From Miscanthus floridulus (lineage: Eukaryota > Streptophyta > Magnoliopsida > Poales > Poaceae): DNA of 64,000 nucleotides. The position numbers and the translations under genes are program-made. Positions 1 to 64,000 of this stretch are shown here, piece after piece. Where the stretch lies: contig NC_089586.1 of assembly GCF_019320115.1 (NCBI RefSeq), positions 3,496,804 through 3,560,803 on the forward strand. The letters run 5' to 3'. Numbering within the stretch: position 1 is the first letter of the stretch; each line of letters opens with the position of its first letter. A model generated the notes under the pieces. It was not told the origin of the DNA, did not search any database, and saw only the letters and a program-made list of their open reading frames with translations.

Positions 1-265
1 AACCCAATCCCTCCAGCGGCACACCCCCCCACGCAGCCAAAATATTCCATGGATCCCAGCGCGGCCCACCAATCGCTGTCCGCCACCTGGCGCCACTTGC
101 CAATAAACAAGCGGCCGCCGACCGCTGACCTGCCGCCGCGGAGTAGTAGTTGGTTGAAGAGGAGTGGTGAGATTTGGGAAGCTGCGGCTCGACATTGCTC
201 CTGTGCTTGCTTGCCGCGTCGTGGATCGTTGTCGTTGCATGCGGAGCTAGCCAGCTAAGCTGGAC
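1..265 (+). other. 5' flank and probable leader of the NLP gene
   Basis: No coding sequence is supported here. The stretch is GC-rich and runs into the chosen ATG at 266. I could not pick a convincing TATA box. Short open frames in this part show no family features. Confidence 0.3.
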
Positions 266-3115
266 ATGGCGATGGAGATGGAGACCGACATGGACGGGGT
301 GCTCCAGCGCTTCGACGTCGACGCCCGGGGGAGCAGCGACAGCCCATGTGAGGAGCGGTGCTCTATAGCTCCAGCGACTGACTAGCGCTGGCCGCTGTTC
401 CGTCCGGATCGCCTGCTGCTCACACGGCTGTTTCGGTGGGTGGATCCGTGCGTGCAGGTGCAGGTGGGAGCGCGAGCGCCGGCCCGCCGCAGGACAACAA
501 GGAGGCCGCCGTCGGTGGCGCGGTGAAGGAGCGGATCGCGCGGGCTCTGAGGATCTACAAGGACGCGGCGGCGGGGCAAGGCGGCGGAGGCGGTGCGCTG
601 GTGCAGGTGTGGGCCCCGGCGCGGGACGGGGACCGGCGGGTGCTGGCCACCCGGGGCCAGCCGTTCGTGCTGCCGCCGCCGCGGTGCCACCGCCTGTTCC
701 AGTACCGGACGGTGTCGCTCACGCACGCCTTCCCCGTCGGCGGCGCCGCCGTGCCCGGGGAGCGGGGCCTGCCGGGGCGGGTGTTCGACGCCGGGGAGCC
801 CGAGTGGACGCCCAACGTGCAGTACTATGGCACCGGCGAGTACGCGCGCATCAGCTACGCGCTCATCTACGATATCCAGGCCGCGCTCGCACTGCCCATC
901 CTTGACCCCGCCACGGGGTCCTGCCTCGCCGTGCTCGAGCTCGTCACCACCTCGCCCAGGCTCCACTTCGCCGCCGAGGTCGACAGCCTCTCCAAGGCGC
1001 TCCAGGTACCTCCTCTGCTCCAACTCTTCATCTGCCCATTGATCGCCCAGTCTTGCTGCAGATGCAACAACACATACACTATTTCATGAAAAGTTCGTTC
1101 AACCACCAAATAAAGCGATCGAAATGGCACAATTTCATCCATTCGGCATTTGAAGCTTCTGATCATACCACCTGCTTTCCAACTCGTGTTCACTGTCCAT
1201 GGCAATGCAATGCAGGCAGTGGCGTTGAGAGGCTCCGAGATCTGCCGCCGCCCCACGCCCGAGGTGTGAATTCGAATGCCATCACATGTAATTTAAGCAA
1301 AATTGAAACATTCGATGCCACGATCACGGCCAATCATGTTCATTTACATCCTATCCAATGCGTTTAATTTCTCATGAGCCAGGTCTGCAACGACGATGAG
1401 GCGGCGTCTCAGGTGGCCATGTCCGAGGTCGCAGACATCTTGAACAAAGTGGGGGAGGCTCACAAGCTGCCACTAGCGCAGGCCTGGGCCAGGTGCAGGC
1501 GCTGCAGCACGGGCACGAAGCACGCCTCCCTGACGGCGGCCGGCACGCCGTTCTACCTCGCCGGCGCAGACCCAACCATCCTCGGCTTCCACGAGGCCTG
1601 CGTCGAGCACCATCTGCGGTCCGGCCGGGGCGGGCTCGTCGAGGAGGTGGCCGCGGCGCGCCGGCCCCGCTTCTGCGCCGACGTCACCAAGTACTCCATG
1701 GACGCGTACCCGCTCGCGCACCACGCGCGGTTCTGCGGCCTGGCCGGCTGCCTCGCCGTGTGCGCGCAGCTGCGCCGCGGCGTCGACGACGCGTCCATGG
1801 ACATGGACGGCGGCGGCGGCTGGGATGAGTGCGTGCTGGAGTTCTTCCTCCCGCCGGACTGCAGGGACGGCGCGGCGCAGAAGGCGGCAGCGGACGCCGT
1901 CGCGGCCACCATCATGGAGCGCTATGGCAGTGGCGATCTGAAGGCTGATCGTGATAAGCGGGTTGCAGGATTTGGCTTTTGAGATCTTTGCAGATGGCGA
2001 GTGCGTGCTTCGGCCTGATCGTGTGACCATGGCTGATGCCCCCGAGCTTGAGCTGAACTATCATGAAGGAGATGAGCGGGATTCAGATGAGGAGGGTCTA
2101 CATCTGGTGGCAGTTATGGGTACTGCAGACACTGAAGCACTCAAGATGCACCATGACGAACACCATGGTGGCGAGGATCCAAGATCACAAGTTGGTAAGA
2201 AGACGACGAAAAGGAAAGGTGAAAAAACTGTCAGTTTGGAAGAACTGCAGCACTACTTCTCTGGAAGCCTGAAAGATGCAGCCAAGAGTCTTGGGGGTAA
2301 GTGAAAAAGGTCATGTCAAGAGTAGCTATGAATTCCTTGTCCATCTATATTTATCCGAAAATGCGAATTGCTCCTGAACATTTTGACATAAAGCCATGTT
2401 CATGACTGAATGCTGGATCATGAGTCAGATAACTATAACATGCCTGTCTTCTTGTGCAGTTTGTCCAACAACGATGAAGCGCATCTGCAGACAGCACGGC
2501 ATCGCCAGGTGGCCATTCCGCAAGCTCGCCAAGGCGAACCGCTCCCTAGACAAGATCAAGCGCGTCTTTGAGTCGGTGCAAGGCTCATCACAGACCATGG
2601 CCGCTTCTGCTCCTGCTGTGGCTGCTGCGTCTCAGCAAGCTCCAGCTGTGGCTGCTGCTGCTCGCCGTGCTCCTGCCTTATCATGCCTATCAAGTGCTCT
2701 GAGAGTGGAGTCCTCCCAAGGCTCATGTCAAGCGCCGCCGCCTCCTCTGAAGGAGGCCACATGGCGCAAGCCTTTGCCCGGTGGAGACGCCAGCGTGGTG
2801 ACTGTCAAAGCGAGCTATAGAGGGGACATCATCAGGTTCAGGGTGCCGAGCTCCGCAGGCGTCGCGACGGTGAAGGGGGAGGTGGCCAAGCGGCTGGGGC
2901 TGGAGGCTGGCGAGTTCGACGTCAAGTACCTGGACGATGACAACGAGTGGGTGCTCTTGTCCTGCGACGCCGACTTCCAGGAGTGCCTCGATGTCGTCCC
3001 GGCGTTGTCAGGCGCGTCAACATCGTCTGGCTCCGGGACGGCTCAGCCGGTGGTCAGGCTGATGGTGCAGGAGGTAGCTGAGGTCCATGGGAGCTCCTGT
3101 GGCAGCTCAGATTAG
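266..3115 (+). CDS. NLP: NIN-like protein (NLP) transcription factor, RWP-RK and PB1 domains, one apparent frameshift
   Basis: NLPs are nuclear transcription factors of nitrate signalling; an N-terminal regulatory region controls an RWP-RK DNA-binding domain, and a C-terminal PB1 domain mediates dimerisation. Exons inferred by eye: 266-347, 464-1005, 1216-1263, 1383-2296 and 2460-3115, all GT-AG. The ATG at 266 was chosen because exon 1 (27 codons plus one base) joins exon 2 in frame through the second CAG near 463. The GAF-like region spans exons 2-4 (for example ALALPILDP, then LPLAQAWARC). RWP-RK straddles the last intron (KTVSLEELQHYFSG, then CPTTMKRICRQHG), at about residues 500-560. PB1 is at about 642-728. 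The product would be about 746 residues, on the short side for the family. Total exon length is 3n+1: the frame must shift near 1941-1950, between YGSGDLK and VISGLQDLAFEIF. The signature reads RWPFRK instead of RWPSRK. Family assignment is secure; functionality is uncertain because of the frameshift. Confidence 0.88.
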
Positions 3116-3567
3116 TCACAGGAAATAGAGCTGCAGGGCTCAACCAATGTTTGGTCCACGCATCTGTAGGAAGCTTTCACTACTGGCACGTGTCTGTCTC
3201 TACATCCATGTCCAAAAGTTTCAAGTAATAAATACTAAAATAGGAGCATCTCACACTTTTGGTTGTCTCAGACAGTACAGGTGTAGTCTAGGGCATATAA
3301 AAGAACAAATCACTGTGATCTAGCACTAGTTTTTTTCTTCATTTTTTAAATATATGACGTTCAGGATAGGCTAATTTATTCGTCATATATTTAAATAAAT
3401 ACGAAGGGAGCATATGTCACGATAAAGAACACACTGATGCAAACTGGAGCTTTGCATTTCAACAAACACTGATTTCTGTCAGGCAACCACATGGTAGCAT
3501 AATATTACAGATGGAAGAAAGCATGAAGGTACACTTCCACATTGTAATGCTAGATGAGAAAGTTCTG
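3116..3567. other. Intergenic region between two convergent genes
   Basis: It holds the 3' ends of the NLP gene (stop at 3113-3115) and the PTST1-type gene (stop at 3568-3570, minus). It is AT-rich. Near 3345-3410 there is a weak inverted repeat (taaatatatgacg against cgtcatatatttaaa) that may be an old MITE remnant. Nothing else is recognisable. Confidence 0.4.
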
Positions 3568-6500
3568 TTACTCCACAATAAGAATATTGTTCTGCGTCAT
3601 TCCATCTCCAGCAGTGGGATATTCAGGCGACAATCTCCATTCCCCATCAACCAAAAACTTGATCTCATACCTTCCAGGGGGCACACAGCGAGTTTATTTA
3701 CGTGAAGAAAAACAAGCTGATCAGCATGGAACAAACTGATAAAACTAACCTTCCAGGTCTTAGCTTCAGAGTCGCAGAGAATCTTCCGTAGTCTCCCGAA
3801 TACTCCATGGACATTGCCTCACCCTGGGACCATCCGTCGAATGAACCCATAATTTGCACATTCTGATGTGGAAACATAATCAACATAGATGTAAGAACTA
3901 AAGAAAGCGGCCATGGGGACAATAGCAGACACATGACAATGTAATGTGAAGCTGAAAATAATTTATATATTGCTGCAAAAAGAACTTTTGTTCCTCATAT
4001 AACGAGTCAACAAATGTTTACCTCAGCCATGCCAACCCAGTAGACAGAAATTTCTTGGGTCTTTAAAGATTCAACATCCTTTATCTGTTCCATAATCTTA
4101 TCATGAACAGCTGCAGGAGAGCAAACATAATTTCACTGAATCTTTCAAAATATTGATTCAACCTGAAGCATTGCATGCTCATTGCTGCCACTTACCTTCT
4201 AATCTGGAGAGAAGATGAGATTGAATATATTTTCCGTTCATCCTCCTAGACCCTAACGGAACATCAAAATTAGCAATCTCTTCAGCTAGGCCAACCAGAG
4301 CCTGTTGACATCAACAAAAGAGTACATGTACAAAACATAAACACTTGCTTGAGTAAAAAAACCATCAATACTGATCCAAAATATAATCACCAAACAAGAT
4401 TTGAAAAAAACTAGGAAAGGAACTATAGCTTTAGACCCAGTTCTAAAGATGACAAACACAGGAGATTACAATATTATCCTCTCCCCAGTGGCAACCAGCA
4501 AATATTATTCAAGTTTGATATCCTTATGAGAAATACTTCTATCCCACAAACTATCATATGGAATCTAAAGAAATGAAGGAAGCTGACTGACCAGCCCAAA
4601 AAAGTAGGTTTTCTCTTGGATGAGCAGGGACATGGCAGTTTTGCTAACATTCAAACATATGTAGGACACAAAACAGGGCCCAAAAAATTATATGTACAAA
4701 TATATATCTTGATGCACACAGAGTTAAACACAAAGTGTAGTCACCAAAAGTTTAAAACAAGAAAATGCTGTACGAGCTAACCTGCAGTTCTAGTTCCAAA
4801 ACAGCAAGTTCACCTTTGAACTTTACAACTGCATCATCCTTTATTTGCAACTGGAGAACATAAAATTAAGTTAGCATTGTGCAAATTCTGACATATAGCA
4901 TCTACTCTATATCCTTCCGAGTTCCGATACAGAAAAAACATCTCAAATGTATGATAAGCCTCAGTTTACCAAACAATTGTGTCGCAGCTAATGTACTTTC
5001 AATTATAATGTTTTTTTTTCATCTGGCAAAACTGACAATTGTTTGAGGTATAGGTAGCATAAAATGAGCTGCAGAATTTTCCAAGATAAACCCTTGCTCT
5101 TGCAACAAGCTGCTTCCAGAATCGTGTAGACATGTACATCAATCAAAAAGAAAAGGCGTTCTAAAGTTACTTGTCTCAGTTATTTCTCACTTTTGTCACC
5201 AACAGCTACAGCCAGGCCTTCCTGTTCACCACTATATTTTGTGAGCAACTGCTGTGAGTTGCATTTCAAGTCCAGGACTCAGAGTCCTGGACAGTGTTCT
5301 CCCTAGCTTTGCCACAGCCCTATTTTGTTAAGTTATGCTTTTCTCAATCTATTTTTGCTAAGCAGACATCCTTTGATTTTGCTAAAAAAGTGAATTAAAC
5401 TGAACTTAAAAGTTGCTGGTGAGTTCTACATGCTTTGGTTTCTGATAAAAGCAAATTCACTGTATGTCGCTGACCACCTCATGACTGCAAACACAATGAC
5501 TGGACAGAACAGTTGATTTTCCTTTTATTAAATGTCTAGATGCTTTTTTCAATAGATTAAGAAGTTGAGCCGCCGTTGATTATTCCTTCAGGTAGCTTAG
5601 TATTTGGGAGAAGTAGAAAATAGTTCACTATGGACAAATATGTGATGATGTGTTATTTGAAAGAGCACAAAAAATAACCTGTCTCTTGAGGAACCGGTTA
5701 TATTGATTTGCTTCGCTAAGTCTTCTCAAAAGCTTACTTCGTTCCGAATCAGCCAAAAGAGCCTTTAACTGCAAAATTACAGAAAGAATAAGGGATGCAG
5801 GAAAATTAGGATCCATGACTTTCTAAGTAAAAAAAAATGAATTGTTCTTTATTCAACCGAAGCTACAAATCTCAAATCCAATCAACAAACAAATCAGTGC
5901 TGCAAGCAAACTTTTTTTTTTTCTTACCTTCTCAGTAATTTAGAAAGGACTGCATTAGTTCATAAGATTGTAAAGAGATTAGCTTAATCTAGATGGTTCC
6001 TCATTAACTGAACAGGTACCTGACCCAGGTCTAATGACTTGATTTTTTTATTAGTAGTTTAGCAATCTTAACGACTTTTAAGTTAAATGTATCAACAGGA
6101 AACAGAGGCACATGGCCATAGGCATTATAGAGATGTATCTTTCTCTTATGTTAAACGCTGCATATAAAGCCTCCAATTAACCAATTCCACAAATAGAAAA
6201 TGAATAGAAGACGTCCATCCGGACAATACAGAAATAAAAGCAAAAAAAGAAGAAAGTATACTTGTATCTTAGAAGTAGAAAAAACATCAAGTATAGGATA
6301 GTCATCTGAAGAGGTACTGCATAGGCTAAATAATATAGTGCTGAGTTCAACAGATACCTCATCAGAGCTCAGCTTTCGAGAAAGCAGATTTTCAGATACA
6401 ACACCATTGGTAGTTCCATCAGCATCAGTAGTCTGCTCTGATGAAGATGACGTTGAGTCAGAGGGTGCAGGGCCATCTTCTAAGTTTAAGCTTGCAGCAA

Positions 6501-6896
6501 AGGATCTCCAGCGTGACCTTTTTCGAATAATTGGGCTCATGGGGTATGCCATATTAGTGAACTTGCGGCATCGACTGGAGTTTGTTGAGCTAGAGACATA
6601 GCAGCAAATCCTTTTGGGAATCCATTGGTTTTCAGACACCAACTTACTTGAACATACGAAGCTGTACTCTTTTCCCACATTTCTTGAGAACAAAAAAAAA
6701 ATGACATGTTAAAATTACTGGTGGAAGAAAATGGAACTATATTACCAGGTTCAATGCACATGTTATCCAACAAGGTGTGAAAATACTAAGATCAGGTAGA
6801 GGAAACCCCAAAAAGTCAAAATCAGGTAAAGAACCATTTAAACAACATGACTAACATAATAGCCTACCTTGCAAAACTTGTTGTTAAGCATTCCAT
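3568..6896 (-). CDS. PTST1: PTST1-type protein (Protein Targeting to Starch): coiled coil plus CBM48
   Basis: PTST1 is a plastid protein that binds starch through a CBM48 domain and brings granule-bound starch synthase to the granule for amylose synthesis. Minus-strand coding exons, all GT-AG: 6896-6868, 6682-6358, 5768-5679, 4850-4782, 4301-4196, 4110-4022, 3862-3750 and 3670-3568 (stop TAA 3570-3568). They sum to 924 nt, an intact frame of 307 residues. The N-terminus starts MECLTTSFARN and is Ser-rich and poor in acidic residues, as expected for a transit peptide. Residues about 119-175 (LKALLADSERSKLLRRL, then LQIKDDAVVKFKGELAVLE) form the coiled coil. The C-terminus (about 237-307: NVQIMGSFDGWSQGEAMSM, LRPGRYEIKFLVDGEW, GMTQNNILIV) is CBM48, with the Trp of FDGW and the EW glucan-contact position kept. 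The start lies only nine codons before the first coding intron. PTST1 is preferred over FLO6/PTST2 because of the short length and single coiled-coil block. Confidence 0.88.
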
Positions 6897-7092
6897 AATG
6901 CCCTGAGAAAGAAAAAAGAAATAAAGGTAACTTCTTCAGTTCTTATGAATTGAATATAGAATATAATTCTAGGCAAATCTGTATGGGACAAGCAACTATT
7001 GAAAACATTCGGTTACATCTTCATCTGAAATATGAGCTGATAGGGCTTAGACAGTATCTGACCACACATCCAACAAGCAGGCACTAGCTTAC

Positions 7093-7811
7093 CTCCTTGT
7101 ACTTGCATAATCCATGGGGTCCTCATGTACTGCACCAGAGTCACAATTCTGATGGTTGGAAATGCTAATGATGCATGCTTGACATGAATACATAATCTCA
7201 ACGACTAAACAAGCATATTGCCACCGACATAATAGCAACAGGATTATTGTATCCTAAAAAAGTTAAAAAAAAAACTAGGATTTGGCAGCAGTTGTAGAAG
7301 GTGCTGTAATCAGCCTAAATAATTCTGTGGGTGTAAACAGCCACTGAATGTAACAGGTTAGTTGCCTTCTTTTATTATTTTAGGGGCATTACAGGTTGGC
7401 TGCCTTAACCACATCAATCATGCATCGACTGGAGAGCAATCCAATACAACATCAATCAGGCAGCTAGAGCTAGAACAGTAGCTTGGGAGGGGATTGGAAC
7501 GAGGCCGTACCTGAAACCACCTCCCGCGAATGCGCGACGCAAGGGGGCGGCGGGCTGGAGCGGGAGCCCTGACTGAGCACCGGACGCGGACAGGAGCGGA
7601 GGAGCGTCTGGCTAGGGGCGGAGGAAGAGGCCGCGCCGAGGGGCTGGGGTGGGGGCAGGGGGACGAGGAAGAGCTCGTGGCTGTCGGCGCGGTCGTCTCT
7701 GTTCGCGGCCACGGTTTTCTGCCCGTGGCTTTCGCCTCTTGCGGACTCGTGCGACGAGGGGATCAGGCGAAGCACACAGCCAGTGGCCAGTGAGTTGGAT
7801 CTCACTGTCCT
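7093..7811 (-). promoter_or_regulatory. 5' untranslated exons and promoter side of the PTST1-type gene
   Basis: Upstream of the coding start, two further minus-strand exon boundaries are visible. One is an internal exon at 7148-7093, with acceptor CAG before 7148 and donor GTAAGC after 7093. The other is a GC-rich first exon ending at 7511 with donor GTACGG. The GC-rich block to about 7.8 kb is taken as the first exon and core promoter. Open frames through it lack family similarity. Inferred from splice consensus only; the transcription start is not fixed. Confidence 0.45.
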
Positions 7812-8019
7812 CGCATCCCCCCCCCCTCACCTCGTTCATAACTCGCACGCGCACCCTGTCCGACGCTGTGCCCTGCTTCTTCCTCGGGACCCACTCCTCT
7901 CTCCCTCCGCGTGGGTGGCACTCTGGCGCCGGCCCCCAGCTCGCTGCGCTCCCATCCATTGCCCCCCATCTGGGCCGTGCGCTCATAACTCAGTGTGCCC
8001 CCGTAAAACACTTGATATG
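7812..8019. other. Short spacer between the PTST1 promoter side and a foldback repeat
   Basis: Mixed-composition sequence with a run of C (7820-7827). No gene or repeat ends could be recognised. Confidence 0.2.
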
Positions 8020-9330
8020 TAAAGGTACGTTTGATATAGATAAAATATTTAAAATATACTGTTATAACATATGTGCGAAATAAATACAACATCTAAATAA
8101 AATACTTATAACATGTATGTGAAACATATGCAACATCTATATAAAACACTTGCAACACCCAGATAAAACACTTGCTGGATAAAATATTTTGAACAAACGC
8201 TTATAGCATACCTTCAAAAACTTATAAAATATGCAATATCCCGATCTACTTTTGCAACATCCATATATAACAATTACAACATACCTCTAAAACATATGAA
8301 ACACTTAAAACATACATTTGCAACATAGGAGAGGGGGGTTGGGTCGGTCGATTCCGGTCGTCGGGTGGGATCCAGTGGTGAGCGGCAGCGCACAAGCATC
8401 ACTACCACCAGTACTAGCAGCACCGGCCTTGGCTCGGTTGGTGGGGGACGCGCGCTACGAGAGGGAGCGGGTGGCATGGCGCACGACCGAAGCGAGGAGC
8501 GAGGGCGGGTGGGGTACGCGACGGGCGAGAAGAGGACCGAGCGGCACAGATGGAGGACGCCACAACCGGGAGCGAGGATCAAGCGAGTGACCGGCGGACG
8601 CCCCAGTTGGTGGACCCCAGCGTCCATAAGGCTATCCTATCCGCTCCCCTCACGTCATCGCAGTTTTATAAAAAAATCATGCATCGCCGCAACTGGGCTC
8701 CGTCGCGCCTCCCGTCGGCCTTCCTTTCCACACCACCGCACCCGCACCACCGTGGCGTGCTCCCCCACGACCGCACAGTCGCTGCCGCCTTGCTACGCAA
8801 GGCCGCATCCACCCGTATGCTGCGGTCGCCTCCACCGCGGGCGTCGCTCGCCGAGGGCACCACACATGCCCTATCGTCGGGGGCAGCGCAATCGCCTGCC
8901 CACTGCCATCCTCCTTCTCCATCGCGACTACATAGCTGGATTCCGCTGTGCCGTGCTCCACCCACTCGTCTGACAGGTTTTTGCTGAAAGCGCATGTCGC
9001 AATTATAAGTTTTCAAGTATTTCATATGTTTTAGAGGTACGTTGCAAGTGTTTTAGATGGATGTTGTAAAAGTAGATCGAGATATTGTATAGTATGTTGC
9101 AAAGGTCTGTTACCAATGTTTCATCTGTGCTTTCGGACGTACGTTGCAAGTGTGTTTATCTAGATATTGTATATGTTTCACACATATATTGCAATTGCTT
9201 TATCTGGATGGTGTGTATGTTTGCAATTGTTTTTCAGGTGTTTTTATAAGTGTTTCAGAAGCATGTTTTCAACTGTTTCATCTGTCTTTTTTTATATTGC
9301 AAGTATTGCATCTGAATGTTTCAAAAAGTA
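8020..9330. repeat. Foldback element: AT-rich inverted arms around a GC-rich core
   Basis: The left arm (about 8020-8328) and right arm (about 8991-9330) are imperfect inverted repeats. For example 'cgatctacttttgcaacatc' (8241-8260) matches the complement of the segment near 9060-9085, and 'acctctaaaacatatgaaa' (8284-8302) matches the complement of the segment near 9018-9036. Both arms are built from short reiterated units such as 'tgcaac' and 'aaaacactt'. The 660-bp core is GC-rich and has no recognised coding content. The layout resembles a non-autonomous MULE- or CACTA-like element with repetitive subterminal regions. Exact ends and target-site duplication were not found, so the superfamily is unassigned. 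Confidence 0.6.
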
Positions 9331-9594
9331 GATCGAGCGAGTGCAGCGAATCTCCATTTGGTCAATGTAGATCATATTTTCCGGCGGTGTTTCTCGACTC
9401 CACGACGATTAGTTGGGGCGGGCAGACCGCGCCCTGTAGCAGTGGTCAGCGGCAACTAAAGGCAGCTCTCGGACGGGTGCCTTCGGACGACGCAGTCCCT
9501 GCACGGGCGCGTAAAATGGCATGGGAAGCGGATTGTAGACATGGGCATCTGGATGTCCGGGCGATATCAATGTCGTATACCTTTTGAGAGTTTA

Positions 9595-9712
9595 GGCCCC
9601 GTTCGCTTGGAGGAATTTTAGAGGAATCTGAAAGAATTTGTAAGAGAAAAATACTGTTTCAGATGAAAAAAAAAACAGATCAAATCGGATTTAAGGACAC
9701 GCCAACGGGGCC
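9595..9712. mobile_element. Small MITE with GGCCCCGTTCG-type inverted ends
   Basis: The left end reads ggccccgttcgcttgg and the right end is the near complement (gccaacggggcc). It is flanked on both sides by TTA, fitting the 3-bp target-site duplication of PIF/Harbinger (Tourist-like) elements. It is 118 bp with no coding capacity. Confidence 0.65.
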
Positions 9713-9865
9713 TTAGCCCTTCGACTCAAATTCACTGCCTTCCACTTCCGGTCTTCGTATGATGTGACGATGGGACCGTAAACAGTGTAACCATAAATCC
9801 TTGCTGCTGATCCGGATTTGTGGCTTTGTTGATAACAGTTCCCTGGATTTTCGTCCAAATTAAAG

Positions 9866-11485
9866 GCCACATATACACTAGCACCAATTCGAAGGACCTG
9901 AATTCGGTGCAGTAGTAACTACTACAGCAACATAAGCAGTAGCAGCATCTCAGCCATCCAAGGATCACCGATGGCTAAGATCAGAGCCCCTTTTCTTTCT
10001 CATTTTTTCTCCAACATGTGCTATCGGTTTCTCTTTTTTGAGGGAAAGAACGGTGAGCGTGGAAGAGTTGACGCTATTTTTCCTAGGAAGATTGCTCATA
10101 ACGTGTGAATCACCAACAGTGCCAGACTCAAGTATGAAAACTACAAAATTATACTATTACGGAGCATGTATGTTGAAAATTACGAAAATATATCTGGAAC
10201 CACTAAATCTCAAAAACATATATCTAATATTAAAGAGCCAAAATCCCACATCCATTTTTTCCATTCAATCTGACCGAACCGTTCAACCCAAAAAAGTTTG
10301 TGAATTTCAGAAAACGCCTATTCACCCCATCTAGCCATTTCGATCATTTCAAATAATTTCTCAACATATATGCTTAAATGAAAATAAAATTATTTTTTCC
10401 CATGTGATTTTACCGAAAGTTGTTTTCTGGTGGAACAATTTTTAAAAATCATTTTAATGACTTTGTATTACTAGCAAACACGCCAGTGCACCGGAAGAAC
10501 ACGGTGGCGTCAGCTTCTCAAAAGAATGCAGCAATAGGACCTGGGAGGAGGTGGCGCAGACTGCTCCATCTGAGCGCTGGCGCTGCACGCGGGATTGGAG
10601 CAGCGACAACGCTGCACGTGAGATGGAAAAGGCAGTGGCGCTGCGCGCGGGACAAGAGCAGCGGCGGTGCAGCGTGTGGGACGGCGGCGCAAGATAGAAG
10701 CAACGGCGGCGTAGGACGCGATGCAACAGCGCCGGAAGATGGACACTTTTTTTTATTAGAGCAACGTGAGGTGGAGAGATGTGAGCCCAAGTTGAACGCG
10801 ACTGAGTGGGCCGAATGGTTCGGTCAGATTGAACGGAGAAAAAATGGAGGCAGGATTTTGGCTCTTTAATACTCACTCCGTTCTTTAATATAAGCCATAT
10901 AGTTTTTAGCACTGCTTAGGAAAGGATGTGAGACCGAGAAAAAAAAGGAAAATCAGACCATCTTCTCTTTTCCAATCAAATTACTTCCTAAATCTAAGAG
11001 ATTGGTTGGGCCATGTGCTATGTACGGTGGGAAGGTTTCCAAACTAATCGGCGTGGGAGCTGATACGTACCTATATTTTGGAATTTTTTTTAGAAATCTA
11101 TATGGCTTATATTAAGGAACGGAGGGAGTATTAGTTATATGTTTTTGAAATTTAGTGGTTCCACATATATTTTCGTAATTTTCAACATATATGCTCCGTA
11201 ATAGTATATTTTTGTAATTTCCGTACTTGAGTCTGGCGCTGTTGATGACTCACACGTCATGCGCAATGCTAAAAAAAATAGCGTCAACTCTTCTGTGCTC
11301 AGTTCTTTCCTAAAAAAAGAGAGACCGGTAGTACACGGTGGAGAAAACAATAAGAAAAAAGAGGCTTTGATCCTAGCCATCGGTGGTCCCTGGATGGCTG
11401 AGATGCTGCTACTGCTTATCTTGCGGTAGTAATTACTACTGTACTGGATCTAGGTCCCAATTCGAATAAGACTCTAGGTATAATC
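9866..11485. repeat. Large foldback element (about 1.6 kb) with long inverted arms
   Basis: The left arm (about 9866-10285) and right arm (about 10806-11485) pair over several hundred bases. Examples: 'agcagtagcagcatctcagc' near 9936 against the complement near 11396-11417; 'ccactaaatctcaaaaacat' near 10200 against 11143-11162; and 'aaagagccaaaatcc' near 10234 against the complement at 10851-10865. The right arm is interrupted by the MITE at 10872-11128; removing it makes the arms continuous. The core (about 10420-10800) is GC-rich with no recognised protein. It is probably a non-autonomous DNA transposon; I did not identify transposase or the flanking duplication. Confidence 0.65.
10872..11128. 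mobile_element. Stowaway-like MITE (Tc1/mariner type)
   Basis: The ends are ctcactccgttctttaatat and the complement of the right end ctccctccgttccttaatat. These continue into ataagccatatag, giving inverted repeats of about 33 bp. TA flanks both ends (10870-10871 and 11129-11130), the Stowaway target. It is 257 bp and non-coding, and sits inside the right arm of the larger foldback element, so it is the younger insertion. Confidence 0.85.
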
Positions 11486-12409
11486 CAATAAGTTTATTCT
11501 TTCCATTCCACTTTGTTTATAAATCATAACAATGACATGTTTATGTGCTTCCTTAACAGCTAAATACAACCATTTTTTATGTCGACGGTATAAGTTCAAA
11601 ACAATTGAACTCACGGGAAATCAGATTATCCATCCACCCTCCTCTGATAATCTCAATCCCTGATTTGACAATTGAATTGTCTATCCTTGTCCCTAATCTG
11701 TTTTTAACTTAGCAAACAGATCAACTCAGAATAAACAGTTCATTGAAACATCTTCTAAAGCCCACAGAGCAATACCAGTTCTCTGGGAACATTACCTATA
11801 CCTAGTTCATCACGCGCTGCCCTCGCGCGCTCCGGCAAGGTAGGAAATGAGATAAAGGGGATTTTTTTGGCATCCTGATCCACTGCATAGATTGAATAGG
11901 GAGCGGACAAATCCAACCATGCAGCCGACGGATCCGGCCATCCGTCACCGAAGCCGGCAAGGGAAGGGGAGGGAAGCAAGAGAGAGAGAGCGCACCTTTA
12001 CGTGTACAGCACCCGGGCAGCAGTCTTTCCGCGGCCACCTCTCCCGTGCCCCCCGCCCATAGCATGCAGCGGCGGCGGCGGCCAGCGGGCCTGCTCGCAG
12101 CGGCGCGCTCGCACCCACCCCTGGCCAGGGGCATGGCCGTCGAGCACAGGCAGCTAGGGTTTGGTCGAGCACACGCGGAGCGGCGGGAAGGGGCAGCACG
12201 GGGGAAGCAACGGCGGCGCAGGTAGCTAGGGTTTGGTGAAGCACACGTGGAGCGACGGGAAGGGGCAGCGCGGGTGAAGCAGCGGCGACGGCTATCGGCA
12301 TGGGCCTGTCGTGCCGCTCCGTGGCCGAGGACGTCCACCGCCGTCGGGGCCCACGCGCGGCGCTGCGCAATAGGCCGGGTGCGTCGTCGCCCCGCTATAG
12401 GGTCGAGAT
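11486..12409. other. Unrecognised stretch: AT-rich, then a GC-rich island
   Basis: 11486-11939 is AT-rich with nothing recognisable. 11940-12409 is GC-rich with open frames on both strands, none showing a known domain. The shorter minus-strand frame (11979-11755) continues smoothly out of the island and could be a fragment of a first exon, but this is only a guess. Confidence 0.25.
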
Positions 12410-12829
12410 GGCGGACTAGAGGGGGGTGAATAGTCCTTTCTAAAATTAATTGCGTCGGCTAACCGAAACAAGTGCGGAATTAGAACTATCGGTCTAGCCA
12501 AGACTACACCCCTCTATCTATGTTCTCTAGCACCTTCCAAAGATACTAATTAAGCAACAAAGGTGCCGGGCTAGCTAGAGCTCACCTAACCAATTCTAGA
12601 AGCAAGGTCACATAAACCTATGCCACTAGTACTTTAAGCAACAAGGAAGCTCCTACACATGCTAGTAAGCAAAAGCACAGAGCCACCTAATGCTCACTAA
12701 CAATGCTCAATAACAAGGCAACCAATGCCAAATTAAAGAGCGCAATTACTTAGCTACACAAACTAAGCAATGCGACTAACAAGGTTACACAAACCAAATT
12801 AGCAACGCAAGGGAGCTACTTCTATGCTA
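12410..12829. mobile_element. Retrotransposon-derived repeat cut by the assembly gap
   Basis: The segment from 'gatggcggactagaggggg' onward, with its reiterated 'aagcaac' and 'actaagcaa' words, is of a type I recognise as abundant non-coding retrotransposon sequence in panicoid grasses. Lineage, strand and boundaries cannot be fixed by eye, and it runs directly into the N block. It could be the missing far part of the SIRE-like copia fragment at 25.6-28.1 kb; that is inference. Confidence 0.4.
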
Positions 12830-12929
12830 NNNNNNNNNNNNNNNNNNNNNNNNNNNNNNNNNNNNNNNNNNNNNNNNNNNNNNNNNNNNNNNNNNNNNNN
12901 NNNNNNNNNNNNNNNNNNNNNNNNNNNNN
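12830..12929. other. Assembly gap of exactly 100 N
   Basis: One hundred consecutive N form a standard placeholder for a scaffold gap of unknown size. Order and orientation across it are therefore not proven by sequence. The base immediately after it starts a perfect copy of part of another L1 in this window. Confidence 0.98.
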
Positions 12930-15900
12930 CGGAGATCTTCCCAAGAACCGACCTTCAAGCATTAGCTTCGCTGGGCTCCGATCACTGCCCACTCTTTCTT
13001 CAGGGGGGTGTTGTTTTGGATTTCTATAGGGGTTTCAGATTTGAGGCGCATTGGGTACATATGCCAGGTTTCACTGAAATGGTACAGGAAGCATGGAATA
13101 GAGCGGTAAATACATAGGATGACATCTTGCGCATTCACGTCAAACTATAATACGTACAACAAAAGCGCTCAAGAACTGGAGGAGGAAATCTTTGGGCGGG
13201 CACAAGATTACTTGGGCAATTCTCAACATAACACTAGCCAATCTCGAGAGGGCTCAAGAGTCCAGAATTTTGACACCAGAGGAGTTAGAATTCAAGAAAT
13301 ACCTCAAGACAAAGGCACTAGGGATAGCAGCGATACAAAAGGCGAGAGCTCGACAACACTCGAGGCTTACTTGGATTCGGAAAGGTGACACAAACACGCC
13401 TTTCTTCCAATTGCATGCCAACATAAGGAGAAAGAAAACATTTATTGGTGCACTCAAGGGAGATACGAGCCTGGTGGTCTCGCAAGAGAATAAATCCATG
13501 CTCGCACATACACATTTCTCAAACCTGTTGGGGACGACAACCACAAGAACAAGAGCTATTAATAGGAGCGAGTTGGGATATGAACATCATGATCTAGAGG
13601 ATTTGGACGTGCCCTTCACAGAACAAGAGATAGAGGCTGTAGTGAAAGACATGCCTTCTGAAAAGGCACTGGGTCCGGACGGCTTCATCGGTGTGTTCTA
13701 CAAAAAATGCTGGTCAATTATAAAAGAGGACTTGGTCCAGGCGATCATGAGTTTTTACAATCACCGGACTGCGAGATTAAACTTAATTAACAAAGCAAAT
13801 ATCGTCCTGTTGCCCAAAATACAAGATGCAACATCTCTATCAGATTACAGGCCCATTAGTTTGATCAATAGTGTAGTCAAAATCATCACGAAAATCCTAG
13901 CAAATGGATTGGCACCACACTTGAACTCTTTAGTGTCACATGCTCAAAACGCCTTCATCAAGAAGAGATGTATCCATGACAATTTCATTTACGCGCAGAG
14001 AGTGATTCAACTGTTGCATATAAAGATAAGGTCGGCGTTGTTCATCAAATTGGACATTTCCAGAGCTTTCGACTCCATAGGTTGGAGCTTTCTGCTAGAG
14101 GTGCTACAGGCTTTGGGCTTTAGCACAAAATGGAGGGATTGGATAGCGGCCCTACTTGGAACAACAACATCAAAAGTATTGATCAATAGGGAGCCGACCC
14201 AGGGTATCAGACACGCACGGGGTTAAGGCAAGGGGATCCTCTATCCCCCCTTTTATTCATTCTAGCCATCGACCCACTACAACGGATAATTGAAGCGGCA
14301 GCACAAAGAGGGATCCTTAAACCGGTGCTACTGAAGACGGCTAATTTGAGGTGCTCCCTATATGCTGACGATGCAGCGATTTTCGCATACCATGCAAATA
14401 CAGAGTTGGATCATCTACTCAAGATACTAAACTTCTTTGGAGAATGCCCGGGGCTAAAAATCAACATCTCCAAAACAGAAATTCTCTATAAGAATGGACA
14501 ACACAGTGGTCTCTCAATTACTTCAAAATTTCCCCGGCAAGATTTGCAGTTTCCCTGGGAGATATCTAGGACTTCCTCTACACGTCCGGAAACTACGCAG
14601 GGAAGTGGTACAGATAGACAAAATAGGAGCTAGATTGCCAGGTTGGAAGAGCAGGCTCTTGTCTGCGGGGAGAGAGACTCTAGTAAAAACGGTTCTATCA
14701 TCTCAACCAATTTATCATATGACCGCATTCCCAGAACAAAAATGGTTAATCAGAAAGATCGATCGCTTGAGAAGGAGTTTCCTATGGAGGGGAGAAACGC
14801 CAGACAAGGTATATGGTGGGCATTCCATTATCAACTGGCCAACAACATGTAGACCCAAAGCGAAAGGTGGTTTAGGGGTTTTGGACCTTGAACGTTTCGC
14901 AAGAGCATTGAGACTACGATGGTTATGGTATCAATGGAAGCACCGAGATGGAGCTTGGAACAAGCTTGACCTTCCGGTAGACGGCCGGGACAAGGAGTTA
15001 TTTGTGGCTTTGACAGTGGTGACAGTAGGTGATGGCAAGTTGGCCAGGTTCTGGACGTCGTCTTGGGTTTGGTGGGCGAACACCGAAAGCGATTGCACCA
15101 ACATTGTTCAAGAAATCAAAAAGGAAAAATCTCACGGTGCAAAAGGCCTTGGAAGATAACCGTTGGATATCACATGTCATTCCATTAGGCACTGCACAAG
15201 AAGTAAGAGAATACGTAACCCTTTGGGAAGAGGTGAGCCAAATCCAGCTAATCGAGAATATAGAGGACAACATCCGTTGGCGTTGGACGGTGGATGGGGA
15301 ATACACAGCCAAAAGCGCCTACTGCATTCAATTCCAGGGCACATTCAGCAAACTGAAACTTCAACCGATTTGGAAAGCAAAGGCGGAACCCAAATGTAGA
15401 TTTTTTGCTTGGACTTTGCTGCATAAAAAAATCCTAACGGCAAACAATTTGATTAAAAGAAATTGGCCAAATGATCCAGTATGCAAGCTTTGTGGTATTG
15501 ACCCGGAAACACCGATACATATTTGCAAGGGTTGCACTTTCTCAAGGCAAGTTTGGTCCTTCAAGCGATGGTTCAGCCTATCGGTGATTGATACTGTTGG
15601 AATGACAGGATCCCTGCACAACTACGGGCAAAAGTGCAGAATTAAGATAGACAAAGATCAGAGAAAGGCGTTTGATGGCATTATGATCTATTTTTGGTGG
15701 AATTTATGGAAGGAAAGGAATCAAAGAACATTCCAGAACAAGTCGCTGCAGCTTAGTCAAGTGGCACTCCTTTGCAAGGAAGATATAGAGCAATACCAGT
15801 TGGCAACAAGATTTCATGCTGGACCACAACAAGAGTAGTTCTAGCATTTGTTGGTCACTGTTCTGTTGGTCTAGTTTTGTGGTTTTTTCGGTTTCAGGGT

Positions 15901-15985
15901 GTTTTTCTAGACTTTAGTTGTCGTCCAGGTGGGCATCTAGTTGGGTTGTCGGTCGGTGTGCTGTGGTGGCGGTGAGCTTGGTCTC
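12930..15985 (+). mobile_element. Truncated L1-type LINE (copy A), identical to 36023-39078
   Basis: It contains the ORF2 segment from the end of the endonuclease domain (SDHCPLFL) through reverse transcriptase (LPKIQDATSLSDYRPISL, DISRAFDSI, SLYADDAAIF) to the zf-RVT region (CKLCGIDPETPIH), ending at the stop 15836-15838 plus some 3' sequence. Several frameshifts (near 14212, 14500 and 15050) break the frame. All of them occur at the same places in copy B, at a constant offset of 23093. The copy starts at the N gap and ends abruptly at 15985, before the poly(A) end seen in copy B. It is either an assembly duplicate or a very recent duplication. Confidence 0.85.
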
Positions 15986-18900
15986 GATAATCTGTTTTGA
16001 CCGGCAAGAAATGAGCGGTCTTGGTAAGACGGTCCACAATTACCCAAATCGAATTATGTCCCTTTTGAGTAGTGGGCAAACCCATGATAAAATCCATGCT
16101 TATATCGTCCCACTTCTAACTAGGGACTGATAAGGGTTACAACATACCAGCAGGTTTCATGTGAATGGCTTTCACTTGACAACATGTGTCACATCTGACA
16201 ACATATGCTGTAATTTCTTTCTTCATTTTGGTCCACCAATAGCGAGATCTTAATTCTTGATACATCTTACGACTTCCGGGATGGATAGATAGCTTAGAAA
16301 GGTGAGCTTCATCCATGAGTTTATTCCTAAGCTCTCGATCCTTGGGAACCACAAGACGGTTGTCAAACCACAACACGCCCTGTTCATCCACTTTAAAGTG
16401 TTGAGACGGCTTCTCTTTTATTTTTTCTTTGATGTGGAATATCCCCTTATCGGTTTTCTGGCCTTCTATTATCTTACTTTCTAAGGAGCAACTAATCTAA
16501 ATACTATGTAACACAGCAGGATGCATTAGATCGAACCCATCTTCAAGTAATGGCTGCACATTCAAGAAATGTGACTTTCTGCTCAAAGCATCTGCCACTA
16601 CATTGGCTTTACCAGGATGATATTGCACATTCAAGTTGTAATCCTTTATCAATTCCAACCATCTACGCTGTCTCATGTTTAGCTCTGGTTGGGTAAAGAT
16701 ATACTTAAGACTCTTGTGATCCGTAAAAATATTGCACACATTACCAAGTAGATAATGTCTCCAAATTTTTAGGGCGTGCACAACTGCAGCAGGTTCAAGA
16801 TCATGTGTTGGATAGTTGACCTCGTGCTTTCTCAATTGACGTGATGCATAAGCAATGACTCTCCTTTCTTGCATAAGAACACAGCCCAATCCAGTCTTCG
16901 ATGCGTCACAAAACACATCAAATGGTTTCTTGATATCTGGTTGTGCTAGAATAGGAGCAGTGGTCAACAGTTTCCGCAAAGTGTGGAAAGCTGCTTCACA
17001 CTCCTCTGTCCACACAAACTTGTGATCCTTCTATAGGAGACTCGTCATCGGTTTGGCAATCTTCGAGAAATCTGGTATAAAGCGACGGTAATAATCGGCT
17101 AGTCCTAAGAAACTTCTAATCTCAGGAACTGTGGTCGATGCTTTCCAATTCATAACTTCTCGCACCTTACTTGGATCGACTGAAACTCCATTCTCTGATA
17201 GAATGTAACCAAGGAAAGGAACTTCCTTCAACCAGAATTCGCATTTGCTAAACTTAGCATATAATTGATGATCCCTAAGTCTGGTTAAGATAGTTCTCAG
17301 ATGCTCTTCATGATCTTTCTCGTTCTCGGAGTACACCAGAATGTCATCGATGAACACTACCACAAACTTATCCAATTCTAGCATGAAAACTATATTCATC
17401 AAAAACATAAAGTATGCAGGAGCATTTGTCAAGCCAAAAGACATGACAAGATACTCATACAACCCGTATCTGGTGGAAAATGCAGTTTTCGGTATATCCT
17501 GTGGCCTAATCTTGATCTGATGATAACCGGATCTTAAATCTATTTTTGAGAACACCTTGGCCTTGGATAATTGGTCAAACAGAACATCAATATGTGGCAA
17601 GGGATATTTATTCTTGATGGTCACAGCATTGAGTGGCCTATAATCTACGCACATTCTCAACGTGCCCTCTTTCTTCTTTTTCATAAACAAAGCGGGACAT
17701 CCCCATTCAGACTTGCTTGGCCGAATAAATCCCTTTTTTGACAAATCTTCTAATTGCTTCTTCAGCTCAGCTAACTCATTTGGAGGCATCCGATAGGGTC
17801 TCCTTGAAATCAGAGCTGTTCCGGAGACTAACTCAATTCCAAACTCAATCTCCCTATCTGGCGGAAGACCAGGTAGCTCATCCGGGAATACATCCAGGAA
17901 TTCACACACTACCAGAATCTGATGAATAGAAATGACTGCTATAGCACATGTAACACTTATAAGGTCTTTTCTCCGAGGCAATGGTACTTGGAAAGTACCC
18001 TCACCCAGGGGATCCTTAAGGGTAAGTACTCGACTTCCAGTATCTATGACTGCTCCCCAATCCTTCATCCAATTCATCCCTATAATGACATCCAAGACTA
18101 ACCCAGGCATAACTATCAAGTTCACTCGGAACTTCCTGCTACCTAATTCAAGGGTTGCCCCTCGAACCATCCGGTTGGTCAAAACATCAGCCCCTACTGA
18201 ACTTATACGGTAACCATAACCCAATTTTGTGCATAGTTGTTCATGTTTCTGTGCAAATGCTTGACTCATAAAAGAATGTGATGATCCATAATCAAATAGA
18301 ACAACTGCAGGGTTTTCGTTGACAGGAAACTTACCAGCAGTGACGGGCTCTCCCTCTAGAATTTCATCCACTGTTGTACTATGCACTCTAGCGTTATAAG
18401 TCTGTTGCTTCTTCTTAGGCGAGTATGGACAAAACCTCGAGAAATGGCTAGGTTGATCACAGTTATAGCAGGGTCCTCTTACTGTCCCGGCAGATCCTAC
18501 AGCTCCCTTGGAACTACATTGTACCGTAGTTGCGGCTGCTTTGTTGGGCTGTACTGCCATCTTGTACGGCTTTTGAGGTCCACGGAAATTCTGACTTCTT
18601 GGCTGAGGTGGCCTGAATCTAGCGCTAGGTGCCGATGGGCGATAAGGAGGACGACCTCCCATAGGTGCTCTAGCTTGCGACGGACCACCTTCAAAGGCTC
18701 TCTTGCGTGTCTTGGCTGTGGTGCTAGTGTTGTTATTCTTCTCCTGCTTCAGACAGTCGCTGATGAAGTCATTGAATCTGACGCGGTTGTTGGTACCAAC
18801 ATGCTTCATCATTTTTGGATTGAGACCCCTCTTAAAACTAGCTATTCTTTTAGCATCTATGTCAACCATGTCGGGAGCATAGCGACACAAGTTGTTGAAG

Positions 18901-19538
18901 GCATGCAGGTATTGCGTCACGGTTTTGGTGCCCTAGTTCAATGCTAGAAACTCTCCCAACTTCATCTCGGTCAGCTCGGGTGGAATATAGACTCCACGAA
19001 AGGCCTCAGCAAACTCTCTCCAAGAAATTTAAGCATTTGGAGGGAAGGTGGTGCGATGGTGCTTCCACCACATTCCTGCCGGTCCTTGCAATTGAAGTGT
19101 AGCATACTCCATTTTTAGAACCTCAGTCATCCTCAACACACGGAATTTATCTTCCATCGTGTTGATCCATTCCTCAGCATTGAGTGGCTCTATTGCTTCC
19201 TTGAATACTGGTGGCCTGGTGTCCATGAAATCCTTGAAGATGCTATATTGGTTCACTCCCATGCCACCACCTTGATTGTTACCACGTTGAACGTTGTTGA
19301 CGATGGTTCGAAGAAGATCCTCCATGTTCTTCTGGGATTGTTCTGCGTTGCGCTGACTCCCGAGCAGCTGTGCGAGGAACATCTCGAGGGTAAACGGGGG
19401 AGGAGGTGGCAAATGTGGTTCATGGGGAGGTTCATTGTTGTTGCCGTGGGTTCCACTACCACCACGACCAGTCCCCGCACCGTTGGCACCGGGCTCAGCA
19501 GCCTCATACGTGGTTCGACGAGTGTTTGTCATCTGCAT
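15986..19538 (-). pseudogene. gypsy gag-pol, broken by stops and truncated
   Basis: The polyprotein of the gypsy element starts at 19538 or the nearby Met (MTNTRRTTYEAA). The gag core carries stops at about 19031 (TAA) and near 18935 (TAG), and resumes in the same frame at 18920. A CCHC knuckle ([14 protein letters not shown]) follows. The protease motif reads FDYGSSHSF instead of the usual D-S/T-G, so it has lost the Ser/Thr. Reverse transcriptase shows [13 protein letters not shown] and FIDD. A TAG near 17035 precedes RNase H ([16 protein letters not shown]). The integrase zinc-binding region (HLSKLSIHPG, CDTCCQVK) lies at 16391-16137, and the core is cut at 15986. It is a decayed element gene, not a host gene. 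Confidence 0.82.
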
Positions 19539-19835
19539 ATTTCAGCAACAAGTAACGATTGAGTGAAGCTGTAATAATTGCGAGTGAAGGAAAAATTATG
19601 CCGTACTGAATTTACTGGAGAGAATAAATTCATGCAATAAAACAGAGGCACAACAATCGCATCCCAATTAAAACAACAGCACTTAATCGAATTACTTCAA
19701 CGGCAAACATCGCGTCCATACAATCACATTGCCAGCATACATACACTGGACTTTTTATGCGTTCAGATATTGCATTCGAAAATCAAGTTCCAACCACATG
19801 CCAAGTCTCATACGTTCGAAGCAACATACGATAGG

Positions 19836-20888
19836 TTACATGCCAACAAAAGAAAGGTCATCACGGCAGGACCTAGATACTAGTGCAAGGCAACTAGCGT
19901 ACTCCTCGGGGCCATCGTCGGGATCGGAGACGTCACCATCGCCCCCAGGTGAAACTGCAGGCTCGTCCTGGTTGTCGTCGTCGATGTCCATGCCAGCAGC
20001 GTTTGGTGGAGCATATGGGCCAACCCCATTGTAGAGCGCGTGAAACTCCTCGTGTAGGTTGCCGTTGTATTCCTCTAGCTCATCGACCCTCTGCAGCAAA
20101 AGATTTCTTGCGTTCCAGGCTTCATTCCTTTCCTGAACCAACTGTCCTATCATGCGGTCTGCATTGTTGTTGGCTTGAGTCAACGTATGCACTCGCTGCA
20201 TAGCTCTATCACCTCTCTCAACCACCTGATCTCGCTGTAAGTTCATATCAGCCAACTGCTCCTGCAAGCTAGCTATAGCACGTGCCTGTCTCTTCTTCTG
20301 CTTCTTCCCTTTGAGCTTATCCTCACTACATAAGCCAGTCAAAGTCTAGTAGGTACTCTCGAGACCCTCATATGCTCTGATGGCGGCGAACATAGCACTC
20401 ATTGCCTGGTTGTCGCTAGCCTATCCTTCAGCTGGACCTCGGACCAAGGCACTTCCCTGAGGCTGAACCCAAATGGCATCACGAGGATCATCCCTAGGAA
20501 AAGTACCAGCTAGAGCTGCTGCAAGCTCACTGGGAAATCTGCTCATAATGTCTCTGATGACACAGAAGGCTACTCCCTCTACACCCTCAGCTGGAGTGCG
20601 ACCCTCAAACTCCAAGTGCCAACCATCCCAATCTGGAGCATCACCGAGAGCAGGAACCGTGATCTCCACTACTGCGAGTCCATCCTCTGCTAACTGGCTC
20701 TCATTCCAAGAGTACACCGGCTCTTGACCCTCTGGGTACCCCACATCATGGAGCACTCTCCAAAGCAAAGTTGGCATGCCAAACTTGCTCAAGAAGGTGT
20801 CCGTGGTGCGGTGCTCCCTCAGGGCCAACGGACGTCGATGTGCTCTTCCTCCGGTGGACTTATGGGCGGTCTGCTTCGTGCGGGCCAT
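19836..20888 (-). pseudogene. gypsy orf0: histone H3-tail-like N-terminus followed by a coiled-coil region
   Basis: This reading frame lies between the primer binding site and gag. From the ATG at 20888 it begins MARTKQTAHKSTGGRA and continues HRRPLALREH. Against the conserved H3 tail (ARTKQTARKSTGGKA...) 16 of the first 21 residues after Met are identical, including R2, T3, K4, Q5, K9 and S10; R8 is His and K14 is Arg. The first segment is 155 residues (stop TAG 20423-20421). After 25 more codons there is a second TAG (20348-20346). The frame then runs on to 19836 with a basic patch (KGKKQKKRQAR) and a heptad-rich helix (ASLQEQLADMNLQRDQV...). An acidic tail closes it. No known domain follows the tail, and it is not a histone gene because the histone fold is absent. 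Extra frames upstream of gag are known in some rice gypsy elements; the function is unknown. Confidence 0.75.
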
Positions 20889-20951
20889 CTGTAGCAAAAG
20901 TTCTTTTATTACCTTAGGGAAACATATTTTAGGTGATACAACTTTTATCAA

Positions 20952-21660
20952 AAGGAGATAATCAATTTATAAGGGGAGGAATGCATGACATGAATGAAAT
21001 GCACAAGTAACATGATGTATGTACGTGCCGTACGTTCTCACAAACTTATGAAATAAATAAGTTCTAACGACGAATTCGGTGGCATACAAACGGTCTCTCA
21101 CATACGTAGCTAATACGTTCTACACGATAGCGTTGTTATGTACCTATAGAAGATTCATTTCAGCCCAATTCCCAATGAATGCATAAAAGCAATAAAGTTT
21201 TATCTACACGCTCTACATGAATCCTCAGATACGTGTACAACGGTAGTAACTACTCGAACCATCGTCCTATTGATGGCATCGCCTCCACAGATGGAAAACC
21301 CATTCATGAGATACCTTTGTAAAACATGCGTAGAGCATGTAATTACTCCAGCATCATATAAGCATTCACCCTAGATCGGCGGTGTATCCGATCATGCTCT
21401 CATAACTCATACTTACCGATGCTTAGAGGCAAATGATCCATTCATTACCACTCAACCAAGTGGCACTCATACAATAGCACGCCGTATGAGCGACGAAAGA
21501 GAAATATGATGCAAGAACCTCAATCAGTACTTAATTAAGCCACCTAAAGTCCTTAACTAGGCATAAAGGATATGATCACTGGCACACTTTATAGTTTTAA
21601 AATCATGTTTTCCAAATGCCTTTTTGTTTTAAATACACTTGTGAACAGTAACATGCTAAA
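20952..21660 (-). other. Leader of the gypsy element between PBS and orf0
   Basis: About 700 bp of non-coding sequence with no recognised structure. The longest frames are short and carry no domains. Confidence 0.4.
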
Positions 21661-21676
21661 CCATGCTCCGATACTA
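21661..21676 (-). other. Primer binding site (initiator tRNA-Met type) of the gypsy element
   Basis: On the minus strand the site reads TAGTATCGGAGCATGG. It differs at a few positions from the usual plant TGGTATCAGAGC(C)TGG. Its place directly inside the LTR supports the call; the mismatches fit age. Confidence 0.6.
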
Positions 21677-24600
21677 GCTATAACAGAACCGACCAATTAT
21701 ACGAAATTAAGTAAGAAAATCATCCGCCAGAGCAGACGATTTAGCAAACTTAAGCCCGTATAACCCGGTAGTCCGTGAAATCACGAAGGATTTCAAACCA
21801 ACTTCCATTCCAGCCAAGATCATAATAAGTTTAGCGGTCACCATCACATATTACATAAAAGTTCACAATCTCAGATACATCAGAGTTTCAACATAGTTAT
21901 TACAAACCAGTTCGAATAAAAGTAGCGAAAGTCATTTGTTCAAACCACACACACACTCACGTGAAGTTTAAATATAGTGCCAGCGAATGATCATCTCCAA
22001 CAAAAGCATCAAATGAGACGTAAGGAATGACCATGCCCATGGTCATAAGCATCACCCATCGTAGGATAAATGCAGTTGATACAGTAGCCGTAATACATCT
22101 GCCCATCTGCAACAAGTGGGAATAAAACCCTGAGTACGAGAACGTACTTAGCTAGACTTACCCGACATAACCAAAAATAAATGACACCAAGGATTATGAA
22201 GGGCTTTATAGTAGGGTAGCTGACTTATTTGCAAAAAGAAGCATTTTTAACATTTCAAGAACTTTTCGAAAAGCATTATTGCCAAGTTAATTATTATTAA
22301 CCTGTCGACTAGATTTGCACCTATACTAGAGTAAACATGTGATTAAGCAGATAATGATAACCAATGATCATTAAACAACTTCCATACTGTCATATTTATT
22401 ATAACTGTCCAAGTGTTCCATAACATTTACTACGATGAAGTAACTCAAGTCAAGTGCTCACTATCTAGGAGCGATGGCGATTCGAAGCGATTCCTAACCA
22501 GCTGGTGATTTATTCCTTACACAAACCTCACTCACCTGCTAAAGTGAGATATTGATCACCGAGTCAACTTTCCAGGAATCTCGAGTTTGCCAGGAACCAC
22601 ATGTACCCGAGGGCCGACCGACTGCACTTTGGTCTTATCATCCTGCCCCCGTGTTCTACCACACCTGCTCCGACACAGTACGTTGCGGGCAATCTACTCG
22701 GCCCAAAAAATCTCCCAGCTTTGCGGTCGGAAGGTACTTTATTCGGCCAGCTAAATGTAAGGCATGCGTTCAACATGACTCGAGGCCCAACAACGGTCGG
22801 TCCTTAATCGACACAGACAGAAACACTACAGTCCAAAACTCTGCAAGTCTCTGTCCGGTCTCAACTTCATTTAACACTTAGTTATACCATGACTTCATAG
22901 TCATCCAAGCAGATCCAGGTAACCACCCATAGCTCGCAGGTGATAGGAAATCACCCGACTTCTACCGGTCTAAGCCAGCTAAGCATTGACTCGACTGCGG
23001 ATACCAGGGTAATAAGGATATAGTATAACAAAGGTAAACAAGGTATAATGCAGCAACGGTTGTAAACAACTCCTAAATGTAATGCATCAATTAAAGTAAA
23101 GCATTTAATTAAATTATTGTAAACCGGGAGAAAAATGCTCCGGGGCTTGCCTCTCTCGAAGGAGCTCGGACGGTGATCGGGGCACTCTGGAAGTTCCTCA
23201 ACGTCCTCCTCGTCGACTTCTGGCACTTCCTGCGGCTGCGCCTCGAACTGCTCCTTGGGCTCCTCGGGTATGACGACTGGGTTCTTGGTTTGCGATCCTG
23301 TATGATGCAATGCGCGTAAGTGATTATGCAAACGGTGCATCGAAGGAGATAAATGCAATGGATATGTTTAAATGCAAGGTAGTCAACATCATCCAAGAAA
23401 CTATACTATAAGCACATGTCATCTACTGCATTCTCTTCTACTACTAATATGTTAAGTCAACATATCTTATGAAATGCCTCAAAGATACACCAAAGATATT
23501 ATTATTAACTAACCTTGTATTAAAGAGGATTATTTTATTTCCTTTTTAATTAGGGCTACAAAAGCAAATCTCTATTTCTGGTGCTTATAAAAATCTGAGA
23601 AAATTACAGTAGCATGGTACTACTCTAAGTAGACTACCATCAGATTTTCATGATATTTGAATGAGTGGATTAGCCTACACAAAATCACAAACTATGGCAT
23701 GATTTTGTACATAAAAATACTTTGAACTGTGAAAAGTGTCAAACAACAGAATTAATATTTTTCCTAGGCTCTTCATAGCATACAATGACTGTACAAAAAT
23801 TATCACATGCATGTTTTATACAAAGTTTGCTCTCTAGCAAAAATAACAAAAATCAGCCATTAAAGGTACTTGAACTACACCTCCAAAGTTTTCCACAGCA
23901 CATGCATGAAACATATTTTTTCTAGAAAGTACATGACATAAGAAGATTAACAAACTTGAAATCATATTTTTCTGCAGATTATAGATTTTTCTACATATTT
24001 TTCAAGTTATCAGCAATATCCATGATTAAATAAAATCCTACAGAAAAGTATCCCAAAAATGACATGCAATAATTTTCCTAAGTAGATCTGGTGATAAGGA
24101 ACCTAGCAAAATTTGTTTCAACAAATTTGGAGCAAATTTGAGTAACCAAACATTTTCCAAACCATTTCTATTTTCAAATAATAAAGAGAAATTGAAAACG
24201 AATTATTTCTACTCCTACTGGGCCGGCCCGTGGAAACGAACTGGCCCACGGCCATAACCGGCCTGCTCAGTCCGAGCGAAGGGGCGAGCGGCGGCCTAGT
24301 AGGGGCTTCGGCCCACGGTCGCTTTGGCCCAGCTCGGCTGAAGCGAAGGGGCCACGCCGGCGCCGAGGCTTCGCGGCGGCGTAGCTCGGCCAGCGGTCGG
24401 CGGCCATTGTCGGCCGGGTCAGGACAAGCGAGCGAGCACAGGAGGTTCATGAGGCGTAGGCGAATGCGAGCAGGTAGCTAAGCGGGGTGGAGAAGGTGAG
24501 GAAGAGGGAGTTCCACGGCGGCCGAGCACGGCGGCGCCATGGCCGACGGCGGCGAAGCTTGAAAAAAGCGCTACCTCGGCTCAAACGACGGCACAACCAT

Positions 24601-25566
24601 GAGCACCAGGTGCCGGAGAGCGAGGCAGAGTTGCGGACATGAGGAATCGGGGAATGGCGCGGTGGTGCGGGAGCTCGACGCCGGCGGAGCGCGTCGGCGA
24701 GCTCGGCAGCACGGGCGCGCGCTGCTGCAGTTGCTGCGCCTGAGAGAGCGAGAGTGCGAAATGAGGTGCACAGCGAGAGCAGCAGATGTAGGCGGGCGCG
24801 TGGGAGCGGCCGCAGGCCATGGCTGCCGCGCGGCGTGCGTCGCCAGACGCGGTCGAGAGCGTGGCGCGACGAACGGCGCGGCGCGCGGGAGATGGGGCCA
24901 GCGCGTGGAGGCAGGCCGGGCTAGCACGGCACGGGGCTGGGCCGAGCGAAGGCGAGGCGCACGGCGCTGCGGAAGGCTCGATGGGCCGGCTTCGGCAGGC
25001 GGGCCAGAAGCGAGGCGACGACCCGCGAAGGAGGAAAAAATCCTTTTCCAAATAAAATTTTCAAGGAATTTTTAAATGCCATCTTTCAAATATTATTTTG
25101 AGCAAGAAAATGACCTCTTTTGAAAATGTACCAAAAATGAAAGTTGTTTAGAATTTAATTCTCTACAACTTTGCTTTTATGACCAAAGCCAAATTCTGTC
25201 TAGATTTTGAATTGCAACATCAAAGTCCGCGTTTAGCTCAAAACCCTAATTTTTAGAATTTATTTTTGAAGCCAAATTTTGAATTAATTTGAATACAAAC
25301 ATTGCTCCAAAAATTGAACTAAATATTGCTAGAGGATTTACAATAGTAGCCAAACATGTTTTACTAACCTAGCAAGAAAAATTCAGGGCAAAACAATTCT
25401 TAAACAGGTGTATGCAACATTCAGGTTTCACGCATGTTTCAGATGTTTCAAAGCAATGTTTCAATTGTTATTCACATGATTAGGCATGTATGATTTGGAT
25501 GCTTGATGATGCATGATATGCGTGATTTGCAGTGCCTAAATGCAGGCATAACACCGGGGTGTTACA
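21677..25566 (-). repeat. 5' LTR (about 3.9 kb) of the gypsy element
   Basis: The start is at 25566, reading TGTAACACCCCGGTGTTA on the minus strand. The end is taken at the primer binding site (about 21677); a clean CA terminus is not visible. It contains a GC-rich block at about 24200-25050 whose open frames on both strands look protein-like by composition only. There is no second copy in the window, so LTR divergence cannot date the insertion. Confidence 0.65.
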
Positions 25567-28093
25567 TCATCAAATAATCTAATAAATCACCAACAACTTG
25601 AATTATAGCACTTGTATGTTGATAGCACTTGAACTTCACTCAATTTGTCATGGCATTGGGTTTGGATGTGCACTAGGCTTCATATCTTGATTCAATATAT
25701 AATGATTAATATGAGATCAATTGAATCAAGCCTCCAATGCCGATGGTACCTACAAACTATCATCCACTTTTTGATGGTACCCAAATAATTTTGGGTCCTC
25801 TCAAGTTAGGAGCAACATACTTAGGCAATACCTTATTATGAGTAGTAGGATGTTTTGCAATAGCAACCATAGAGGTACCATTACCATCCTTTCTAAGCAC
25901 ATTATTATTAATAATTGAAATAGGCTTAGAAATATCACCTAGGGGACATGAATGTGCCATGTGTCCCATTTTCTGGCATGAGTAGCACTTTCTCTCTGCT
26001 TGAGCCTTCTCTTCTTTGCTCATGTGGTGCTTCTCATTGCCTTGCCTCTCATGGATTGCTTGAGCCTTCTTCTCAAGCTTGGTAGGACACTTAGAGGTAA
26101 AGTGTCCTATACTTCCACACTTGAAGCACTTAATGTGAGCATAATATTTCTTCTCATCTTTATTCTTGCTCATCATCTTGGCATCTTGAGTTTGCATTGG
26201 ATGCCTTGCCTTTCCACCCCTTCTTATTTTCTTTTTCTTTATCATCAAATCACCACCATCTTCATGGTTGATCTTGATTTGCTCTTAGGGTGTCTTCTCT
26301 TGCTCAACTTGTGGCTTTAGTTAAGACTTCACTTGTTGCTTCACCAATTGCTTGGTTGAGCACATTGAGGTAAGATGACCCCAAATGCGGCACTTGAAGC
26401 ACTTCACATGCCTTAGCCTCTCTTCTTCTTTCTTCAACTTGAGCTTTTCTTCATTGGGGCAACCATTTGCAAGATGTCCCACTTTATGGCACTTGAAGCA
26501 CAAAAAATGAGAGAGCTTCTCTTGTTCTTGCTTTTTCATCTTTCTTTCATATCTTCTCTTGCCCCATCTGTTGTCCTTGATCTTGCTCTTGTTGAAGCCA
26601 ATGCCAGTTATGTCATTACGGTTTTCTTGATGATTGACTTTGCTAGTCTTGAAGCCGACTTCACTCTTATCATCAAAGTTTCTTTGAGTCTTCAACATAT
26701 GCTCAAAGGTGACTTAAGAGTTGTAGTATATCTCTAACTTGTTGCTCAATTTCTTCACTTGTTTATTTAGCTCATTGTTCTCCTTCAAAAGGTTAGTCTC
26801 ACAAGACATAGAAGTAGAACAAGCATCTATATGTGAAGAGCATGACATATCTAATAAATCATCACAATAGGTGGATACATGCTTCTTGCCTACATCACAA
26901 GGGTTAGCAATAATATATAATTGATCAATTGACCTATGTGATGAACTCTTATTATTTTTAAGTTTCTTGATAAATATTTTAATGAGAGAAATATGTTATT
27001 CTAATAATTCATTATGAGATGTAAGTAGTGTCTCATAATTCAATTTAAGCTCATCATGTGAAGATTTATAAGCATCAAGTAAGTCTTTATGTTCTTCACA
27101 ATAGTTCTTTAGAAATGAGTTTTCATTTTCTAATTTCAATGTTTTAGCTTTTTTATTTTCTAAAGATATGGTCATGCTAGCAAGTCTACTAACAAGCTCA
27201 TTATATGAATCAACATGATCAACCACATTATCATACTGTCCATACTCTACGGGCGGACACTCCACCGATGGAGTTCTGAACCCTTCTCACCTCCGTTCCA
27301 TCGCCGAGTTGATCCATATTAACTCCAACTTCATCTTCTTTGTAAATATGCCAACACCACCAAGTGTACACCACCATATGTATGCGTGTTAGCATTTTTA
27401 TAATCATTTTTCAAAGGATTAGCTACTCAACTTGCCACGCCACTCAATCCTAGCGACGATGCAAAGTTAAATCACTCAAGTGGCACTAGATGACCGATAT
27501 ACAAACAAGTTTGCCCCTCTTGATAGAACGACCATCTATCCTAAACCCGGTCATAAACTTCTCTACACACCTATGACCGGTGAAATGAAATGCCCTAGGT
27601 TATACCTTTGCCTTGCGCATTCTATTCCATCTCCTCCAATGTTGATGCAACACATGCACCAACATGATCAACAATGATATGATCCACTTCATATCATCGC
27701 GTGATCATATTGGTTCATCGATCTTGACATCACTTGCTTTTCACCGTTGCCTTTGTCCATCGGCGCTAGGTCTTGCTCAAGCTTTACCGCCACGCGGTCC
27801 ATCGCTCCAAAGCCTCCGACTTGCCCTTCACGCTTGCAACCGGTCCATCAAACCAAGTCTTGTCTTGATCTTCTCCACCTTGATCACATGACTCAATGTC
27901 ATGTCTCACGTGTAATGAGCTCCTTCATCATCACATGTGTGAGCTTTGCAACATCTCCAAGCCATTTTCACCTTTATGTCATATGTTGCTCACATATATG
28001 TACTTGTGGACTAATCACCTGTGTATCTTTCATAAACACAATTAGTCTACCTAGGTTGTCACTCAATTACCAAAACCACACAAGGATCTTTCA
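25567..28093 (-). mobile_element. Truncated SIRE/Maximus-like Ty1-copia fragment (5' LTR plus part of gag)
   Basis: On the minus strand the LTR starts at 28093 (TGAAAGATCCTTGTGTGG, then a 'ttggtaattgagtgacaacc' segment familiar from grass copia LTRs). The sequence then runs into gag remnants (27265-25760) and is cut at 25566, where the gypsy LTR begins. The gypsy element therefore probably landed in this one. The LTR/internal boundary near 27.3 kb is not defined; a small dyad (actccatcggtggagt, 27269-27284) lies there. No protease, integrase or reverse transcriptase of this element is present. Confidence 0.6.
25760..27265 (-). pseudogene. copia gag remnants with multiple CCHC zinc knuckles
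   Basis: Three minus-strand segments run in order. A helical, Asn/Glu-rich piece (27265-26996) comes first. Then a segment with CFKCHKVGHLANGC and CFKCRIWGHLTSMC (26698-26321). Then a segment with CFKCGSIGHFTSKC and CYSCQKMGHMAHSC (26248-25760). Repeated knuckles separated by Lys/Glu-rich linkers are typical of SIRE-type gag. Stops and missing N-terminal sequence show it is a relic. Confidence 0.65.
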
Positions 28094-28348
28094 CCCGCCA
28101 GCACGATGCGCGAGGAGAGGTGAACCTGCGGGACGAAGCCGCGTCGAGGTGGCAGCCACGACGACGTCCACCTACGGGGGGCAGCAGGGGCCAGCTCGTG
28201 GATGTGTGCCACCGTCCAGCCGACGCATCGGCCATCGGTGGAGCCCATGCAGTTGGATCTAGTGGAGATAGGGAGGCCTCGCGCTGGATCCACCTGCTCG
28301 CTGTAGATCCGTCGCCTCCGTTGCCGGCGCGAGCTCCACGTCGTGCTC
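28094..28348. repeat. Left half of a GC-rich segment paralogous to 49.6-50.3 kb
   Basis: From about 28265, phrases such as 'cgctggatccacctgctcgc' and 'cctccgttgccggcgcgag' recur in nearly the same order at 49637-49690. The segment is split from its right half (from 29099) by the TRIM. No protein could be recognised on either strand. Confidence 0.55.
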
Positions 28349-28621
28349 TGTAACGTCCCGCCTCTCTAAGGCCGGGCCCGCTTATATCTGGTAGCTTCTT
28401 TATGATATAGACTGCCCTCACAGACCAACACAGGTCTTTTCTGCGCACTTTGTCCTCACTCGTGCGCACCCGGGAAGAACTTCCCGGTCGATCACCCATC
28501 GCTCTAGGCCAAGCACGCTTAACCTCGAAGTTATTTGCAGATGGGCTTCCGGAAAAGAAGTTGCAACTTATTGGTATAAGTATCCTATTAATCCTGTTAA
28601 GCCCTGGGCCGAGATGTTACA
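28349..28621 (-). repeat. TRIM 3' LTR
   Basis: 273 bp, TG...CA ends. On the minus strand it is preceded by a purine-rich tract (ttaagggggtgagga) that fits a polypurine tract. Confidence 0.9.
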
Positions 28622-28809
28622 TCCTCACCCCCTTAAGAGATCGACGTCCTTGTCGATCAATCCCAAGCCAGGAGCGTCCTCTCTTAGCCACGTCCGTGTG
28701 TCCAGAGCCAGCACATGTGCCATGCTGTGTGACCACGCCGGATCCACATCAGCCATGCACACCATGCCTGCGCAACTACAACACACGCGCCCGTGAAACC
28801 GCAAGAGTT

Positions 28810-28822
28810 GGCTCTGATACCA
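28810..28822 (-). other. TRIM primer binding site
   Basis: On the minus strand it reads TGGTATCAGAGCC, complementary to the 3' end of initiator tRNA-Met, three bases from the 5' LTR. Confidence 0.9.
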
Positions 28823-28825
28823 TTC

Positions 28826-29098
28826 TGTAACGTCCCGCCTCTCCAAGGCTAGGCCCGCTTATATCTGACAGCTTCTCTATAATATAGACTGCCCTCATAG
28901 ACCAACACAGGTCTTTTCTGCGCTCTTTGTCCTCACTCGTGCGCACCCGGGAAGAACTTCCCGGTCGGTCACCCATCGCTCTAGGCCAAGCACGCTTAAC
29001 CTCGGAGTTATTTGTAGATGGGCTTCCGGAAAAGAAGTTGCAACTTATTGGTATGAGTATTCTATTAATCCTGTTAAGCCTTGGACCGAGATGTTACA
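28826..29098 (-). repeat. TRIM 5' LTR
   Basis: 273 bp, the same length as the 3' LTR, differing by scattered substitutions that are mostly transitions. Confidence 0.9.
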
Positions 29099-29730
29099 TG
29101 CTCCAGCCTCAGATCCGCCGCCAGGAGGGGCCCCATGAGCAGCCGCTTCAGATCCACTACCGAGGTTGCCGACATGACCTCCCCGTCGTCATCCACGCGC
29201 CACCATGGAGGCCACTCTGCCGCTAGAGCCCTCGGCCGCGTCAAGGCCTCCGCTGGCTGCCCGCACGGCCGTGGGGACGATCAGCGACGGAGGGGTGAAA
29301 CCCTAGGACGCGCAACCCTCTGGCTTGCGTCGTGAGGAGGAAGTGGCATGGTGGAGGGCGAGGAGGAGGAGGAGGAGGAGGAGGGTGGCCATCATCGCGT
29401 GGAGGGCCAGCCACCGCCGAGGTCGCCCCACGGCGTCGTCGAGGTCACGTCGCGAGTGGGGAGCGAGGGAGGGAGCGTACAGGAGAGAGAGGGACTGAGA
29501 AGTTTCCTGAAGGAGAATCAGGAGCTCGAGTATATATTTGCTCCACCGGATTCGCACGAGAAGCCGCAGAAGCTAGCAAAATCAACCTAGAGCGACGAGG
29601 AGCCGACAGAAGCTGATTCCAACAGAAGCGGCTACAAGAAATCTGGGCCACACGTCGAACGATCGGACGGCCAGGGGAATTCGGGGCGACGTGGACACCC
29701 CGAGAGGCGACCAAACTCTCCTGCTTTGAT
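29099..29730. repeat. Right half of the GC-rich segment paralogous to 49.6-50.3 kb
   Basis: It continues the left half across the TRIM. Shared phrases include 'cctccccgtcgtcatccacg' (29169-29188 and 49780-49799) and 'gaaaccctagg' (29298 and 49899). A (GAG)n microsatellite at about 29361-29383 has a counterpart near 49963-50000. The composition and Ser/Pro-poor frames do not reveal a product; it may be the first exon and promoter of a duplicated gene or a captured fragment. Confidence 0.5.
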
Positions 29731-29758
29731 ATATACTAATAAGCATGATGTAAATTAT

Positions 29759-29873
29759 GGCCTTGTTCATTTGTCTTATGAGCCGTACTATTTTAACGAA
29801 TAAACAATGTTTTTCTATCACAACAAATTAGCGAACAATACTTTTAACCGTGGCTTTTCAGCAAAACGAACAG
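29759..29873. mobile_element. Small MITE (ggccttgttcatttg type)
   Basis: The left end ggccttgttcatttg and the right end caaaacgaaca are partial inverted complements. The internal sequence (gccgtactattttaacg...) is familiar from short grass MITEs. It is 115 bp. The target-site duplication is not clear. Confidence 0.5.
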
Positions 29874-30302
29874 ATTTCATGACTTTATTTAAGGAAACAA
29901 TGGTAAAGCATATGCCATTTTGGGCAAGGGCAAGGCCCATACGGCATGCAGCACTCCCTATCGTATCTCTGTCTTCCCTATCCCTTCGAGACTGCCTACA
30001 CTCGCAAGTCCGCCGCCGCTTGTGCCCCGTGGTGCATTCGTACCGCGCCGCCTCTCGTCCGCGTGGCGCTTGCCCTCTCGCACGCCGCTGTTGTTGCTCT
30101 CCAGAGCTCATGCTCACCTGCGCAGCGCAAGCGCTTGCGCCACCACTCTTGGTGCGCTCCGATGGTGAAGCTCGACGTCGATGTCGCCTTCTACGTAGCT
30201 GAACGAGGAGCATGTAGAGGAGGGCACCAGTCTCTTTGCTTCACGACCGTCGGCGGAGCCACGATGGCTCCTTCTTTCCAGTGAGCTCCGGCTCCTTCAA
30301 TA
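29874..30302. other. Unrecognised stretch upstream of the MED25 promoter
   Basis: Open frames exist on both strands across 29.95-30.2 kb, but none has a recognisable domain. Confidence 0.25.
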
Positions 30303-30543
30303 GCTCCTGTTTGGTATGGCAACCATAAGCAAAGGCCTTATTGGTAGGAGACTAAAATATGCCGAAGGTTAGTTATGTTATAATTTTTTTCGATAGTTGT
30401 TTGGTTCATTTCTAGCACCATGACTCATATGTCATAAATTTATTTTTGTATCATAACTTGTCATAAGTTTAACTTCGATTTCGCTTACCACATCTTCTTT
30501 GACCATAATTCACTGAAAGTTAGGCGTGGTCGCCAAACAGGCC
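30303..30543. mobile_element. MITE with ctcctgtttgg/ccaaacaggc ends
   Basis: The left end gctcctgtttggt and the right end gccaaacaggccc are inverted. The element is about 240 bp, AT-rich and non-coding. The superfamily was not determined because the flanking duplication is unclear. Confidence 0.5.
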
Positions 30544-30600
30544 CTTAACAACGCACATCACGCTTGACAAGTTGTTAGTCACGCGTTGTATATGCCCTAA

Positions 30601-30793
30601 GGCCAGTCTCAGTGGGGATTTCATACAGTTTTATGTGCATTAAATATGCTGACATGACACTGTCTTAATGAAGAGAGAAAAGATAAAAGTTTCATGTGAG
30701 TAGAGAGAGTTTTATGGAGATGAAACTTTTCTGCACTGTTTCCAAAATATGGGTGTGTTAAAAACTGGAAGACGAAATCCCCGCTGTGTGGCC
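30601..30793. mobile_element. Tourist-like MITE in the MED25 promoter
   Basis: The ends are ggccagtctcagtgggga and the complement of tccccgctgtgtggcc. TAA flanks both ends (30598-30600 and 30794-30796), the PIF/Harbinger target. It ends 192 bp before the MED25 start codon, so it may form part of the promoter. Confidence 0.75.
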
Positions 30794-30985
30794 TAACAGA
30801 ACGGCCACTCCGTCAAAAGAAACAGCTTGGGCCCACCTGTCATGTAGGGAATTGTGGGTCTCTGGAGTTGGCCTCTCTATTCCAACCCGTCTTCCTCGTC
30901 TTCATCTCCATCGCCGTCTCGGTTTGGGGGAAGCCGGGGCTGGATTAGCGAGAGCTCGAGAACACTGGACACCGGCTCGCTGTTG

Positions 30986-33900
30986 ATGGCGGAGGCGGAG
31001 AGGCAGCTGGTCGTTGTCGTCGAGGGGACGGCAGCCTTAGGGCCCTACTGGTCCACCATTGTGACCGACTACGTCGAGAAGATCACGCGGTACGGCCGCG
31101 CCCCTCTTCGCTCGGGTTTAGGTGGATCGCTGAGGGTGAAATTGGGTGCTGAGGTTTCGTGGATGCTTGTGTGTTTGTAGGACGATTTAAGCTCTCTTGA
31201 TTTCGACTTTTTCTTTCTTTTTTCTTTTTGAATTATTATTTTGCTTCAGAACTGCAATCACGGTGAGATTTATGTGAGGGAGCTACGGATGGAGGACCCC
31301 GACCCCGACCAGCTTCTCCCCTTCCTCGTCCCCGCGCCGAACCCAACTCCGGCCAGATCCGCCCCATCCCCTTCCTCCCACTGCCATCAACCACCAGATC
31401 CGAATCCCCTGCCGCCCGATCTACACGTTGATGGGTCTCATCCACCCCCCCTCCCCCAGCCCACCATTAACGCCGGTCGGCAGTCGCCAGCTCCGTCGCC
31501 GGCGTCCTCGCCTGAAGATAAGGACAGCCAGATTCCGGCAAGCCGCACAGAGATAGACCAAGAGATTCAGGAGCAAGCCTGGGCGTTGCTACCGGACCTG
31601 GCAAGAGATTTGTGCAAGCTCAAGAATCCGTGCTCAGGGACAGGCGTGCAGTCTTGACATCAATCCTCGATCCGGCCTCACCGAGAAGACTGTCAATGAA
31701 AGCGCTCAAGCAAAAACCAAGGAGCCCCAAGAAGGTACGGCTATTGATTCCGGGCTCCCCATTTCCAGAACTCCGGAAACCCAAGAACGGAAACAAGCGC
31801 AGGGCACAGCGGGCATTCATGGCAGCCAGGAGACGGCCAGGGGCGAGCAGACCATCTCTTCAACGGCGTTCTCGAAGCAATCTCCCAACCCCCGCCCGGA
31901 ACCTAGCGACATTGAAGACAATCTCCTCCGTTGCAGGTTCCCGGTGAGCCAAAAGGGGAAACAAGTGCTGGCCACGGATGGCATTCATGGCGGCCAGGCT
32001 ACGGGCTCCGACGAGCAGCCTACTTCTTCAGCGGCCGCTGTGAAGACAGTTCCCAGCGGCCCTTCTGATCCGTCAGGCACGCGTCTGCAGGCTCATCAAT
32101 TCAACACAGTTATCAGTGAGAAGGGATGGGAGCCGGCCAAGTCATACCGACGGAAGCGAACAGATTCAAATCCGGCGACCGCTCAAACCTCGAATCCAAC
32201 AAGAGACAGGTCTGCGGGCTCAACATTCTTCAAGAGCAAGATGGAAGGCAGATGCTTTAATTGCTTTTCACCAAAACATATCGCGCGCCTCTGTACCTCT
32301 TCGCCGAGATGCTGGAAATGTTTCCATTCAGGACACCGTGCGGATGGTTGCAACCCCAACCGGCGAGTTCGACATGTTAAAAGCCTCGTCCCCCGCGAGC
32401 GTAGCAACCATTCAAACACCACCAAGTTTAGCTTTCCTCCAGAATACTACAAGTCCGACCACCGTTCCTTTGTGGAGGTAGTGCGTGGTCAAGAAGGGAT
32501 GGCGGCTGCAAGGTACCCCGGGGACCCGAGAGCCAGGCCCGCCCGCGGCTTCTGTGCCGTCTCGGCGACGGGCTCCATCCGGCGCCGCCGCGACGAGCTC
32601 ATCAACAAGGCTGTTGTTTGCTGGCTCAACGGCAACAACCACGACACGGAGTCTTACCACCTCGGCGACGCCCTCCGCAGTCAGCTGAACCTGGGCCACG
32701 ACGACTTCCAGGTGGTCAAGCACTTCCTCGAGCAGTACCTCGTCATCTTCTCCGATCCGACGATCAGGCGTCATTTGGTGAACCTGGGAGTCATGTCAGA
32801 CAGGGGCAGGGACTTCCACTTCGCCGAGTGGAGCGAGCGCCGCTATGCCAACAATGTCAGCTGGGAGTACCACGTCAAGGTACGCATTGAGGGCATCCCT
32901 GTGCACCGCTGGGCGGAGGATGTCGCTGCCAAGGCGCTGGGCAAGAGTTGTGCAGTGCACTATGTGGAGGAGACGACCCGGCGTAGAGAGCGCACCAGGT
33001 CCTTTGATCTTTGGGCCTGGTGCTGCGATCCCTGCGACATCCCGACGGAGGTTTGGCTCACGGTGATTGAGCCAGACAGAGAGCTGCCACCGACCTCCAT
33101 CCCGCTCCCCTTGGCGCCGCCTCACCACGACGACCCGGTCGACCTCAAGCGCGGCCATGTCTACGTTCTGCGCAACCACTTTGAGGTAGTGGAAGACCTC
33201 TCCTTTCTGCAGGGGCGTGGTAGGGCCGGCGGCCCTCCGAACCGCAAGGCCCGCAGAGAGTTGATCTGGAGCTACGGGGTGCCAGACACCGAGGGCGAGC
33301 GCCACCACGGCAGACGCGGCAACAATCGTGGCCGCGACCTCAGGCGCCAACCACGAAGGGATGATGACGACTATGATGACAGGCGCCACCATGGCACTCG
33401 ACGCCATCGCAGCCTCTCAAGCTGGGCCAGGAACGCACGCTGCAGGGGTGGAGTTGAAGACTGCATCAGTTCAAACAGATGGCGTGGCCGCAGAGTCTCC
33501 CCCGCGCAGAAGCAGGGTGGCTCAAGAACACCATTAGGCTCCAACTCAGGTATGGATGGTGAAGGCACGCAAAGTGGAGAAGAAAGTCAAGAGGGTGTCC
33601 TTTGCAAATCCAATAGCATCGGAGCTGAAGCCCCCCAAGAGGTCTATTCCTGATGATAGCATCATGCTGATTAAGGGTAACCCATGCTCTGAATTGCAAT
33701 ACTGTTCTCCTGATCCTATTGTCCCTGAATCCAGCATGCCTAACCCATCCTTTCCAGTGGCTACAAACAACACCCTGGAGCACACCAAGACTCCAGGAAT
33801 GGGGGAAGTCATCTTTGGAGCCAACATCGTACACAGCGATGACATAATTCCAAATCAGGCAGCAGTGGAGAAGGAGCAAGTGGTGCAGCACGTCATCACC

Positions 33901-36900
33901 AACCTGTGGATGGGTCTGCAGGTGGATCAGCTTCACGGCATGGTGGTGAGCTCTCCTACTGTACACTGCCCGAACTTACAGTTTCCTTGCAAGCACAGAG
34001 TAGTTTAGATCCTCCTACTATGTCAGTTGAAAGCCAATCTCTGTCACCAGAGACATCCACAGTTGCTCAGACTAGTCAAAACACGTATACAATACCTGTG
34101 CCACCTGAGCCCACATCTGCGCACATCCAGCAAGATTATGTCAACCAATTTGTTTCCATTGATGATCAGTCTAGCCGAGAGTTAAATAATAACAACTCTG
34201 GAAACAACTTTACACTGATTGACAGTTTCTTACATACAATTTCGAAACCCATTATGCAACCTTTATTAGGGGGGGGGGGCTGCACACACCATTCACTCAC
34301 ACCAAGAACACCACAAATAAGAGTTGGAATATCAGTCCACCACCAAATTCAAGTAAAAGAAAAAGCACTAGACTAGCAAAGAAAGCTGCACATTCGGGCA
34401 AAGATGCGATTCAGATTGCCCAAGAATTGTTAGTAAAGAAGCTAGGGGAACTGTCGGGTGAGGACACTACTCAAGATACCCCTGACATCGATTTTTATGT
34501 GCAGCACTTTGACCAGCCAATCGAAAGTGCCAAGATGGAGGCCATCAAGATGCTCATTGAGCAGGAAGCCAAGAAGCAGAAGACAAGCGCCATCCAGAAG
34601 AAGGCTGCCGTGGCTCCGGCCATGGAGGCTTAGGCGCTGGTCATGAGGGGATCAAGTAATCAATGTTAACCCCTTCAGGCAAGGGGTTTAGGGCGATACG
34701 CCCTATATATCGTAGGTTTCGTCATATTAGTAGAGCCCTGCGTGGCTTCTTCGGGGCTGTCATGCCCATGTTCGAACCTTTGAGACTTATGTGGTCGTAC
34801 GCCTACTGGCCATGGAGCCTTCGGCGCTGCGCCTGCTGGCCTCGTTGCCTTCGGCCCTGGATTAGTAAGCACAAGACCGAGAACTTGGGGAAGGACTCTG
34901 GCCTGCTGGCTCTGTTGCCTTCGGCCATCCCCGGGTTGCTTGGAGATCAACGTAGGTCTTCCTTCAGATGGACAAGCTGGTTATCGATGTTAATTGTTGT
35001 TTCGGTTAATTATGTCAACCAAAAACTGTAACATCATCTGCTGGAATGTGAGGGGGTTGAACGATGGAGCAAAACGAGCGACATTACGTAATCAGATCTT
35101 ATCCACAGGTGCGACGCTTGTATGCCTACAAGAAACAAAAATCACCACTTGGAACCAAACTCTTTTGACAGAGACAGCAGGAGCAGATATGGCAAATAAC
35201 GCTGTCTGTCTTCCATCAATAGGGGCTTCCGGCGGTATCCTGATTGCGGCGTCAGAGCGCTTCTTCAGGATTCAGCAAACAAGCTTAACGCCAAACACAG
35301 TCACTGCAACGATCACCATGCTCGCAGAGAATACATCCTGGTCCATTACCGGAGTCTATGGCCCCTAGGCCGATGCAGATAAAATCGCTTTTATGCAAGA
35401 AATCTTGGACCTGCGGCAGCATGTCCTTCCAGCATGGCTACTGCTAGGGGATTTTAACTTAATTTACCAAGCACAAGACAAAAACAGTGCACACATCAAT
35501 TTGTCAATGCTCAATAACTTCAAGTACGCCATTGATAATCTAGGGCTTGCACCGATTGACCTACAAGGCAAAAGATTCACTTGGTGTAACGATCAGCAGA
35601 CACCCACAATGACCAAAATAGATCACATGGTTGATGGATAAGTCTCATGTGTGGCTGGTCTTTGTGGGGCTGTGCTGCTCACATGGTTCTTGTGGCTGTT
35701 TTTCTGTTTTTAGGACAGCATCTTAGACTAGAGGACAGCATCTTAGATGACAGCATCTTAGACTAGAGGACAACATCTTAGCTAGGACAGCATATTAGCA
35801 TCTTAGACTAGCATCTTGGCATATGCTTGGCTGGCTAGCAGCCTATAAATATGTAACCCCAACCCCTCAAGTTGGTATGGCATTTGTTTGAGTTTGTGTG
35901 AGAAATAGACAAGAAAATTGCCCCAACTTCTAGTGTCTATCCTCTTTCGATGAGAGTAAGAATTCTCCTACTACCAAGAGTGAGAATTCAGCGACTAACA
36001 ACGGTCGCTTCAACAGAATGGTCGGAGATCTTCCCAAGAACCGACCTTCAAGCATTAGCTTCGCTGGGCTCCGATCACTGCCCACTCTTTCTTCAGGGGG
36101 GTGTTGTTTTGGATTTCTATAGGGGTTTCAGATTTGAGGCGCATTGGGTACATATGCCAGGTTTCACTGAAATGGTACAGGAAGCATGGAATAGAGCGGT
36201 AAATACATAGGATGACATCTTGCGCATTCACGTCAAACTATAATACGTACAACAAAAGCGCTCAAGAACTGGAGGAGGAAATCTTTGGGCGGGCACAAGA
36301 TTACTTGGGCAATTCTCAACATAACACTAGCCAATCTCGAGAGGGCTCAAGAGTCCAGAATTTTGACACCAGAGGAGTTAGAATTCAAGAAATACCTCAA
36401 GACAAAGGCACTAGGGATAGCAGCGATACAAAAGGCGAGAGCTCGACAACACTCGAGGCTTACTTGGATTCGGAAAGGTGACACAAACACGCCTTTCTTC
36501 CAATTGCATGCCAACATAAGGAGAAAGAAAACATTTATTGGTGCACTCAAGGGAGATACGAGCCTGGTGGTCTCGCAAGAGAATAAATCCATGCTCGCAC
36601 ATACACATTTCTCAAACCTGTTGGGGACGACAACCACAAGAACAAGAGCTATTAATAGGAGCGAGTTGGGATATGAACATCATGATCTAGAGGATTTGGA
36701 CGTGCCCTTCACAGAACAAGAGATAGAGGCTGTAGTGAAAGACATGCCTTCTGAAAAGGCACTGGGTCCGGACGGCTTCATCGGTGTGTTCTACAAAAAA
36801 TGCTGGTCAATTATAAAAGAGGACTTGGTCCAGGCGATCATGAGTTTTTACAATCACCGGACTGCGAGATTAAACTTAATTAACAAAGCAAATATCGTCC

Positions 36901-39900
36901 TGTTGCCCAAAATACAAGATGCAACATCTCTATCAGATTACAGGCCCATTAGTTTGATCAATAGTGTAGTCAAAATCATCACGAAAATCCTAGCAAATGG
37001 ATTGGCACCACACTTGAACTCTTTAGTGTCACATGCTCAAAACGCCTTCATCAAGAAGAGATGTATCCATGACAATTTCATTTACGCGCAGAGAGTGATT
37101 CAACTGTTGCATATAAAGATAAGGTCGGCGTTGTTCATCAAATTGGACATTTCCAGAGCTTTCGACTCCATAGGTTGGAGCTTTCTGCTAGAGGTGCTAC
37201 AGGCTTTGGGCTTTAGCACAAAATGGAGGGATTGGATAGCGGCCCTACTTGGAACAACAACATCAAAAGTATTGATCAATAGGGAGCCGACCCAGGGTAT
37301 CAGACACGCACGGGGTTAAGGCAAGGGGATCCTCTATCCCCCCTTTTATTCATTCTAGCCATCGACCCACTACAACGGATAATTGAAGCGGCAGCACAAA
37401 GAGGGATCCTTAAACCGGTGCTACTGAAGACGGCTAATTTGAGGTGCTCCCTATATGCTGACGATGCAGCGATTTTCGCATACCATGCAAATACAGAGTT
37501 GGATCATCTACTCAAGATACTAAACTTCTTTGGAGAATGCCCGGGGCTAAAAATCAACATCTCCAAAACAGAAATTCTCTATAAGAATGGACAACACAGT
37601 GGTCTCTCAATTACTTCAAAATTTCCCCGGCAAGATTTGCAGTTTCCCTGGGAGATATCTAGGACTTCCTCTACACGTCCGGAAACTACGCAGGGAAGTG
37701 GTACAGATAGACAAAATAGGAGCTAGATTGCCAGGTTGGAAGAGCAGGCTCTTGTCTGCGGGGAGAGAGACTCTAGTAAAAACGGTTCTATCATCTCAAC
37801 CAATTTATCATATGACCGCATTCCCAGAACAAAAATGGTTAATCAGAAAGATCGATCGCTTGAGAAGGAGTTTCCTATGGAGGGGAGAAACGCCAGACAA
37901 GGTATATGGTGGGCATTCCATTATCAACTGGCCAACAACATGTAGACCCAAAGCGAAAGGTGGTTTAGGGGTTTTGGACCTTGAACGTTTCGCAAGAGCA
38001 TTGAGACTACGATGGTTATGGTATCAATGGAAGCACCGAGATGGAGCTTGGAACAAGCTTGACCTTCCGGTAGACGGCCGGGACAAGGAGTTATTTGTGG
38101 CTTTGACAGTGGTGACAGTAGGTGATGGCAAGTTGGCCAGGTTCTGGACGTCGTCTTGGGTTTGGTGGGCGAACACCGAAAGCGATTGCACCAACATTGT
38201 TCAAGAAATCAAAAAGGAAAAATCTCACGGTGCAAAAGGCCTTGGAAGATAACCGTTGGATATCACATGTCATTCCATTAGGCACTGCACAAGAAGTAAG
38301 AGAATACGTAACCCTTTGGGAAGAGGTGAGCCAAATCCAGCTAATCGAGAATATAGAGGACAACATCCGTTGGCGTTGGACGGTGGATGGGGAATACACA
38401 GCCAAAAGCGCCTACTGCATTCAATTCCAGGGCACATTCAGCAAACTGAAACTTCAACCGATTTGGAAAGCAAAGGCGGAACCCAAATGTAGATTTTTTG
38501 CTTGGACTTTGCTGCATAAAAAAATCCTAACGGCAAACAATTTGATTAAAAGAAATTGGCCAAATGATCCAGTATGCAAGCTTTGTGGTATTGACCCGGA
38601 AACACCGATACATATTTGCAAGGGTTGCACTTTCTCAAGGCAAGTTTGGTCCTTCAAGCGATGGTTCAGCCTATCGGTGATTGATACTGTTGGAATGACA
38701 GGATCCCTGCACAACTACGGGCAAAAGTGCAGAATTAAGATAGACAAAGATCAGAGAAAGGCGTTTGATGGCATTATGATCTATTTTTGGTGGAATTTAT
38801 GGAAGGAAAGGAATCAAAGAACATTCCAGAACAAGTCGCTGCAGCTTAGTCAAGTGGCACTCCTTTGCAAGGAAGATATAGAGCAATACCAGTTGGCAAC
38901 AAGATTTCATGCTGGACCACAACAAGAGTAGTTCTAGCATTTGTTGGTCACTGTTCTGTTGGTCTAGTTTTGTGGTTTTTTCGGTTTCAGGGTGTTTTTC
39001 TAGACTTTAGTTGTCGTCCAGGTGGGCATCTAGTTGGGTTGTCGGTCGGTGTGCTGTGGTGGCGGTGAGCTTGGTCTCCCGTTGTTTGTTGTAATTCTTT
39101 TTTCTTGTTCCTTTTTGCTCGTCTAATAAAAATCCGGCAAATCTCTTGCCGCCTTTCTAAAAAAATATTTTGCTTCAGAGCTTCAGATTGACGACTCTGT
39201 CGAAGGATTGACTACTGAGGTGTCTGTGTTAGTGTTTTGTTTGACGACGAAGCATCTACTTTCTAATTGTCGATCAGGCTCAGGCCCACTAAGCGGCAAT
39301 CCTTTTTAATAAACCCCTATCTGATAGCATGCTATGAATCTCGGTCAATGTTTGAAAATCAAGTTCAGTGCTACCATCATAGTTCATTTCTCACACCATT
39401 GTGCTGAACTTTTGCATTTTAGTATGACTGATTAATTGAGAAAATTCAAATTTGCGCAGGAGCTTTTGTGCAAGTGAAGTGCCAGGGAAGGTAATTGTGT
39501 CCTGACGCTGAACCATTTATCATCTGAGTTCTCAGTTTGTGCATTCTATTCCATGAATTGTTTCAGTGTGTAACTTATTCTTCATTTGTGCAGAGTCTTG
39601 CAGGGGCACCACCTGAGCTTGCATTAATTGTTTTTCATACCCATGGACCTTTCAACGGTATGCCTTATAGTTTATTGTGCATTCAACCAAATGTGCGATT
39701 TGTGAACATTTTTGCAATGTAGCTTTTTGTGTGCAGCGAAGTGGATGGACAAAAGATATTGATGCTTTCCTATCATGGTTATCTGGAATATCATTTAGTG
39801 GTCGAGGATTTAGTGAAGTTCCTATCTGTGAAGGTCTTGCTGAAGCACTGATGGTATTGACCTGTTATAGTTGTTTAAAGTTTCTAGTTCCATGTGGCTA

Positions 39901-42900
39901 AAAGCTAGCAAGCTGGAGTTTTTTTTTAACCTTTCAAGATATCTTGTTGATCTTTGAGTTATGTTGTTATGAGAGCATTATGTCTGGAGCAGTTCACCCT
40001 ACAATTTCATTTTGTTTTTGTTGTTGATCAGTTGTGTGTGAATAATGATCTGTTCCACTTTATGGCATATATCTATTTCTGGCTCTCTTTGAAATGATAT
40101 TGTAGTCTGCACATTATTCTAATATTGTTGTTTAATTGTTTTCATAGCTGGAAATAATTCTTTGCATACATGATAGTTATTTCCAGATTTAATTTGGCCA
40201 CATTATCCTCTTACTAAGCTATTTGCACAAGCTATGATTTGGCTAAATTTGAACATCGTCTCTGTACCATTTTGAATCCTGGTTATTTTCACTAAAAAAA
40301 CGCCTTAATGGAAAACAGTATTTTTTTGTCTTGATCAATAGAGTATGGATCATTACTCTTCACTTATTATTGATAATCTATGAACAATACCAAGAGATAA
40401 GAATGAAGTGCAATAATTATGATCACAAAGGTTTGCCTGTCAGTCTGCCGCATTGTTTCTTGGGCATCAGTCCATTTTGCTTGCAGTCATGAAACTTACA
40501 TTTTGAAAATGAGATTAAACCTTTGGTGACGCAGCGTGATCTTTATTTTCTTGAATATTAAAATAGTGATAATTTCTTTTCTAGTTACTGTGTTGATGCA
40601 AGCTGATGGTCATTTCCTTATGTGCAACTAGATACTTCAAGGCAGTCCTAATACAACCCAGAATAATCAAAACAATGAAGCACAAAAGCACTGCATACTT
40701 GTGGCTGCAAGTAATCCATATCCTTCGCGTACACCTGCCTACAATCTTCCTATTCAGTGTACTGATCAGAAAGAGAATATTGAATCATCACAAGGGCATC
40801 CTGTTGCTGATGCTGAAACCGTTGCAAAATCATTTGCTCAGGTGCTGCACAAGTTCTGCCATAGCTTGTTATTGAGGTTTATTTCCTGTGTCTCAATGGA
40901 ATGTCGGTAGACTTTAGTTGATTCTATATTTTTTTGGATGTAGTGTTCTGTCTCATTGTCGGTGATATCTCCAAAACAGCTTCCAGCATTGAAGGCAATA
41001 TACAATGTGGTAATGTTGTCATTTGTGTTGCACATGAACCTTCTTCTGTTCCTTTTTGTCTGTTTCTTTTAGTTGTTGAGAAATTTGACCTTATAAGTCC
41101 TTCAGCAGTTGTGATGAATGCACACATAATACTGGTTTCATATTCTGCTGCAGGGCAAGCGAAATCCTCGAGATGCTGATCCACCAGTTGATCATGCAAA
41201 AAACCCAGACTTCCTTGTGTTGCTATCTGAGAATTTCATGGTGGCACGGACTGCGCTAGGTCATTCTTTACATGGGAACGTGGCCCCAAATCAAACCATA
41301 ACGAAGTTCGATAGTGCACCTGCAGTTACTATGCCAGGACCAACTTCAAATGCCAACCCCTCAGGTTGAAGAGAACTTAATGTTAGGCATAAGAAGATCC
41401 TGTCTTGGTTCTGCCTTTGTAGAAAATGTTTTTGGTGTTATATTTGTGCATGGAAGGGATTTAGGGAGAGGTTTGTGAAAGTGTCTTAGGTGTTTACACC
41501 TAGTTTAGTGACAAATGGCTTAACAAACACTACTTTCGGTTTGACTAAAAATGACAAGTGGATTCATTATGGACATGTCCCTTTGGCCGGCATGCCTAAA
41601 ATATGACAGAAAAAGTCATGGCTATAAATATTTTGGGGTGGGGGACTTGGTGACTATTTTATAGCAGGCACAGTTATATGCCATTACATGATCCAGTTTT
41701 TCATAAGTTTTTGAGTGCTATATTTCTAGCAGCCGCCACTGAATAATATGTCTCTGTCAATGAATTTTTTGCTCAGATACCAGAAATAGGACATAGATGG
41801 CCAGGCCCAAGCACCATAATTTGTTAATAGGAAAGATGTACAAAGCTAATTATTTGTGTTATTCAGAGTTCGACGTTGGTCAGACATTAGTTTAAATCAG
41901 CTATACATGAATTACTTCATATGGAGAAGCAGTTTTTGCAGGATTTTGTCATAATTAACAGTGAGATTGATATTTGGTGGGGATTACACACATTAACTTG
42001 TATTCATGCATATACATGTTTATACTCCTCTACATATGAAATTTTAGTATATATGGAAGGTTGCATCCTTCCATATCCCGTGAAATTTTAGTAGTTGTGC
42101 AAGAACACAAACCTGTAAAAAATCATATTCAGCAGCCAGTATGGTCTGGTGGTCATGGCTGCCTGAACAATCTGTCACAGGTTAGGCTTATGAACTCAAC
42201 TTGTTTAGGAGGAACTACCATGATGGGACTGCCTAAAATAGGGGAAACACCACTACAAGTCCACGTGTCAAACACAGGAGTTGATTCCCTAGGTGTGACT
42301 AACAATTCTGCCATGAATATGCCTATTGAGAAGCATCCAAATGCCCAACAGCCACCACCAAAGTATGTCAAAATTTGGGAGGTAAGGATTTCCTCTTGTA
42401 TTTAGTGCTTACATATATATGGTCAGCATCCCTGCTCCCTTCCCCAACTTAGACATGGGTTTCTAGATTTTTAGAACTTTGTACTAAAATGTTAAGTGCA
42501 GTGTAGAGCATTTGACTAGTAGGAGCCTTCTTAAGTTTATTATCCTCTTAGGGACTGCTCACCATGTTACTATAGTGTATAAAATGTAAAAAAAATTGTT
42601 CCTCTTTTAGTTTATTGGAAGGACATAAAAGTGGATCTGTAGTAGCCTGTACTTGTGTTAATACGGTGAGTTCACTGAAAGTGAAACCATATATTCTATG
42701 ACAATTAATCATGTTAGTTTTATGATCAATTGTAGTTTATATTGGTAACATCAATTTTGTGATTACTTATTAGTCAATACTTTGTGTCATAGTTCTAAAC
42801 ACTGGATATACCCCCTCCTTGCCCTCCAAATTTCAACGACGACAACAACAACAACAAAGCCTTTAAGTCCCAAACAAGTTGGGTAGGCTAGAGTTGAAAC

Positions 42901-45621
42901 CCATCAGAATCAATCAAGGTTCAGGCACGTGAATAGCTGTCTTTCAAGCACTCCTATCTAAGGCTAAGTCTTTGGGTATATTCCATCCTTTCAAGTCTCC
43001 TTTTATTGCCTCTACCCAAGTCAACTTCGGTCTTCCTCTGTCTCTCTTCATGTTACTATCCTGGCATAGGATTCCACTACGCACCGGTGCCTCTGGAGGT
43101 CTCCGTTGCACATGTCCAAACCATCTCAACCGGTGTTGGACAAGCTTTTCTTCAATTGGCGCTAACCCTAATCTATTACGTATATCATCGTTCCGAACTC
43201 GATCCCTTCTTGTATGACCGCAAATCCAACGCAACATACGCATTTCCGCGACACTTAGCTGTTGAACATGTCGTCTTTTCGTAGGCCAACATTTTGCACC
43301 AAACAACATAGCAGGTCTAATCGCCGTCCTATAAAACTTGCCTTTTAGCTTCTGTGGTACCCTTTTGTCACATAGGACACCGGACGCTTGTCGCCACTTC
43401 ATCCACCCTGCTTTGATTCTATGGCTAACATCTTCATCAATATCCCCGTCCCTCTGTAGCATTGATCCTAAATATCGAAAGGTATCCTTCCTAGGCACTA
43501 CTTCTTCCAAACTAACATCTTCCTCCTCCCGAGTAGTAGTGTCGAAGTCACATCTCATATACTCAGTTTTAGTTCTACTGAGTCTAAAACCTTTGGACTC
43601 CAAAGTCTCCCGCCATAACTCCAGTTTCTGATTCACTCCTGTCCGGCTTTCATCAACTAGCACTACATCGTCCGCGAAAAGCATACACCAAGGGATGTCC
43701 CCTTGTATGTCCCTTGTGACCTCATCCATCACTTGCCCTCCAAATTTCAATTTTTAGATCATTTTCCATTATGTAAATTTGAACTTATATTACATAATAT
43801 GTATTATGTTGTATGTTTTCCATATTAGTTTTGAACAACTGATGTTCGCTATCTATCAGGGAACTTTATCTGGGATAAGGTACGGACATCCTGTATTTAT
43901 TTGCAAACTCGAAGTAAGTCTCTATTTGCATTATTGTGCTCACAAACATTATGCAGCATTTTGTGGAATTTATTAAAGATTCACTAACTTTTTTTTTAAT
44001 CTGCAATTACTAGCTGAATGCATGATTCCTGAGCAAGGAAAATATCTTTTCCCTTGAAAAGCTTGTGCAACTAAATCTTATGTTATCTTGACCTATTTTC
44101 TTGCTAAGACTATTAATGATGATAAATTGGCTTGGAATAAACTTCTGAACATTGTCATGATTGCTTAAACTTGAAGGAGAAAAAATAATCCCCTTAAAAC
44201 AGATTGCATCAGTTGCTGCCAATGCTAATTTGTAGCCATGGTTCCCTTCCACCTTCAATGTTGGAACCTAATGCTCAGTCTGTCTGTATTTTGTGTTCTG
44301 CAATCTTGCTATGTTTTTTCTTACTATTCATAGTATGAAGACATTTATTCACAGGATATGTTTTGTCTTTCTATTAATTCTCACCTTAGCATATGTCTGA
44401 CAGGGTTATAGGAGAGGAACAGCGGCTGAAACGTAAGTGTTTGATTATTGTGATAATCCTTTCATTTCCTTGAATCTTTATACCTCATTAGCATTTTTTA
44501 TTGATTGCTTCCATCAGTAGTTCTTGTCATTATCTGAAGTTGTTGTCTTTTTCTTAAAAGAAATGACTCATACTAGATTTTTTCATTTCTGAGTATGTAC
44601 CACATTGAGGGTTCTGTAATCCACTACGCCATGTACAATAGGCATGATGCATTCTACTAAAGAGCATTGTGCATTTACTTTGCAATATATTGTATCTTTC
44701 TTTCATGGAACCCTTTTCTGCTATTTTTTAATTGTGCTTCCGGACTAAGTAGGAAACCAAAAACCATACTTTTCTGTATGCAGACTTGCAGCAGACTGGC
44801 CGGAAACTCTGGAGATTTCTCGCATCATAGACCGGGAGCATATGAACAAGTTTTGTTTCCCAAACGCATTCATTTCGATGTGAACTTGTTGCATTATCAC
44901 ATTTTCGATGGAATGTGCTGTGAATGATATCTTTTCTGGTCATTCTGCAGGAACTTTTGTCACAGGGCAGAATTTCTAGTATTCCGGGCTTTAAACCAGC
45001 ATGGGTTTCTTGGACGACTAAAAGAGAATGATCTGGTCAGTGATTTGTTCTAATCTTTTAGCGCCTGTGGTATTAAGCTTTGGTTCACCTACGTTGTTCC
45101 CTACATCTATTTTTTCAGTCGTTTTGTGCACCTGTAATAATGTCTAATATGTCCTCTGTTTCAGTGTGCTGTGATACGATTGCCTTCACAAGCTCTTCTG
45201 CTGTCAGTGTCTGATAAAGTGGGCCGCCTAATTGGCTGGCTCTTACCTGGGGTAATCTTCATTGCAGCTATACACTTTCAATTCCTGACCGTAGATCAAC
45301 GGAATCATCTGCGTTTACTGAATATTTCCCTTTTCTCCCCCCCCCCAGGACATGATGGTTTGGAAACCACCGGTCTCAGATCATCAGCCAACAATGCAGC
45401 AGCATCAGGCACGGCAGCAACAGTTGCAGGAGCTGCAGCATCAGTTGCAGCTAGAACAACAATTGGTACAGCAGCTGCAACAAGAGTTACAGGGGCAGCT
45501 ACAGCAGCACATGCATATGCAGCCGCAAGGCCTCCTGCTTCAGCAGCCACAGATGCAACACCACCAGCAGCAGCAGATGCCACTACAGGTCCCCAGCAAT
45601 AGCAGCAGCCCCAGCAGATGA
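30986..45621 (+). CDS. MED25: MED25-like Mediator subunit with shortened middle region, 14 exons
   Basis: MED25 (PFT1) is a Mediator subunit that links activators of jasmonate, light and stress responses to RNA polymerase II. Exons: 30986-31089, 39460-39490, 39594-39657, 39723-39853, 40632-40841, 40944-41009, 41154-41364, 42092-42381, 43860-43913, 44404-44432, 44784-44849, 44951-45035, 45165-45251 and 45349-45621. Their sum is 1701 nt, an intact frame of 566 residues. The N-terminus (MAEAERQLVVVVEGTAALG; AFCVQRSGWTKDIDAFLS) is the vWA-like Mediator-binding domain. KYVKIWEGTLSG to WLLPGD is the activator-interacting (ACID) domain, and the C-terminus is Gln-rich. Usual plant MED25 is about 800 or more residues; here the Gly/Ser-rich linker is largely missing around exons 7-8 (PTSNANPS joins VVVQEHKP, and HVSN is followed directly by TGVDSLG). 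Intron 1 carries an L1 and the 42382-43859 intron an RTE LINE. It may be a functional shortened paralogue or an ageing copy. Confidence 0.9.
31944..34633 (+). pseudogene. L1 ORF1 (nucleic-acid-binding protein), frameshifted
   Basis: The first frame (31944-33653) carries two zinc knuckles (CFNCFSPKHIARLC and CWKCFHSGHRADGC). A globular region follows (RRRDELINKAVVCWLNGNN..., about 32580-33100), then an Arg-rich tail. The frame then changes near 33540 and again near 33960. The last piece ends at 34633 (AVAPAMEA) after a G run at 34270-34280 that also shifts the frame. In plant L1s ORF1 binds the element RNA. An upstream Pro-rich frame at 31290-31657 may be its original start region. Confidence 0.6.
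35012..38931 (+). pseudogene. L1 ORF2 (endonuclease plus reverse transcriptase), interrupted
   Basis: The ATG at 35012 starts MSTKNCNIICWNVRGLND, the AP-endonuclease N-terminus. QETK and GDFN motifs follow. A TAG occurs at about 35366 and a solo LTR interrupts at 35632-36000, just after TKIDHM. SDHCP, closing the endonuclease, comes at about 36075. Reverse transcriptase runs from about 36740 (LPKIQDATSLSDYRPI, FIKLDISRAFDSI, LYADDAAIF), with frameshifts near 37305, 37590 and 38145. The zf-RVT cysteines (CKLCGIDPETPIHICKGC) lie near 38577-38630, and the stop is at 38929-38931. All required motifs can be seen but no single frame is left. Confidence 0.8.
35632..36000 (+). mobile_element. Solo LTR (copia-like) inside L1 ORF2
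   Basis: The 369-bp insertion starts TGATGGATAAG and ends GCGACTAACA. It is flanked by ATGGT (35627-35631) and ACGGT (36001-36005), a 5-bp duplication with one change. Its U3 part repeats 'gacagcatcttaga' several times (35713-35810), and a TATA box (tataaat, 35844-35850) marks a promoter. Removing it rejoins the L1 endonuclease frame. No internal retroelement sequence remains, so LTR-LTR recombination is the likely origin. The strand is taken from the TATA position and is less certain. Confidence 0.75.
42837..43731 (-). mobile_element. 5'-truncated RTE-type LINE in a MED25 intron
   Basis: The minus-strand frame (43750-42944) reads VMDEVTRDIQGD, LFADDVVLVDES and then RLSRTKTEYMRC. It includes the FADD catalytic pair of reverse transcriptase and the conserved C-terminal region (LRWFGHVQRRPPEAPVRS). 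The 3' end is the typical (gtt/caa)n tail (42838-42857, plus view). It is flanked by 19-bp direct repeats cttgccctccaaatttcaa (42818-42836 and 43732-43750). The upstream two-thirds of the element is absent, as in most LINE insertions. Confidence 0.9.
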
Positions 45622-46501
45622 TGCCAGGTAGCCTTGGGGCCTTGGGGCCTTGGGGGAGGCTTCCATTTCCTACCTTGAAACCCCTCGTCAGTATGGCTGG
45701 CATAACAAGGTGAATATATATATACATTGGCCCTGAGGGTTGAGATGTCGCCCTGAGGGGTTGAGATGTCTCCTAGTGGAACCTTGGACAGTTTTAGAGA
45801 ACCGTGTCACTTGTGTGGAGTTACGTTATGGATAATATAATGAAAAATGGCAACGTTATTGATGACTGTAGCTGGCTGCTGCTACTCTGCTACAGTATAA
45901 TGTAGTAGTAGTACCTCTAAACTAGACCACAGTTCCTTCCGACCCTAGATGTGCAGCAGGTACTCCTCCGTTCACGGTGTACAGCTCCAGAGATTTGCAT
46001 CGACCGTGTGCTAAACCTGAACACGAAGCGCATGAACGAACTAGCTAGTACAGTGGTGCTCCTACACTACGTGATCTGATGATCGAGACTACTGATGAGT
46101 GTCTCGGCACGCCGGCGCCGACACCATCGATTTGACCATTTCCATTCATCATCCTATAGCTTTCCGAGCAGCTCGGCGCTGGGCCTCTGGCGAGTGGGCC
46201 CGAGCATTCCGTACAGGCCCTTGCTGGTCGTCGTCACGGAGACGTCAGCGTGACGCACCTGCAGCGTCACCGGCACGACGACAACGGTCGCTCGCTCGCT
46301 CTGCATTCACGGTTTGTGCCCACCCACTGCGTGATCATGGTGGATTATTACTAACCCACACCATGCATTGCATGCGACGCGGCACAGGGCAGCGCACCGC
46401 ACCGTCGGTCTGCTCCCTACGGTGGCAGCAAAGCGAGGCTGCACAGCACGGCGTCTGCGCCACCGGCCGCCACGACCGTACCGAGTACCGACACCATCTC
46501 A
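45622..46501 (+). other. MED25 3'UTR and downstream sequence
   Basis: The stop at 45619-45621 is followed by Gln-codon-like CAG repeats and then AT-rich sequence with 'aatataatgaaaaatgg' (45836-45850) as a possible poly(A) region. Frames at 46.1-46.5 kb have no recognised domain. Confidence 0.35.
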
Positions 46502-46780
46502 GTGCCTGTTTGATGAGTGTTTGATTCTTAAAAAACATTTTTTCCTATAGTTTCTAAAATCTGGATTCTGAGCAAAAATTGGTATGGGTGTTTAGATTTT
46601 CCAGTTTTTAAGAATTTGACTTCATTTATTGCTCACGTGGTCTGGGTATCAACATCTTCTTTGTTTTTAAGAATCTAGCAAAAACTGACGTAACAAACTG
46701 AACAAAGACTAGCATTTTCGGATCCCACCCGGTTTTCAAAATCAGAATCTTAAAAACCGGAGGCTAATCCAAACAGGACC
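46502..46780. mobile_element. MITE with gcctgtttg/caaacaggac ends
   Basis: The left end gtgcctgtttgatg and the right end ccaaacaggacc are inverted. Internal copies of 'agaatcttaaaaac'-like words appear on both halves (for example 46525-46535 and 46746-46757). It is flanked by TCA on both sides. It is 279 bp with no coding capacity. Confidence 0.5.
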
Positions 46781-48837
46781 TCACACACACGTCACGTACG
46801 CTGCTAGATGCTTAATGCAACGGCTAATCCAGAAACAAAGCGAGAGCCGAGGGCAGCAGCAGTAATAATAATAACTAGTCCATCATGCGCGCCATCGCGC
46901 GCGCCGGCAAATCACCTGGTTAAGACGCAGGTAAAGAAGATGTTTAATATTTACATGAAAACAATATTAGGAGTTTAATGTAGATATATCATGCACAAGA
47001 ACCGAACGATTGGCGCTCTTTTTGTATTTAACATGGTAAAACTATTCAGAATTGTAAACATGAAATGATTGATGTGGTAGATGACATTTCGTAGCAAAAA
47101 CATAGATGCCAACGCAATAAACTATTTTAGGTCTTCACACTGCATGAGAAATATTCTAAAGCTTCTGTTTTCACACAGACCATGAAGCATGAGTAATTTT
47201 TTCTCTCTAGAGTCACATAGAGATTAGAAACTGGAAGAAGTAAGGACATGGCATTTACCTTACCAGTGTATTTGCATCTTCGTGGCCTACACCCATGAAT
47301 TCTGCACTTAAGCCATAAGCCATAAATTTAGTGTTAAGTTTAGGTACAGTAGGTGTGGGAAAAAACATTTTTTTGAATAAAAGTAGCCGATTTGTGAATT
47401 GTGCTGAGGCATCTGAGCTTGCTTGAATACTGTAAATCCATACAGGAGCAACTAATTAACTATTTCCAGATCCTAACATTCTACCTTCTTCATTTATACA
47501 GAACGTTTAATCTCTTGTTAAAATAAATACGACTGTTTCATAATCCACAAGATCGTGCTACCTTCCTGGTAGAAGCTTAGTAACTTCATAAATCAGGTCA
47601 ACAGACTATATACAGCGCAAACCACCTTTCTGGCTTGGTTCAGAAGGAAAAAGGCTTGGAAAACTGGTTAATCTACTACAAAAATAAGCATGGTAAAATC
47701 CCTGACAAAAAACAACAATAAAGGCACACAACAATAAAGGCACACCATCTCTGTTGGAAACATACTCTCTTGTACTAAATGACTTCTGTCATCTAAAATG
47801 CTATTTCTCCTGTACTAAATGACTTCTATCATATAATGCTATTTCAGTGGATTCATAAAAGATTGCAAGTGGTATGACTCCAGTAAATTTGTTATACATA
47901 GGACCGTGAGGTGTTTGGGTACAAAGAATGACTGACTGGCTGCTATAGAATACTACCTAAAAAAACAAGGATTCAACAATACTACACAAATGGTGCTACG
48001 TTACCATAGATCTTTATCGACTAAAACATCTTTTTTTGTGACCTCCAATGCTCAGCGCCCAGATTAGGCCACGGAATAAGTCTTTTTTTGTCTGAAAACC
48101 AAGTAGGAGACACCAAAACAAACAAGACAATGCACAACCTGAAATCGATAAGCTCATAATTTATCTCAACACAAGCTAAGAAATAGTGCTTATGTTGAAA
48201 CATGGGTAGGAGTCATAATAATCTTAGCCTGTATTTGTGTCAATCAGATAGAAAGCAGGAACACAAAGGTGGTTTGATCTGACCGTCTGTACCGAATCTG
48301 GAGGTAACGTTAAAATGTTTGTTTATTTCCAAATTTCGTACGCCTTATAGGTAACACCCAAAAATTTGTAATGTTTTGCACAATGACTATGAGAATAGTG
48401 CTGTCTAGATATGCAGTTAATTAGGGGGTTGAATATGGCATTGGAAGAGGCACGTAGTCTGGGGTAGCAAGCATTTGACAGCAGGGTACGAAACCATACA
48501 GGAAACCAAAGACATCATTCTACCTGAAAATAATAACGATATGGGTGCTGAAAATAATAACCATGCAACCAGGAAACCAACGATGCTCAGATTATTACCT
48601 TGCTGCAGCCAGCCTTGAAACTGAAGCATGAGTGACCTGGTTTTTCAGCAAGCATGCTCTGATCATGCACCTAAAAAAGAGTGTGTTTCTGAAGATTAGC
48701 TATCTGGGAAATTAATAACTGTAGTGCATCAAACTCCGTCGACGAGATTAGTTAAAACATGGATAGATGGATAAGATTAGCTATCTGGGAAATATAAAGC
48801 AAGTTGCGGAACCACATAAATTTAAATAAGATTTCAA
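46781..48837. other. AT-rich stretch without recognised gene
   Basis: Nothing with a recognisable domain was seen on either strand. Part of it could be decayed introns and exons of the minus-strand UPF1 fragment that ends at 48838, but no further UPF1 motif was found. Confidence 0.25.
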
Positions 48838-49130
48838 TTATACGTTGAGGCCGGTTGAGGTCATCTTCTCTGCCAGCTGATCACTAGGAACATTACTTGG
48901 GGCACATACAAGACCCTACAAATTTGACAAAATTAGACGCCAGACAATTGTCCCTAAATATATCACCAAATCAAAGTGCACACTTTTAGCAATTGTACTA
49001 TGCCTGTCCTTGAGGTTGTTTTGCCATGTGACACACAATTGCAGCAGATTTGACAGTCTTGCAGTAGCAGGTGGACCTTGAATCAAACTAATTGGCCTCT
49101 GCAGGACACTTTTAGTTGCTAAAACCTGAA
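48838..49130 (-). pseudogene. UPF1-like RNA helicase pseudogene fragment
   Basis: Two minus-strand pieces match consecutive parts of UPF1, the nonsense-mediated decay helicase. The first (49128 to about 49000) reads KSVLQRPISLIQGPP. It then degrades: the P-loop GPPGTGKT is GPPATA followed by a frameshift, and SAAIV plus HMAKQ can be seen in the shifted frame. The second (48912-48838) reads LVCAPSNVPSDQLAEKM and ends in a TAA. The two are separated by a short intron-like gap, so this is a copy of genomic DNA and not a processed transcript. No other helicase motifs were found nearby. Dead copy. Confidence 0.7.
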
Positions 49131-49609
49131 CACACACCAAATAATACAGAAGAGAACAACAGATCAAACAGTCAATAATAATATACACAGATCATAACAG
49201 CAACAAACCTGTGAACCTGCCCAGTCATCTATATTGTTTGAATTGGTAATAAATATACCACAGCTTCTGTAACAGTATGGGTACGTAAGCTAAATTTGAA
49301 GGATCGAAATGTTTTTCTAGCGCCAATCAGAGGGCAAAAGCGAAATTACAAAATAAGAGGAAACTTGTAGGACTATCTAAAACACAAGAGCGCACTACCA
49401 ATAGATGGGAAGAAGAGGTAACAAGAACTGCAGACAGCATGTCATCTGACGCAATAACAAATTGATTCAATAGGTCATGCCAGACTCAGGTAAATCAAGT
49501 TACATGCAAAAGAAAAAACAATTGAATAAGCATAGACATGACAAAGGGGCTTACTTTGTAATATCTGCCGCCACCGCCACTGCTGAGGCTGTAACATTTT
49601 CAGCTGCCA
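49131..49609. other. Unrecognised stretch
   Basis: AT-rich; no supported gene. Possible splice-like sites on the minus strand next to the UPF1 fragment have no recognisable protein. Confidence 0.2.
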
Positions 49610-50295
49610 ATAAGCATACCGGAGACGGGGAGGGTTCGCGCTGGATCCGCCTGCTGGCCGCAAATGCACCACCTCCGTTGCCTGCGCGAGGTCCACGCCG
49701 TGCTCAAGCTTCAGATCCGCCGTCGGGATGGTCCCCGCGGGCGGCCGCTCCAGATCCACCTCCGAGGTTGCTGACGTGACCTCCCCGTCGTCATCCACGG
49801 CTTGCACGGAGGTTCCTCCGCCGCCAGAGCCCTCCAGCGCGCCAGGGCCACCGCTGGCTGGCCGCGCGGCCGTGGGGACGACCGGCGACAGAGGGGCGAA
49901 ACCCTAGGCCGCGCGACCCGCTGGCTTGCGTCGCGACGAGGAAGCGGCGCGGGGGTGGTGGTGGTGGAGGAGGAGAAGGAGGAGGACGAGGAGGGAGGCC
50001 GCCGCTGCGCGGAGGGCCAGGCACCGCCGAGGTCGTCCCGCGCCGTCGCCTGAGGCGCGTCGCGCGTGGGGAGCGCACGAGCGTCGTGGAGAGGTGAAGG
50101 GAGACAGGGTTCGGTTTCTTTCTTCCGACGGTACGACGGGAGGCTTGGAGAGGCAGCGGACGCGGTGGGAGCAGATATTCCAAGGAGGGAGCTGTAGACA
50201 CCGCTGCGAGCAACCAGGTGCGTCGATTGAAGAATCCAACGGCCGAAGAGATTTGGGTGACATGGACACGCGGAGCGACGGCTGAGGCTCGCCGG
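49610..50295. repeat. GC-rich segment paralogous to 28.27-29.73 kb
   Basis: It shares ordered phrases with the segment that flanks the TRIM, on the same strand, including 'gctggccgcgcggccgtggg' against a close variant at 29257-29276. It is continuous here, so it represents the pre-insertion state of the other copy. Purine-rich (gga/gag)n sequence lies at 49955-50010. No product could be assigned on either strand. Confidence 0.55.
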
Positions 50296-50658
50296 CTTAA
50301 TGATAGTAGATTTATTGCGCATGCATGGTCCATGGTTGTAACGGCTACTGGTGAGACCGTCGGGCATTGACTCTGGTAGTCTGGCTGACTAACAAAGCAG
50401 GTCATAAAACTCCAGCAGTAAGCATTACAGTATGTCCTGCGTGTCAACGATGCAAGTTGTTTTCGGTTTGCAATACTCGTCTCCTACCGTAGACAATCAG
50501 CACGGAGTAGACGAAGACCAGTATAGGTAGTAGTACAGCGGTAGTAGCTCTGAATCTAATAACCTCGAGTCACATTGAACTTATTCAGAACTACTTTTCA
50601 GCTATAGAATAATGTGTTTCTCTCATAATATTTCAGCATAACTATCAGCATAAGCTAA
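50296..50658. other. Unrecognised stretch
   Basis: Mixed composition. No gene, repeat end or regulatory site could be supported. Confidence 0.2.
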
Positions 50659-51004
50659 GGCCCTGTTTGGTTGGGCTTTTGGCTTTGGCTTTTGGCCCCA
50701 AAAGCCAAAAGCCCAATCAAAGGGGCTGCTTTTGGAGGGTGCTTTTTTAGAAGCAGCTGTTTTTCCGTAGTTCATTTTTGAAAGCTGGGTTGACCCTGCT
50801 TTTGGCTTTTGGCTTTCTGCTTTTCGAAATTGGTGGAATAAAAAGCTCTTCCATAGTTGTTTCAAGAGAGATAAAGATAAAAGGTATATTTTATACTTGT
50901 TTAACCAAACAGCTTTCAGCTTTTCTACAGCTCACAGCCCACAGCAGCTTTTCCACAGCCCACAACAGCTTTTTCTCACAGCCACAGCTCAACCAAACAG
51001 GGCC
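50659..51004. mobile_element. Tourist-like MITE (346 bp) with ggccctgtttggttg ends
   Basis: Inverted ends ggccctgtttggttg and caaccaaacagggcc are perfect over 15 bp. TAA flanks both sides. Internally it is built from 'gcttttggctttt' and 'cacagc' words. Confidence 0.8.
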
Positions 51005-51900
51005 TAAATTTCATCATCAGCGAACAAGGTGACTGTCGGTGGTATGGAGTTGGACGATTACAGAAAATGGCACGGCCTAGCAGCAGATCACATGCATATT
51101 TGTTCCCACCACATATACGAACGAACCGGTTTCAGTTGTCGCGTATACGGAGTACGGTCAAAGAAATAGAGTAAGCAAACCAGATAAAGTAAATCAAATA
51201 ATTCAGAACTGCAGATCTCACCCCATCCCTCAAATGGTTAACGGTGGGTGAATGTGAATCGGTCGTGCTGCTAGAGCAAAGCGACCCCAGTGACTCCCCC
51301 CGCGTCGATGCTGTTCACCCACCGGCCGCCGACCACCTTGCTGCCGGCTGCTGCCACCTGCCGCCTGCCGCCTGCCGGCGCGCACCGTCACCTGCCCACT
51401 GTACTGCGCCATGCATGCACGGCTCGGATCCCATCCATGTGACTGCCCCTGGCCCCTACCCCTCCCGACGAAACGATGGTGACAGGGCGAATCCCCAGCC
51501 AAGTTCCCCACCCACCCAAATGGCCAAATCTGGGCTCCTTGCCGCGCTGGCCGAGAGGCTCTGACGTCCGGGACGCTCGCAGCGTCGAGTGGCCGATGCG
51601 GTGCGGTGCACCGACTCCACGGCCGATGGCCCACAGCATCCGGCCATCCCATGGGCCATGCATGCCGCTGGCCGCTGGCTTGTGTCCTCTTCCCCTTTTT
51701 TCCTACCTCTGTCAACCGGTGGAGATCAATCTAATATTCTTCTTCTTGGTATCATCTTATGACTTAAAAATAACTTACTTTATCTTTTTCCCATTCTATC
51801 GTAGATCAGTGCATAGAGCATGTCTTATCGTCACGGTCAGTTGTCATTAGATTAAACAGCTACAATGCATATCTCTGTTTTGAAACAGATTCTCAACTAG
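51005..51900. other. Unrecognised stretch with a GC-rich part (51.24-51.68 kb)
   Basis: Overlapping frames on both strands show no domain. The GC-rich part could be a promoter or CpG-rich fragment. From about 51.7 kb the sequence turns AT-rich and leads into the decayed copia element. Confidence 0.2.
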
Positions 51901-51939
51901 GTCCTTAGTATCCAAAAATCATAGGCTTTCCCGTAAACC

Positions 51940-54100
51940 CATGTCGACTGTGTGTTCTCTGAACACACTGTGTGATTAGCCTTTGGTAAGCGGATCCACA
52001 AGTACTTTCTTGGTACTTATATGCTCAATGCTTTCAAAATGATTCTAGATTTTCTCCTTTACAACATATAACTTAATGTCAATGTGTTTTGCAATACACT
52101 TGACCTGTTGTCTTAGGAGTTAACTATTTTAAATGGTTATTGTTGTTGACTACCATTGTTAAATCCAGGTACAAATTCTCTTAACCTCCTTTTGCCTGTT
52201 CCTGAGGCCTTACGACAAGCTATACTATGGTATGCATCAATGATGACACCACAACTGTTTCATTGGAGCTTTTCCATAATAATACTTCAACTGCGAGTGT
52301 TAGCAACTACTGTGGATTTCACTACACATCTCGCTAAAACTTAATATTTGTACCCACAACTATTTGAGAGTACTTGTTCTTTCTTACTCAGCATGGGGCC
52401 TATGATACTTTGCAAAAAATTGCAAGACATTCTTAACTCCATTCTAGTGATCTATATCTGGACTGGACTTCTACCAAAATATCCCGAATACATAAGCTAC
52501 ATCTGGGTAAGTTCTTACTTGTACATTCATTAAGCTTCCAACAGCTAAAGCATATGGAACCATATTCATTTGATCGATCTCATATCGGTTTCTGGAACAC
52601 TGAAAGTTTCCAAATCTATTACCCTTGACTATAGGAGCAGGCGTAGGTTTACTCGCATGCATACTTTATTTCTTTAGAATCTTTTCTAAGTATGCCTTTG
52701 TGATAGTCCTAATACCCCTTTTCATTTATTTCAGTGAATTTTAATTCCTAGAACCAATGAGGCTTCACCAAGATCATTCACATTAAAACTTGAGGACAAA
52801 GACTTCTTTTTCTCCAATGGTAGATTATCATTACTACTAGTGAGTAGGATGTCATCTATACACAGGATGTGGAAAAAGAATTTTCCATTCTTAAACTTCG
52901 CATAAACGTTATTGTCTTTCTCATTTTCTTTAAACCTAAACTTTCTTATCGTTTCATCAACTTCAAATACTATTGTCTAGAGACTTGTTTTAATCCATAA
53001 ATGGATTTCTATAGGCGGCATCCCATACGTTCTTTTTCTTCCATAACAAAATCTTTGGGTTATGCCATGCAAACGTTTTTATACAAATCATCGTTGAGGA
53101 ATGTCATCTTTACATCTATCTGATGTAACTCTAAATCTTAATGTGCCAATAACACCATTATGATTCTAAAGGAATCCTTGCATGAGACTGGAGAGAAAAC
53201 TCTCATCGTAATCTATTTATTCTCTTTGCATAAAACCTTTTGCTACAAGTCATGCTTTATATCTTTTCACATTCCCTTTGGAGTCACATTTTATCTTGTA
53301 GACCCTTTCATAGCCTACTATTTTGGCTCAATTAGGAATTTCTTCTAAGTCCTAAACATCGTTGGTATTCATCGAATTTATTTTAACTTTCATAGCTTTT
53401 TGCAATTCAAACGGGTAAACGCTTCTCATGGCTTTTTCAAATGAGGTGGGATCACCCTCTATTTAAATTTCTTCACTAACATAGACTTCATAGTCATCAG
53501 GAAAACTGGTTTACTAATTCTTTAAGACCTTCTAGGGCCTCAGCTACTGGCACTTTCATATGAGGCTATTGTTGCTCTTCATTGCCAAGAGGCAATTGAT
53601 TCTACAGGCTCCTGTATCACAAGATCATTGTTTACATTATTTATCTTCTTCGAAGAGCTAACAACAGGTGTTGTATAAGTCATATAACATCAACAAGTAT
53701 TGAGAAATTTGTTGCTCTTGAATCACTAGAGTGGGCATGCAGTTTCGCTTCTCTTCAAGTCATAGGTCGCTACATACCATGCTCCCCTAGATCATCTCAT
53801 CTTTTATAAAGATAGTGTATCTTTAAATTTCTTGTTTAGATTTAATCTATTAAAACCTCATATGGCGCTTTAAGCACCATCTTAACATCTTTAAGACTCG
53901 TCCAGTCTGAATTCTGGCTGACTACGCTATCTTCCTATCGGAACTGTAAAAAGTCCAGGAATTTAGCTATTTCTGTACTTAGGGGTATCGTTATTATGAC
54001 CGTTGTACTCCTTCGATGGTCACATTCATCTTAATTAATCTTTATCTCACTCTTAATGAAGAGTATCTTTCTTAATTAATCTTACTATTCTCTCCCTTGA
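51940..54100 (-). pseudogene. Decayed Ty1-copia pol (reverse transcriptase/RNase H part)
   Basis: On the minus strand fragments of the copia reverse transcriptase appear in order: a KSIYGLKQ-like segment near 53010, an IDDILL-like catalytic segment followed by LGEASLVLGIKI near 52860-52750, and VPYALAVGSLMNVQV near 52570-52510. Many stops and frameshifts separate them. The order places the 5' side of the element at higher coordinates. Integrase and gag cannot be recognised with confidence. Confidence 0.65.
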
Positions 54101-54384
54101 AATATGGCATAAACTTTATTGCCATAATTTCGAGAACTATTCAGAAAACCTGTGACCGAGGAGACACTTATGACTTACTTCATTCACATGATTGTGTCAT
54201 TCAAACAAAGTTATTTCTTAATTCGTATAAGAGTACACTTTCCTCATTCCACTTCAAGAACTCAATAATGTCTTTCATTAATTGTACCTTTGCAAGTCAC
54301 GCTTGCATCTTTTTTTTTGTCTTTTTATTAGTACTGACCATGACGGTGCATTTCTATTGTGCCATGGTCAATACTAGGATGGCA

Positions 54385-54510
54385 TAAGAGCTACCTAAAC
54401 TTCTCTTGCTATGCGGGATACAAAAAATATGAGCCATCATAAAACTTCTCCCGCCATGCAGGATTGACTAGACTATGCCAAACTTCTCCCCATGCGGGAC
54501 AAATTTATAT
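54385..54510 (-). repeat. Three spaced copies of a 'ttctcccgcatgcggg'-like unit
   Basis: aaacttctcttgctatgcgg, aaacttctcccgccatgcag and aaacttctccccatgcggg occur about 50-65 bp apart. They lie just upstream (minus sense) of the copia pol relic and may be part of its leader. Confidence 0.55.
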
Positions 54511-54599
54511 ATAGACACGTATGCTTAATCCAATGTTGGTTAAATTAAACATGCATGTTACTTATTGTAACTCTTATCATAAAACATTCACTTATACTT

Positions 54600-55375
54600 C
54601 ATTTTCTAATTAAATATTCTCGTTGGTTCTAACTTAATCAGAAAATTAGTAAATTAACAAAAAAACAGTCTTGAACTGGCTTGACTATAGCCTTTTCATT
54701 CACATACCTTAGCATTGCAGCCCATTGGCATGCAGCCAAGTGATCTCGTCGGTAAAAAAATAAAACTTACAAGATGCTTCTGCATCAATTCTATATCACC
54801 GTTGGACAAAAAATAGAATTAACGCATAAAACTCATAAATCAACTTAAAATACATATAACTACTCTTCAAAATTAAATTCTCCCGTTGGTTCGAATTTAA
54901 TTAGAAGATAATCAACATCATTGCAGCGAAAACTTGATAATAAAATACATTCTTTCAGTTCAGGAGCATTTCTTGGTCCTTATCTACTCTCTAAAAAATT
55001 GACCATGTTGGTGTAAAATTTATCAAAGATTTAAACTTCAAACTTAAATTCATTATAATATTGTTATCATCAACGTTGGTCAGAAAATAACAATACCATA
55101 ATCTAACATAAACAAATCGGATTGCTCCTCTAATTTAAATTTTCCCGTTGGTTCCAATTTAATTAGAGGATAAACATAATCATAATTTATTAAATGTAAT
55201 TGCTCTTCGAATTAAATTCTCCCGTTGGTTCAAATTTAATTAGAATATAATCAACATTAAACTTTGCAGCGAAAACATGAGAAAATTCTTTATCTACTTT
55301 TTAGAAGCATTTTATTGTACTCATCTACTCTCTGAACAATTTATCCCGTTGATTCAAAATTGAATAGAGATGAAA
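54600..55375. repeat. Array of reiterated imperfect hairpins in the copia leader/LTR region
   Basis: The core 'cccgttggttc' sits between AT-rich arms that are inverted repeats of each other (aattaaattc ... gaatttaatta). Clear copies are at about 54872, 55128 and 55212; weaker ones are near 54602, 55050 and 55335. 'gcagcgaaaac' follows two copies (54926 and 55267). There is no coding potential. Confidence 0.6.
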
Positions 55376-55399
55376 AACTAATCAAAATTCACTTCTAAA

Positions 55400-56240
55400 A
55401 ATAAATAAATAAATTTATAACCTTTACTGTGCATTCGGCCTGACCTGGCGGAACAGTACGCGGCCCAGTCTATGTCGCGTCCGCGCACGCGGCCCAGCGG
55501 CGACCCAACATAGCGCGTGCGCCCGCTCCTCCGCGCCCATGCCGCAACCTGGGCCTAGGCCGAGAATTCGCTCGCCCGCATGGGCTATTTTCGGTCCAAC
55601 GATCACCGACAGTTCATCTTGATCGGACGGTCGTCCGCGCGTGTAGCTCAAATAAAACGCCGCTGCGGCCGTCTTCACCCGAACCCTAATTCCATTTCCC
55701 CCTTCCCTTTCTCTCTCTTCATCATGGTGCCGGTTTTCTTTCCCCTTTCTCTCCCCAAAACACGGTCGGAGAGAAAAGTGGTGGTGGCGCCACCGTGGCG
55801 CCCTTCGCCGGTGCACGCATGAGACTGGAGTTGTGCGCGGCGCCATCAAGCGGCACCACGGTGGTGCTCTTTGCGCCCACAGACACGCTGTGGTGGTGTT
55901 ACCCTAAACCCTAGCTCAAAGTGCATCGCCGCCGTATGTCCCCTCGCCAAAGCACGTGCTCCCCAGTGGGTGAGCGTGCCGCTGTCGAGCGGTCCTGTGA
56001 TGGTGCCCTCGGCCGGAGCTCACGCGCACGGCGATGAGCATGGCTTGGCTTCTCCCCCACGTGCCGGTGAAGCGGCAGCGGGTGCATCTTCCCGCGGGTG
56101 GCAGTGGCGATAGTGGCGAGAAACCGGGTAGGTTCTCCCCCTTCTCCGTCCATCCATCTAGGGTTAGGGTTAGGATCCGATCTGCAAATCAAAACACCTC
56201 CTTCTAAATTCTTATTCTAATCTACCCCAAAAGCTAGATC
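55400..56240 (-). other. GC-rich region, possibly LTR of the copia relic
   Basis: Sequence such as 'gatcggacggtcgtccgcgc' and 'gaaccctaattccatttccc' is of a kind often seen in grass copia LTRs and their transcribed leaders. Clear LTR ends and a second copy are missing, so it remains a tentative call. Frames on both strands show no domain. Confidence 0.35.
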
Positions 56241-56842
56241 TACCCCTAGTTGGGCTCTGATAGACCCATAACTGACAGCCTACAATTTGGGCCTTGCGTA
56301 CTAACTTTTCTTCCGCAATAATACAGGCTCCGCCGCTGCCGCCGCACGCACGTGCCCGCGCAGCCATCCACGCTTCGCTGGTGCACTGCGGCCTCATTAG
56401 CTTTACCCCTACGCTCCGCTCTAGCCCTGACCGTAGCTCCTGCACCGTTGCCCCTGCTGCCAGCCTGGCTAAGCCTGCGCGCCTATGGCCACCCTGACTC
56501 CGGTGGCCACCTCCAATGCCACTGCTACCTACTCTAGCCTTGGCGTCTGCCTCCCTTGGGCTTTGCTAGTGCCTAGGGAAGGCCCACGCTAGCTCCTCGG
56601 CGTTCCTTTGGAGCGGGAGGTGGCTTCTGTGGAGTTTGCACACAAGCTGCTCGATGTTTTGCAGCAACCAGAGAGTGGTGAACAAAACTACAGCAATGGG
56701 TGTCTCCAGGCGTTCTTTGTGCCTCCGTCGTCCCTGTTAAGCCATTCGTGCCTGTGATCTTGACCAGCTCCATGACTTGCGACTCCAAACATGACATGCA
56801 GTTTATCCTATCCCTCCCACCTCCTTCTCTCCCTCCCAGCTA

Positions 56843-58099
56843 GTGGGATCCTCGCCGTCGGACAACCACCATCCCTCCTCTGTTCGCCTGCCTCTGCATG
56901 CCATGGGGTCTTCTTCGGACGTTGCTGATCGGCTGGATTTCTCACTCGGGTGCAAGTTTGAGGATGAAGTGGATCGCCGTTTTGGCACCCTAGTACACCA
57001 TTCCCCTCCTTTAGTTGATGGATCTTTCTTCCTATTGGTTATTTTTTGCCGTTTTTTGTTTCGGTTGACTGAAGATTCGGTCTCTTTGGCCCTCCAAGCG
57101 TGTTTCGGTGGTTGTGCCGTTGGTTTTTATGTTAAATTCTTAAGCACGAACCACTTTCGCTTTTCTGTTTCTTGCAAACAAGTTGGGTTCCATGTCTATC
57201 GTCTCTGTCGAGTGATCACTTCTCAATTCGATGTCTATTTTCATCTTTAGAGCAATGGCATGCCCAACTGGGAATGAGAAAAACATATCTGGGAAGAGGA
57301 ACAAGAAAAAGAATGGTCTATTGTTCTCTCCAATAGTACCAAGAACTCGATAAAAAAAGAGAGCACTAAACGCGTCTCTTTTGCCAAAACTCTGGTATAG
57401 AAGCCTCCAAAGCAAGTTACGCAGCCACTTGGCTTGATCTGCTTTGGTTCTTTTCTTATTCCCCTCCCCTTGATCACTTTAGATTCATGATTGGTTTCCC
57501 TAGCTTACATTGGGGACAAATTCGAGTTTCATCTTGATCGTGGCCGTGTTCTTCATGATAGCCCCCAGCCGCCTTCCTCCGATGCTAAACGCACGGCGGA
57601 TTCTATGGAGGCTAATGGTTTGGATTCGAATACAAATCTTTCTTTGGGCCTTGTGAGCTGCAGCCGTTGCCTAGGAGTCAGACATGACCGGCCATCCTGT
57701 GTTAGCAAAATCAGATGCCATGCCTGCTATAACTATGGTCATGTTCTGAGGAAATGTCTCATCAAAGCCTGGCCTAATCAAATATGGATTTGGAAGGCAA
57801 CCTCACCTAATCATTTTGATTCCCATGACTCCCTCAATTCTAGCACTGATAATGCTGAGAAGCCAGACTCTTTGCATTCCCAAACCGAGCAACAGTTGAA
57901 CCCTCAAACAGAAGCTCTTAAATTCATGGCAGCAAACAAACTCTATGCAGACCAGCTGTTCTACAGCCGCTATGGATTGTTGGATGGCTTCACCATGAGG
58001 GACATCAACCCTCTGATCCTAAACAGCCCCATCACTATCTTTGCTCAGTTGTTTACAGTGGGTTCTAAAATCATTGACAAAGGTATACTCGATATATAG
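56843..58099 (+). pseudogene. L1 ORF1 remnants (DUF4283-like and zinc knuckles)
   Basis: 56843-57250 ends with FRFSVSCKQVGFHVYRL and FDVYFHL, the end of a DUF4283-like RNA-binding region. After stops, 57491-58099 carries the cysteine pairs CSRCLGVRHDRPSC and CHACYNYGHVLRKC, the usual paired knuckles. Broken by stops. Confidence 0.6.
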
Positions 58100-59014
58100 G
58101 AAGTCAAAGATGAGGTTTTTGTACCCAATGGTCTGGACTTGGTACCCTATTGGCCAATGGTTCATGCTGTAATGCTCAAGGTCCTAGCAGAAAACTTGCA
58201 GCGTAGGGAGGAGGTCAATGTGTCTCCCGTTATGTAGTCTACACCACAAGCTCAAAGTGGTGGGCTCAATACCTTCATAGGTCCCACAGTCAGTCTGTTC
58301 CATAGGAGGGGCATCCCAACTTCTGCTCAACTAGATGGCTTTCTTACTCATCCAGGGGTTGCCATCATGTTCAAGCCCATACTGGTTGATCGTGGGGTGG
58401 TACAGAATCAGGTAGCAACTAAAGACATCGCTCCTTCTTCTAGATTGGAAATTGTGCAATGGCGTCCATGCCTTCATGCTTTAGCTTTGCAACTGTAGCC
58501 ATACATTGTTGAAGCCAAGCATCGCGTCGCTCGTGCTGTCCACAAGGACCTCTTAGTGTCACAAAATGCTATCCCCTTGCAAGAGAGTGGTTTGTCCTTG
58601 AGCTTGGGAGGTGGATCTCAAAGCCCATGGTCCTCTAGCTCAGCTAGTTTTGAATTTCAAATGGGATAGTTTTAGCCTAGCCCACCAGTCACCAGAGGCC
58701 AAAAGAACAGGGCGGCGACTGTCATCTCCTTGCCAACAGCAGCTTCTGATCCATCCATTCCTCTGGTAGAAGGAAGTGTTAGGTGCAGTACCATACTCAA
58801 CAAAACTGATGGTTTCTACCTGGTTAGACTGAACAGAGAGCCTACAAAGAAACTCAAGATATGTGTTGTCCAGATCGATGAGAAGACAGGCCAAGCCAGA
58901 CCAGTATCAATACCAGTTCTCTAGGGCTAGGGAATTGACTATGGAGTTGCTCCTAGTGAGCTCTTAGATGAAGCGCTGATGCAATCGTCGTTTCCTAATG
59001 AATAATCGTAGTTA

Positions 59015-62000
59015 GAACATTTTATGTTGGAATGTGCGGGGTATCAATGCTATGGAAAAGTGTGATGCAGTAGGGATAAGATTGAGGAGAGTGCTTGCTC
59101 TGTTGTTTGTCTTCAGGAGACTAAGCCGGAGCATTATGAAATGTCTTTCATCCGCAAATTTGCTCTAAGACGCTTTGATCGTTTTGATTACATTCCATCT
59201 ATTGGGGCTTCGGGGGGCTCCTTGTGCTTTGGAACAGCTCCATCTTTCAGGGTGTGATTGTGGATAAACAAAGCTTCGGTATTACAATAAATTTTACTTT
59301 TGCTCACAATGGTGACACTTGGTTTATGACAAATGTCTACGGGCCCTGTGATGATCCAGCACGTACTACATTTATCAATTGGTTCAAAGGTCACGAGATA
59401 GATGATTTGATGAATTGGATTTTCTTAGGTGACTTCAACTTCTATCGTTCTCTAAATAACCGCAATAGGCTAGGGGGTAATCTAGCAGATACACTTGCCT
59501 TCAATGATGCCATTGGGCACTTAGGGCTCATAGAACTCCCCTTGAAAGGAAGAGCCTATACGTGGAGTAATATGCAGTCTGATCCCTTGCTTGAGCAACT
59601 TGACTGGTTTTTTACATCACCAAATTGGACTCTGGACTTTCCAAACACTGAAGTGCTACCCCTGGCAAAGATTACATCAGACCACATCCCCTACAAAATT
59701 ATTATCAGCACTTAGATACCTCGCTCTAATGTCTTTAGATTTGAGAATTTCTAGGTAGAACATGACAGTTTCCTAACAACAGTGCAAGATAGCTGGTTAT
59801 CTACCCCAGTGGCCTCTAATCCCACAAAAACTATCTCTGCAAAGTTCAAGAAACTCATAGCTAAATTGAAGAGTTGGAGCCATAATCTGTCTAACCTAAA
59901 GTTGCTAATAGGGAACTATAACACTATCATCAGTTTTCTGGATGCCCTCGAAGATGCTAGACACCTATACAACCCAGAGGCCAATTTGAGAAGATTGATC
60001 AAGAATCAGATCCAAACTCTTTTGCACTACAAGAATCTCTATTGGAGGAAGAGATATATAGTAAATAGAATCAAACTTGGGGATGAGTGCATAAAATTTT
60101 TCCATGGTATGGCGACTATTTCCTACAGGAGAAATTCCATCTCGCAAATACTGAATGACCAGGATGTTTGGATCCATGATCACGAAGGAAAAGCTAGATT
60201 ATTGTGGAACTCTTTCAGAAATTGAATGGGTATCAGTGCTAATCTGCCTATTCTTTTTGACCTAGCAAATCTTATAGCGCCAGTGGATGACCTATAAGAT
60301 TTGGCTGAACCATTTCAATAGATGGAGATTGATCTCATTGTCAAACGTATGCCAACTGACAAAGCACCAGAGCTAGATGGTTTCAACAACTTATTTATGA
60401 AGAAGTGTTGGCACATCATAAGGAGTGATTTCTATAGCTTTTGTAATGATTTCTATCTGGGGTCAGCCCATCTTGAATGTATTAACACATCCTTCATCAC
60501 ATTGGTCCCAAAGATTGATAGCCCTGAATCAGTCAGTGATTATAGACCAATCTCGCTCATGAATTCTAGTCCCAGTTACCAAAATTCTGGTAGACCGCCT
60601 ACAATCTGTTATCATTGGGCTTATTCACCATAATCAGTATGGATTCATAAAAACACGTACCATTCAGGACTGCTTGGCATAGAGTTTTGAATATATTCAC
60701 CAGTGTCATCAGTCTAGGAGGCAGGCTATCATCCTAAAGCTAGATTTCGAGAAGGCATTTGACTCCGTTGAGCACTCAGTCATCCTTCAGGTCATGGAGC
60801 ATCTGGGTTTTCCTACTAGTTGGCTGAACTGGGTCAGTAGCATTTTGGGATCAGGCACTTCTGCAGTCATACTAAATGGAATCCCGAGAAATTTTTTTAA
60901 GTGCCAACGAGGTGTGCGTCAAGGCGATCCATTGTCACCGTTGCTTTTTGTGCTTGCTGCAGAGTTACTACAAGTTCTAGTCAACAGAGCTGCCACCACG
61001 AATTTGCTCAAGGCACCAATCCCACAACCTACTGATGATTTTCCGATTGTTCAGTATGCCGATGACACGCTATTGATCATGCAGGATGATGCACGCCAGT
61101 TAGTCTTTCTCAAAGCACTGCTCAACAACTTTTTGGAATCAACGGGGTCTCAAAGTGAATTATAGAAAGTCTCAGATGCTACCGATCAATGTACCATTGG
61201 ATAGAATGGAGTGTTTGGCCAACACATTTGGCTGCTCAGTTGGCACATTGCCTTTTACGTATCTTGGGTTGCCCATGGGCACAACCAAGCCATGTATGGA
61301 GGACCTCACTCCGATGATGGACATGATAGAGAGATGTTTATCTGCATGCTCAACCTGGTTATCATATTCTGGTAGGCTTCAAATGTTGAACTCAGCAATT
61401 ACACCCATCACTACCTATGCCCTCTGTACCATCAAATTGCCCAAAGGTGTTATAGAGAACATTGATCACGCTTGAAAGCAATGCTTGTGGCGTGGCAATT
61501 CAGAGCAGAAGAAAGGCGGTAACTTGGTGGCATGGCAAACTGTTCATATGCCGAAAGATAAAGGTGGTCTTGGAGTCATCAATCTACGCCTTTAGAATGA
61601 TGCACTGTTGTTGAAGCACCTTGATAAGCTTTACAATAAGGTGGATGGATCATGGGTGCAGTTAGTTTGGTTCAAATATTACTCCAACAAGGTGCCGCAT
61701 GCTGCTCGTGAAGTTGGCTCCTTCTGGTGGAAGGATGTGCTAAGACTAAGCTCGTTATACCACACTGTAGCCCGCTGCACAGTTGGTGATGGCTCCACAG
61801 TTTGTTTTTGGGATGATCAGTGGTCTAGTCCTACACTAAAACATGTTTACCCAAAAATTGCCTCCTACTCAAGATCAGAAAGCACATCAGTCTTTGATGT
61901 AATGCAAGCTGAAGACCTTGATACACTGTTTTTTCTGCTATTATCGCAACAGGCCTTGGAGGAACTTGAGCAGTTACAGAATCACTTACATGACATACCC

Positions 62001-62585
62001 TATGACGAGCATTCTCAGGATCGTTGGACTCCAACATGGGGGAACTCCTACACTTCAAAAATGTTTTACTCTTATATTTTTGGGACAGTGGAGGCACACC
62101 CAATTTTTAAGGAGGTATGGAAGTCAGGTTGCACCCCGAGGATCAAATTCTTTGCTTGGCTTGTCCTGGTAGATCGGCTCAATACCAAGACAATGTTAAC
62201 AAGAAGGCACCTCCATGTTCATGATGATGATTTTTGTGTCATGTGTGAGACGAGGGAAGAAGAAACCATTGAGCATCTCTTTTTCACATGTCCTTTTGCA
62301 AGCCAATGTTGGACCTCAATCAACTTTGTCTGGGATCACTCGATCAACCTACAGGATCGGTTCATTCAAGCTAGACAGTCCCACGGACACAGTTTCTTTA
62401 CTGAAGCTTCATTGATTGCTGCATGGGAAATTTGGAAAATGCATAATGACAAGGTGTTTAAAAGAAGGGAGCCGTGTCAAGCCAGATGGCTTTATAATTT
62501 TAAAAATCAATGTTTTCTCCGGTTTGTTAGATTCAAGGCTGACCTTAGGTCGGCCTTTTACTTTTGGTTAGATGCTCTCAGTTAA
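59015..62585 (+). pseudogene. L1 ORF2 remnants (endonuclease, reverse transcriptase, zf-RVT)
   Basis: WNVRG-like start near 59030. Endonuclease pieces follow at 59224-59715 (WIFLGDFNFYRS, SDHIPY). Reverse transcriptase spans 60322-61475 (DKAPELDGFNN, SDYRPISLMNS, KLDFEKAFDSV, GVRQGDPLSPLLF, VQYADDTLLI). 61608-62585 holds the C-terminal part with zf-RVT (CVMCETREEETIEHLFFTC). At least five stops or shifts separate the pieces. The catalytic YADD is unchanged. Confidence 0.75.
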
Positions 62586-62679
62586 TTTCCTTTGTAAGTA
62601 TCTTGGACTCCTTTAATTTTATAAAAAGTTCTTTAACACTGTGGGGATCTCTCCCACAGTTTTGCCGTAAAAAAAATAC

Positions 62680-63846
62680 TTAGCTTAAATAGAAGACTTG
62701 GTCGCCAAGCGCAGTCGTAGTTATGGCGCCACAACGACGTGGCCACTGGTGTCGGAGTAGGAGAAGCCGTGCAGGCGCGGTCCAGTGCCGGCGGCGAAGG
62801 CGATGGTGCTTTCCGTCGCTCACAGCGTGCTCTTTAGATCGGTCTAGAGATAGGATATGGTGAGGCGTTGGCGGCTGCGGTGAACCTCGTATCTCGAGCT
62901 CCGGCCCCCATCTCCTATTTATTGCGCTACGCGACGAGGGCCTATCAGCTAGAAAAATAGCTGGACGCCCCTGATCAAAACGTAAATCAAGGATCCAATT
63001 AGCAGTTGGGCCAACATGTGAAGATCAATCTAACAAGGGAGAGCCCGCTGTCGCTTTCCCTCTGATCAGCTGATCTGAATCCGGCAAGTACAACACGGAC
63101 GGTGGATGCTCTCCGATTAGCCACCAGCATTGGTGATGATTAGCCACCAGCCCAGCTCACCACCACCCAAGCTGCCCTCCGCGTCCCCCTGCTGCTGCTG
63201 CCTCCTTTCCTCTCTTCGTCAGTCGTCACGCGCGGCCACACGGGGGCGGCGGGGCGCCATGGTCACGGAAAGATTGGTTGTCCCCCTTCACCCCCTTTCT
63301 TCTTCCTCCGATATATCCCCTTTCCTTGCCCGGAACTCCTAGCGATGCAGTACTTTGCCGCCGAAAGAGCCATCAGAAAGTGCTTTGCGTCGGCATCTAC
63401 CACCTCCGCAGAAGTGCGTGCAGACATTCCGATCGGGGCTCATGAAAAGGTTGCCGCTTCCCATGGCGGTGCCTGCATTCCGCACATCTACGACGAATTT
63501 ATTTATAAGGGGCCCTTGCCCTTGCCCAACATGGATTCCATGTACTGTATCACAGATCTCCTCTCGCTAGGTTCATGATCGATCGTATACCGGGAAATGC
63601 TGATCTGATTGGAATACACGGGCAATATTATACAGTATAAATATTGAAACTAATTAATAAATTCATTCGGTGAGGAGGGAGGAGGAAGAAAGAATCAATA
63701 CATAGCAACTCTTTGATTCAATTTGATCAAATACTCATCATCAAAGAAAAAAGAAACAAAAAAAATACTACAGGGATGCATGGAGAAGTATTATACTGGC
63801 GGGTGAAAAGTATTATACTCCGGCGACGGCGAGGCAGCGCGAGCGG
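62680..63846. other. Unrecognised stretch with a possible small ORF
   Basis: No gene is supported. The ATG-led frame at 63345-63578 (77 codons, starting MQYFAAERAIRKC) has no recognisable domain and may be chance; it lies 3' of a GC-rich, pyrimidine-rich segment that could act as a promoter. 63600-63780 is AT-rich and fits the 3'UTR of the minus-strand gene at the right edge. Confidence 0.25.
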
Positions 63847-64000
63847 TCAATTGGCAGTTCCGTAGTACGGCTTCCCCGGCGGCGGCGGCGACGCGTACGA
63901 CACGCCGTACACCGGCGGGAACGGCAGCTTGCCGCCGCCTGGATGGTGCCCGCCGGTTCCGGTGCTGGGGCTCCCGCCCTGATGAGGCGGCGGCGAGCAA
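63847..64000 (-). CDS. C-terminus of a Pro/Gly-rich protein (partial, runs off the window)
   Basis: The minus-strand frame entering at 64000 reads 50 residues to TGA at 63849-63847, ending PGKPYYGTAN. It is rich in Gly, Pro, His and Tyr (GGHHPGGGKLPFPPVYG, SYASPPPPGKPYY). Such tails occur in cell-wall hydroxyproline-rich proteins and in some Gly/Pro-rich transcription factors and signalling proteins, so the product cannot be named. The frame was chosen over the longer alternative because of its coherent composition and lack of stops. Confidence 0.4.
   Translation of the reverse strand, partial: CSPPPHQGGSPSTGTGGHHPGGGKLPFPPVYGVSYASPPPPGKPYYGTAN

Follow-up and report, generated by a model that had tools for sequence, protein, structure and literature searches.

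The window (the whole stretch of 64,000 nt that was analysed) carries on its minus strand an open reading frame, ORF0, which opens at the ATG at position 20888 and reads MARTKQTAHKSTGGRAHRRPLALREH. Its first 24 codons (20817..20888, i.e. the interval 20823-20888 of the first-pass annotation plus two codons) resemble the N-terminal tail of histone H3. Directly 5' of the ATG lies the 3' splice site-like sequence TTGCTACAG (20889..20897), which is exact in 62 of the 71 copies compared below. The tail is followed by a fast-changing linker (ORF0 residues 25-36, 20781..20816; its divergence was measured on residues 23-36), a dsRBD-like domain with the order helix, three strands, helix (residues 37-130, 20499..20780), a long coiled coil (about residues 160-290, 20019..20411; the relative P0011 is modelled with a helix at 157-296) and an acidic C-terminal end (about residues 291-329, 19902..20018; based on charge counts in two siblings). 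The window ORF0 is a broken copy: it contains two in-frame TAG codons (20421..20423 and 20346..20348), its coiled coil is interrupted by a stop, and the stop which follows residue 329 in siblings is missing.

Downstream of ORF0 and in the same direction we found a gag start region (19029..19538, named from its position, with no Pfam match), Pfam matches to a zinc knuckle (weak, E 0.023), protease and reverse transcriptase (17031..18920) and to RNase H (16497..17015), and the start of an integrase (15986..16496), which is cut by a junction at 15985/15986. This order of a gag-position ORF, zinc knuckle, protease, reverse transcriptase and RNase H identifies ORF0 as an extra ORF of a Ty3-type element. 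In the sibling L036, the integrase is followed by a chromodomain (PF00385, E 0.003, below the Pfam cut-off) in the region that the window copy has lost at the junction. Thus, of the features of a Tekay-type element, a Ty3-type pol with integrase and chromodomain (in this sibling) and a sense extra ORF before gag were found. A tRNA-Met-type primer site is presumably to be expected in a Tekay-type chromovirus; the best match near ORF0 is TAGTATCGGAGC at 21676, with two mismatches. No LTR pair was recognised within the window; the LTRs of Retrosat2 are about 3 kb long.

The similarity to H3 comprises 16 of 21 positions without the initial Met, or 17 of 22 with it. The runner-up in the window matched at 9/22 among 2564 ATG-started 22-mers and at 8/21 among 127868 six-frame 22-mers, and none of 20000 shuffles of the ORF0 residues exceeded 9/22. 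A phmmer search against PDB sequences returned H3 tails as top matches (E 4.8e-4, query residues 1-23). These controls confirm the H3-like start noted in the first-pass annotation, and its reading as an H3-tail mimic at the head of a retrotransposon ORF that precedes gag is supported. A histone fold, which it had described as absent, was indeed not detected in ORF0: there was no Pfam histone match at E values up to 1, and the structural models give a dsRBD-like fold instead. ORF0 is therefore not a histone, although it contains an H3 N-terminal tail sequence. Its proposal of a further domain and a coiled coil behind the tail is supported by the predictions given below.

To obtain relatives, the same 2.68-Gb genome was searched with the unbroken 155 residues of ORF0, which yielded 8515 first-look candidates. 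All 150 scored copies align over residues 1-155 with 94-100% identity. An unbroken ORF0 of 329 aa was present in 30 of the 40 copies read for an intact frame (17/23 and 13/17), most of which had been chosen for their long frames. The second query was P0011, a relative of 326 aa with a JGI origin, for which 123 of 12811 genome candidates were scored; these show 45-51% identity, their alignments start at query residue 1-4, and every copy appears to have at least one stop. They are the older subfamilies B and C. Intact relatives without the H3-like start had been named as the observation that would count against a mimic, and all 273 genome copies that were scored (150 and 123) have this start, as judged from where the alignments begin. 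The exact DNA pattern of TTGCTACAG plus the codons for MARTKQTA occurs 750 times in the genome, and the reversed pattern does not occur.

For comparison between subfamilies we used 71 copies (41 of A, to which the window copy belongs, 25 of B and 5 of C). The usual start is MARTKQTARKSTGG, found exactly in 30/41 copies of A, 10/25 of B and 0/5 of C. In the best B copies RAPRHQLA comes next, which brings the agreement with H3 to 20 of 22 positions; in subfamily C, with its five copies, Q5 is changed in three and the exact 14-residue match is found in none. Among 15 database relatives, three reach the tail region and all three have the tail. P0011 and P0013, which come from other sources, start with MARRRLTA(H/R)KSTGG, with R in place of K4 in both; P0015, likewise from another source, carries MARTKQTAHKSTGGRAPRHQLA inside a called frame that opens 64 residues before the Met of the tail and departs from the ORF0 frame soon after the tail. 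The remaining relatives are uninformative on the tail: for seven (P0001-P0004, P0009, P0010 and P0014) the gene call starts at an inner Met, that of MPT(L/F)LW, and the other five begin still further in. In view of these gene calls, a tail-less isoform is possible.

The positions of the tail differ in their behaviour. K4, K9, S10 and G13 are invariant in the 71 copies, closely followed by T6 and L20 (70 each), A15, P16 and A21 (69 each), T11 (68), and A7 and G12 (64 each). In contrast, K14 is replaced by R in 67 copies (K in three, S in one), K18 by R in 41, H in 29 and Q in one, and K23 by R in 68 and C in three; at Q19, P is found in 44 copies. Thus the methylation sites K4 and K9 were kept as lysine while three further lysines were lost. 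Position 8 is R in 58 copies and H in 11. Since R8 and P16 are the rule in the family, the substitutions R8H and P16H of the window copy are decay-type changes and not family traits. The earlier idea that R8H favours K4-type readers finds no support in the prevailing arginine at this position and the loss of K4 in P0011 and P0013.

Selection on the tail was assessed by Nei-Gojobori counts on the 71 copies, with codons 2-22 as tail, 23-36 as linker and 37-130 as core. Between A and B, the tail shows 9.4 synonymous differences at 17.6 sites and 4.7 nonsynonymous differences at 45.1 sites (dN/dS 0.12). Across all pairs of subfamilies, about half of the synonymous sites differ as compared to 10-15% of the nonsynonymous ones, and the tail dN/dS values are 0.12, 0.14 and 0.17, ratios that are rough because synonymous sites are near saturation. 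The core gave 0.144 (A-B) and 0.139 (B-C) where computable. The proportion of nonsynonymous differences (pN) in tail, linker and core was 0.104, 0.455 and 0.315 for A-B, 0.147, 0.324 and 0.295 for A-C, and 0.137, 0.428 and 0.199 for B-C. In each comparison the tail value was below that of the core, and the linker exceeded the tail 2.2- to 4.4-fold. The constraint on the tail is thus about that on the core by dN/dS, and stronger by pN. Of 130 windows ranked by conservation, that of the tail comes 3rd (A-B), 11th (A-C) and 6th (B-C); the top place, above the tail, goes to residues 32-52 in every comparison.

Neutral evolution of the tail codons had also been posed as a test of the mimic. Between subfamilies the tail codons are not neutral, but within subfamilies dN/dS in the tail exceeds the core value (0.34 versus 0.09 in A, 1.33 versus 0.41 in B), so that this part of the test speaks against constraint. 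The tail is rich in CpG (12.1 versus 2.0 CpG per 100 nt in A, 6.6 versus 2.3 in B), and transitions account for 14 of 16 variable sites in subfamily A and for 18 of 27 in subfamily B. Decay of CpG sites in methylated copies after their insertion is therefore the likely cause of the high values within subfamilies, an explanation that fits the data without proving it.

Where could the tail come from? The same genome harbours intronless and split H3 genes, and also H3 copies with stops (e.g. G000 C15:2561175, C17:76135952 and C2:28696265). As a host comparison set we used the first coding exons of nine split H3 genes (L100-L108). In all nine, codon 24 is the last of the exon (..LATK|gt), and three of the exons (L102-L104) start immediately behind TGCAG (TGCAG|ATG). 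The H3-likeness of ORF0 also stops at residue 24, a position occupied by R in 68 of 71 copies, and positions 25-31 are mostly unlike between the subfamilies. The 9 nt of TTGCTACAG before the ATG are conserved (identity 0.98 for A-B, 0.78 for A-C, 0.76 for B-C), compared with 0.21-0.48 in the 50 nt upstream of them, and a CAG in front of an ATG is rare in the window (49 of 2567 ATGs). Since the 24-residue extent is that of the host exon and CAG|ATG occurs in both, capture of an exon is likely, and the simplest reading of these sequences is that the H3 first coding exon was probably taken up together with its acceptor. The best copies share with this exon its start, its 24 codons and 20 of 22 residues; they differ from host H3 in the replacement of K14, K18 and K23, in the in-frame fusion to an unrelated protein and in the missing histone fold.

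The gag ATG (the second ATG, at 19532) also follows directly after ..atatgcag, and this holds for 21 of the 22 loci in which the gag ATG could be located, the remaining one having ..tag. An acceptor in front of an ATG may therefore be a habit of the element itself, and ORF0 and Gag may be produced from alternatively spliced mRNAs. At the DNA level, five representative tails match 23 host H3 starts at 43-55 of 66 nt, and the tails of the three subfamily representatives match each other at 51-55 of 66 nt. Because identity to the host is no higher than that between subfamilies, the capture seems to date back at least roughly to the time when they separated, and no particular donor can be singled out; the nearest host exons for A and B are L107 and L108, which do not have CAG|ATG. 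Besides the host genes, eukaryotic H3 or H3-like genes turned up on metagenome-assembled contigs filed as bacteria (L001-L007).

Beyond the tail, ORF0 is predicted to consist of a dsRBD-like fold, a coiled coil and the acidic end. In the structural models the core adopts the alpha-beta-beta-beta-alpha fold of the dsRBD family, and it has no match to the Pfam dsRBD profile. dsRBDs bind RNA through a basic KKxAK motif with which helix 2 begins; this motif is not present in the core, which by eye reads like GRTPxEGAxxAAF at that place. ORF0 thus differs from the dsRBD proteins of RNA silencing (DRB4, DRB7.2, HYL1, TRBP and the DCL dsRBDs) in that its core lacks a sequence family match and the RNA-binding lysines and is attached to a histone tail and a coiled coil. 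The coiled coil, as modelled, is probably dimerising.

Extra ORFs at the 5' end of Tekay-type elements are already known. The ORF0/5' aORFs of grass elements (Retrosat2, RIRE3, RIRE8, FRetro3, maize Tekay and sorghum Sb7) likewise lie in sense before gag, and likewise combine an alpha/beta part and a long helix with a chromovirus pol; RIRE3 and Retrosat2 were compared by their descriptions. According to the available part of one study, no function could be assigned by homology to the ORF0 of Retrosat2, RIRE3, RIRE8 and relatives, which have not been found outside grasses, the proteins were modelled as metabolic enzymes instead, and their identity ranges from 7.6 to 90.2% (PMC3485330). With such a range, the tail may be missing in some of them. 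A sunflower paper from 2024, as far as its text was accessible, catalogues grass 5' aORFs, predicts a nuclear location and reports for the maize and sorghum 5' ORFs a low-scoring DRBM likeness (TM 0.35-0.37), suggesting modulation of silencing (PMC11728184). In the accessible portions of four articles on extra ORFs and gene capture (PMC3485330, PMC11728184, PMC7264820 and PMC13317346) the word histone does not occur, and among the papers listed from open-licence PMC, judged by titles and the beginnings of abstracts, none describes a retrotransposon with an H3 tail. Relative to this literature, the H3 start of ORF0 appears to be new.

Viral histone mimics such as the H3-like end of influenza NS1 are well known, and the known mimics (influenza NS1, LIG1, WIZ) are short motifs. 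The latter two are H3K9-like mimics according to the available text of PMC10611923. ORF0 likewise contains an H3K9-like motif in a non-histone protein; however, it differs from these cases in that its tail has the length of the whole H3 exon, stands at the predicted N-terminus, belongs to a plant transposon and is found across subfamilies.

The near-identity to H3 in at least three subfamilies, the few replacements despite many synonymous changes and the exon-like extent make it very probable that the tail is H3-derived and selected. Could it nevertheless be the product of chance, convergence or neutral hitchhiking of a functionless captured H3 fragment? Plant LTR elements often capture host fragments (as stated in the accessible part of PMC13317346), and within subfamilies replacements accrue faster in the tail than in the core. 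However, the subfamilies differ at about half of the synonymous sites and yet have kept most of the residues, and neither the window nor the shuffles contain a comparable match. We therefore disfavour this explanation and consider it very improbable.

Two other explanations have to be taken more seriously, although we regard each of them as rather unlikely. The tail could have been kept merely as a basic stretch for nuclear import or nucleic-acid binding, its H3-likeness being an accident of origin. This would agree with the retained charge at K14, at K23 and, in subfamily A, at K18, all of which went to R, with the 9 K/R versus 3 D/E counted in residues 1-36 of two copies, and with the nuclear location predicted for grass 5' extra-ORF proteins (PMC11728184, in its accessible part). 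A need for charge does not explain why the uncharged A7, S10, T11, G13, P16, L20 and A21 vary no more than the basic residues do (64-71 of 71), or why K4 and K9 remained lysine in every genome copy while the other three lysines changed. Alternatively, a methylated tail could be bound by the integrase chromodomain of the element or by host H3K9me readers and thereby tether the integration complex to heterochromatin. The sibling with integrase and the below-cut-off chromodomain match speaks for such targeting, as does the fungal element MAGGY, whose chromodomain binds H3K9me2/3 (PMC3350952, available portion). The sibling chromodomain, however, is by eye of plant type II, which according to the same portion of that source lacks the first and usually also the third cage aromatic, with no ligand found for it, and nothing links ORF0 to the integrase.

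We favour the reading that ORF0 serves a Tekay-like grass chromovirus as an accessory protein with a captured and selected H3-tail mimic on a scaffold of the RNA-silencing type, acting on H3K9 writers or readers (probability about 0.5 for this explanation as a whole). The stretch A7-(R/H)8-K9-S10-T11-G12-G13 is common to the genome family, P0011, P0013 and P0015, which makes H3K9 writers or readers the first candidates; that one of them is the target of the tail appears to us an even bet on the sequence evidence. In the lineages of P0011 and P0013, which have lost this lysine, partners of K4 are less to be expected. Plants silence transposons via H3K9 methylation and small RNA, and the tail suggests that the element may imitate chromatin to deal with this machinery. 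A role as anti-silencing decoy or adaptor in the H3K9me2/RdDM system, to which we would give about equal odds, is placed above targeting and a mere import signal.

Mechanistically, Met-Ala starts normally lose their Met, and a free A-R-T-K-Q-T-A-R-K N-terminus is the form needed by many H3K4 readers. Removal of the Met would give ORF0 a flexible, free N-terminus A-R-T-K-Q-T-A-R-K-S-T-G-G like that of H3, standing ahead of the dsRBD-like domain, the coiled coil and the acidic end. Such a tail could be methylated at the kept K4 and K9, with S10 and T11 retained beside K9, and it would not be acetylatable at positions 14, 18 and 23, which carry R or H. The dsRBD-like fold would set it on a scaffold of the type found in DRB and DCL proteins and, in the nucleus, could bring ORF0 to the RNA of its own element or to DCL/DRB-type proteins. 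There ORF0 may present the tail to H3K9 writers or readers, for which we take proteins of the SUVH4/KYP, CMT3, SUVH or SHH1 type to be the plant candidates, and so either blunt H3K9me2/RdDM silencing of the element or redirect silencing to ORF0. Translation from the tail ATG, nuclear action, methylation, the partners and the direction of the effect are inferred from sequence here. It is tempting to speculate further, and we do so more tentatively, that an H3 exon with its acceptor was fused to a DRB/DCL-like dsRBD and a coiled coil and has long been used as a soluble anti-silencing tail linking element RNA to H3K9me2/RdDM. A transposon protein with such a tail on a dsRBD-like scaffold would give direct access to the question of how abundant grass elements coexist with silencing, and for ORF0, a protein without known function, the tail provides a testable biochemical hypothesis.

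Several further observations concern the surroundings of ORF0. A segment of 3056 bp is present twice in the window at 100% identity, 23 kb apart (12830-15985 and 36023-39078); one copy abuts a run of 100 N and cuts into the integrase at the junction mentioned above, and the repeat looks like a scaffolding duplication. Inside it, at 13192-15838, plus-strand ORFs by eye resemble a non-LTR (LINE) reverse transcriptase. The region 25760-29103 probably represents a further minus-strand element, with ORFs that look zinc-knuckle-like by eye, a pair of 280-bp repeats and, at 28822, a perfect match to the tRNA-Met-type primer site. Finally, an unplaced contig of 40 kb (L008/L009; G000 C7 and C1797) carries a copy 100% identical to the query, and is probably a duplicate or the second haplotype of the window.
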